In this document: one piece after another, positions 1-39,540 of the stretch
Position numbering within the stretch: position 1 is the stretch's first letter
How the letters are laid out: every line of letters begins with the position of its first letter
DNA from: Clostridia bacterium
GTDB lineage: Bacteria; Bacillota; Clostridia; Oscillospirales; CAG-272
Length of the DNA: 39,540 nt
Reading direction: 5' to 3'
Assembly (NCBI GenBank): GCA_017461635.1
Contig: JAFTXK010000082.1
Span: 1-39,540, forward strand
Translations under genes and position numbers: made by a program
The notes under the pieces: model-generated
Seen by the model: only the letters and a program-made list of their open reading frames with translations
Database searches by the model: none
What the model was told of the DNA's origin: nothing

Positions 1-414
1 GCGGGAAGCTGTGTTATGAATTTTACTCCAACCTTCGGCTGGTACTTCATTTCCTCCAGCGATCGGTCGCCTTCATGGACAGGGGTGGAATTTTTTTATA
101 ATTTTATGGTTACAAACCAGGGGGTAGGTCCTTTTATGCGTGAGGTCAGCCGCAGAGAGGTCATGATCGGGGATGTGATCCAGCTGGCAAACGAGGACGG
201 CGATTTTTATCACACCTTGATGATAACGGGCTTCGAGGGGGCGGATATTTTGGTTTCGGCTCAATCGGACGATGCTCTTGACAGGCGTCTTTCCACCTAT
301 AATTATGCATCTCTGCGTTTTCTTCATGTAGACGGAGTGAGGGTGGATTATCCCAATGATATTTGCTTTGAGGGGCTGATAAACGGAACTTCTATTGACG
401 TTATGAGAATGTAA
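1..414 (+). CDS. Amidase_6-type putative amidase, 5'-truncated C-terminal part
   Basis: The reading frame is open from the first base and ends with TAA at 412-414, so the gene begins before the window; the internal ATG at 16 is probably not the start. The visible 137 or so residues resemble the C-terminal half of the putative amidase domain (Amidase_6) of Gram-positive bacteria: a GDVIQ segment, a histidine in YHTLMITG, then a segment like VSAQSDDALDRRLSTYNY, which matches the usual 'sgHs.d...r.ls.yn' region. The fold is papain/NlpC-like, with the catalytic Cys expected in the missing N-terminal part. The substrate is unknown. It converges with the P-type ATPase gene, leaving only 50 bases between them. 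Assignment rests on motif recognition only. Confidence 0.6.
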   Translation, partial: AGSCVMNFTPTFGWYFISSSDRSPSWTGVEFFYNFMVTNQGVGPFMREVSRREVMIGDVIQLANEDGDFYHTLMITGFEGADILVSAQSDDALDRRLSTYNYASLRFLHVDGVRVDYPNDICFEGLINGTSIDVMRM

Positions 415-464
415 TCACCAAAAATGAAATAAGGGTTTTTACAGCCCCTGTTTTTTATAAGATC

Positions 465-3155
465 TCAATATGAAATATTTTTTGAGCCGAAGATCCGCAG
501 AAGGAGCTTTCTTATAAAGTCTACCGGGAAGACAAGAAGGGCAAGGATAAGAGTTGCGGTCAACTCTTCATAGGATAGCGGCACTGTTCTCAGCACGCTT
601 CCGCCGAGATATACAAAGGCGATCTGTATCACCGCGATCAGAAGCATTATAAATATGAAGACCTTATTTTTGCCCAGCCCATGGAAAAGGCTGAGGCTAT
701 CGGTTCTCGCCGAGAAGCAATTGAAGACCGAGGCGAAAATGAAGAGGGCAAAAAATGCCGTCAGCAGATACAGATTTTCTTTATCATATTGGAAAAGGCT
801 CGTTATGGCAGGCATCTTCAGAAAAGCAATGCAAAGAGCAACGGTAAAGAGCCCCATGGTAAGTATCTCGCCGATCATATAGCGGTTAAGTATCGATTCA
901 TCGCGCTTTTTCGGTCTCTCCTTCATATATTCCTCGCCCGCATGCTCGCCTGCAAAGGCGATACCGCCGAGAGTATCCATGATGATATTTATCCACAGCA
1001 TCTGAACGACGGTTACGGGGGCATCAAAGCCGATAAAGGGTCCTATCATCGAAACGCCTACGGCGCAAAGATTCATAGTGAGCTGAAGGGTTATGAATTT
1101 TCTGATATTCTTAAAAATACCGCGCCCGTACAGAACAGCTTTGGCGATCGAGGCGAGATTATTATCGAGGATTATTATATCTCCCGCGTCCTTTGCCACC
1201 TGCGTCCCGCTCCCCATAGCAAAGCCGATATCGGCTCGGCGCAGTGCGGGCGCGTCATTTATTCCGTCGCCCGTCATGCCCACTACAAGATCTGCCTCCT
1301 GCGCCACTCGCACAAGTCTGCTCTTATCCGAGGGCAGAGCCCTGGCGACAACGCCTATCCGCGGAAGCAGCTCTCGGAGCTTTACATCGCCGATCTTTGC
1401 AAGATCCGAGCTTGTTATGCAAATATCAACATCGCCGCCGAGAATACCGCTTTCCCGCGCTATGCTTGCCGCCGTTTCGATATTATCTCCCGTCACCATT
1501 ACAACATGTATACCCGCACTGCGAAGCCGCTCCACCGAAGAAGCGGCTTCCTTTCTCACCCTATCAGAAAGATGAACCGCGCCGATCAAGGTCAAATTCA
1601 TGGAATACGGAGGCATTCTATCGCTTACGGCAAGGAGGATAACTCTGCCTCCTACGCTCGTTCTTTCGCTTATCATCCGTTCAAAGCGTACGGAATTAAA
1701 AGGCGCAGTGCTTCCGTCCGGCCGCAGATAGGAGCGCACGAAGGGTAAAAGCTTTTCGGGCGCTCCCTTTATAAGCACAGTTTTCTCCGAGCCCTCGAGC
1801 CTGACTGCGGAGAATTTTTTTGCGCTGTCAAAGGGTATCTTTTCAGCGATCCTTATTCCCGAAAATTCGGAGGAATACTGCGCCGCACTCTCGGTAAGAG
1901 CAATATCGGTCATATTTCCTCCGAGGGCATGGGCTTTGCCGTCTTTGGCTATACTAACCTCGGAAGAAGTATTATACAAAGCGGAAAGGGCAAAATATCT
2001 CCAAATGCTGTCCTTTTTCCTGCCCCCGATACTATTTATCACCGAGCCGTCGCCGAGCAAATATTCCTTGACGCTCAGATGCCCCTCGGTAAGAGTTCCC
2101 GTTTTATCGGTGAAAAGAATATTCATGCTTCCCGCCGCCTCGATGCCAACGGGTTTTCTCACCAGCACCTTATCCCGTACCATTTTTTTGATATTTGCCG
2201 AAAGCACGACAGAGATCATCAGCGGAAGACCTTCTGGAACCGCTACAACAACGACCGTGAGCCCCAGGGTGAAGGCATGAAGCAATTTTCGAAAGAGATA
2301 ACCGACATCTCCCAGCTTCATGAAGATGATAGTGGGATGCATGCCGCTGTCGATAATGAAGCTGTTGATAAGATATGCCACCGTCACCAGCACAGCGGCG
2401 ATATAACCGAGACGGCTTATGACGGATGCCAGCTTTGCGAGACGGATGCGTAAAGGGCTTTCTCTCGTATCCATCTGCACCTCGCGCGATATTCCGCCCA
2501 GAAAGGTAGCATCTCCAACCACAGCCACTCTGGCTTCACCCTCGCCCGATGTTATGACGCAGCCTCCGAGCAGTGCATGCGACTGGGAAGGATCAAGCGG
2601 AATATTATTTTTGCTCTGTTCAGGTGACATCGGCTCTTTGCGTACTTCTTTATTCTCGCCCGTCATCGCTGATTGGTCAACTCCAAGCGAGCCCGATAGC
2701 AAAATGCAGTCGGCAGGTATCTTTTCGCCTGCACCGAGCAATATAATATCCCCCACGACCAGCTCCCGCGGATCTATCTCGCGCACAGAGCCGCCTCTGC
2801 GCACTCGGCATCTCTGCATTTTATTTTCCTCACCCAAACGGCGGAATGCTGCCTCACTGCTGTATTCCGACATGGTAGAAATAAATGTTGCAAGAAATAC
2901 CGATATGCCGATGCCGACCGTCTCATATATATCACCGCCGCGGATCAGGAAAAGTATATTGAGCAGAAGGGCAAAAAGCAATATCCTTATAACGGGATCA
3001 TTCAGATTTGAAAGAAACTGACGCAAAAAAGAGCGTCTCTTTGCCGCGCTCAGTTTATTTTCACCATATTTTTCGCGAGAGGAAATGACCTCGGCATCGC
3101 TCAGCCCTCTGAGATCTTTTCCCGAGCCCCTTAAGTGCGTTTTTTCATGTACCAT
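465..3155 (-). CDS. Calcium-translocating P-type ATPase, PMCA type
   Basis: An 896-residue P2-type ATPase of full family length, expected in the cell membrane exporting Ca2+ at the cost of ATP. In order: a cation-ATPase N-terminal domain (residues 10-70), first membrane pair (about 55-95), actuator domain with the TGE motif in MTGEN (165-168, where many relatives have TGES), third and fourth membrane segments (about 250-320) with the ion-binding VPEGLPL (306-312), the phosphorylation motif DKTGTLT (Asp350), then the nucleotide domain, TGDN and the hinge TGDGINDAP, and a C-terminal six-helix region. AVPEGLPL is typical of PMCA and bacterial Ca2+ pumps; Mn2+ cannot be excluded. A GGAGG ribosome binding site lies just before the ATG. 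It stands alone, convergent with the amidase fragment and divergent from the Sel1 gene. Confidence 0.9.
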   Translation of the reverse strand: MVHEKTHLRGSGKDLRGLSDAEVISSREKYGENKLSAAKRRSFLRQFLSNLNDPVIRILLFALLLNILFLIRGGDIYETVGIGISVFLATFISTMSEYSSEAAFRRLGEENKMQRCRVRRGGSVREIDPRELVVGDIILLGAGEKIPADCILLSGSLGVDQSAMTGENKEVRKEPMSPEQSKNNIPLDPSQSHALLGGCVITSGEGEARVAVVGDATFLGGISREVQMDTRESPLRIRLAKLASVISRLGYIAAVLVTVAYLINSFIIDSGMHPTIIFMKLGDVGYLFRKLLHAFTLGLTVVVVAVPEGLPLMISVVLSANIKKMVRDKVLVRKPVGIEAAGSMNILFTDKTGTLTEGHLSVKEYLLGDGSVINSIGGRKKDSIWRYFALSALYNTSSEVSIAKDGKAHALGGNMTDIALTESAAQYSSEFSGIRIAEKIPFDSAKKFSAVRLEGSEKTVLIKGAPEKLLPFVRSYLRPDGSTAPFNSVRFERMISERTSVGGRVILLAVSDRMPPYSMNLTLIGAVHLSDRVRKEAASSVERLRSAGIHVVMVTGDNIETAASIARESGILGGDVDICITSSDLAKIGDVKLRELLPRIGVVARALPSDKSRLVRVAQEADLVVGMTGDGINDAPALRRADIGFAMGSGTQVAKDAGDIIILDNNLASIAKAVLYGRGIFKNIRKFITLQLTMNLCAVGVSMIGPFIGFDAPVTVVQMLWINIIMDTLGGIAFAGEHAGEEYMKERPKKRDESILNRYMIGEILTMGLFTVALCIAFLKMPAITSLFQYDKENLYLLTAFFALFIFASVFNCFSARTDSLSLFHGLGKNKVFIFIMLLIAVIQIAFVYLGGSVLRTVPLSYEELTATLILALLVFPVDFIRKLLLRIFGSKNISY

Positions 3156-3231
3156 ATAATTCCTCCGTCCTTTTTTATATATAATATGAAGAGGACGGAC
3201 TGAAAAATTACTTCCCCGAAGCTTTATCGCC

Positions 3232-3260
3232 TTGACAGTGGATGGATATTGTGATAAAAT
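3232..3260 (+). promoter_or_regulatory. Putative sigma-A promoter of the Sel1 gene
   Basis: TTGACA at 3232-3237 and TAAAAT at 3255-3260 are separated by 17 bases. The next gene on this strand starts at 3589, so the transcript would run through the whole miniature element at 3303-3517. This suggests the element inserted into a leader. Confidence 0.5.
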
Positions 3261-3302
3261 ATTTAATAATAGAACACCTCTGAAAACTCAAAATTTAATA
3301 AC

Positions 3303-3517
3303 TAAACAATAATTTGTCGAGGAAAAGTAACTAACATTTTATGAGATCCTTCGCCGAGGCTCAGGATGACAGTACTGTACTGTTCGCAATGTTTCCTACG
3401 TTAAATCACAGTTGACTTAACAGTAGGAAACCAAGTGGGCGATCCCTTATTGTTATCCTGAGCCTCGGCGAAGGATCTCACAAGATATCAACTAACTATT
3501 CGACAAGTTATTGTTTA
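3303..3517. mobile_element. Miniature inverted-repeat element (MITE), 215 bp copy
   Basis: The two ends are imperfect inverted repeats: TAAACAATAATTTGTCGA at 3303-3320 against its complement at 3500-3517 with one mismatch. Further in, the segment around GAGATCCTTCGCCGAGG (from about 3342) recurs inverted at about 3457-3480. There is also a nested inverted repeat around GTTTCCTAC / GTAGGAAAC (about 3391 and 3422). No coding potential is seen. The outermost TA at each end could be a TA target duplication, as left by IS630/Tc1-type transposases. A shorter relative sits at 15453-15553. No transposase is in the window, so it would be non-autonomous. Confidence 0.75.
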
Positions 3518-3588
3518 ACCTATGTTTTGATTTTTTAAGTTACAATAATTAACAAATAAAAAATCCCCATCAAAGGAAAACTGAAATA

Positions 3589-4317
3589 ATGAACGATCTG
3601 ATTTCGGCAAATGCTCTTTTTGCAAAGGGTGAATATGAAAAGGCGGCTGAGCTTTACCGCGAGCTCGCTTGGAAGGGTGACCTTGACGCAATGTTCAATA
3701 TGGGTTATCTGCACCAATTCGGCATCGGAGTACCGCTTGATCTCGAAAAGGCGGCGGATTTTTATGCTGTTGCGGTCTATCTCGAGGGCGGAGACGCCGC
3801 ATATAATCTTGCAGTGATGACAATGAACGGGCTCGGCGTCAAGCGCGATATCGCAAAGGCTGTCCACTATATGGAGCTGAGCGCAAACGGCGGCTGTCCA
3901 GAGGCTCAGCTTTATCTTGCTTCGGCATGCTCCATGGGCTATGCGGGAAATCCGATAACGAGCAATATCTGCCGGATCCCTTTCCATAAAGCCGAGAACA
4001 GATATGATTATGCCGTTATCGGCGGCGGTATAGACGAAGCGGAGCAGGAAAAAATAGAGGAAGAAAGATGCCGCGCCATAACCGAGAGCCATATAGACGC
4101 CTATCGCTGGCTTTCCATAGTTGCTGCTTGCCGGGATGAGGACGACGTTTACGGCGAAACGATCAGAGATGCGAAATTCCTTCTCGGTCTCTTCCACATA
4201 GAGGGTATCGGCTGCCGCATAAACCGCAAGAAGGGTCAGCGGCTCATCAAGGAAGCCGCCCTTGCAGGCTCTGCCGAGGCACAGCAATATCTGCTCCAAG
4301 GCGCAGAGGATCGGTAA
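3589..4317 (+). CDS. Sel1-like repeat (TPR-type) protein
   Basis: A 242-residue soluble protein built of Sel1-like helical repeats. The pattern A...Y..A...G...A..nlG.l...G.GV..D..KA is seen from residue 10, 46 and 82 (for example GIGVPLDLEKAADFY and GLGVKRDIAKAVHYM), with a last unit at the C-terminus (GIGCRINRKKGQRLIKEAA). Between them is a less regular segment of about 90 residues (roughly 105-200) rich in Glu/Lys. Such proteins act as protein-protein adaptors, and the partner cannot be read from the sequence. No signal peptide is seen. ATG at 3589 is preceded by AAAGGA. It starts a same-strand run with the tautomerase (22 bases later) and biotin ligase. Confidence 0.8.
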   Translation: MNDLISANALFAKGEYEKAAELYRELAWKGDLDAMFNMGYLHQFGIGVPLDLEKAADFYAVAVYLEGGDAAYNLAVMTMNGLGVKRDIAKAVHYMELSANGGCPEAQLYLASACSMGYAGNPITSNICRIPFHKAENRYDYAVIGGGIDEAEQEKIEEERCRAITESHIDAYRWLSIVAACRDEDDVYGETIRDAKFLLGLFHIEGIGCRINRKKGQRLIKEAALAGSAEAQQYLLQGAEDR

Positions 4318-4339
4318 TTTTTATAAAGGAGAAAAAATC

Positions 4340-4684
4340 ATGCCATTTATCAACACTATCACAACAAAAAAGATCTCAGACGCGGAAAGAGATGCCGTTA
4401 AGGCTGAGCTCGGCAAGATCATCGCCGAGATTCCCGGTAAAAGCGAGCAGTGGCTCATGCTTGCTTTTAATGACGGGGTAAAGATGTATTTCCGCGGTGA
4501 CGACAGCCTTGACAGTGCCTATGTTGAAATCAGCATTTTCGGTACTGCGGGCTCAGATGCTTATGACTGCCTTACAGCGAAGATCTGCGAGCTTTATGAA
4601 AGCAAACTTGGAATCCCCGCAGACAGAGTTTATGTTAAATACGAGGAATGCACCCGCTGGGGCTGGAACGGCGCGAATTTCTGA
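4340..4684 (+). CDS. MIF/tautomerase superfamily protein
   Basis: 114 residues, the normal length for the macrophage-migration-inhibitory-factor branch of the tautomerase superfamily. The ATG at 4340 follows a GGAG ribosome binding site, and the second residue is Pro, which becomes the N-terminal catalytic base after Met removal in this family. ATG at 4262 in the same frame would lie inside the Sel1 gene and hide that proline. The C-terminal half keeps the family pattern (KICELYESKLGIPADRVYVKY...WGWNGANF), where MIF has a similar L...LgI..dRvYi.y.....WgwnG.tF. A phenylpyruvate or similar keto-enol tautomerase activity is possible; the physiological substrate is unknown. Confidence 0.85.
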   Translation: MPFINTITTKKISDAERDAVKAELGKIIAEIPGKSEQWLMLAFNDGVKMYFRGDDSLDSAYVEISIFGTAGSDAYDCLTAKICELYESKLGIPADRVYVKYEECTRWGWNGANF

Positions 4685-4687
4685 TAT

Positions 4688-5512
4688 ATGAAGAATATAA
4701 ATGCGGCAGCCGACCGTTTTATAATGGGAAGGCTGATGGAATTTGAAGAGCTTTCCTCAACAAATGAATACTGCAAGGGAAACGATATCCGCACGGACTG
4801 TATAATCAGAGCTCACAGGCAGACCTCGGGACGCGGACGGATGGGAAGAAAATTCGTCTCAGAGGAAGGCGGATTATATCTTTCCTATTGCTATCTTCCA
4901 CCGGATCTGAAAGCAGAAAAATTGATGCCTCTTACGGGGCTTTGCGCTGTTGCGGTTCATTGCGCCATCGAGAAAGCAACAGGACTGAACGCCGATATCA
5001 AATGGACAAACGACCTTCTTCTTTACGGGAAAAAGATCTGCGGAATATTGGTCGAAACAGTGCTGGGAGAGGATGGCAAGGTTGAAAAGCTGATCATCGG
5101 CATTGGCATAAACACAAATCAGAAATCCGAATGCTTTGAAGGTGAGCTTGAAAATATTGCGTCCTCAATATATGCACTGACAGGTAAGGAGACGGACGAG
5201 ACAAAGCTTCTCAAATATCTTTCGATGCTGATACACGGTGTTTATTCTATGGTGTGCAAGGGTGACTTTGACCGCATGGAGGAATATGCAGAGTATTACA
5301 GAGCGCATTGCGTCACCATCGGAAAAGAGGTCCGTATACTGCGCCCCGAGCTCGTTTCCGCGGGAAAAGATCCCAGAGGGGCATATGCCGAAGATCCTTC
5401 GGTCTTCCCTAAAGCTATTGCCGTCGATATCGATGATAATTTCGGTCTTATAGTACGCCATAAGGACGGAAAAGAAGAAAAAATAACTTTCGGCGAGATC
5501 AGCATAAAATAA
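4688..5512 (+). CDS. birA: Biotin-[acetyl-CoA-carboxylase] ligase
   Basis: A 274-residue group I biotin protein ligase without an N-terminal DNA-binding domain, so it should ligate biotin but not act as the Bio repressor. Visible motifs: SSTNEYC near residue 23, the biotinyl-AMP loop GRGRMGR (48-54), KWTNDLLL (105-112), KKICGILVE (115-123) and GIGINTNQ (138-145). The C-terminal 50 residues form the usual small SH3-like domain. It attaches biotin to carrier proteins such as the acetyl-CoA carboxylase biotin carboxyl carrier protein. It starts three bases after the tautomerase stop, so the two are likely co-transcribed, and is followed by a strong terminator. Confidence 0.9.
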   Translation: MKNINAAADRFIMGRLMEFEELSSTNEYCKGNDIRTDCIIRAHRQTSGRGRMGRKFVSEEGGLYLSYCYLPPDLKAEKLMPLTGLCAVAVHCAIEKATGLNADIKWTNDLLLYGKKICGILVETVLGEDGKVEKLIIGIGINTNQKSECFEGELENIASSIYALTGKETDETKLLKYLSMLIHGVYSMVCKGDFDRMEEYAEYYRAHCVTIGKEVRILRPELVSAGKDPRGAYAEDPSVFPKAIAVDIDDNFGLIVRHKDGKEEKITFGEISIK

Positions 5513-5582
5513 GAAACAATGATATATTTATCTGAGTGTCTGCTAACTTTTTCTCTTATTTTTAAAAAATTATGGTTTTTAA

Positions 5583-5637
5583 ATAATAAACCTCCCGTCA
5601 AAAAAACAAATTTGACAGGAGGCTTATTATTTTTTCT
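5583..5637 (+). terminator. Rho-independent terminator after birA, probably bidirectional
   Basis: Inverted repeat CCTCCCGTCAAA / TTTGACAGGAGG, extended by AATAA/TTATT, followed by TTTTTTC. It lies between the birA end and the end of the convergent GH43 gene and could serve both. Confidence 0.85.
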
Positions 5638-5658
5638 TATCTGATATTTGAGGAAATA

Positions 5659-6591
5659 TCACTTGTTTACGGTAATTATACCGTCCTTGTATTCCCAATC
5701 GGTGGTCATCTCAACAGGCAGAAGCTTGCCGTCCTCGCCAAAGCGCATTATATCAAGACAAATGAAGCGTGCGTTGCCGTCGTCTATATCTTTTGAATGA
5801 CGATGATAGGCGCATAGATAAAGTTCCTCTTCGGGAATGTAGATATATCCGTTATGCCCGGGCCCGTTTGCGATCTTACTATCACCCGTTGAAAGGACGT
5901 TGACATAATTATCAAAAGGACCGAAGGGCGAGTCTGCCATGGCAGAGTTTACGCGGTATGATCCATCCGTCCAACAGCCCGATGACCACATAAAATGATA
6001 TTTTCCGTCCTTTTTGAACATACAAGGGCCTTCCACATAATCCGGTGGTGTTATTTCGCGGCACAGACTTCCGTCCTCAAATGGAACGAGCCCCGTCATA
6101 TCCTCATTCATAATGCCGAGGTTGCAATGATCCCAGCCGCCCCAGAAAAGATAGATCGTGCCGTCATCATCCTTGAACAGATGCGCGTCGATGGGCTGTG
6201 CACCGTTATAAAATTCGTTTATCAAAGGTCGATCAAGCAAGGCTTTGAAGGGACCTGTGGGTGAATCGGAAACTGCGATCTCAAGTCCGCCCTTTTCCGC
6301 AGAACTATGGATATTCCCCGAAGCAAAAATATAATAGTATTTCCCATTTTTTTCGATGATAGTCGGAGCCCAGATAGCCTCGGTCGCCCACGGAAAATCG
6401 GACATATCAATAATATCGTCATGAAGCTCCCAATCCGTGAGATTTTCGCTGGTAAAACAGACCTGATTCTTCTGCTCATTATATGGATACAAAGATTTTG
6501 TCGCGTAAATTACATATTTCCCTTCGTAAAAGCGTGCCTCCGGATCTGCATACCATCCCTCGCTTATGGGATTTTGTATTTTGAATTGCAT
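5659..6591 (-). CDS. Glycoside hydrolase family 43 protein
   Basis: A 310-residue five-bladed beta-propeller hydrolase, about the size of a single GH43 catalytic domain. The three acidic residues of the family are visible: the catalytic base Asp16 in YADPEA, the pKa-modulating Asp135 in PIDAHLF, and the general acid Glu187 in VEGPCMF. Substrates of this family are arabinans, xylans and arabinoxylo-oligosaccharides, and which one applies here is not readable. No signal peptide is seen, so it probably acts in the cytoplasm on imported oligosaccharides. GGAGG precedes the ATG at 6591 and there is a good promoter at 6634-6662. It is a single-gene unit. Confidence 0.88.
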   Translation of the reverse strand: MQFKIQNPISEGWYADPEARFYEGKYVIYATKSLYPYNEQKNQVCFTSENLTDWELHDDIIDMSDFPWATEAIWAPTIIEKNGKYYYIFASGNIHSSAEKGGLEIAVSDSPTGPFKALLDRPLINEFYNGAQPIDAHLFKDDDGTIYLFWGGWDHCNLGIMNEDMTGLVPFEDGSLCREITPPDYVEGPCMFKKDGKYHFMWSSGCWTDGSYRVNSAMADSPFGPFDNYVNVLSTGDSKIANGPGHNGYIYIPEEELYLCAYHRHSKDIDDGNARFICLDIMRFGEDGKLLPVEMTTDWEYKDGIITVNK

Positions 6592-6633
6592 AGCTTCCTC
6601 CCATTATATAATGTACCATTTGATCTCTTACTG

Positions 6634-6662
6634 ATTATAGCATGCTGACGGAGTATATTCAA
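6634..6662 (-). promoter_or_regulatory. Promoter of the GH43 gene
   Basis: On the minus strand, TTGAAT (complement of 6657-6662) and TATAAT (complement of 6634-6639) are 17 bases apart. The predicted start of transcription is about 35 bases before the GH43 ATG. Confidence 0.75.
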
Positions 6663-6700
6663 GTGCTTTTTGTGACTTAGATTTGTTGAAAAGAAACATA

Positions 6701-6797
6701 ATGATATATCCCTTCCTTCATACGCGAATCGTATATCACCTGCGAAGCAGATATCACACCTCCGGGTATATCATCAGTTCCCCACGGAACGGATATC
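6701..6797. repeat. Array of short hairpins separated by repeated ATATC motifs
   Basis: ATATC occurs five times (6706, 6733, 6751, 6768, 6793), usually as GATATC or TATATCA. Each gap holds a tiny palindrome: ATACG-CGAAT-CGTAT, CTGC-GAA-GCAG, ACC-TCCG-GGT, and GTTCC-CCAC-GGAAC. It lies between the GH43 promoter and the tRNA terminator and codes for nothing visible. Confidence 0.5.
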
Positions 6798-6801
6798 ATT
6801 G

Positions 6802-6836
6802 AAAAACGGCAAGTTTCTCTCGAAACTTGCCGTTTT
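6802..6836 (-). terminator. Terminator of the CAT-anticodon tRNA gene
   Basis: A near-perfect stem AAAACGGCAAGTTTC / GAAACTTGCCGTTTT with a four-base loop. Read on the minus strand it comes three bases after the tRNA CCA end and is followed by T residues. Confidence 0.85.
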
Positions 6837-6839
6837 CCT

Positions 6840-6916
6840 TGGTGGGGCATCAGGGACTCGAACCCCGGACCGACCGGTTATGAGCCGGTAGCTCTAACCA
6901 ACTGAGCTAATGCCCC
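6840..6916 (-). tRNA. tRNA with CAT anticodon (Met elongator most likely; Ile2 possible)
   Basis: The minus strand folds as a full cloverleaf: acceptor stem GGGGCAT/ATGCCCC, D arm GCTCAGTTGGTTAGAGC, anticodon stem ACCGG/CCGGT with loop CTCATAA, T arm CCGGGGTTCGAGTCCCTG, discriminator A and an encoded CCA. The anticodon is CAT. The acceptor stem starts with a G-C pair and so is not initiator-like. Elongator tRNA-Met and the lysidine-modified tRNA-Ile cannot be separated with certainty by eye. It has its own promoter (6939-6967) and terminator (6802-6836). Confidence 0.95.
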
Positions 6917-6938
6917 GTATTTATTTTTGACAAAAGAT

Positions 6939-6967
6939 ATTATACAACAACCGCGGCGATTTGTCAA
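6939..6967 (-). promoter_or_regulatory. Promoter of the CAT-anticodon tRNA
   Basis: Minus-strand TTGACA (complement of 6962-6967) and TATAAT (complement of 6939-6944), 17 bases apart: a perfect consensus match, as expected for a stable RNA. Confidence 0.9.
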
Positions 6968-7019
6968 GAGTTATTTTGGAATTATTTAAAAAACATTTAT
7001 AAATCCTACAGAAAGGGAA

Positions 7020-7052
7020 AACCGATAATATGGGGAATCCCATATTATCGGT
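7020..7052 (-). terminator. Terminator of the HD-phosphohydrolase cassette
   Basis: A perfect 13-bp stem, CCGATAATATGGG (7022-7034) and CCCATATTATCGG (7039-7051), with a four-base loop. On the minus strand it is followed by TTTTCCCTTT and lies 24 bases after the stop of the small gene. Confidence 0.8.
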
Positions 7053-7075
7053 AGTACTATTAAATTTGGAGGCAA

Positions 7076-7300
7076 TCATACTGTAGTACAGTATACACCC
7101 ACTTTTTGGCGAACCAACCCTTCATTAATTAAAGTATCAATTTTTACTTGAATTGTTTGTCTTGATACCTGTGCATCGTAATTTCTAATTTCGTCAAGAA
7201 GATGATCGGTAGTAAAGCAATAATTGCTTTTTGCAAACAATAAATTGTAAATAATAAAATCGATGTTTTGATTATCTTTCTCTAAAATTACTTTGCACAT
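7076..7300 (-). CDS. Small winged-helix-like protein, second gene of the HD cassette
   Basis: 74 residues, no family recognised with confidence. Predicted features: helices around residues 12-25, 31-40 and 45-62 (with the phrase SRQTIQVKIDTLINEGLV, typical of a recognition helix leading into a wing), then a short beta hairpin GLVRQKVGVYCTTV at the end. This is the shape of a small winged helix-turn-helix domain. Its ATG lies inside the end of the HD gene (13-base overlap), with GGAGAG placed at a suitable distance, so the two are translationally coupled. It could be a regulator of the cassette or a subunit of the enzyme. Base use is AT-rich like its partner and unlike the flanks. A hairpin terminator follows. 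Confidence 0.6.
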   Translation of the reverse strand: MCKVILEKDNQNIDFIIYNLLFAKSNYCFTTDHLLDEIRNYDAQVSRQTIQVKIDTLINEGLVRQKVGVYCTTV

Positions 7301-9297
7301 TTGGCACTCTCCATCTCTAATTTAGTTTTTGATAAAAGATTAATGATATGTTTCGCGAAATCAGAGGCAATCTTTTTGCCTATTTCTTGTAATAAGATTT
7401 TTCGCTCCTCGTCATCAAATTTTACAGTGCTCTTTAATAATAAGTATACGTAAAACACAGGAAGACTTTCAGCTTCAATTGTCATAATATCACATATTTC
7501 TGAATTCTCGTAGAGAGTGGAAATAGTACTGTCATGAGGAGTATAAAAATATATTGGTTTTTCCAATCCGGACGAAAGACGCTTTAATACGATCATTATA
7601 TCACACAAATCCGAATTTGTAAAGTGTAAATTTATAGTTTCATTGACTTTTTCTTTAAAAAATTCATCCATATTCGATATTTCAGTAGAAAAAGCTCCTG
7701 CATTTTTCAAGACGTATCTTAAAGCGAGTGAATAATCACTGTTAGGAAAATCTACTAAATATTTAATTTTATCAAAAGTTGGCTCTATATTGATAATTTT
7801 ATCTAAAGGTGTAGTATCCGGAATACTCTTTGATAATGTTTGGATTTCTTGTATTAGAGCAATTATTTTGTCTTTATTACTATGCAATACCTTTTTGAAT
7901 TCATTATCTATTGTAATAAAGTTGTCCCTTCGCTTTATAAGGGAAGAGTATTTTTTTGTATTGCATAGCAATTCAGTCAATTGTTGAGCCAAAACATATT
8001 CAGAAGATGTTTCATCGATTTCCGTCTGATAATATTTGGAATAATACTCTTGTTTTAATACGGTCATCAACCAAGAATCATTCCACTGTGACAGAGCGTT
8101 TTCTTTTTCAGTAGGAGTACTATTGCCTTCCAAAGGATACCATAATCCACTAATATCATAAGGTATCACGTTATCGGAATCTTTTTTACAAGCACTATTT
8201 TCACCAAGGAAATTATCAATTATTTTTTCTACAGAATACTGAAGGAGGGAGTCAGTTTTTATTACACGATGATGATATATTATATTCTTATATATTGATA
8301 AACGTCTCTTGGCAAAATCTTCAACAGAATTAACAGCTTTTTGCGGGACACAAAAATAAAAATTTTTGTTTTCTGTTTGCAATCTCATGTCATTGATAAT
8401 TCGCTGATATTCTATTTTCCCAGAATCCATACCAGAGTTAAGAGAATCTCTTGTTACATAGTCCAATCTATCAGAATCCAACGCACCATCAACAAGTGTG
8501 TGTAAATTTTCAAATAATTTTTCATTCTTTAAAATTCTCAAAACACAATTGGCTATAATGAGTTCATACAAATTTTTATGGTATCTTTTTACGTCATATT
8601 GCTCATTAGACATTCCATATACAACTTTATCTAAAATATTCTTGCATATTTCGTCCCCCATTTCTTCATGCAATTTTTTTCCTTCTTCAAAAAATTTTTT
8701 CATTGTTTCACAAAAAATTTTTGTTCGAGAATTGCAATCTGGATTTTGAGAATGCTTTTTATATTGGTTATGTATAGCATTCTCAACAATGTGGCTAAAA
8801 GGAGGATGACCTACATCATGTAATAAGGCTGTTACTCTAATAGATTCAATTAGAATACAATGAATAATTATATGATCTTTTGGAACATTGCTAGGAACTA
8901 ATGAATATCTCATATGATCCATTGTTATTTTTAACTCGGAAATATTTGTAATTTTGGGACTTTTTCCTCCCAATTTAATTTCACAAATACTCGAATTTGC
9001 TTTGATGGATTCTACAACCTCGATAATTTTATTTTCAAAACTTTCATAGAAATCTTTAAGAACCTCATCAGAGGTGTTTAAAATAGAACGATAAAACATA
9101 TCAGATGCTATTTTCATGGTTCCCAAAGAATGCTCAAAGCGTTTTGTTCTATTGGAAGGAAAAGTTAAATACACCGTAGAATTTTGATATACATCATGTA
9201 ATCTATTGAACCCTATACTAGATATAATTCTTTTTTCATATTCAGACAATTGAATTAAACCGTGGATTGAATCATTTATATAAATACCTTTAGACAT
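7288..9297 (-). CDS. HD-domain phosphohydrolase (SAMHD1/dGTPase-like)
   Basis: A 669-residue protein with the metal-binding residues of the dNTP triphosphohydrolase branch of the HD superfamily: His56 in RFEHSLGT, His160-Asp161 in LLHDVGHPPFSH, and the Asp pair in LDSDRLDYVTRD (274/276). SAMHD1 has the same three blocks. The C-terminal half (about 330-669) shows no domain I recognise and makes the protein longer than simple HD hydrolases. The first ATG of the open frame is at 9357, but AAGGG lies ten bases before the ATG at 9297, which also gives MSKGIYINDSIHG, the usual start of the family. The likely reaction is hydrolysis of dNTPs or a related nucleotide, unproven. The gene is markedly AT-rich, has its own consensus promoter and overlaps the small gene downstream. 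Confidence 0.82.
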   Translation of the reverse strand: MSKGIYINDSIHGLIQLSEYEKRIISSIGFNRLHDVYQNSTVYLTFPSNRTKRFEHSLGTMKIASDMFYRSILNTSDEVLKDFYESFENKIIEVVESIKANSSICEIKLGGKSPKITNISELKITMDHMRYSLVPSNVPKDHIIIHCILIESIRVTALLHDVGHPPFSHIVENAIHNQYKKHSQNPDCNSRTKIFCETMKKFFEEGKKLHEEMGDEICKNILDKVVYGMSNEQYDVKRYHKNLYELIIANCVLRILKNEKLFENLHTLVDGALDSDRLDYVTRDSLNSGMDSGKIEYQRIINDMRLQTENKNFYFCVPQKAVNSVEDFAKRRLSIYKNIIYHHRVIKTDSLLQYSVEKIIDNFLGENSACKKDSDNVIPYDISGLWYPLEGNSTPTEKENALSQWNDSWLMTVLKQEYYSKYYQTEIDETSSEYVLAQQLTELLCNTKKYSSLIKRRDNFITIDNEFKKVLHSNKDKIIALIQEIQTLSKSIPDTTPLDKIINIEPTFDKIKYLVDFPNSDYSLALRYVLKNAGAFSTEISNMDEFFKEKVNETINLHFTNSDLCDIMIVLKRLSSGLEKPIYFYTPHDSTISTLYENSEICDIMTIEAESLPVFYVYLLLKSTVKFDDEERKILLQEIGKKIASDFAKHIINLLSKTKLEMESAKCAK

Positions 9298-9328
9298 TGC
9301 CCGACATCCCTTCATTATATTTATAGTC

Positions 9329-9357
9329 ATTATAACACAATATGTAAATAATGTCAA
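9329..9357 (-). promoter_or_regulatory. Promoter of the HD cassette
   Basis: Minus-strand TTGACA (complement of 9352-9357) and TATAAT (complement of 9329-9334) with 17 bases between. The start of transcription would be near 9322, about 25 bases before the ATG at 9297, which excludes the upstream ATG at 9357. Confidence 0.85.
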
Positions 9358-9483
9358 TAAAAATGGGTTTTTTGTCGAATATATATAGTATTGAATTCAT
9401 TAAAAAGTGTACGGCAAATGGGTATCTGACGCTTTTTTGGTTAATAATGATAATATGATAAACAAAATAACAAGGAGAACAAA

Positions 9484-10197
9484 ATGTCGGAAAACGAAAA
9501 CAAAACAAATGAAAATGAGAATGAAAACGAAAAAAAGCCCGGCATCGGCGATGATTTTGAAGGTATAATCAAAAGCGGCAGTGTCGTTGCAAAAAATTCA
9601 CGGGAAACTATCCATTGCCTGAGTATCATCGGTCAGATAGAAGGTCATTATCTGCTTGGCGAGAGCCAGAAGGCTACAAAATACGAGCATGTGATCCCTT
9701 TGCTGGTTGCAATTGAGGAGAGCGAGGACCTTGACGGGCTTCTCATCGTCCTCAACACCATGGGCGGCGACGTTGAAGCAGGTCTTGCCATTGCAGAGAT
9801 GATCGCTTCCATGTCGAAACCTACCGTTTCGATCGTGCTCGGCGGAGGTCATTCAATCGGCGTGCCTCTTGCAGTGGCAGCAAAAAAATCCTTCATAGTT
9901 CCTTCGGCAACAATGACTATCCATCCCGTCCGCATCAATGGGCTCGTTCTCGGTGTTCCTCAGACCTTCAGATACTTTGAAAACATGCAGAAGAGGATAA
10001 TCGATTTTATCACTTCACATTCGAATGCAAGCGCGGATAAGCTGCAGGAGCTGATGATGCGTCCCGACGAGATCGCAACCGATGTCGGTTCTATCGTTGA
10101 TGGGAATGAAGCCGTCAACATCGGAATTATTGATAAAGTAGGAGGTCTTTCGGACGCTCTGGCAGAGCTAAGAGAAATGATTAAGAATAATTCTTAA
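9484..10197 (+). CDS. tepA: ClpP-family serine protease, TepA type
   Basis: A 237-residue ClpP-like peptidase of the translocation-enhancing-protein group. After a low-complexity Asn/Glu N-terminus (residues 2-18) come the ClpP core features: [11 protein letters not shown] (90-100), the nucleophile Ser124 in GGGHSIGV (120-127), His147 in MTIHPV, a likely third residue near Asp200, and [13 protein letters not shown] (209-221), matching ClpP's EAVEYGLVD. TepA-type proteins are cytoplasmic and have been linked to protein export and spore-forming Firmicutes; they often sit next to spoIIIE, which is not the case here. ATG follows CAAGGAG. It is divergent from the HD cassette and same-strand with the PerR-like gene. 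Confidence 0.85.
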
Positions 10198-10214
10198 AAA
10201 ATTTCAAAAAACTA

Positions 10215-10242
10215 TTGACAAATCAAAATTATATGTTATAAT
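10215..10242 (+). promoter_or_regulatory. Promoter of the perR-like gene
   Basis: TTGACA at 10215-10220 and TATAAT at 10237-10242, spacing 16. It lies directly after the tepA stop and just upstream of the operator-like palindrome. Confidence 0.85.
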
Positions 10243-10252
10243 AATATCAGAG

Positions 10253-10269
10253 TTAAGAACTATTCCTAA
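10253..10269. promoter_or_regulatory. Per/Fur-box-like operator
   Basis: TTAAGAACTATTCCTAA is an imperfect 17-base palindrome (12 positions symmetric) with the TTA-GAA...TTC-TAA layout of Per and Fur boxes. It begins about 11 bases after the -10 element, so a bound repressor would block initiation or early elongation. The simplest reading is autoregulation of the perR-like gene together with rubrerythrin. Confidence 0.6.
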
Positions 10270-10284
10270 AAAGTGAGGTCTGAT

Positions 10285-10653
10285 ATGACTAAACAACGCA
10301 AGCTTATACTCGATATTATCAATAGGTCAAGATCGCATCCAAATGCCGAAGAGATCTATCATGAGGCGAAGTCGGTCATGCCCACAATTGCCCTCGGTAC
10401 GATCTACCGCAATCTCGGTATCATGGTTAAGGAAGGCGAGATAAGACGTCTTGTCAGCGAGAATGCTCCCGACAGATATGATAGGATCGCGCCTCTGCAT
10501 GACCACATGGTGTGCACCGAATGCGGCAGAATTACCGATACGGATATCGGTTCGCTCTGGGACGCCATTGAAAATTGCGTCGGGGAAAAGATCGTCGGCT
10601 ATGAGCTGATGGTCAGACATGTTTGTAATTGCTGTAAAAGCGAACAAAAATAA
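10285..10653 (+). CDS. Fur-family regulator, PerR-like
   Basis: 122 residues from the ATG at 10285, which has TGAGG at the right distance; an in-frame GTG at 10273 overlaps that ribosome binding site and is less likely. The N-terminal winged helix (HPNAEEIYHEAK, then ALGTIYRNLGIM) is followed by the metal-binding C-terminal domain. His18 matches the oxidation-sensitive His37 of PerR, LHDHMVC (71-77) carries the regulatory-site histidines, and CTEC (77-80) with CNCC (114-117) gives the structural zinc site. It lacks the longer first helix of B. subtilis PerR. The neighbouring rubrerythrin gene and the operator support a peroxide-stress role. PerR is more likely than Fur or Zur, but not proven. 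Confidence 0.85.
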   Translation: MTKQRKLILDIINRSRSHPNAEEIYHEAKSVMPTIALGTIYRNLGIMVKEGEIRRLVSENAPDRYDRIAPLHDHMVCTECGRITDTDIGSLWDAIENCVGEKIVGYELMVRHVCNCCKSEQK

Positions 10654-10680
10654 ATTTTTATATACGAAAGGACATTTACT

Positions 10681-11220
10681 ATGGAACTCAAGGGATCAAG
10701 AACAGAAGCTAATCTTATGGCGGCATTTGCCGGCGAATCTCAGGCAAGAAACAAGTACACATACTATGCTTCGAAGGCAAGAAAGGAAGGCTACGAGCAG
10801 ATCGCGGCTCTCTTCGAGGAAACAGCTCATAACGAGAAGGAGCATGCAAAGATGTGGTTTAAGCTTCTCCATGACGGCGAGGTTCCCTCAACAGCGGAGA
10901 ATCTGAAGGACGCTGCTGCAGGCGAAAACTATGAGTGGACAGATATGTACGCTGAATTCGCAAAGGTTGCTGAGGAAGAGGGCTTCAAGAGAATCGCATA
11001 TCTCTTCAAGGCAGTTGGCGATATCGAAAGAGAGCACGAGGCAAGATACCTCAAGCTTCTCGATAATGTTGAGAACGGTCTCGTATTCTCCAAGGACGGC
11101 GACGCTATCTGGAAGTGCAGAAACTGCGGTCACATCGTTGTAGGCAAGGCTGCTCCCGAGGTATGTCCCGTTTGCGCACATCCCAAGTCTTATTTCGAAG
11201 TTAAGGCTGAAAATTATTAA
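10681..11220 (+). CDS. Rubrerythrin
   Basis: A 179-residue classic rubrerythrin that reduces hydrogen peroxide in anaerobes. The N-terminal four-helix ferritin-like domain holds the diiron ligands Glu19, Glu52 with His55 (EKEH), Glu92 (or 93-99 region), and Glu116 with His119 (EREHE). The C-terminal rubredoxin domain has Cys146-x2-Cys149 and Cys162-x2-Cys165 for one Fe(Cys)4 site. It begins 27 bases after the perR-like gene, behind GAAAGGA, and ends at a strong terminator, so the two form one unit. Codon use is strongly biased (AAG, CTC, GAG), as in highly expressed genes. Confidence 0.95.
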
Positions 11221-11261
11221 TTTATAGCTTCGGCGCTGTAAAAACAGTCTGAAAAATTCCG

Positions 11262-11296
11262 AAAAACCCCGTCAGTTTATTTTGACGGGGTTTTTG
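11262..11296 (+). terminator. Terminator after rubrerythrin
   Basis: AAAAACCCCGTCA / TGACGGGGTTTTT with an 8- to 9-base loop and a T-run: a textbook intrinsic terminator. Confidence 0.9.
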
Positions 11297-11314
11297 CAAA
11301 AAGGAGATATTGCT

Positions 11315-11932
11315 GTGAAAAGGTATATTCCGCTTATTTTTGCTTTAGTATTTATATTGAACTCGTTCGGCTGTGCAAAAGGCTCGGGCGAAGAGCTGAT
11401 GACTGAAAATATCGCAACGCAGGAAAATTCTACAGTCAATAATGAACATGAAGTTTTGAAGACCCCGCCTGCGCTGACTGTGGTATGCGGCGAATCAAGC
11501 ATTGAGGCTCTGAAGGGTACGACCTCTTGGAGATATGATAATGGAGACGGTACTTCTACCTATATTAATTCGGACAGTATCCATCCGTTATATGCAAAGG
11601 ATTATATGACCCCGCTAAGCTTAATGCCGACATATGCTTCTCATGCAAATCCACTTGATGCTTATTTGTTCTTTGAAACAGCTCCCGATAAGATAAGCGT
11701 CCTCCGTTGGAACGAAGATTGTTGGGAAAAGTCCAATGCCGCAGGCAATAATATTTCCGTTAAGAAAGGCGGCAACGGCTCCGATTTCATGATAGAATTA
11801 AAGGACGGAGCTTACATATATGAAGTCATTGCCGAATGGACCTCATCCAAAAAATACGGCGGTACAGCCAGATATAGCTTCTATACCGTAAAGCCGAATA
11901 TGGAAATGCATCCTATAGAAGAAAATAAATAA
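11315..11932 (+). CDS. Putative lipoprotein of unknown function
   Basis: 205 residues from a GTG at 11315, placed after AAGGAG. The open frame extends back to an ATG at 11282, but that lies inside the terminator stem. The N-terminus VKRYIPLIFALVFILNSFGC is a lipoprotein signal with Cys20 as the lipidated residue. The mature part begins with an acidic Ser/Glu-rich linker, then a segment like SWRYDNGDGTSTYINSDS and a C-terminal part ending in YEVIAEWTS...GGTARYSFYTVK, which looks like an Ig- or beta-sandwich-type domain. Similar small lipoproteins are common in Clostridia, but I recognise no function. It has no visible promoter of its own and may be expressed by readthrough. Confidence 0.7.
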   Translation: MKRYIPLIFALVFILNSFGCAKGSGEELMTENIATQENSTVNNEHEVLKTPPALTVVCGESSIEALKGTTSWRYDNGDGTSTYINSDSIHPLYAKDYMTPLSLMPTYASHANPLDAYLFFETAPDKISVLRWNEDCWEKSNAAGNNISVKKGGNGSDFMIELKDGAYIYEVIAEWTSSKKYGGTARYSFYTVKPNMEMHPIEENK

Positions 11933-11936
11933 ACAG

Positions 11937-11980
11937 ACCGAACTCTGTTCCTCTTATATGGGCAGAGTTCGGTTCGTTTA
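11937..11980 (+). terminator. Terminator after the lipoprotein gene
   Basis: ACCGAACTCTG (11937-11947) pairs with CAGAGTTCGGT (11963-11973), followed by TCGTTTATT. It lies four bases after the stop codon. Confidence 0.75.
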
Positions 11981-12098
11981 TTATATATCCAAATATCCAA
12001 TATAAGTCTCAAATTCCTTTTTCGATATTTAAAAGTTATACCCGCTATTCGTTGGAAAAATATTTTTCCGTTTTTGGAATAAAATTTTCAAAAATCTA

Positions 12099-12127
12099 TT
12101 GACAAAGAGAAAAATGCGTGGTACAAT
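12099..12127 (+). promoter_or_regulatory. recA promoter
   Basis: TTGACA at 12099-12104 and TACAAT at 12122-12127 are 17 bases apart, 55 bases before the recA start. I see no GAAC-N4-GTTC LexA box overlapping it. Confidence 0.85.
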
Positions 12128-12182
12128 ATCCTCATAATGATAAAATCGGGTATTACCCCTTCGCTTTTGGAGGAACTTTAAG

Positions 12183-13319
12183 ATGAAGCAGAGTAAAAAC
12201 GCAAAAAAATCAATAGCTTTTGAAAAAATCGATGTAAATGATAAAGACGCGCGCAAAAAAGCGCTGAATACTGCCCTCGCTCAGCTCAAAAAGGACTATG
12301 GCGAAGGCACCATCATGAAGCTCGGCGAAAATGCCAATATGGAGGTTCAGGCGGTTTCAACGGGATCGCTCTCCCTTGATATGGCTCTTGGTATCGGCGG
12401 CGTTCCGAGAGGAAGGATCATTGAGATCTTCGGTCCGGAATCCTCCGGTAAAACCACCGTTGCGCTTCATATAGTCGCTGAAGTTCAGAAGATCGGCGGC
12501 GAAGCCGCCTTTATCGATGCTGAGCATGCTCTTGACCCCGTTTATGCCAAGGCTCTCGGCGTTGATATCGATAATCTTCTGGTTTCTCAGCCCGACTGCG
12601 GCGAGGATGCCCTTGATATCACCGAAACATTGGTTCGCTCAGGCGCTATCGATGTTGTTGTAATCGACTCGGTTGCCGCTCTCGTTCCCCGTCAGGAAAT
12701 TGAAGGAGATATGGGCGCTTCAAGCGTAGGTGTGCAGGCAAGACTTATGTCTCAGGCTATGAGAAAGCTTTCATCCGTTATCGCAAAGAGTAATTGCGTT
12801 GTTATCTTCATAAATCAGCTCCGCGAAAAGGTAGGAGTTCTTTATGGCAACCCGGAGACTACCACAGGCGGACGCGCGCTGAAATTCTATGCTTCCGTCC
12901 GCATTGACGTGCGCAAGGCAGATCAGTTGAAAAACGGCAGTGAGGTTTACGGTAACCATGTCAAATGCAAGATCGTTAAGAATAAGGTGGCTCCTCCATT
13001 CCGAGTTGCTGAATTTGATATTCTCTATGGCAAGGGCATATCCAAGACCAGCGAGATCATTGATTTTGCCGTTGCTCTCGACGTCATCAAAAAGAGCGGA
13101 TCATGGTTCTCCTATGAAGGCGAACGCATCGGTCAGGGTAAAGAAAATGTAAGAAAGTTCCTTGATGAAAATCCCCCCATCTGTGATGAGATCGAAGCTA
13201 AGATCCGCGCTATGAAGGATCAGACCAATTCTCTCATTGAAGAAAGCTTTGACCTGGATGATGAGGACGGTGCTGATGACGATCTCGATTTCAGCTCACT
13301 TAAGCTGGACGAGGAATAA
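12183..13319 (+). CDS. recA: Recombinase RecA
   Basis: 378 residues, slightly longer than many RecA proteins because of an N-terminal basic extension (about 20 residues, rich in Lys) and an acidic tail ([13 protein letters not shown]). It forms ATP-dependent filaments on single-stranded DNA for homologous recombination and SOS induction. The Walker A motif GPESSGKT is at 84-91, followed by [10 protein letters not shown], the Walker B region [12 protein letters not shown] and the loop [23 protein letters not shown] precedes the ATG. It lies 12 bases before recX, so the two form an operon, which ends at a hairpin at about 13969-14012. Confidence 0.98.
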
Positions 13320-13331
13320 TTTTACTCGAAA

Positions 13332-13964
13332 ATGACTATTCAGATAAAGCGTCTTACAGCTATCGGTAACGGTGATGTGATCGGTATCGATATCGAAATA
13401 GAGCATGACGGAAATTCTCAGCGTACCGCCTTCAAAATACTCTCCTCTCAATATGCCAAAATGAAGATAGCGAAAGGTGAGATATCTCAAAGCGATTTCG
13501 AAGAGATCGAGGCGGCATCGGAGATCTGCGAAGCATATCTGCGGGCAGTCAATATACTCTCTTTCGGATCAAATACCGCGCATACGCTGATTCTTAAGCT
13601 CCGAAGACGCGGAATTGACAGCGATGCCGCAAAAGAAGCGGTTGAAATGCTTCGCATCAAGGGATATATCAATGAAGACGGCGATCTGCGGCGCGAGATC
13701 GAAAGATGCCTGCGGAAGCTTTGGGGAAGCAGAAGGATCATGGCTCATCTTCACAGCAAGGGATATGAGGATGAAACTCTTTCTGCCGCAGAAGACGAGC
13801 TTTCCGAAATAGATTTCGGCGAAATCTGCCTTGAGCTTCTGGAGAGTAAATGCGATGAGATCCCAAATGACCCGAAGGAGCGCCAGAAGCTGATCGCATC
13901 CCTATCCCGCTATGGATATTCCATGAGCGAGATCAAATATGCTCTTTCAAATTTTTCAAAATAA
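13332..13964 (+). CDS. recX: RecX regulatory protein
   Basis: A 210-residue RecX, which binds RecA filaments and modulates their activity. The family's tandem three-helix repeats are visible: ALNILSFGS-type start (RAVNILSFGSNTAHTLILKLRRRGI, about residues 70-95), KGYINEDGDLRREIERCLRKLWG (about 112-135), SRRIMAHLHSKG and a last repeat with RQKLIASLSRYGYSMSEIKYAL. The N-terminal 60 residues are a less conserved beta-rich domain also found in other Clostridia. It follows recA by 12 bases with only a weak ribosome binding site, which fits low, coupled expression. Confidence 0.9.
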   Translation: MTIQIKRLTAIGNGDVIGIDIEIEHDGNSQRTAFKILSSQYAKMKIAKGEISQSDFEEIEAASEICEAYLRAVNILSFGSNTAHTLILKLRRRGIDSDAAKEAVEMLRIKGYINEDGDLRREIERCLRKLWGSRRIMAHLHSKGYEDETLSAAEDELSEIDFGEICLELLESKCDEIPNDPKERQKLIASLSRYGYSMSEIKYALSNFSK

Positions 13965-13968
13965 ACAA

Positions 13969-14012
13969 AAGCGGCTGTCCCGAACCCTAACAAAGTGACA
14001 GCCGCTCTTTAT
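13969..14012 (+). terminator. Terminator after recX, probably bidirectional
   Basis: AGCGGCTGTC and GACAGCCGCT form a 10-bp stem around a 17-base loop, followed by CTTTATTT. It separates recX from the convergent amidase gene. Confidence 0.75.
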
Positions 14013-14019
14013 TTACATA

Positions 14020-14805
14020 TTACTTTAAAAAATAATCCTCAATTCCTTCGGCAATGGTGGTCATGAGATTATCGCGCCAAGCTTCATCAAGCAAAAGCTC
14101 TGCATCGGAGGGGGTTGAGGCAAAGCCTGTTTCAAAAAGTATCGAGGGCATAGACGTATATTTTGTGACGATAAATGCCATATCCCAGCTATCGGCAAAT
14201 TGCTTCAGCCGCCGTTCGGGATAGTCGCGCTGAATGGCATTGCAGATAGAATCAAAAACAAATTCCGACATCTCCGATGAAGAGTTTTCGGCGCAGTAAT
14301 CTATTTCAAAGCCTGTTGCAGTATTTGTATCCGCATTCGCGTTCACATGGATCGAAAGCATAAAATCGATCTCGCTTCGGGCGGCAAGGACATTTGCATA
14401 TATTGCGCGTTCATATGCATCAAAAACATTATTTCCGGGTGACATTTTTTCAGCATCATATTCGATCCCAAGCTTATCCGCCTCTTCGCAGATCTCGGCG
14501 GCGGTGGGACAGCTTATGCCGTCATGGGTAAGAATGACGGCATACCCCAGTGCGCGCAGTTTATCCGCAAGGCGAACCGTAAAGTCCATCGTCAGCTCAT
14601 GTTCATAAAGCCCATCAAGATATTCGGAAGTGCATCCAACATCGCCAAAGCCATGACCGGCATCAAGAAGCACGGTAACTTTCCCGTCTGTTCCTCCGGG
14701 ATCCTTGGGCGGCTTTTTTTCTTCTTCGTTCATCTCTCCCGAGCAGGATACAAACAAAAGAATCAAGCCTATAAAAAGAAAAAGAGCTTTTAACCTCTTA
14801 TTCAT
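14020..14805 (-). CDS. N-acetylmuramoyl-L-alanine amidase (Amidase_3), lipoprotein
   Basis: 261 residues from the ATG at 14805, chosen because GGAGG precedes it and it starts a lipoprotein signal (MNKRLKALFLFIGLILLFVS with Cys21). The open frame extends upstream to 14883 but without signal or ribosome binding site. After a charged linker, the zinc-dependent Amidase_3 domain runs from residue 43: DAGHGFGD gives His51, YEHE (67-70) the glutamate ligand, SIHVNA His153, and FETGF the catalytic Glu225. It would cleave the bond between muramic acid and the stem peptide from the outer face of the membrane. It may share transcription with the DUF4358-like lipoprotein gene upstream. Confidence 0.88.
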   Translation of the reverse strand: MNKRLKALFLFIGLILLFVSCSGEMNEEEKKPPKDPGGTDGKVTVLLDAGHGFGDVGCTSEYLDGLYEHELTMDFTVRLADKLRALGYAVILTHDGISCPTAAEICEEADKLGIEYDAEKMSPGNNVFDAYERAIYANVLAARSEIDFMLSIHVNANADTNTATGFEIDYCAENSSSEMSEFVFDSICNAIQRDYPERRLKQFADSWDMAFIVTKYTSMPSILFETGFASTPSDAELLLDEAWRDNLMTTIAEGIEDYFLK

Positions 14806-14879
14806 AAAGCACCTCCGTTCATTTTTCGCAGCTTTGATTAAATTATATAATAAATCCTCGGATTTTGCAATAGGATTTT

Positions 14880-15431
14880 TCAAGAAATCATTTCCTTCGC
14901 CGCTGATACAGCACTTTTTGCATCGCTTGAAACTGCCATTATCACATACCGTCCTACCACTGCCACCGTTGCTTCCTTCAGATTTGCCGAGCTGGCCTCT
15001 TCAAGCGAAAGCTTAGCCGAATTTGCATTGACAAAATGCTGCATAGTGTCAATTCTGCCAAGGCAAAGATCGGCGATCTCCTCGGTATCGCGGCGGTTTG
15101 AGCAAAGAAAAACCGCAAATTCACATGCGTGAAGCCCCGAGGAGATCCACAGGGAAATACTTTCCGCCCTGCCGAAAACCTCGGGATAGCCGTTAGTTCC
15201 GTAAAGAGCAGTCAGCAGACTTTCCGAAAGGTGGTCGGGTGCACCGGGAGTACTTTTTGTTGTGTAAGTGTTTCCCGCAGGTAGATCTCCTGCGGTCTTC
15301 TGCATTTCCGAAAGAACGGCAGAGGTATCGGGAGAATTGCCTATGAGACATGACGAAAGGATGGGCATTAGCAGTAACAAAGCAATGAGAACGGCTCTCC
15401 TGCGGCGAAAAAAGATGTGATTTGTAATCAT
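14880..15431 (-). CDS. DUF4358-like lipoprotein
   Basis: 183 residues from the ATG at 15431, which has CGGAGG in front; the longer frame up to 15488 reads into the miniature element and is rejected. A basic stretch FRRRRAV and a hydrophobic run lead to LSSC (Cys28), a lipobox. The mature part is like the DUF4358 proteins of Clostridia: LLTALYGTNGYPEVFGRAESISLWISSGLHACEFAVF, then a helix with repeated acidic and small residues, and a last segment VAVVGRYVIMAVSSD. The function of this family is unknown. It sits 74 bases before the amidase lipoprotein and reads in the same direction. Its promoter region is interrupted by the miniature element. Confidence 0.7.
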   Translation of the reverse strand: MITNHIFFRRRRAVLIALLLLMPILSSCLIGNSPDTSAVLSEMQKTAGDLPAGNTYTTKSTPGAPDHLSESLLTALYGTNGYPEVFGRAESISLWISSGLHACEFAVFLCSNRRDTEEIADLCLGRIDTMQHFVNANSAKLSLEEASSANLKEATVAVVGRYVIMAVSSDAKSAVSAAKEMIS

Positions 15432-15452
15432 GAATAAGCCTCCGAAGTATTG

Positions 15453-15553
15453 TAAACAATAATTTGTCGAATAGTAGTATTCCCCCATGAGATCCTTCGC
15501 CGAGGCTCAGGATCTCATAGGGTATTAACTAACTATCCGCTAAATTATGTTTA
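15453..15553. mobile_element. Miniature inverted-repeat element (MITE), 101 bp copy
   Basis: It begins with the same TAAACAATAATTTGTCGA (15453-15470) as the larger copy at 3303. It ends with a diverged inverted version finishing in TTATGTTTA (15553). The core is the same GAGATCCTTCGCCGAGG segment, here closing on itself as GAGATCC...GGATCTC with flanking CATGAG/CTCATA, so one arm has been lost relative to the 215-bp copy. It ends 22 bases before the start codon of the DUF4358-like gene, in its leader or promoter region. Confidence 0.7.
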
Positions 15554-15605
15554 TGGTTTTAAAACGAAACTTCTCAAAACATTTTATGCAAGTGCAAATT
15601 ATTTC

Positions 15606-15634
15606 TTGACATCTCCGCGGGATTATGGTATAAT
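15606..15634 (+). promoter_or_regulatory. Promoter of tRNA-Gln
   Basis: TTGACA at 15606-15611 and TATAAT at 15629-15634, with 17 bases between: a perfect consensus. Confidence 0.9.
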
Positions 15635-15647
15635 TAGGAGCAGATCG

Positions 15648-15676
15648 CCGATCGGTAACTAAATAATACCGATCGG
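15648..15676 (+). other. Leader hairpin upstream of tRNA-Gln
   Basis: CCGATCGGTA (15648-15657) and TACCGATCGG (15667-15676) form a perfect 10-bp stem around nine bases. It lies between the transcription start and the tRNA. Without a T-run it is not a terminator; it might help 5' processing of the precursor. Confidence 0.5.
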
Positions 15677-15696
15677 AAATTAAAACAACTGAATAT

Positions 15697-15774
15697 TGGG
15701 ATATAGCCAAGTCGGTTAAGGCACAAGACTTTGACTCTTGCATTTCGTTGGTTCGAGTCCAACTATCCCAGCCA
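15697..15774 (+). tRNA. tRNA-Gln (TTG anticodon)
   Basis: Acceptor stem TGGGATA/TATCCCA, D arm AGCCAAGTCGGTTAAGGC, anticodon stem CAAGA/TCTTG with loop CTTTGAC (anticodon TTG), T arm GTTGGTTCGAGTCCAAC, discriminator G and an encoded CCA. The U1-A72 pair, the TTG anticodon and the A-G-C-C-A-A-G run match bacterial tRNA-Gln. Confidence 0.95.
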
Positions 15775-15812
15775 AAGCCCCAAGGACGAAAGTTCTTGGG
15801 GCTTACTTATAC
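15775..15812 (+). terminator. Terminator after tRNA-Gln
   Basis: AAGCCCCAAGGAC and GTTCTTGGGGCTT form a long GC-rich stem directly after the CCA end. The bases that follow (ACTTATACCCC) are only weakly T-rich. Confidence 0.7.
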
Positions 15813-15930
15813 CCCTTTCTTTTTCCCAAAATTTTTTGGGAAGCAAGAAGTAAAAAATAAAAGGTGAAAAGAGAGATTGATTTTGCTCCGCGCAAGCCGA
15901 ATTTTAATCGTTTGCGCGGTTCTCCGAAGG

Positions 15931-15972
15931 AAAAAGATTATAAAATCCGCAGAAAAAGATTATAAAATCCGC
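15931..15972 (+). repeat. Tandem 22-bp direct repeat upstream of aspS
   Basis: AAAAAGATTATAAAATCCGC occurs at 15931-15950 and again, identical, at 15953-15972. The second copy ends eight bases before the aspS -35 element. Confidence 0.85.
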
Positions 15973-15980
15973 CATTTATC

Positions 15981-16008
15981 TTGACAAAATGCCAAAACAG
16001 TGTATAAT
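15981..16008 (+). promoter_or_regulatory. aspS promoter
   Basis: TTGACA at 15981-15986 and TATAAT at 16003-16008 with 16 bases between. It lies 40 bases before the aspS start at 16049, leaving a short leader with no room for a T-box. Confidence 0.85.
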
Positions 16009-16048
16009 AAATATGGAATATTGTTTATATCTGAATAGGAGAAAAATT

Positions 16049-17836
16049 ATGGCACAATTGCTTACAAATAATGACAAACGCACCTGCTACTGCGCAGAGC
16101 TTTCCGAAAGTGACATTGGAAAAAAGGTCTGCGTTATGGGCTGGGCGCAGAGACAGAGAGACCTTGGTGGTCTGATCTTTATCGACTTGCGCGACCGCTC
16201 GGGCATCATTCAGCTCGCCTTTGACGAGGAAACAGAAAAGGATATCTTCGATTCGGCATTTACCGTCAGAGCAGAGTTTGTTCTCTGCGCGCACGGCGTT
16301 GTCAGAGCCCGTTCGTCGGTCAACCCCAACATTCCCACGGGTAAGATCGAGATCGCCGTTACAGAGCTGAAGATCCTTTCCGCGGCGCAGACACCGCCCT
16401 TTGAGATCGCCCCGGACAGCAAGGTCAATCCCGAGCTTCGCCTGAAGCACCGCTATCTCGACCTTCGCCGCCCCGATATGCAGGGCAATATTATTGCACG
16501 CTCACGCATCACAAAGATCGCCCGTGACTATTATGCGGATAACGGCTTTATGGATATTGAAACACCCTGCCTTATAAAGCCCTCGCCTGAAGGCGCAAGA
16601 GACTATCTCGTTCCTTCCAGAGTTCATCCCGGCAGATTCTATGCTCTTCCTCAGTCGCCTCAGCTCTATAAGCAGCTTCTGATGGTTTCGGGCTTTGACC
16701 GCTATTTTCAGATCGCGCGCTGCTTCCGAGATGAAGACCTTCGCGCTGACCGCCAGCCCGAATTTACACAGCTCGATACTGAGATGTCCTTTGCTACAGC
16801 AGATGACGTTATGGCTATGCATGAAGGCTTTATCAAGTATCTTTTCAAAGAATATTTCGGCAAAGAGATCGGTTATGATTTCATAAAAATGCCTTACCGC
16901 GAGGCAATGGATCGCTTCGGCTCGGATAAGCCCGATATCCGCTTCGGATTTGAGCTTAAGAACCTTTCCGACCTTCTCGCTTCCTGCGAATTCAAGGTTT
17001 TCGCGGGCGCGATAGCTGAGGGCGGTTCTGTACGCGCCATTAATGTTAAGGGCGGCGCCAAATTCACCCGCAAGGAGATCGATTCTCTCACCGAATATGT
17101 TAAAACTTATAAGGCAAAGGGACTTGCTTGGCTCAAATGGGCTGAAAGCGGCGAAATTTCTTCCTCCTATGCAAAGTTCCTTACAGAAGAAGAGAACGAA
17201 GCGATCAAGAAGGCTATGGAAGCAGAGCCCGGTGACCTTATCCTCATCGTAGCAGATAAAAACAAGGTCGTATTCGACGCTCTCGGCAATCTCCGCTGTG
17301 AATGTGCAAAGAGACTCGGTCTGCTCCGTCCCGATGATTTCAAGTTCCTCTGGGTAACAGAATTCCCCCTTCTCGAATGGAGCGAGGAGGACGGCAGATT
17401 CTATGCAATGCACCATCCCTTTACCTCTCCCATGGATGAGGATATGCAGTATATCGATTCCGATCCCGGCAGAGTTCGCGCAAAGGCTTATGATATCGTT
17501 CTTAACGGTACAGAGCTTGGCGGCGGTTCTGTTCGTATCCACAGCGAGGATATTCAGAAAAAGATGTTTGAGATCCTCGGTCTCACTTTGGAAGAAGCAA
17601 ACGAAAAATTCGGCTATCTGCTTGAAGCCTTCAAGTATGGCGTTCCGCCTCATGCCGGTCTTGCCTTCGGTCTTGACCGTCTTGTAACACTCCTTCTTGG
17701 TCTTGAGGACATTCGCGATGTTATCGCATTCCCCAAGGTTCAGAATGCAAGTGAGCTGATGTCGGGCGCACCCGGCCCTGCTGATCCCAAGGGTCTTGAC
17801 GAGCTTTGCATTGCCGTTACAAAGACCGAAGAATGA
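16049..17836 (+). CDS. aspS: Aspartyl-tRNA synthetase, bacterial type
   Basis: 595 residues from the ATG at 16049, which follows AGGAG; the frame stays open back to 15989, but that would overlap the promoter. It charges tRNA-Asp with aspartate. Order of domains: OB-fold anticodon-binding domain (1-110, with GWAQRQRDLGGLIFIDLRDR), class II catalytic core, motif 2 FRDEDLRADRQPEFTQLD near residue 225, the bacterial GAD insertion domain (about 290-410), and motif 3 GLAFGLDRLV near 537. The GAD insertion identifies the bacterial type. Whether it also charges tRNA-Asn cannot be told. It overlaps the following DUF2752 gene by four bases (ATGA). Confidence 0.97.
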   Translation: MAQLLTNNDKRTCYCAELSESDIGKKVCVMGWAQRQRDLGGLIFIDLRDRSGIIQLAFDEETEKDIFDSAFTVRAEFVLCAHGVVRARSSVNPNIPTGKIEIAVTELKILSAAQTPPFEIAPDSKVNPELRLKHRYLDLRRPDMQGNIIARSRITKIARDYYADNGFMDIETPCLIKPSPEGARDYLVPSRVHPGRFYALPQSPQLYKQLLMVSGFDRYFQIARCFRDEDLRADRQPEFTQLDTEMSFATADDVMAMHEGFIKYLFKEYFGKEIGYDFIKMPYREAMDRFGSDKPDIRFGFELKNLSDLLASCEFKVFAGAIAEGGSVRAINVKGGAKFTRKEIDSLTEYVKTYKAKGLAWLKWAESGEISSSYAKFLTEEENEAIKKAMEAEPGDLILIVADKNKVVFDALGNLRCECAKRLGLLRPDDFKFLWVTEFPLLEWSEEDGRFYAMHHPFTSPMDEDMQYIDSDPGRVRAKAYDIVLNGTELGGGSVRIHSEDIQKKMFEILGLTLEEANEKFGYLLEAFKYGVPPHAGLAFGLDRLVTLLLGLEDIRDVIAFPKVQNASELMSGAPGPADPKGLDELCIAVTKTEE

Positions 17837-18192
17837 TCCCTAAAAGGTCATTGATCCCAAAAAATTTTGCCCTTAAAACAGTCATAGCGGTGCTCACCGC
17901 CGCTCTGGCTATGGCAGTTTATAAAATAGGAATAAGCTGTGTTTTTCTCAAGCTTACGGGCATACCCTGTCCTTCTTGCGGAATAACAAGAGCAACTGCG
18001 GCTCTGCTTTCGGGCAGATTCGGCGATGCTTTAAGGCTTTATCCCGCTTACGGTGCTTTGCCGATGCTTTTCCTATATTTTATCTATGACGGTGAGGTGT
18101 TCTCCTCAAAATGGATTAACCGCGCAGTGCTCGCTCTCTGTTTTGCGGCAGTCATTATATTTTACATCATTAAATTAATTAATTTTTTATAA
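17833..18192 (+). CDS. DUF2752 membrane protein
   Basis: 119 residues, starting at the ATG that overlaps the aspS stop, so translation is probably coupled. The diagnostic DUF2752 motif GIPCPSCGITRA (Cys46, Cys49) sits between hydrophobic segments at about 14-40 and 75-90, with a last one at about 97-117. The family is a small inner-membrane protein of unknown function, often found close to TM2-domain genes, as here (15 bases before the TM2 gene). The conserved CPxCG could bind metal or be a redox pair. Confidence 0.85.
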   Translation: MIPKRSLIPKNFALKTVIAVLTAALAMAVYKIGISCVFLKLTGIPCPSCGITRATAALLSGRFGDALRLYPAYGALPMLFLYFIYDGEVFSSKWINRAVLALCFAAVIIFYIIKLINFL

Positions 18193-18207
18193 TTTGGAGG
18201 TACTTTT

Positions 18208-18618
18208 ATGTATTGCAAAAATTGTGGACAGCAGATCGATGATCTTGCCGTTGTATGCGTTCATTGCGGCGTTTCTACTGATATGGGCAATAAGTTCTGC
18301 AAGAACTGCGGCGCACCCGTATCCGATCCCAATGCGGCTATCTGCACAAACTGCGGCTGTGCTTTTGTAAAGCCCGTTAACCCCACAGATCAGAAATCAA
18401 AGCTTGTGGCAGGTCTTCTCGGAATCTTCCTCGGAGGTCTGGGAATACATAATTTCTATCTCGGATTTACCAAGAGAGCCTTAGTTCAGCTTCTTGTTTC
18501 TCTCCTTACCTGCGGTTTCGGCGCTCCTATCATGCAGATCTGGGGTCTTATCGAGGGTATATTCTATCTAATTGGTAAATATAATGTGGATGCCAACGGC
18601 AATCCTCTGTCTGAATGA
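18208..18618 (+). CDS. TM2-domain protein with N-terminal zinc ribbons
   Basis: 136 residues. Two zinc-ribbon units come first: Cys3-x2-Cys6 with Cys17-x2-Cys20, then Cys31-x2-Cys34 with Cys46-x2-Cys49. The TM2 domain follows at about 65-130 with its two hydrophobic helices and the conserved LGIFLGGLGIHNFYLGF and a polar turn near TCGFG. TM2 proteins are membrane proteins of largely unknown role, and the zinc-ribbon/TM2 combination is common in Clostridia. GGAGG precedes the ATG. A GGGCGCC/GGTGCCC hairpin without a T-run follows at about 18627-18645. Confidence 0.9.
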   Translation: MYCKNCGQQIDDLAVVCVHCGVSTDMGNKFCKNCGAPVSDPNAAICTNCGCAFVKPVNPTDQKSKLVAGLLGIFLGGLGIHNFYLGFTKRALVQLLVSLLTCGFGAPIMQIWGLIEGIFYLIGKYNVDANGNPLSE

Positions 18619-18671
18619 TATTTTTGGGGCGCCTTTTTGGTGCCCTTCCATTATGAAAGGGTGAATTGAAA

Positions 18672-19532
18672 ATGAAAAAATGGCAGATTGCGCTTTCCTC
18701 ATGCTTTTGGGGTACAGCGAACGAAGAGAACCTTAAGATAATGTTTAAGGAATGTGCCGAGGGAGGCATAAAAGCAGTTGAAATAAGCACCGGAGATCTT
18801 CATATTGCCGAAGCTCTGGACTGGGATATGATAAAGAGTCTCGCAGATGAAAACGGCATTGAGATCTGGTCTTATCATATTCCCTTTGCTCCCTTTCATA
18901 AGATAGATCCTTGCTTTGAGGATGAGGAAAAGCGACAGGAAACCGTTAAGATATTTACCGAGCTGGCGGAAAAGGCCGCAAAGGTCGGAGTGAAGAATTT
19001 TGTTATCCACCCAAGCGGAGAACCAAATCCCGATGATAGACGTTCTTTAAGAATTGCACAGTCAAAGAAGAGCTTTGCCGAAATGGCAGAGAGCTTTGCA
19101 AAATTCGGAGGCAGACCTCTTGTTGAAGATCTTCCCCGAAGCTGTCTCGGAAACTGCTCTGAGGATATTGCCGAAATAATCTCAGCAGATGAGCGCATCG
19201 GTGTGATTTTTGACACAAATCACCTTTTGAAGCAGGATAATATTGAATTTATCAAGGCTGTGGGCAACAGGATAGTGTCAACTCATGTTTCGGATTACGA
19301 TTTCACCGACGAAAAACATCTTCTGCCCGGCGAAGGAAAGATCGATTGGCCCGCGCTAATGCACGCCCTTGATGAAGTCGGCTATGAAGATCCGATACTA
19401 TATGAGCTCTCCCGAAACACAACAGACGTGATAGCGAGAAGCTCTCCTCTCACATACGGGGATATGATAAAAAATCATTCCGAGCTGATGAATTTTACAG
19501 CTCCGACACCGCATGATATTTATAAGGGATAA
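18672..19532 (+). CDS. Sugar phosphate isomerase/epimerase family protein (TIM barrel)
   Basis: 286 residues from the ATG at 18672; a TTG six bases earlier is in frame but less likely. The sequence has the layout of the xylose-isomerase-like TIM barrel: GIKAVEISTG near residue 35, WSYHIPF near 67, FVIHPSG near 113, VEDLP near 151, GVIFDTNHLL near 178, STHVSDYD near 208 and ILYELS near 250. The Glu/Asp/His residues at the strand ends are the expected divalent-metal ligands. Members isomerise or epimerise sugars or cyclitols, and the substrate here cannot be named. It follows the TM2 gene and ends at a strong terminator. Confidence 0.82.
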   Translation: MKKWQIALSSCFWGTANEENLKIMFKECAEGGIKAVEISTGDLHIAEALDWDMIKSLADENGIEIWSYHIPFAPFHKIDPCFEDEEKRQETVKIFTELAEKAAKVGVKNFVIHPSGEPNPDDRRSLRIAQSKKSFAEMAESFAKFGGRPLVEDLPRSCLGNCSEDIAEIISADERIGVIFDTNHLLKQDNIEFIKAVGNRIVSTHVSDYDFTDEKHLLPGEGKIDWPALMHALDEVGYEDPILYELSRNTTDVIARSSPLTYGDMIKNHSELMNFTAPTPHDIYKG

Positions 19533-19536
19533 ATAT

Positions 19537-19574
19537 AAGCCCCGAGGTTGCAAAATAGCCTCGGGGCTTTATTA
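19537..19574 (+). terminator. Terminator between the TIM-barrel gene and metH
   Basis: AAGCCCCGAGG (19537-19547) and CCTCGGGGCTT (about 19559-19569) form a GC-rich stem followed by TATTATT. It is symmetric enough to act for the convergent metH as well. Confidence 0.85.
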
Positions 19575-19606
19575 TTCACAATTGATCGGGCAGGGAACAG
19601 TAACTC

Positions 19607-22027
19607 TTATCCTATCGATTTTTCATGATCCTCGGCAAATCTTACGGCTGCCATTGCGTCCTTTGCGTAAAAATCCGCGCCGATCATATCAGCATATTCC
19701 TTTGTCAGAACTGCGCCGCCCACTACTATTTTTACCTTCGGGGTTCTCTCACGGATAAGCCCAATAGTGTCTGCCATGGCGGGAACGGTCGTTGTCATAA
19801 GCGAGCTGAGACCCACAAGGGGTGCTTTAAGTCTTTCTACTGTTTCAGCTATGGTCTCGGGCGGTACATCCTTTCCAAGATCTATGACCTCAAAGCCATA
19901 GTTTTCAAGAAGAAGCTTTACGATATTCTTTCCTATATCGTGGATATCGCCATGCACCGTTGCAATAACGACTTTACATCTCGTACTCCGCTTTCCTCCG
20001 TTTTCCGCGGACTGCATTTGCTGTTTTATCTTTTCGAAAGCTGCCTTTGCCGCTTCCGCGCTCATAAGAAGCTGGGGAAGATAGACTGTTTTTGCTTCAA
20101 AGCCCTTACCGACGATATCGAGGGCAGGGATGACCTCGTTTGAAACGATATCAAGGGGTGCTTCCTTATCCAGCATAGCCGCTGTAAGCTCACCGGCTTT
20201 TTCGGCAAGTCCTTTAATAATAGCATTTTTCAGCGGTGAACCACCGTCGCTCATGGGTGAAGCCTCGGCTGCCGCCATGGCTGTCACCGAGGGAGCAACG
20301 CTCGCAAATTTTTCGGAAAAAGCAATATATTCCGAAAAATTTTCATCCATGGAATGCAGGGCTTTATATGCATGGTAAACGCGCATCATATCTATGGAAT
20401 AGGGATTCATGATCGCCGCCGAAAGACCGCGGTCAAGGGCTGTGGCAAAGAACACGCTGTTTACAGCGTCTCTTGCAGGCAGACCGAAGGAGACATTTGA
20501 GATGCCAAGCGAAGAATTGAATCCGTTTTCCGCAAGCAGACGCACTGTTTTAAGTGTCGCTTCAGCCGCGCCCGCGTCGGCACTGATAGCCATTGCAAGG
20601 GGATCGAAGATCAGATCCTTTTTCTCTATTCCGTATTCCTTTGCCGCAGAATAGATCTTCTCGGCGATAGCATATCTGCCTTCCGCAGTATTCGGAATAC
20701 CGTTTTCATCAAGGGTCAGCGCAACTATAAAACCGCCGTACTTTTTCGCCAAGGGAAAGACTGCCTTCATGCTTTCTTCCTTACCGCTTACCGAATTTAT
20801 CATCGCTTTGCCGTTATAGAGGCGAAGAGCTCTCTCCATTGCCAAAGGATCTGCTGTATCGATCTGAAGGGGTAGGTCAATTATCGCCTGAAGCTCTGTT
20901 ACCGCGCTCTCCAGCATTTCGCTCTCGCATATCTCGGGCAGACCGACATTCACATCAAGGATCTGAACACCAAAGTCCTTTTGCTTAAGCCCTTCCTCAA
21001 GGATATACCCCATATCATTTTCAACAAGCGCCTGTTTGAAGCGTTTTTTACCCGTGGGATTGATCCTCTCTCCGATAAGGATCGGTGATTTTCCGAAATC
21101 AACGGCATGGGTATAGGAGGAAACGCAGGAAATATTCTTTTCTTCAATAGCTACAGGGGTAATATCAGCGGTTTTTTCCACTACCGCCTCGATATATTCC
21201 GGAGTAGTACCACAGCAACCTCCCGCAAGGCGGACACCTTCTTTTATAAGCTCCGTAACAGTAAGAGCAAATCCATCCGGATCTATGTCATAGACCGTTT
21301 TTCCGTTTTCAAATTTAGGCAGACCAGCATTGGGCTTAAGGAGCACCGGCACGGATGCGCGCTTTAAATATCTGCGGACTATAGGCGCTAATTTGTCGGG
21401 GCCGAGAGAGCAGTTTACGCCAATGGCATCCGCTCCCATACCCTCAAGCATTGCGACCATGGCTTCGGGAGAAGCACCCGTCATCAGCTTTCCGTCCTCG
21501 CCATAGGCATTTGAGACGAAAACAGGAAGGTCGCAATTCTCCTTCGCCGCAAGAAGTGCGGCTTTTGTCTCATAGCTATCATTCATCGTTTCAATAAATA
21601 TAAGATCAACGCCATATTTCGCGCCAAGGCGGACTGCCTCGGCAAAAGCACTGACTGAGTCCTCAAAATCAAGATCTCCATAGGGCTTCAGAAGCTTTCC
21701 CAGAGGTCCAATATCGAGAGCGATGAATTTTTTTCTCCTTGAAATACTGCTTTCGGCAGCATTCCTTGCATTTTTCACAGCCGCGCAAATGATTTTTTCC
21801 AGTTCCTCTGAATCGAATTTCAGAGGGTTTGCGCCGAAGGTATTTGTGCAAACTATGTTGCTTCCCGCGTCAAAATATGCGCGGTGTATGCTTTCGATAA
21901 GCTCGGGACGGCTGATGTTCAGCCTCTCGGGAAGCTCTCCCGCGCCAAGTCCTGCTGACTGGAGCAGAGTTCCCATTCCGCCGTCAAGATATGTAATATT
22001 GCTCCTTATAAATTCGGTAACTTTCAT
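19607..22027 (-). CDS. metH: Cobalamin-dependent methionine synthase lacking the activation domain
   Basis: 806 residues with three of the four MetH modules. The homocysteine methyltransferase domain (1-295) has the zinc ligands Cys206 (GVNCS) and Cys271-Cys272 (GGCCGT). The pterin (methyltetrahydrofolate) domain (about 315-560) begins with ILIGERINPTG. Then comes the cobalamin cap and binding module (about 600-806) with the DxHxxG motif DIHDIG, His696 being the lower axial ligand. The protein ends right after the B12 module. The AdoMet-dependent reactivation domain of E. coli MetH (about 350 residues) is absent, as in many anaerobes, where a separate reactivating protein is assumed. Its start codon overlaps the araC stop (ATGA). 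Confidence 0.93.
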   Translation of the reverse strand: MKVTEFIRSNITYLDGGMGTLLQSAGLGAGELPERLNISRPELIESIHRAYFDAGSNIVCTNTFGANPLKFDSEELEKIICAAVKNARNAAESSISRRKKFIALDIGPLGKLLKPYGDLDFEDSVSAFAEAVRLGAKYGVDLIFIETMNDSYETKAALLAAKENCDLPVFVSNAYGEDGKLMTGASPEAMVAMLEGMGADAIGVNCSLGPDKLAPIVRRYLKRASVPVLLKPNAGLPKFENGKTVYDIDPDGFALTVTELIKEGVRLAGGCCGTTPEYIEAVVEKTADITPVAIEEKNISCVSSYTHAVDFGKSPILIGERINPTGKKRFKQALVENDMGYILEEGLKQKDFGVQILDVNVGLPEICESEMLESAVTELQAIIDLPLQIDTADPLAMERALRLYNGKAMINSVSGKEESMKAVFPLAKKYGGFIVALTLDENGIPNTAEGRYAIAEKIYSAAKEYGIEKKDLIFDPLAMAISADAGAAEATLKTVRLLAENGFNSSLGISNVSFGLPARDAVNSVFFATALDRGLSAAIMNPYSIDMMRVYHAYKALHSMDENFSEYIAFSEKFASVAPSVTAMAAAEASPMSDGGSPLKNAIIKGLAEKAGELTAAMLDKEAPLDIVSNEVIPALDIVGKGFEAKTVYLPQLLMSAEAAKAAFEKIKQQMQSAENGGKRSTRCKVVIATVHGDIHDIGKNIVKLLLENYGFEVIDLGKDVPPETIAETVERLKAPLVGLSSLMTTTVPAMADTIGLIRERTPKVKIVVGGAVLTKEYADMIGADFYAKDAMAAVRFAEDHEKSIG

Positions 22028-22887
22028 GCTTTATCACTCTTTCTGTTTTTTCTGTGCATTTTTTGTCTGTATTCAGTGGCGGTCAAGCCATAATACTTTT
22101 TAAAGGTCTTCATAAAATGGATCTCGTCCTTATAGCCCGATAGCTCTGAAATTTCTCTGACGGAAATATTGCTTTCTGCCAAAAGCTTTGCCGCATGCTG
22201 CATTCTGATCTGTATCAGATACCTCAGCGGTGTTATATCATATTCTTCCTTGAATGCTTTGCAGAGCGCGGAATGGCTTATATAAAGCAAGCTGCAAAGG
22301 GTCTCAACGGAAAAATCGCTTCGGGCAAAATTTGTATCGAGAAAACGCGCGGCTTCATCGGCGCAATTTTTGGTTAATTGATCATTGCTTTCATTTTCGC
22401 AGAATTCACCCACGATGGTATAGAAGGCGGATCTCGCCTTATATTCATTGATGTTCCCTCTTTCTGCATCCATCATCATATCAAGCAGATCTGATTCCAG
22501 CTTTTTATATTCCTTTACATTTCTTATGGGATTATCAAGAGAAAATCCCATGCTTTCTCCGAGCTGCTTTGCCTGATTTCCACTGAAATAAAACCAAACA
22601 TATTTCCATCTATTATCCTCATCGGGATAATACATCAGATCCTCGCTTGGAGGCAGAAAGAATATTTGCTTCTCAGTGATATGGAATTCCTTACCGTTAA
22701 GATACAGATTTCCGCTTCCCTCAAAAACATAATGAAGGGTATACCCAAGCTGACGGTGTATCCATTTGATGGGCTTTATATAGTCAAAATTATTATATCC
22801 TATATTGTGGATATAAATATCGGTATCATTATGGTACGGGAATTTTTTTATAAGCTCTGCCTTGTTTTTTGTATCAAAAATTTTCAT
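22024..22887 (-). CDS. AraC-family transcriptional regulator
   Basis: 287 residues from the ATG at 22887, chosen for the GAGGTG in front of it rather than the in-frame codon at 22905. The N-terminal half is a cupin-type sensor domain (about 20-150, with LHYVFEGSGNLYLNGKEF and a later FFLPPSEDLMYYPD), the kind that binds sugars or small ligands. The C-terminal 100 residues hold the two helix-turn-helix motifs of AraC (FSVETLCSLLYISHSALCKAFK, and the second ending in ELSGYKDEIHFMKTFKKYYGLTATEYR). Its stop overlaps the metH start, and it is divergent from the Gfo/Idh gene, whose control it might exert. The ligand is unknown. Confidence 0.9.
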   Translation of the reverse strand: MKIFDTKNKAELIKKFPYHNDTDIYIHNIGYNNFDYIKPIKWIHRQLGYTLHYVFEGSGNLYLNGKEFHITEKQIFFLPPSEDLMYYPDEDNRWKYVWFYFSGNQAKQLGESMGFSLDNPIRNVKEYKKLESDLLDMMMDAERGNINEYKARSAFYTIVGEFCENESNDQLTKNCADEAARFLDTNFARSDFSVETLCSLLYISHSALCKAFKEEYDITPLRYLIQIRMQHAAKLLAESNISVREISELSGYKDEIHFMKTFKKYYGLTATEYRQKMHRKNRKSDKA

Positions 22888-22978
22888 TTTTTCACCTCTC
22901 CCCATGAGATGCTTACATAATCATCCCTATTATATCACATTTTTGCAAAAAAACACAGTTTTTTGGGTAAAAAATTAC

Positions 22979-23008
22979 ATTTACTTTTCAGATAAAATAC
23001 GTTATAAT
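22979..23008 (+). promoter_or_regulatory. Putative promoter of the Gfo/Idh gene
   Basis: TATAAT at 23003-23008 is clear. A weak -35 (TTTACT, 22979-22984) lies 18 bases upstream, as often in activator-dependent promoters. On the other strand TATAAT is also seen at about 22950, which would serve araC-metH. Confidence 0.45.
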
Positions 23009-23067
23009 ATGCTTGACTGAAAAAATTTACAAAAAAATCAAAATTTATCAAAAAGGAATGCAACATT

Positions 23068-24303
23068 ATGGAAAAAATCAAGCTTGGAGTTGTAGGTCTC
23101 GGAAGCCGCGGAAATATGCTTCTCTACTACAACATTGTTAACCTTCAGGAATACTATACTGTCACGGCTCTCTGCGATGTTTATGAGGACAGGATCGAGG
23201 ATGCCGCAAAGATCGTTACAGAGAACGGAATGGCAGAGCCCTTCCGCACGACCGATTACAATGAACTCGTTAAAAGAGATGACGTTGAGGCAGTGCTCAT
23301 TGCCTGCGCTTGGGAATATCATGTTCCCGTTGCCTGCGCGGCAATGAAGGCGGGCAAAGCAGTTGCCCTTGAGGTTGGAGGTGCTTACAGCGTTGAAGAC
23401 TGCTTCCTTCTCGTCCGCACACAGGAGGAGACCGGAGTGCCCTTCATGTTCATGGAGAACTGCTGCTATGATAAGTGTGAGCTTCTTGCCACAGCTATGG
23501 CGAGAAAGGGACTTTTCGGCGAGATCGTTCATTGCTCGGGTTCTTATTCCCATGATCTTCGCGAGGAGGTAACACGCGGAAAGGAAAACCGCCATTACCG
23601 CCTGCGCAATTATCTGAACCGCAACTGCGAAAATTATCCTACCCATGAGCTGGGCCCCATCGCAAAGCTTCTTGATATCAACCGCGGAAACCGAATGGTC
23701 TCTCTCGTTTCGGTTGCTTCAAAGTCTGCAGGTATGGAGGCTTATGTTGAGGCTCATAAGGATACTATGAATCCCGATCTTATCGGTGTTGATTTCAAGC
23801 AGGGTGATATCGTTAATACTATAATCACCTGCGCAAACGGCGAGACCATTCTCCTCAGGCTTGACACCAGTCTGCCCAGATTCTATTCCCGTGATTTTAC
23901 CGTCCGCGGAACAAAGGGCTTCTATGAGCAAGCTACCAATCTCGTCTTTATCGAGAAGGAAGGCGAGCCTGAAATATTCGATCCGCTTCCCGCTTATCAA
24001 AAGCTAATAAACAGCGGCAAGCAATATGAGGAGGAATATTTGCCTGATATCTGGAAGAATATCACCGAGGAGCAGGTAAAGAGCGGACACGGCGGTATGG
24101 ATTCTCTCGAATTCGTGGAATTTGCCAAGGCTCTGCGCTCAGGCGGTGAAATGCCTATCGATGTTTATGACGCCGCATCCTGGATGGTCATTTCCGTTCT
24201 TTCCGAGCAATCTATTGCGCAGGGCGGAGCACCCATGGCTATTCCTGATTTCACCGGCGGCAAATGGCTGATCAGAGAAAGAAAAGACGTTGTGGAATTC
24301 TAA
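23068..24303 (+). CDS. Gfo/Idh/MocA-family oxidoreductase, GH109-like
   Basis: A 411-residue NAD(P)-dependent enzyme. The N-terminal Rossmann fold starts with KLGVVGLGSRGNM (GxGxxG at about 10-15). VLIACAWEYHV and GKAVALEVGGAYSVEDC follow where the family has the conserved EKP region; here EVGG replaces EKP. The second half has a stretch like ENYPTHELGPIAKLLDINRGNRM, strongly reminiscent of GH109 proteins (NAD-dependent alpha-N-acetylgalactosaminidases). It may therefore act on a sugar or glycoside through transient oxidation. Substrate and true hydrolase activity are not established. A single-gene unit, with a bidirectional terminator right after, divergent from the AraC regulator. Confidence 0.83.
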   Translation: MEKIKLGVVGLGSRGNMLLYYNIVNLQEYYTVTALCDVYEDRIEDAAKIVTENGMAEPFRTTDYNELVKRDDVEAVLIACAWEYHVPVACAAMKAGKAVALEVGGAYSVEDCFLLVRTQEETGVPFMFMENCCYDKCELLATAMARKGLFGEIVHCSGSYSHDLREEVTRGKENRHYRLRNYLNRNCENYPTHELGPIAKLLDINRGNRMVSLVSVASKSAGMEAYVEAHKDTMNPDLIGVDFKQGDIVNTIITCANGETILLRLDTSLPRFYSRDFTVRGTKGFYEQATNLVFIEKEGEPEIFDPLPAYQKLINSGKQYEEEYLPDIWKNITEEQVKSGHGGMDSLEFVEFAKALRSGGEMPIDVYDAASWMVISVLSEQSIAQGGAPMAIPDFTGGKWLIRERKDVVEF

Positions 24304-24311
24304 CATAACAT

Positions 24312-24341
24312 AAAAAGGAGCAGGTTCTTCTGCTCCTTTTA
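24312..24341 (+). terminator. Terminator between the Gfo/Idh and MORN genes, bidirectional
   Basis: AAAAGGAGCAG and CTGCTCCTTTT form a perfect 11-bp stem with a six-base loop. It has A and T runs on both sides, so it can act for both convergent genes. Confidence 0.85.
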
Positions 24342-24352
24342 TCATTTTTGGA

Positions 24353-24368
24353 TGTTTCCCGTGAAACA
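24353..24368. promoter_or_regulatory. Variant parS site
   Basis: TGTTTCCCGTGAAACA differs at one position from the consensus TGTTTCACGTGAAACA. With its flanks, GATGTTTCCCGTGAAACATC, it is a 20-base palindrome broken only at one symmetric pair. It lies between two convergent genes, about 6 kb from the pair at 30328-30382. Confidence 0.7.
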
Positions 24369-24383
24369 TCCTTTTATTCATAA

Positions 24384-25247
24384 TTACTGTGGGTTGGAAA
24401 CATCATCGGTTTCTTCGGGAACGGTGGAAACCATTTTTCCGTTCTCAAAGAGACCTGTATAGGTTCTGCCCGAGGGCCAGGTGTAAGTTCCTTCACCGTT
24501 CAGAGTATTATCCTTGAAATGACCTGTGTAGCTCTCGCCGTTTGCCCAGTTATAAGTTCCGTAACCGCTACGCTGGTCATTCTCATATTCACCTGTGTAA
24601 ATATCGCCGTTGGCAAAGGTGAAGGTTCCGTTTCCGCTCTTAACACCGTTTACATAGGTTCCGTCATAGCTGGAGCCGTCAGACCAATAGGAAAATCCCG
24701 CACCGTTACGCTGATCGTCCTTGAAAAGACCTGTATAATAGGATCCGTCAGCCCATGTATAGGTTCCGTAGCCGGATTTAAGTCCGTTTACAAGCTCACC
24801 TTCATAGCTATCGCCGTTGGCAAAGACAAATTTTCCGCTTCCTGTTATAATATCACTGTCGAAAACGCCGCTATAAACATCGCCATTGGCATATTTCATC
24901 TCACCTTCACCATCGCGGAGCAGGTGAGCGATATCCCCTGTATATACCGAACCGTCGGAATAGGTAAGAGTATTATTCTTCTTATCGAGCTTCGCGGTAA
25001 GTCCGCCGGGATAATATACAGTTCCCGAATAAGGCTCGCCGCCCTCGGTCTTTCCGAAGAATTTGATCTCATCCCCCTGTGCGGTGTCTTCTCTTACCAG
25101 TCTTATTCCGCTCACAAGAAGTGCTCCCACTATAACTACGGCACATACCAGGGCGATTATGAAGATAGTCAGAAGTGTTGATAATGCAGTTTTGCGGCGT
25201 CTCGGTCTGCGCCTTGTTGTCTGCACGGTTTGATCTTCATGATTCAT
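24384..25247 (-). CDS. Membrane-anchored MORN-repeat protein
   Basis: 287 residues from the ATG at 25247, which follows GGAGG; the frame also offers a TTG 15 bases earlier that overlaps that site. A short basic N-terminus (RRRPRRRK) precedes one membrane segment (about 22-50), giving a type II orientation. The rest is a string of about eight MORN repeats, roughly 23 residues each, with the pattern YxGxxxnGxrsGxGtytwadGxxY (for example GEYENDQRSGYGTYNWANG). Bacterial MORN proteins may bind lipids or act as scaffolds; the role is unknown. It ends the leftward serS cluster. The repeats themselves make the DNA internally repetitive. Confidence 0.9.
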   Translation of the reverse strand: MNHEDQTVQTTRRRPRRRKTALSTLLTIFIIALVCAVVIVGALLVSGIRLVREDTAQGDEIKFFGKTEGGEPYSGTVYYPGGLTAKLDKKNNTLTYSDGSVYTGDIAHLLRDGEGEMKYANGDVYSGVFDSDIITGSGKFVFANGDSYEGELVNGLKSGYGTYTWADGSYYTGLFKDDQRNGAGFSYWSDGSSYDGTYVNGVKSGNGTFTFANGDIYTGEYENDQRSGYGTYNWANGESYTGHFKDNTLNGEGTYTWPSGRTYTGLFENGKMVSTVPEETDDVSNPQ

Positions 25248-25275
25248 GTTATTTTCCTCCAAAATAAGACTGATT

Positions 25276-25923
25276 TTACATAGTCTTGTCGATAAGGGTT
25301 ATAAACCAGGGAACAAGAGTAAAAAGAATTGCCGCGGCAATAATGCAGAAAATTACAGTTATGGTGAATCCGCCTATTCCGCTTCCTTTCTCAGAGAAAA
25401 GATCAACCATATCCTTGACCCTATCCTCATGGATATAATATCTGTCGGTTTCGGGATGGGGAATATAGTCACTTATTACGGGCTTTTTCTTCGTTTTTTC
25501 ATTTGTGCTGTTTTCAATGAGCTCGCGCATCTTTTCATTGTGCCCGTCTCTCTCAACACAGCCAAGCATTCTCTTAAGAGTACCGTTTTTAAGCGAATAA
25601 ACTATCATTTTTGAGCCCGAAAGACCAAGCGAGGAAAGTGTTTTTGCTCTTTCCGGATCGGTTGCGCCCTGCTTTGCAAGCTCACGTACCATCTTTCCGA
25701 GAACTTTGCGTTTATAGATCATCACAGCCGACGCAAGTATAAGCCCGAAAACAACGGCGAGGATTATCATGCGATATGTAACGACCTGATTTCCAAAGGA
25801 AAAATTCTCATATTGCATATCCGATCCGCCATAGAGAAGCTCGGTGAAAAAATTCTTTATGGCCGAGCCGAAGCCTTCCTCTGCGACAGTGGTTTCGGCG
25901 GAAAGTAAACGGTTTGTCAGCAT
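25276..25923 (-). CDS. Membrane protein of unknown function
   Basis: 215 residues, no family recognised. Two hydrophobic segments (about 50-70 and 186-208) flank a charged cytoplasmic or external region of about 115 residues containing KKKPVISDYIPHPETDRYYIHEDRVKDMVDLFSEKG. An N-terminal 45 residues precede the first segment. The start codon lies one base after the serS stop and has no clear ribosome binding site, which suggests coupled translation. The MORN gene follows 28 bases later, so the three are probably co-expressed. Confidence 0.75.
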   Translation of the reverse strand: MLTNRLLSAETTVAEEGFGSAIKNFFTELLYGGSDMQYENFSFGNQVVTYRMIILAVVFGLILASAVMIYKRKVLGKMVRELAKQGATDPERAKTLSSLGLSGSKMIVYSLKNGTLKRMLGCVERDGHNEKMRELIENSTNEKTKKKPVISDYIPHPETDRYYIHEDRVKDMVDLFSEKGSGIGGFTITVIFCIIAAAILFTLVPWFITLIDKTM

Positions 25924-25924
25924 A

Positions 25925-27196
25925 TTATTTTATTATGTCAACGCCCATATAGCGGCGGAGAGCTTCGGGAACCGTAATAGAGCCGTCTTCATTCTGGTAA
26001 TTTTCGAGAATAGCGGCAACTGTACGGCCTACTGCAACGCCCGAACCATTAAGAGTATGAACGAGACGGGGCTTTTCGCCGGGAGCGGGTCTATATTTGA
26101 TATTTGCACGGCGCGCCTGATAGTCCTCGAAATCCGAGCAGGAGCTGATCTCAACATATCTGTCGTAAGAGGGCATATAGACCTCAATATCGTATGTCTT
26201 TGCGCTGGAGAAACCGAGATCGCCTGTGGAAAGGCAAACTACGCGGTAGGGAAGTCCGAGACCTGCAAGAACGCGCTCAGCGTCGTTTGTGAGCTTTTCA
26301 AGCTCTTCATAGGAGGTTTCGGGGGTGGTAAATTTTACCAATTCTACCTTATTGAACTGATGCTGACGGATAAGACCTCTTGTGTCACGTCCCGCACTTC
26401 CTGCCTCTGCGCGGAAGCAAGCGGAATAAGCACAATAGGAGATGGGAAGATCAGCAGCATCAAGGATCTCATCGCGGTGCATATTTGTTACGGGAACCTC
26501 CGCTGTGGGGATAAGAAAGCAATCATTATTTGCAACTCTGAAGGCATCCTCCTCAAATTTAGGAAGCTGACCTGTGCCGCGCATAGAATCGCGGTTTACC
26601 ATAAAGGGAGGGAATATCTCCGTATAGCCATGCTCTGTATGTGTATCAAGATAGTAAGAAATTATAGCTCTTTCAAGCTTTGCTCCAAGTCCTCTGTAGA
26701 AATGGAAACGGGGGCCGGATACCTTTGCGGCGGTCTCTGGATCGAGAATACCAAGCTCCTTGCCGAGATCCCAGTGAGCCTTAGGCTCGAAATCAAACTT
26801 GCGGACCTCGCCTACTCTGCGAAGCTCTATATTATCGCTGTCGTCAGCGCCTGTCTGAACACTTGCACTTGGAACATTGGGAATAGCGAGAAGAAGATCG
26901 CGGATGCGCGCGTCGATAGCGTCGATACGGTCGGTATCCTCTTTGACCTTCTCGGAAAGTGCCTTCATCTCTGCAAAGATCGGAGCAACGTCCTTGCCCT
27001 CCTTCTTCATCATGGGAACCTGCTTTGAGATCTTATTCTGCTCAGCCTTCTTTGCCTCGGTATCGGCAATGAGGGCTCTGCGCTCGCCGTCAAGAACGAT
27101 AAGCTCATCGATCTCTGCGCTGTAATCCTTCTGTCTTGTTTTAAGTCTTTCCTTTACATATTCTGTGTTTTCTTTAATAAATCTGATGTCAAGCAT
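25925..27196 (-). CDS. serS: Seryl-tRNA synthetase
   Basis: A 423-residue class IIa synthetase that charges tRNA-Ser. The N-terminal long antiparallel coiled coil that grips the tRNA extra arm spans about 28-100. Motif 2 [21 protein letters not shown] is near residue 267-287. Motif 3 [20 protein letters not shown] is near 380-400. The phrase [14 protein letters not shown] is also typical. It starts 39 bases after parB. Its position after soj-parB is unusual but not unknown in Clostridia. No T-box leader is possible in the short gap. Confidence 0.97.
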
Positions 27197-27235
27197 TTTA
27201 TTTTCCTCTCGATTTGAAATTTTCTTTTAATTTAT

Positions 27236-28141
27236 TTAATTATCATCAAAAAGATCATCTCCGCAGAGCTTGCGAAGGATCTCTTCAAGGTCTCCGTTAT
27301 CTATATAAGCAAGTTCAACCGTCTTTTTCTTTGGGTCATTATGTATCTTGACCCTTCTTCCGAGCATTGACATGCTCTTTCTTTCAAGCTCACGCAGATA
27401 TATTCCCGTCTGCTCGCTTTCCTTCGTTTCTTTTTCCTCAATCTTAGCCTGAGACCGGCCGCTTTCGGCATTCAGCCTCTTGACCGATGCCTCTATCTCG
27501 CGCACTGAAAGTCCGCGCATATAGATCTTATTTGCCAAAGGAATGATATCCTCGGGATTTTTTAAGGAAAGAAGGGCTCTGGCATGCCCTGTGCTGATCT
27601 TTCCTTCCTTCAGCATTTCAAGAACCTCATCCGGGAGCTCCAGCAGACGCATCATGTTTGTAATAGTAGGTCTGCTCTTTCCCACCTGGGAAGCCACCTG
27701 CTCCTGTGTAAGATCAAATCTCTCTATAAGATCTCTATAGCCCAGTGCTTCTTCAAGAGGATTAAGATCCTGCCTCTGTACATTTTCTATTATTGCCACC
27801 TGTGCGGCCTTAAGATCATCTCCATCAAAAATAACCACGGGTATTTCTGTGAGTCCTGCCATTTTTGAGGCTCTCCAGCGTCTTTCTCCTGCGATTATCT
27901 CATAATAGCCCTGCATATCGCGGCTTTCTTTAACAATTATAGGCTGAAGCACACCGTGGGATGCGATGGAATCTGCCAGCTGCTTCAGGCTCTCTTCTTC
28001 AAAGGTCTTTCTGGGCTGATTTTTTCTCGGTTCTATCGAGGAGATACGGAGAGTTGTAACGCTTTCGCTTTTGCTTTCCGTCATATTATCGTCAAGAACA
28101 TCGAAAAAATCTCTTCCGAGACCGCTTTGTCTTCTTGCCAT
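27236..28141 (-). CDS. parB: Chromosome partitioning protein ParB (Spo0J)
   Basis: A 301-residue ParB that binds parS and spreads as a CTP-dependent clamp near the origin. CTP-binding motifs are present: GERRWR (85-90) and ENVQR (119-123). The helix-turn-helix (about 145-168) has Arg157 in GKSR and Gly185 in STGHARAL. These correspond to positions 173 and 201 in Caulobacter numbering, where ParB proteins have Arg and Gly while Noc has Gln and Arg. This fits parS specificity. A C-terminal dimerisation domain follows a charged linker (about 215-240). It follows soj by 20 bases, in the classic soj-spo0J order. Confidence 0.95.
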   Translation of the reverse strand: MARRQSGLGRDFFDVLDDNMTESKSESVTTLRISSIEPRKNQPRKTFEEESLKQLADSIASHGVLQPIIVKESRDMQGYYEIIAGERRWRASKMAGLTEIPVVIFDGDDLKAAQVAIIENVQRQDLNPLEEALGYRDLIERFDLTQEQVASQVGKSRPTITNMMRLLELPDEVLEMLKEGKISTGHARALLSLKNPEDIIPLANKIYMRGLSVREIEASVKRLNAESGRSQAKIEEKETKESEQTGIYLRELERKSMSMLGRRVKIHNDPKKKTVELAYIDNGDLEEILRKLCGDDLFDDN

Positions 28142-28161
28142 TATTTTAAACCTACCTCCCT

Positions 28162-28923
28162 TTAAATTCTCTCCATCAGTTCCTTCGCAACCTCAAGATA
28201 TTCTCCCGTTCCCTTTGAAAGCTTATCATGATAATAAACGGGCATTCCAAAGCCCGGAGCCTCGGAAAGACGGACATTTCTCGAAACGGCGGTTTTAAAC
28301 AGCTTATCCGAATAATGCTTCTTAAGCTCGGAGATAACCTGCATTGAAAGAACCAATCTTCCATTATACATCGTTACAAGGATTCCGCATACAAAGAGAG
28401 ACGGATTATATTTCTGCTTGATCTTACCGATGGTTATCATCAGCTGTGAGAGACCTTCAAGGGCATAAAACTCACATTGCATGGGGATTATTACTCCGTC
28501 AGCCGCCACAAGGGCATTAAGAGTGAGCATTCCGAGAGAAGGAGGACAATCGATAATTATGTAATCATATTCGTCCTTTATCGTGTCCAGCGCTTTTTTC
28601 ATGCAGCTCTCACCCTTTTCTACCTGAAAAAGATCAAGCTCGCTTCCGGCAAGGCTGATATTAGCGGGGATCACAGAGAGATTCTGAAATTTTGTTTTTA
28701 GGACTGCATCGGAAGCGCTTATTCCGTCAAGCATGATCTCCGAGGTAGTATATTTAAGGGATTTTTTAGGGATCCCGACACCGCTGGTGGTATTTCCCTG
28801 GGGGTCAAGGTCAACGAGAAGAACCTTTTTTCCAAGGATACCGAGGGAAGCGGCAACATTGACGGCAGATGTTGTTTTACCGACACCGCCCTTTTGATTT
28901 GCAAATGTTATTATCTTTCCCAT
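28162..28923 (-). CDS. soj: Chromosome partitioning ATPase ParA (Soj)
   Basis: A 253-residue Walker-type ParA ATPase. The deviant Walker A motif KGGVGKTT is at 11-18, with the signature lysine. LLVDLDPQGNTTSGVG and YIIIDCPPSLGMLTLNAL follow. No N-terminal DNA-binding domain is present, as in chromosomal Soj. With ParB it drives or regulates origin segregation and can influence DnaA, as known for B. subtilis Soj. It is the first gene of the leftward cluster and has its own promoter at 28956-28984. Confidence 0.95.
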   Translation of the reverse strand: MGKIITFANQKGGVGKTTSAVNVAASLGILGKKVLLVDLDPQGNTTSGVGIPKKSLKYTTSEIMLDGISASDAVLKTKFQNLSVIPANISLAGSELDLFQVEKGESCMKKALDTIKDEYDYIIIDCPPSLGMLTLNALVAADGVIIPMQCEFYALEGLSQLMITIGKIKQKYNPSLFVCGILVTMYNGRLVLSMQVISELKKHYSDKLFKTAVSRNVRLSEAPGFGMPVYYHDKLSKGTGEYLEVAKELMERI

Positions 28924-29262
28924 TTTATCCTCACCGTTTACATTTTCTCCTATATATTATATCACTTCCTTTCTCTCTTTTCAAGAGCATTTTGAATTAT
29001 TAATTATTTATTTTAATTTGGAATGATATTTTATAAAATTTTCAAAAGAAATTTTCTTCATTTTACGCCTGTAAGAAACAAAACCGCTTGAAATTTTCAT
29101 TCAATTTCCCGAAAAAATCCTTATTACCCGTCAAAGCCGAACATTTTTATCTTAGCTTTCGCAGGAAAATACATAAAAAACACCTGCAAAATACGAGCGT
29201 TTCGGCAGAAAAACTATGGTAAAATCATGACACAGAAAAATTTAGAAAGGAATTAAAGCAAA
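28924..29262. other. AT-rich intergenic region between divergent soj and noc
   Basis: It holds the soj promoter and the ribosome binding site of noc (AGAAAGGA). No gene or RNA is visible. A stretch AATTTCCCGAAAAAAT (about 29102) resembles half of the Noc-binding consensus ATTTCCCGGGAAAT but is not a full match. No convincing noc promoter could be placed. Confidence 0.5.
28956..28984 (-). promoter_or_regulatory. Promoter of the soj-parB cluster
   Basis: Minus-strand TTGAAA (complement of 28979-28984) and TATAAT (complement of 28956-28961), 17 bases apart, about 33 bases upstream of the soj start. Confidence 0.75.
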
Positions 29263-30327
29263 ATGACGAAAAATTATGAGGACCTGCGGGAAAATAACGA
29301 AAGCTATGAAAAAATGATGGAGATGCTGGAAGAGACTGAAAAGAGAACTGCCGAAAAATTCTGTACCGAAGCCGTTATCCCTGACAGGGAGATCTATGAG
29401 ACAGCCTTTGCAGAAAGCAGACAGATAGGAAACGAATGGAGACCCGATGCAAGATCTCTTTCGCGCAAGGAGATATACCGCCGCAAAGCCGAGGACAGAC
29501 TAAATGCGGACGGCGCAAATGTGGTAAATATTGATATAACAGCCATCAGACCCAACCGTTCTCAGCCAAGAGCGCATTTTGAATCTAATGCCACCATAAG
29601 ACTTGCAGATTCTATAAGGAGATACGGTATTCTTCAGCCCCTTACTGTCAGACTAATTTATAAAGAAAACGACTCAGCCGATGAGCCAAAATTCGAAATA
29701 ATTGCAGGTGAAAGACGCTTTAGAGCGGCAAAAATGCTTGGAATGAAGAGTGTTCCTTGCATAATGATAACGGCGGATGATAAAAAATCGGCAGAGCTCG
29801 CCCTGATAGAAAATCTTTTAAGAGAGGATCTGAACATATTTGAGACGGCACGAGCAATAAAGAAATTGATAGATAATTTTAAGCTGACACAGGAGGAGGT
29901 TGCAAAAAAGCTTTCGATGAGCCAATCTGCAGTTGCCAATAAGCTGAGACTTCTGCGCTATACAGAGGAAGAGGAAAAATTGATACTCGAAAATCACCTT
30001 ACAGAGAGACATGCAAGGGCACTTTTGAAATTACCTGAACCTCGGGATAGGATAAAAGCAATAAATGTGGTTATAAGAGCTCATATGAATGTTAATGCCA
30101 CAGAAGCTTATATTGAAAAGCTTTTAGAAGAAGATATTACAGAATGTGAAAGCAATAATATGCGAAAAATTCCTATAATAAAGGATATAAGATTATTTTA
30201 TAACAGTCTCGATCGCGCATTGGAGATAGTTAAATCTGCAGGAGTTGAAATTTCATCAAAGAAAAGGGAAGATGATAACGGCGTTACCATTGAAATCAAT
30301 ATACCTCATCCAAGACGGGCAGGATGA
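29263..30327 (+). CDS. noc: Nucleoid occlusion protein Noc (ParB paralogue)
   Basis: A 354-residue ParB-family protein. After an N-terminal extension of about 87 residues (acidic and helical, no clear amphipathic membrane helix) come NIDITAIRPNRSQPRAHFE, the CTP-binding GERRFR (149-154) and ENLLR (183-187), and a helix-turn-helix with SQSAVANKLRLLR. The four specificity positions read Gln221, Lys227, Arg232 and Arg249; in Noc they are Gln, Lys, Lys, Arg, in ParB Arg, Thr, Ala, Gly. The match to Noc is therefore three exact and one conservative. It lies between rsmG and soj, the normal noc position, but on the opposite strand. Noc prevents septum formation over the nucleoid. Confidence 0.85.
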   Translation: MTKNYEDLRENNESYEKMMEMLEETEKRTAEKFCTEAVIPDREIYETAFAESRQIGNEWRPDARSLSRKEIYRRKAEDRLNADGANVVNIDITAIRPNRSQPRAHFESNATIRLADSIRRYGILQPLTVRLIYKENDSADEPKFEIIAGERRFRAAKMLGMKSVPCIMITADDKKSAELALIENLLREDLNIFETARAIKKLIDNFKLTQEEVAKKLSMSQSAVANKLRLLRYTEEEEKLILENHLTERHARALLKLPEPRDRIKAINVVIRAHMNVNATEAYIEKLLEEDITECESNNMRKIPIIKDIRLFYNSLDRALEIVKSAGVEISSKKREDDNGVTIEINIPHPRRAG

Positions 30328-30343
30328 TGTTTCACGTGGAACA
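30328..30343. promoter_or_regulatory. parS site, one mismatch
   Basis: TGTTTCACGTGGAACA differs from the consensus at one position (G for A). Its first base follows the last base of the noc stop codon region, and it is 23 bases from a perfect site. Confidence 0.85.
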
Positions 30344-30366
30344 TTTTATCCTTTGAAGTCGAATAA

Positions 30367-30382
30367 TGTTTCACGTGAAACA
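30367..30382. promoter_or_regulatory. parS site, perfect consensus
   Basis: TGTTTCACGTGAAACA, the exact 16-base palindrome bound by ParB/Spo0J. It lies between noc and the terminator shared with rsmG, about 4 kb from dnaA. Confidence 0.97.
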
Positions 30383-30383
30383 T

Positions 30384-30410
30384 AAAAACCGCTCATGAGA
30401 GCGGTTTTTT
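30384..30410. terminator. Bidirectional terminator between noc and rsmG
   Basis: AAAAACCGCTC and GAGCGGTTTTT around a four-base loop, with T-runs on both strands. The rsmG stop codon (30393-30395) lies inside this hairpin. Confidence 0.9.
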
Positions 30411-31148
30411 CTTTATCTGGGCATATGGACGCGGATATTTTGGAGATGTCTTTGCTGTTTTTCGAATAGTTATAAGAGTTCTTTCTGCATCTTTTTCATC
30501 TCCGAGTGTCTTATCTATCAATTTTAATTTTTCTATTGATTCAATCTTACCGCCAAGCTTAATGATGCCGGATCTCGATGCATTAAGCTCCTCATCGGCG
30601 GTTTTTGATTTAAGTGCAATAAATCTTCCGTTTAATTTTACGAATGGAAGGCAAAGCTCAGAAAGCACAGGGAGCGCGGCAACTGCGCGGGCACATACTA
30701 CATCGAATTTTTCTCTGTATTCTCCTCCAACAGCAGATAGATCCTCTGCTCTGCCGCTGATAGCTGTTAGATTCTCAAGACCAATCTTTTTTGCAGTCTC
30801 ATTTACATAAGCTATCTTTTTTGCAGTGCTGTCTATTCCGATGATGGTTATATCAGGTCTTACTATTGCAAGAGGAAAAGAAGGAAATCCTCCGCCGCAT
30901 CCCACATCACATATTTTTGATCCGCTCTCAATGAAAGCAGACAGCATCAGAAGAGAGTCGGCATAATGACGCGCAATTACAGCATCTATATCCGTTATGG
31001 CGGTTATATTCATTTTTTCATTAGTCTCGAGCATTATCTCGGTAAGACTATAGAATTTTTCTAAAATTTCATCCGTCAAATAGTGAGAAAGCGAGTTTTC
31101 TTCAAAAATTGCCCTTACTTTGGTAAAAAATTTTTCTTTTTCCTTCAT
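30393..31148 (-). CDS. rsmG: 16S rRNA (guanine-527-N7)-methyltransferase
   Basis: 251 residues, usual length for RsmG (GidB). It methylates G527 of 16S rRNA using S-adenosylmethionine. The SAM-binding motif is ICDVGCGGGFPSFPLAI (79-95), preceded by the family's MNITAI...ARHYADSLL (46-67) and followed by IGIDSTAKKIAY and VCARAVAALPVL (about 165-176). The C-terminal tail is Lys/Pro-rich and its stop lies within the shared terminator hairpin. It follows mnmG by about 100 bases on the same strand. Confidence 0.95.
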   Translation of the reverse strand: MKEKEKFFTKVRAIFEENSLSHYLTDEILEKFYSLTEIMLETNEKMNITAITDIDAVIARHYADSLLMLSAFIESGSKICDVGCGGGFPSFPLAIVRPDITIIGIDSTAKKIAYVNETAKKIGLENLTAISGRAEDLSAVGGEYREKFDVVCARAVAALPVLSELCLPFVKLNGRFIALKSKTADEELNASRSGIIKLGGKIESIEKLKLIDKTLGDEKDAERTLITIRKTAKTSPKYPRPYAQIKKKPLS

Positions 31149-31251
31149 ATTATTATATACCCTTAATTTTTATCAATTTTCTTTTCAAATAAAATTTTAA
31201 AAATCAGTCAGATGTACATCGGGGATGATTCTATTTAAAAGTAAATAAATG

Positions 31252-33174
31252 TCATTTTATTCCAAGATAGATAAGAAGAACGGAAATATCGGCAGGACTT
31301 ACTCCGCTTATTCTTGAAGCCTGACCGACCGTCATCGGTCTCTGCTTTGTAAGCTTCTGGCATGCCTCGATTCGCAGACCCTTAACTTTTGAATAGTCAA
31401 TATCCTCAGGGAGTATTTTTTCTTCCAGAGCTTCATGGCGGCGAACCTCGGCGAGCTGTTTTTTTATATATCCCTCATATTTGATAGAGACCTCAACAGT
31501 AGTTCTGACCGCTCTGGGCAAAGAAGGACGGTTTCTGTCTATTTCCTCAAGGCTCTCGTATGTAACAGCAGGTCTGCGGAGAAGATCCGCCATTGAAACT
31601 CCGCTGTGGACAGGTGTTTCACCTATTTTTTCAAGAAAAGCACTTGCATATGAAGGAGAAAGATTGAGATGCTCCAGCCTCTTTATCTCGTCTTCTATCA
31701 TTTGCTTTTTTTCAAGAAATTTTTTATATTTTTCTTCCGATACAAGTCCGCATTCGTATCCTGTTTTAGTGAGACGAAGATCCGCATTATCCTGACGGAG
31801 CAGAAGTCTGTATTCTGAGCGTGAGGTCATCATGCGGTAAGGCTCGTTTGTTCCTTTTGTAACAAGATCGTCAACGAGAGTTCCAAGATACGATCCGCTT
31901 CGGGGGAGTATCAAAGGATCTTTGCCTCTAATACGAAGAGAAGCATTAAGACCTGCCAAAAGACCCTGTGCGGCGGCTTCCTCGTATCCCGATGTACCGT
32001 TAAACTGTCCTGCGCCGTAAAGCCCTTCTATATTTTTAAATTCAAGTGTGGGATGGAGCCCCAGCGGATCACAGCAATCATATTCGATAGCATAGGCATA
32101 GCGCATGACCTCAGCTTTTTCGAATCCCTTAAGCGAATGGATCATCTTCATCTGAACATCGGTGGGCATCGATGTTGAAAATCCCTGAAGATACATCTCC
32201 TCGGTATCCTCACCCATAGGTTCAACAAAAAGCTGGTGTCTTTCCTTATCCGCAAAGCGAACTATCTTATCCTCAATTGAAGGACAATAGCGAGGACCTG
32301 TACCGTGGATCTGCCCAGAATACATCGCACTTCGATTGATGTTTTCTTTGATAATTTCATGAGTTTTCTTTGTTGTATAAACAATGTGACAGGGGATCTG
32401 CTTCAGTGAATCAAGCTCGGTCTCACCTGTCGAGGAAGAATAAGGAGTTATAGGCTCTTCTCCCTGCTGTTCTTCGAGAATATCAAGATCTATTGTGTTT
32501 CTTTTTATACGCGCGGGAGTTCCTGTTTTAAAGCGCATAAGCTTTATCCCGTGGTCGCTGAGAGATTTTGAAAGCCCCTTTGAGGGAAGGAGACCATCGG
32601 GTCCCGCTTCATAATTTGTATGACCAACAAAAATGCGGCTTTCAAGAAATGTTCCTGAGCATATTATAGCCGCATCGACCTTCCAAACCTCACCGAGACG
32701 TGTTTTAACGGCTACAATTTTTTGCTTATCAGAATTGATCTTTTCTGTTATTATTTCTGTTATTTCAGCTTGTATAAGACGCAAATCATCGGTCATTTCC
32801 AGAGTGTGCTTCATTAATGCCTGATATTTACGTCTGTCAGCTTGAATTCTCTTTGAATGAACAGCCGCACCCTTTCCGAGATTAAGAGTTCTGCTCTGGA
32901 GAGTTACCAGATCCGCGGCTCTCCCCATCTCACCGCCAAGGGCATCTATCTCATATACCAAGTGGCCCTTTCCCGTTCCTCCGATAGAAGGATTGCAAGG
33001 CATATTAGCCACAGCATCAAGCGACATTGTGAAAAGAACCGTATCAATACCCGTTCTCGCACAGGCAAGTGCCGCTTCAACGCCGGCATGACCTGCTCCT
33101 ATAACAGCTACCTGAGTATAATTTTCAATTATTTCATTTTCAGCAGAATAGTTTTCTTTTTCACTAAAAATCAT
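31252..33174 (-). CDS. mnmG: tRNA uridine-5-carboxymethylaminomethyl modification enzyme MnmG
   Basis: 640 residues, full length for MnmG (GidA), the FAD-dependent partner of MnmE that modifies the wobble uridine of several tRNAs. The FAD motif VIGAGHAGVEAALACAR is at about 23-39, and CNPSIGGTGKGHLVYEIDALGG follows near 60. PRYCPSIEDKIVRF and GQFNGTSGYEEAAAQGLLAG are further signatures. The C-terminal helical domain binds tRNA. mnmE is not in this window. It lies between rarA and rsmG on the leftward strand. Confidence 0.97.
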   Translation of the reverse strand: MIFSEKENYSAENEIIENYTQVAVIGAGHAGVEAALACARTGIDTVLFTMSLDAVANMPCNPSIGGTGKGHLVYEIDALGGEMGRAADLVTLQSRTLNLGKGAAVHSKRIQADRRKYQALMKHTLEMTDDLRLIQAEITEIITEKINSDKQKIVAVKTRLGEVWKVDAAIICSGTFLESRIFVGHTNYEAGPDGLLPSKGLSKSLSDHGIKLMRFKTGTPARIKRNTIDLDILEEQQGEEPITPYSSSTGETELDSLKQIPCHIVYTTKKTHEIIKENINRSAMYSGQIHGTGPRYCPSIEDKIVRFADKERHQLFVEPMGEDTEEMYLQGFSTSMPTDVQMKMIHSLKGFEKAEVMRYAYAIEYDCCDPLGLHPTLEFKNIEGLYGAGQFNGTSGYEEAAAQGLLAGLNASLRIRGKDPLILPRSGSYLGTLVDDLVTKGTNEPYRMMTSRSEYRLLLRQDNADLRLTKTGYECGLVSEEKYKKFLEKKQMIEDEIKRLEHLNLSPSYASAFLEKIGETPVHSGVSMADLLRRPAVTYESLEEIDRNRPSLPRAVRTTVEVSIKYEGYIKKQLAEVRRHEALEEKILPEDIDYSKVKGLRIEACQKLTKQRPMTVGQASRISGVSPADISVLLIYLGIK

Positions 33175-33210
33175 TTTTATTTTTCTCTCTTAAAAATCAG
33201 ACAATTATTG

Positions 33211-34446
33211 TTATTTTTCGGTTTTATATTTTGAGCTTCCTATAGAATCAGCATAAGCCTTTGCCGCCTGCTCGGTCTTATTTTCACCGAAGCGGTAATA
33301 GATATTATTTTTTATATCATTTGGCAAATACTGTTGATTCACATAATGGTTATTATATTCATGAGGATATTTATATCCCTTGAAAAGAGGACTTTGAAGA
33401 TGCTTAGGACATTCAACTCCATAGCCTGCATTTACATCAGCCTCAGCCGCGGCAAGAGCCATATAAGCTGAATTTGATTTTGGTGCGGTGGAAAGCATGA
33501 GAGCCGCATTAATAAGAGGTATCCTTCCCTCGGGAAGACCAAGCTCAATGGCGGATTCACAGCATGAACGGGTTATCACAGCCGCCATAGGATAAGCAAG
33601 TCCTATATCCTCACTGGCTATAACCTGAAGCCTTCGGCATAGAGATAGAAGTTCTCCTGCCTTTACCAGCTTTGCAACATAAAATGCGGTTGCATCGGGA
33701 TCTGAACCTCTTATAGATTTTTGGAGACAGGAAAGCAGATCATAATGAGTATCATCATTAAAGCTTCCGTTTACGGGATTGAATGAATCAACGTCCTCTT
33801 TGGTCAGATTCTTCTCGGAAGCGTAAAATGCATTTTCAAGGACAACTATTGCGTGTCTTACATCTCCTTGAGTTATTTTTGCAATATATGTAAGAGTTTC
33901 ATCTGTGACAGTTTTGTTTTCTTTTGTAATTTCAAGAAGATAATTAAAGGCACGGCGGAGTGCAGGCACACATTCCTCTGCCTTTACCGGCTTGAATTCA
34001 AAAAGAGATGAACGAGAAATAATTGCATTATAAACATAAAAATAAGGATTTTCGGTAGTTGATGCAATCAGAGTTATCCTTCCGTCCTCAATATATTCAA
34101 GAAGTGACTGCTGCTGCTTACGGTTAAAATACTGTATCTCATCAAGATAAAGCAGTATTCCACCGCTTCCGAAAACATTATTTGTCTCGTTTGCTATATC
34201 CTTAACGTCCTGAAGAGAAGCAGTAGTTGCATTGAGACGGTGAAATACCATTCCGCTCTGCGCGGCAATGATAGATGCCGCTGTGGTCTTGCCCGTGCCG
34301 GGAGGTCCAAAGAATATCATATTGTTTATCCGTCCGCTCTCTACCATACGCCTGACAACACCGCGTTCGCCGAAAAGATGCTTTTGTCCTACGATATCAT
34401 CAAAGCTTTTCGGACGGAGCACGTCCGCTATCTGAGTGTTTCTCAT
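33211..34446 (-). CDS. rarA: Replication-associated recombination protein A (RarA/MgsA)
   Basis: A 411-residue clamp-loader-like AAA+ ATPase that acts at stalled replication forks. Walker A GPPGTGKT is at 47-54, Walker B LYLDEIQYF (family usually DEIHRF) near 100, and the sensor GEV-like segment STTENP near 130. The C-terminal MgsA domain carries RGSDPDATAFYVAKLV and PEGRIPLINAALMLSTAPKSNSAYMA. GGAGG precedes the ATG, and a consensus promoter lies at 34480-34508, divergent from dnaA. It stands where the rpmH-rnpA block usually flanks dnaA. Confidence 0.93.
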   Translation of the reverse strand: MRNTQIADVLRPKSFDDIVGQKHLFGERGVVRRMVESGRINNMIFFGPPGTGKTTAASIIAAQSGMVFHRLNATTASLQDVKDIANETNNVFGSGGILLYLDEIQYFNRKQQQSLLEYIEDGRITLIASTTENPYFYVYNAIISRSSLFEFKPVKAEECVPALRRAFNYLLEITKENKTVTDETLTYIAKITQGDVRHAIVVLENAFYASEKNLTKEDVDSFNPVNGSFNDDTHYDLLSCLQKSIRGSDPDATAFYVAKLVKAGELLSLCRRLQVIASEDIGLAYPMAAVITRSCCESAIELGLPEGRIPLINAALMLSTAPKSNSAYMALAAAEADVNAGYGVECPKHLQSPLFKGYKYPHEYNNHYVNQQYLPNDIKNNIYYRFGENKTEQAAKAYADSIGSSKYKTEK

Positions 34447-34479
34447 TTCTGCCTCCCTTGTTTTTTCTCTATAAATGAT

Positions 34480-34508
34480 ATTATAACAAAAATACGCCGA
34501 GATGTAAA
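34480..34508 (-). promoter_or_regulatory. Promoter of the rarA-mnmG-rsmG cluster
   Basis: Minus-strand TTTACA (complement of 34503-34508) and TATAAT (complement of 34480-34485) with 17 bases between. Confidence 0.8.
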
Positions 34509-34536
34509 GATAAAATTAAAAAATATGTTTAAATAC

Positions 34537-34565
34537 TTGCAATAAATATAATTACATGATATAAT
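34537..34565 (+). promoter_or_regulatory. dnaA promoter
   Basis: TTGCAA at 34537-34542 and TATAAT at 34560-34565, spacing 17, leaving a leader of about 55 bases before the dnaA ATG. I see no DnaA box of the oriC type in this short region. Confidence 0.65.
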
Positions 34566-34627
34566 ATATATAATTTATAGATTTTAACTTTACAAAAAAT
34601 ATAAAAATTCAAGAAAGGGAGAAAATA

Positions 34628-36040
34628 ATGTTCACATTAGATGACATCAGAGAGATCTGGAAAAGCGTTAAAAATGATTTTGAAACCGATTTTAATATTG
34701 CACCGTCTACCGCCGATCTTTGGTTTGGCGATCTAACTGTCGATTCTGTTGAAGACGGAAAAATAACTCTTGCCAGTGCTTCCGAATATAAAACTAAATT
34801 TATTAAAAATAAATATATGGGTATGATTGCCGAAGGCTTTGAAAATCACCTCGGTATAAGACCCGAAATCGAAGTATACTTCCCCGGAGATAAAAAAACA
34901 GAAGAAAACACTGAAACTGAAAATAAAGAAACACCCGAAGAAATAAAAAAAGAAAATCCCGAAAAGAAGATACCAAAATCAACCATGCTTCCGACCGTTA
35001 ATTTTGAATATACCTTTGATAACTTCATCGAAGGAAGCTCAAATACCTTTGCAAGAGCTGCTTGCTGGGCTGTTGCTAAGAATGTTGTTGAAGCTGAAGA
35101 GGGTAATACGGCTTCTCAGTATAATCCTCTTTTCCTTTACGGTCCCAGCGGTATAGGTAAGACCCATCTTATGTATGCAATTACAAATAAGATCAGAAGC
35201 GAAAAGCCTAATGCAACCATCATGTACATAAAGGGTGAGGACTTTACTAATCAGCTTATCGACAGCCTTGCCGTTCAGGGAATGGCTCAGTTCCGCGAAA
35301 AATACCGCCAGTGCGACATTCTCATGATCGATGATATTCAATTCATCGGAAGTAAGGTTGCAACACAGGAAGAGTTTTTTCACACTTTCAACGCACTTTA
35401 CGAAAATGAGAAGCAGATAATAATGACTTCAGACCGTTCTCCGAGAGAGATACCAGATCTTGAAAAACGTCTCGTAGGAAGATTTGAGATGGGTCTGCTT
35501 GCAGATATACAGCCTCCCGATCTCGAGCTTCGCATCGCTATAATCAAGAAAAAGGCGGAACAGGGAAATATTACTATTCCGGATGATGTACTTACCTTCC
35601 TTGCGGAAAATCTGAGATCAAATATCAGACAGATAGAAGGGGCTATAAAGAAGATCAGCGCCCTCAGCTTCCTTTCGGGCAAAAATATAACGATAGATCT
35701 TGCAAAAAGCCTGCTCCATGAGCTTCTCGGAGGAGCCGAGCCCGTAAGTGTTACGGTAGATAAGATATTCCTTTCTATCTACAAAAAATACGGCTTTACA
35801 AAGGAAGAGCTTACAGGCGCAAGAAGAACAAAGGAGCTTGCTCTTGCAAGGCACATTACTATATATTTGATACGTCAGATAACGGAAATGTCACTTCCAA
35901 ATATCGGCAAGATATTTAACAGAGACCATTCAACCGTAATGTCCTCTATCGATATCATCGAAAAGAAGATAAATACAGACAATATGCTTTCCATCGAGAT
36001 ATCCGAGCTAATCAAGGAAATAGAAACAGGAAACATATAA
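34628..36040 (+). CDS. dnaA: Chromosomal replication initiator protein DnaA
   Basis: A 470-residue DnaA that binds its boxes at oriC and opens the origin. Domain I spans about 1-85, followed by a low-complexity acidic linker (domain II, about 88-118, rich in Glu/Lys/Thr). The AAA+ domain starts at YTFDNFIEGSSN and carries Walker A GPSGIGKT (172-179) and Walker B ILMIDDIQFIG. Domain IV (about 375-470) holds the DnaA signature in GKIFNRDHSTVMSSI. GAAAGGGAG precedes the ATG. A weak AT-rich terminator (AAACAAAT/ATTTGTTT) follows at 36041-36063. Confidence 0.98.
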   Translation: MFTLDDIREIWKSVKNDFETDFNIAPSTADLWFGDLTVDSVEDGKITLASASEYKTKFIKNKYMGMIAEGFENHLGIRPEIEVYFPGDKKTEENTETENKETPEEIKKENPEKKIPKSTMLPTVNFEYTFDNFIEGSSNTFARAACWAVAKNVVEAEEGNTASQYNPLFLYGPSGIGKTHLMYAITNKIRSEKPNATIMYIKGEDFTNQLIDSLAVQGMAQFREKYRQCDILMIDDIQFIGSKVATQEEFFHTFNALYENEKQIIMTSDRSPREIPDLEKRLVGRFEMGLLADIQPPDLELRIAIIKKKAEQGNITIPDDVLTFLAENLRSNIRQIEGAIKKISALSFLSGKNITIDLAKSLLHELLGGAEPVSVTVDKIFLSIYKKYGFTKEELTGARRTKELALARHITIYLIRQITEMSLPNIGKIFNRDHSTVMSSIDIIEKKINTDNMLSIEISELIKEIETGNI

Positions 36041-36063
36041 AAACAAATTATTATTTGTTTTTT
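36041..36063 (+). terminator. Terminator after dnaA
   Basis: AAACAAAT (36041-36048) and ATTTGTTT (36053-36060) with a TATT loop and following TTTC, immediately after the dnaA stop. The stem is AT-rich, so termination may be partial. Confidence 0.55.
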
Positions 36064-36668
36064 CTCTCAAGATCGAAAAACTATGATATCAACAATCTTT
36101 CCTTATGAAATACATAATATTTTCAACATCTTATCAAAATTAATCAACAGTTTGAACATTTTGTTTTACCACATATTAAAAAACTGTTGAGATTAATTTG
36201 AAAACTCTTAAAATTCCAATAATTTCATAGGTTTTATTTTTCCACAGACAAAATATTAATTTTTTTTAAAAAACTTTTTTCAACAGACTTTTCAACATCA
36301 AAATAAAAAATTTCCACAAAATCCACATATTTTTAAACATCAAAAATTTCCACATATAACCGATTTTTTATCCTCTTTGACCAAAAGAAATGTTTAAAAT
36401 CAAGATCTCATACTTTTCCACATTCAACAAGTAACTTTTCTCTTACAAACAAACATATTTCCGAACATAAAAATTTAATCGGAAATTATCATGTTTTTTG
36501 ATAAAACTCATATAATTCAAAGCATTTGGAATTGAAAAAATCAACGAAATAGGAATTTCCACATTTTCCACAGTACCTAATAATATCATTACTTTTCTAT
36601 TCTTTCTATTCATGCTGTTCTTTCTATCGCATGCGCAAAAATTCATCTAAAGAAGGAGAAATAATAAA
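36064..36668 (+). other. Replication origin oriC
   Basis: The 600-base AT-rich gap between dnaA and dnaN is crowded with DnaA-box-like 9-mers, all in one orientation. TTTTCCACA occurs at 36238, 36414 and 36564; ATTTCCACA at 36310, 36346 and 36555; AAATCCACA at 36319; TTTACCACA at 36165. Related TTTTCAACA copies are at 36120, 36277 and 36289. Two boxes are directly adjacent (36555-36572), followed by an A/T stretch and a pyrimidine-rich region with three TCTTTCTAT-like 9-mers (about 36592-36629) before dnaN. No reverse-orientation box (TGTGGA) was seen. The location and boxes match oriC of Firmicutes, where the unwinding element lies on the dnaN side. Confidence 0.9.
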
Positions 36669-37820
36669 ATGAAAATAATTTTTTACAGATCTAAAGCGGC
36701 AAGCGCTATCGCTCCGCTTATGGCAACTGCCGTAAACCGTTCAACTCTCGCGGCTGTAGAGGGTATACTTATCGAAGCAAAAGCTCCGGATACAGTCATC
36801 CTTACCACCTATGATCTCGAAAAAGGTATGAGGACTACGGTCGAAGCCGAGGTTATTGAAGAAGGATATTTTGTTGTTAACGCTCAAAAATTCAATCAGG
36901 CACTCCATGTTATGGACAGCGATAAGATAACTCTCACAGTTGATGAAAAATTCAGAGCTACCATTACCAGCGGAAGAGCTAATATCAGTATGAATGCCCT
37001 TGACGGCGAGGATTTTCCCGCTGTTCCTTCTCTTAAGAGCGAAATGGGATTCTTTATACATCAGTCGGTCCTTCGCAAGATGCTTCTTAAAACTACCTAT
37101 GCTATGGGTACGGTCGATCAGAGACAGGTACTTAACGGATGCTTCGTTCATGTTGAAGATGATTCTATCATAATAGTTGCCTGCGATGGCTTCAAGCTGG
37201 CTACCTGCCGCAGAAAGGCTGATATTAAAAAGGGTAATGAAGAGGACAGATATATCAGTTATTCCTTTATATTGCCTGTAAAGACTGTTGCAGAGGTAAA
37301 TAAGCTTCTTTCTGATGATGAGGATGCCATAACAAGGATCTACCTTATGAGAAAGCATATAGTTTTTGAGATAGGTAATATCATATTCTTCTCCAGACTT
37401 ATAGAGGGAGAATACGTTGACTATGAACGCCTTATTATTTCAACTCATAAGATAACACTTGAAGCAGATAAGGACGAGCTTATGTCTGCTCTTGAGCGTG
37501 CGGCACTTATAACCGAAGAAAAGATAGCCGGAAGCGTTCGCTCTCATGTTAAGCTGAATGTTACAAATGAATATCTTGAGGTGTCTGCAAATTCCACAAA
37601 CGGCAGCTCTTATGATGAGGTCAAGATCGATCATACAGGTGAAGATGTAGTTATTGCATTCAATAACAGATATCTAATGGATTCGATCCGTTCCTGCGAT
37701 ACCGAGAAGGTCAGATTCTCTATCTCATCTCCCCTGACAGGAATGAATATCGAGCCTGTCGGCGAGGACGAGGGTGTTGAAGAGCTCTATATGCTCCAGC
37801 CCATAAGAATGAAGGACTAA
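36669..37820 (+). CDS. dnaN: DNA polymerase III beta subunit (sliding clamp)
   Basis: A 383-residue sliding clamp that tethers DNA polymerase III to DNA. The three-fold repeated clamp fold is present, with the first-domain phrase LAAVEGILIEA (about 27-37), the second-domain DQRQVLNGCFVHVEDDSIIIVACDGFKLA (about 152-180) and a C-terminal region GEDVVIAFNNRYLMDSIRS and a final MLQPIRMKD, where most clamps end in LMPMR. Slightly longer than typical (about 365-370) because of short insertions and a negatively charged stretch near the end. AAGGAG precedes the ATG. recF follows 32 bases later. Confidence 0.97.
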   Translation: MKIIFYRSKAASAIAPLMATAVNRSTLAAVEGILIEAKAPDTVILTTYDLEKGMRTTVEAEVIEEGYFVVNAQKFNQALHVMDSDKITLTVDEKFRATITSGRANISMNALDGEDFPAVPSLKSEMGFFIHQSVLRKMLLKTTYAMGTVDQRQVLNGCFVHVEDDSIIIVACDGFKLATCRRKADIKKGNEEDRYISYSFILPVKTVAEVNKLLSDDEDAITRIYLMRKHIVFEIGNIIFFSRLIEGEYVDYERLIISTHKITLEADKDELMSALERAALITEEKIAGSVRSHVKLNVTNEYLEVSANSTNGSSYDEVKIDHTGEDVVIAFNNRYLMDSIRSCDTEKVRFSISSPLTGMNIEPVGEDEGVEELYMLQPIRMKD

Positions 37821-37852
37821 AATAATTTACCGCCGAAATCGAGGTTTTTTCT

Positions 37853-38962
37853 ATGATCTGCAACTATATAAAACTGAAAAATTACAGAAATATAGAAGAA
37901 GCCGAGGTGTTTTTTGAAAACGGTGTGAATGTCCTTATTGGAGATAATGCTCAGGGAAAGACGAATCTTCTTGAAGGGATCTATACCTTCGCTCTCGGAA
38001 AAAGCTTCAGAGGAGCAAAGGAAGCGGATGTTATAAAATTCGGAGAGAATGAATCTTTGAGCATGATCGGATTTACAACAAATTCGAGAAGTGATATTCA
38101 GACGCTTAAAATAAGACTTCGCAAGGGCAGCCGCCGTCAGATAGAAATGAACGGTGTAAGGCTTGAAAGGCTTTCGGAGATGATAGGCTCATTCAGAGCA
38201 GTGCTTTTTTGCCCCGAGCATCTTTCTCTAATAAAAGAAGGACCTTCCATGAGGCGTAATTATCTCGATGTTGCCATATCTCAGTTCAGACCTGTTTATT
38301 TACGGTCTCTGCAGCGTTATCATGCGATACTTGAGCAGAGAAATAAGCTGATAAAGAATGCCGAGGATGATAGAGTGACCCTTGATGCTACGATAGGTCT
38401 TTGGTCTGAGCAGCTTGCTCATGAAGCGGCGGTCATAGCTAATTTTCGTTCAAAATATGTGAAAAAAGTCGGCGAAGAGGTTGCAAAATACTTCGAAAAA
38501 ATGACGGGAATGAGCGAGAAGGTAGAGATGCAGTATATAGGCTCTTCAAAACAGACAGAAGAAGAATACGGCGATATAAAGGCGATTGAAAATAGATATC
38601 TTCAGCTATTAACAGAAAATATTGACCGCGAGATCGGTGCTTCTTCAACTCTTTGGGGTATTCACAAGGATGATATAGAGATACTTATAAACGGAAAGAG
38701 TGCAAGAATGTTCGGTTCTCAGGGGCAGCAGAGATCATTGGCTCTTGCCATGAAGCTGGCAGAAGGGGATATATGCTTCTCTGAGACCGGTGACAGACCC
38801 GTTCTTCTGCTTGATGACGTACTGAGCGAGCTTGATGAAAAGAGAAGAAAATTTCTGCTTTCAAATGTCCGTGACAGGCAGGTTATAATAACAACCTGCG
38901 AAAAAACAGATTTTGGAGAAGCAAAAAGAATAAATGTTGAAGGCGGAAAATATTCTGTTTAA
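37853..38962 (+). CDS. recF: DNA replication and repair protein RecF
   Basis: A 369-residue SMC-like ATPase that loads RecA at gaps. Walker A GDNAQGKT is at 30-37 after LKNYRNIEEAEV. The ABC signature region GSQGQQRSLALAMKLAE is near 283-300, and Walker B LLLDDVLSELDEKRR near 320-335. ATG follows GAGG with eight bases between. It lies between dnaN and the RemB-type gene, as in most Firmicutes. Confidence 0.96.
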   Translation: MICNYIKLKNYRNIEEAEVFFENGVNVLIGDNAQGKTNLLEGIYTFALGKSFRGAKEADVIKFGENESLSMIGFTTNSRSDIQTLKIRLRKGSRRQIEMNGVRLERLSEMIGSFRAVLFCPEHLSLIKEGPSMRRNYLDVAISQFRPVYLRSLQRYHAILEQRNKLIKNAEDDRVTLDATIGLWSEQLAHEAAVIANFRSKYVKKVGEEVAKYFEKMTGMSEKVEMQYIGSSKQTEEEYGDIKAIENRYLQLLTENIDREIGASSTLWGIHKDDIEILINGKSARMFGSQGQQRSLALAMKLAEGDICFSETGDRPVLLLDDVLSELDEKRRKFLLSNVRDRQVIITTCEKTDFGEAKRINVEGGKYSV

Positions 38963-38976
38963 AATGGTAAAATAGT

Positions 38977-39039
38977 ATGATAATTATCTTAATATTTATT
39001 ATTATTGCTTTGATTATCGCGGCTCTCTTTAAAAGCTGA
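38977..39039 (+). CDS. Possible 20-residue hydrophobic peptide
   Basis: A short open frame between recF and the remB-type gene encodes MIIILIFIIIALIIAALFKS, a single predicted membrane segment with a basic C-terminal Lys. No good ribosome binding site precedes it (AAATGGTAAAATAGT). It could be a small membrane peptide or chance in AT-rich DNA. Confidence 0.25.
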   Translation: MIIILIFIIIALIIAALFKS

Positions 39040-39059
39040 TATATAAAGGAAGAAAAAAT

Positions 39060-39338
39060 ATGTATTTGCATGTCGGAAATAATAAGAATATCAGAGAAAA
39101 GAATATTATCGGAATTTTTGATACGGATAATGCAAGTATGTCTGCCGAAACAAGAAAATATCTGGTAGATGCTGAAAAGGAAGGTTTTCTTGAAGCGGCG
39201 TCGGAGGAGCTTCCTAAGTCTTTTATAGTTTATTCCGACCATGAAAGCGATTTTGCTGACAGGGGAAAATTCAAGATCTGCTTCTCTCAGCTCTCTTCGG
39301 TATCTCTTATAGGCAGACTTAAGAATTATTATGAATGA
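39060..39338 (+). CDS. remB: RemB/DUF370-family protein
   Basis: 92 residues of the DUF370 family that occurs between recF and gyrB in Firmicutes (called RemB in B. subtilis; its homologue RemA regulates biofilm genes). The sequence starts MYLHVGNNKNIREKNIIGIFD, matching the conserved GNN-IRxKDIIGIFD start of the family, and ends with a basic-aromatic helix SLIGRLKNYYE. AAAGGAAG precedes the ATG. It may bind DNA, as RemA does, but the exact role is not established. Confidence 0.88.
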   Translation: MYLHVGNNKNIREKNIIGIFDTDNASMSAETRKYLVDAEKEGFLEAASEELPKSFIVYSDHESDFADRGKFKICFSQLSSVSLIGRLKNYYE

Positions 39339-39425
39339 TTAAATGGTAAAAAAGTATAAAATAAAGAAAAATTAAATTTTCTATTACATATAAAAAACGA
39401 ACAGACAAACTGAAAGGATAAACAA

Positions 39426-39540
39426 ATGCAAAACAACGAAAATCACGTTTATGACGAAAGCCAAATACAGGTGCTGGAGGGCCTTGAAGCGGTCAGAAAG
39501 CGTCCCGGTATGTACATTGGCTCTACCTCAGAGAGAGGAC
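39426..39540 (+). CDS. gyrB: DNA gyrase subunit B, 5' part only
   Basis: The first 38 codons of GyrB, cut by the window end. After [20 protein letters not shown] it reads [14 protein letters not shown], the invariant N-terminal helix and loop of the GHKL ATPase domain. AAAGGATAA precedes the ATG. Its place after remB completes the dnaA-dnaN-recF-remB-gyrB order. Confidence 0.97.

Follow-up and report, generated by a model that had tools for sequence, protein, structure and literature searches.

A two-gene cassette encoding a SAMHD1-fold HD protein and a small winged-helix partner, a candidate anti-phage module in a Clostridia bacterium

Related nucleotide-depleting systems and the gene pair

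SAMHD1 restricts HIV by depleting the dNTP supply, and EF1143 from Enterococcus faecalis is a dGTP-activated dNTPase. How bacterial relatives of SAMHD1 stay safe before infection is the question on which the gene pair described here bears. In SAMHD1, the guanine-specific allosteric site AL1 includes D137, Q142 and R145, and mutation of this site lowers both tetramer formation and activity (PMC7045340). Clover is an anti-phage system composed of the dGTPase CloA and the Pol-beta nucleotidyltransferase CloB, which makes p3diT (PMC12265719). It is the only bacterial dNTPase defence we found with a worked-out partner.

The pair lies in a 39,540-nucleotide stretch from a Clostridia bacterium (contig JAFTXK010000082.1), which we refer to as the window; related loci are given L numbers. 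The features of the cassette and its flanks are as follows.

6840-6916, minus strand: tRNA-Met gene, with its own consensus promoter at 6939-6967; kept in empty sites
6978-9401, no strand: inserted interval, which two congeners lack, their tRNA-Met and clpP-like genes lying side by side
7021-7052, minus strand: intrinsic-terminator-like hairpin, 14-bp perfect stem with a T-rich tail
7076-7300, minus strand: partner gene, 74 aa, its translation starting within the final part of the HD frame; winged helix by prediction
7288-7300, minus strand: 13-bp overlap of the HD and partner reading frames
7288-9297, minus strand: HD gene, ATG start, 669 aa, Pfam HD 3.6e-6; predicted HD-superfamily (d)NTP triphosphohydrolase of EF1143/SAMHD1 fold
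9329-9357, minus strand: cassette promoter, TTGACA-N17-TATAAT with extended -10, 12/12 consensus matches
9484-10197, plus strand: clpP-like serine protease gene, Pfam CLP_protease 9.4e-24, on the other side of the insertion

The pair shares with Clover a two-gene design, in which an HD-superfamily dNTPase is accompanied by a dedicated regulator, and a mobile, defence-island distribution. It differs in both components: CloA belongs to the Dgt/SpdGTPase branch, which the window protein matches weakly (32 bits against a cut-off of 152 for the Dgt/CloA-branch model TIGR01353), and CloB is a nucleotidyltransferase, whereas the window partner is a 74-residue winged helix in which no NTase domain was matched. 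With the single-gene antiviral dGTPase (SpdGTPase; NF041026) the window protein has in common the HD metal site, the HE dyad (H169/E172) and the proposed depletion of nucleotides; SpdGTPase is, however, from the other branch, while the window system has an extra partner gene and a protein longer by about 200 aa. The antiphage dGTPase model NF041026 scored 22.5 bits on the HD protein, against a cut-off of 400, and the PADLOC dGTPase model gave a partial match (1.5e-6). EF1143 and SAMHD1 resemble the window protein over the whole-chain fold and in all catalytic residues, the D218 position being E, but differ in that the AL1 residues read S/N/H in the window's subclade, L150 is replaced by N, insertions add about 200 residues, and a winged-helix protein is encoded alongside. 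AbiE (AbiEi/AbiEii) is likewise a pair of effector and regulator, and its AbiEi N-terminal domain is weakly similar to the small winged helix; here, however, the effector is an HD hydrolase rather than the AbiEii nucleotidyltransferase of a type IV toxin-antitoxin system, and the partner is too short to contain the AbiEi C-terminal domain.

By analogy, the pair would work like Clover and the antiviral dGTPases, yet it belongs to neither. PADLOC 2.0 did not call it as a defence system, and a literature search conducted mostly outside subscription journals found no description of an HD plus winged-helix defence system. The pair adds a defence candidate beyond the PADLOC 2.0 calls, and is probably undescribed. 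A second, unrelated type of partner on the EF1143/SAMHD1 branch, together with a clade-specific change in the activator site, would allow a direct test of control by a protein.

Layout and insertion of the cassette

The arrangement proposed in an earlier sequence-only reading, a 669-residue HD protein and a 74-residue partner overlapping by 13 bases, was confirmed with its coordinates, as were the cassette's own consensus promoter and perfect-stem terminator (14 pairs), the adjoining tRNA gene and the high AT content: G+C is 29.4% in the cassette and 43.9% elsewhere in the window. The overlap of the two frames makes translational coupling probable. Just one further promoter in the window scores 12/12, that of tRNA-Met, and five terminator-like sites were seen, compared with 0.8 in shuffles. 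The HD reading frame can also be read as 689 aa, the extra length starting at a TTG codon that lies inside the promoter.

Comparison with two congeners reveals the site before insertion. Using blastn, window positions 6838-6977 align with 2945-3083 of L091 and 9402-10505 with 3096-4198, leaving a gap between the flanks of 12 bp in L091 and 2,424 bp in the window. The second congener, L090, has the same arrangement, with tRNA-Met and its promoter adjoining the clpP-like gene. Because tRNA-Met directly adjoins the clpP-like gene in both, we identify the 2.4-kb AT-rich cassette as an insertion. Its flanks are core genes, and the clpP-like gene was found in all five genomes of the genus. Either the cassette entered the window's lineage or both congeners lost it; entry is favoured because of the low G+C and because the HD gene, and likewise the partner, is missing from the other 294 of the 295 family genomes searched. 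Together with the clean empty site, these observations uphold the horizontal acquisition that had been proposed. We considered the tRNA as an integration target, and rejected it because the insertion lies upstream of the tRNA-Met promoter and leaves the gene untouched, with its 3' end intact.

Elsewhere in the window, positions 34628-38962 contain dnaA-, dnaN- and recF-like genes and an AT-rich intergenic stretch (about 36040-36670), rich in TTTCCACA-type motifs, which appears as a dip in the G+C profile. This region is probably the chromosomal replication origin, which would therefore place the cassette about 27 kb from oriC.

The HD protein and its winged-helix partner

All three HD metal motifs are present in the SAMHD1/dGTPase form, as the sequence-only reading had it, and they make up a complete active site: R53-F-E-H56, H160-D161, H164, H169, E172, H210-E211 and D276. 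SAMHD1 residues H167, H206, D207, H210, H215, D218, H233 and D311 correspond to H56, H160, D161, H164, H169, E172, H210 and D276 respectively. The metal and catalytic residues are invariant in 14 diverged aligned sequences, wherever the residue is present, and this holds down to relatives of 20% identity.

Pfam identifies only the HD domain in this protein, with no sequence match to the C-terminal half. Among solved structures, sequence searches placed 2hek, 2q14, EF1143 and SAMHD1 best, far above Dgt. An AlphaFold2 model, calculated with ten family members as input (pLDDT 84.7, pTM 0.85), matches EF1143 (2o6i) with a Z score of 29.1 over 399 residues (2-640 of the model) and SAMHD1 with 28.6 (model residues 2-647). 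Because the match, at Z 29, covers the whole chain, the model assigns the C-terminal half as the C-terminal lobe of the EF1143/SAMHD1 fold, with insertions; this half, earlier described as unrecognised, is so by sequence but not by fold. The modelled protein thus belongs to the EF1143/SAMHD1 fold group, except at its activator site, and its fold and residues strongly predict that it hydrolyses (d)NTPs. The structure 9mr6, considered as CloA, turned out to be a fungal SAMHD1.

In the window protein D137, Q142 and R145 of AL1 are replaced by S26, N31 and H34, and the guanine-specific site is not conserved. The S/N/H set is nearly constant in the window's subclade (clade A), the sole exception being Y at position 31 in L011, while the other subclade (L003 and L026) keeps the Q and R of AL1. 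From this replacement we infer that something other than a guanine nucleotide activates the enzyme; the activating nucleotide of this subclade would differ from that of SAMHD1, and perhaps the substrate range would also. SAMHD1 L150 corresponds to N in almost every member, with T in L078 and S in L011. With this pocket residue changed, NTPs may be substrates, and dNTPs are the presumed ones. We suggest only tentatively that this is an undescribed defence family of SAMHD1 fold, in which a small winged helix that senses phage DNA or protein, and/or another nucleotide, has taken over control from guanine nucleotides, possibly with an altered choice of substrate (N for L150).

The partner is predicted to fold as H-H-H-E-E, three helices followed by a two-strand wing (pLDDT 84.5), in agreement with its original description as winged-helix-like. 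The Foldseek matches were all generic winged helices, the best at E 0.06, the nearest folds including, weakly, the winged-helix repressors BlaI and MecI. Pfam, NCBIfam and PHROGs gave no named family, and in PADLOC the AbiEi winged helix was matched weakly by sequence (3.1e-4). The partners are acidic in most cases (pI 5.0-6.1) and basic in 3 of 11; because most are acidic, DNA binding is not obvious.

The pair is a conserved unit, as had been suggested. Same-strand genes for proteins of 68-103 aa come after the HD genes of the window, L002, L003, L004, L006, L009, L010, L011, L026, L078, L079, L098 and L099, so that 13 of the 16 assessable clade members have one directly behind the HD gene (L077 and L012, which are cut or truncated, were left out of this count). 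L007, L008 and L013 have no detectable partner. A profile built from eleven partners finds those of L098 (5.7e-6) and L099 (3.7e-5), both outside the profile. Leave-one-out profiles recovered 8 of the 11 at E<0.01 among 5,766 ORFs, missing L011, L003 and L026; the L003- and L026-type partners had E>10, and their homology is based on position and fold class. The HD gene copy of L004 (1054-2739, in G385) may be decayed, its N-terminal part being interrupted by one or two TAA codons in frame; its partner is intact.

Distribution and possible functions

The HD gene is rare wherever we searched. It is carried by 5 of 398 genomes in a phylum sample and 3 of 391 in a class sample, the window's own being counted in each. 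Around other carriers the figures are 1 of 11 and 1 of 8, the 11 being one carrier's family and all of one genus. A maximum-likelihood tree unites the 17 long HD proteins in a single group supported at 100/100. Their hosts are Bacillota, Bacteroidota and Campylobacterota, with further members on phage contigs, and the cassettes are AT-richer than their flanks at 15 of 16 loci.

Many of the loci have defence or mobile-element genes nearby, in line with the defence module inferred in the sequence-only reading; this is a locus-by-locus observation, made at these loci alone. The pair in L026 adjoins Gabija (GajA 4.5e-166, GajB 2.5e-130). L100 has a nucleotidyltransferase/HEPN-like pair on one side and AbiEi/AbiEii on the other, HEC-01 (HEC-01A/B) being farther away. 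L007 is behind a nucleotidyltransferase/substrate-binding pair, L010 is, by inspection, behind two transposase-like genes, and L006, carried by a plasmid of Nitrosophilus, has a DNA methylase and Tni genes in its vicinity. On viral contigs, L077 is downstream of tape measure, tail, holin and amidase genes, L078 comes after lysozyme and holin, and the L079 pair is downstream of a tape-measure gene fragment. Several members (the window, L098 and L099) lie among housekeeping genes. A viral scan with the single HD protein gave no match; the members on viral contigs were found with the family alignment, and a further viral scan with alignment A5 added only distant HD proteins. Two outcomes had been named beforehand as counting against a horizontally acquired defence module, namely presence of the pair at the same locus in all close relatives with normal base composition, and failure of the two genes ever to co-occur elsewhere. 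Both were looked for, and neither was found.

In L079 (3390-17160) the tape-measure gene is seemingly split by two cargo segments, one encoding a protein of 428 aa that matches DUF723, the other the HD/winged-helix pair. We considered carriage of this pair by an intron, and rejected it as there was no Rfam intron match.

On balance, we lean towards the pair being a mobile two-gene anti-phage module that depletes nucleotides, its (d)NTPase being under winged-helix and/or non-guanine ligand control. The HD enzyme, a triphosphohydrolase of SAMHD1/EF1143 type, would be kept inactive or low in uninfected cells; upon infection it would hydrolyse (d)NTPs to nucleoside and triphosphate, and the loss of (d)NTPs would halt phage DNA synthesis. 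The co-translated winged-helix protein would control the enzyme, most likely by binding to it or to nucleic acid, setting its activity or its expression. A role in defence is suggested by the mobility and context of the pair and by the precedents of dGTPase and Clover. The function of the partner is similarly conjectural: direct control of the enzyme would fit the translational coupling, the mostly acidic pI and the changed activator site, and repression would fit the strong promoter.

The same promoter can be read differently. A perfect-consensus, strong promoter seems to need restraint, and with a small co-translated partner that resembles, however weakly, the AbiEi winged helix and the BlaI/MecI repressors, the cassette could be a toxin-antitoxin-like addiction system, in which a constitutively harmful (d)NTPase is held by a downstream antitoxin and auto-repressor and serves mainly for maintenance rather than immunity. 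We consider this unlikely. L007 and L008, two close relatives nested inside the clade in the maximum-likelihood tree, have intact catalytic residues and no detectable partner, which we read as partner loss; the partner is therefore not strictly required, and an obligatory antitoxin is disfavoured. No promoter-centred operator-like inverted repeat was seen among the repeats listed (at least 14 nt), and SAMHD1-type enzymes are usually regulated by nucleotides and not by antitoxins. These two HD genes (L007 8001-9914 and L008 8001-9908) are the closest relatives of the window's, at 46-47% identity, and differ little from their flanks in G+C, which sets them apart from most copies.

HD dATPases reshape the nucleotide pool in some phages, and the three members on viral contigs, beside lysis genes or within a tape-measure region, could similarly benefit a phage or prophage, the chromosomal copies being leftovers. 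Most members, however, are outside phages (on a plasmid, in chromosomes, beside defence systems) with their catalytic residues intact, and the neighbourhood of lysis genes is also a usual site for phage cargo, making this explanation quite improbable. A housekeeping enzyme of EF1143 type for dNTP homeostasis, with a dedicated regulator, was earlier regarded as equally open. The fold and catalytic residues do match EF1143, whose role is not defensive to our knowledge, and core genes flank the window's cassette; but nearly all close relatives lack the gene, the insertion is recent and the AT-richness recurs across loci. Carriage as patchy as 1 genome in 11 within one carrier's family makes such a role very improbable.

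Beyond the clade, the distant short HD proteins L080, L084, L081, L023 and L051 (400-440 aa) are SAMHD1-like, some of them on viral contigs. The next gene in each encodes a protein, unrelated to the winged-helix partner and about 170-190 aa long, in which a G[RK]TA[LM]MK-like motif recurs, reminiscent of Panacea/SocA-like antitoxins; the 190-aa partners of L080 and L084 had no Pfam match at E<0.01. L005 encodes a 686-aa HD protein (247-2307), divergently oriented from a Dgt-like gene (2440-3465), which has a SAMHD1-like N-terminal domain and a different C-terminal half, and falls outside the clade.
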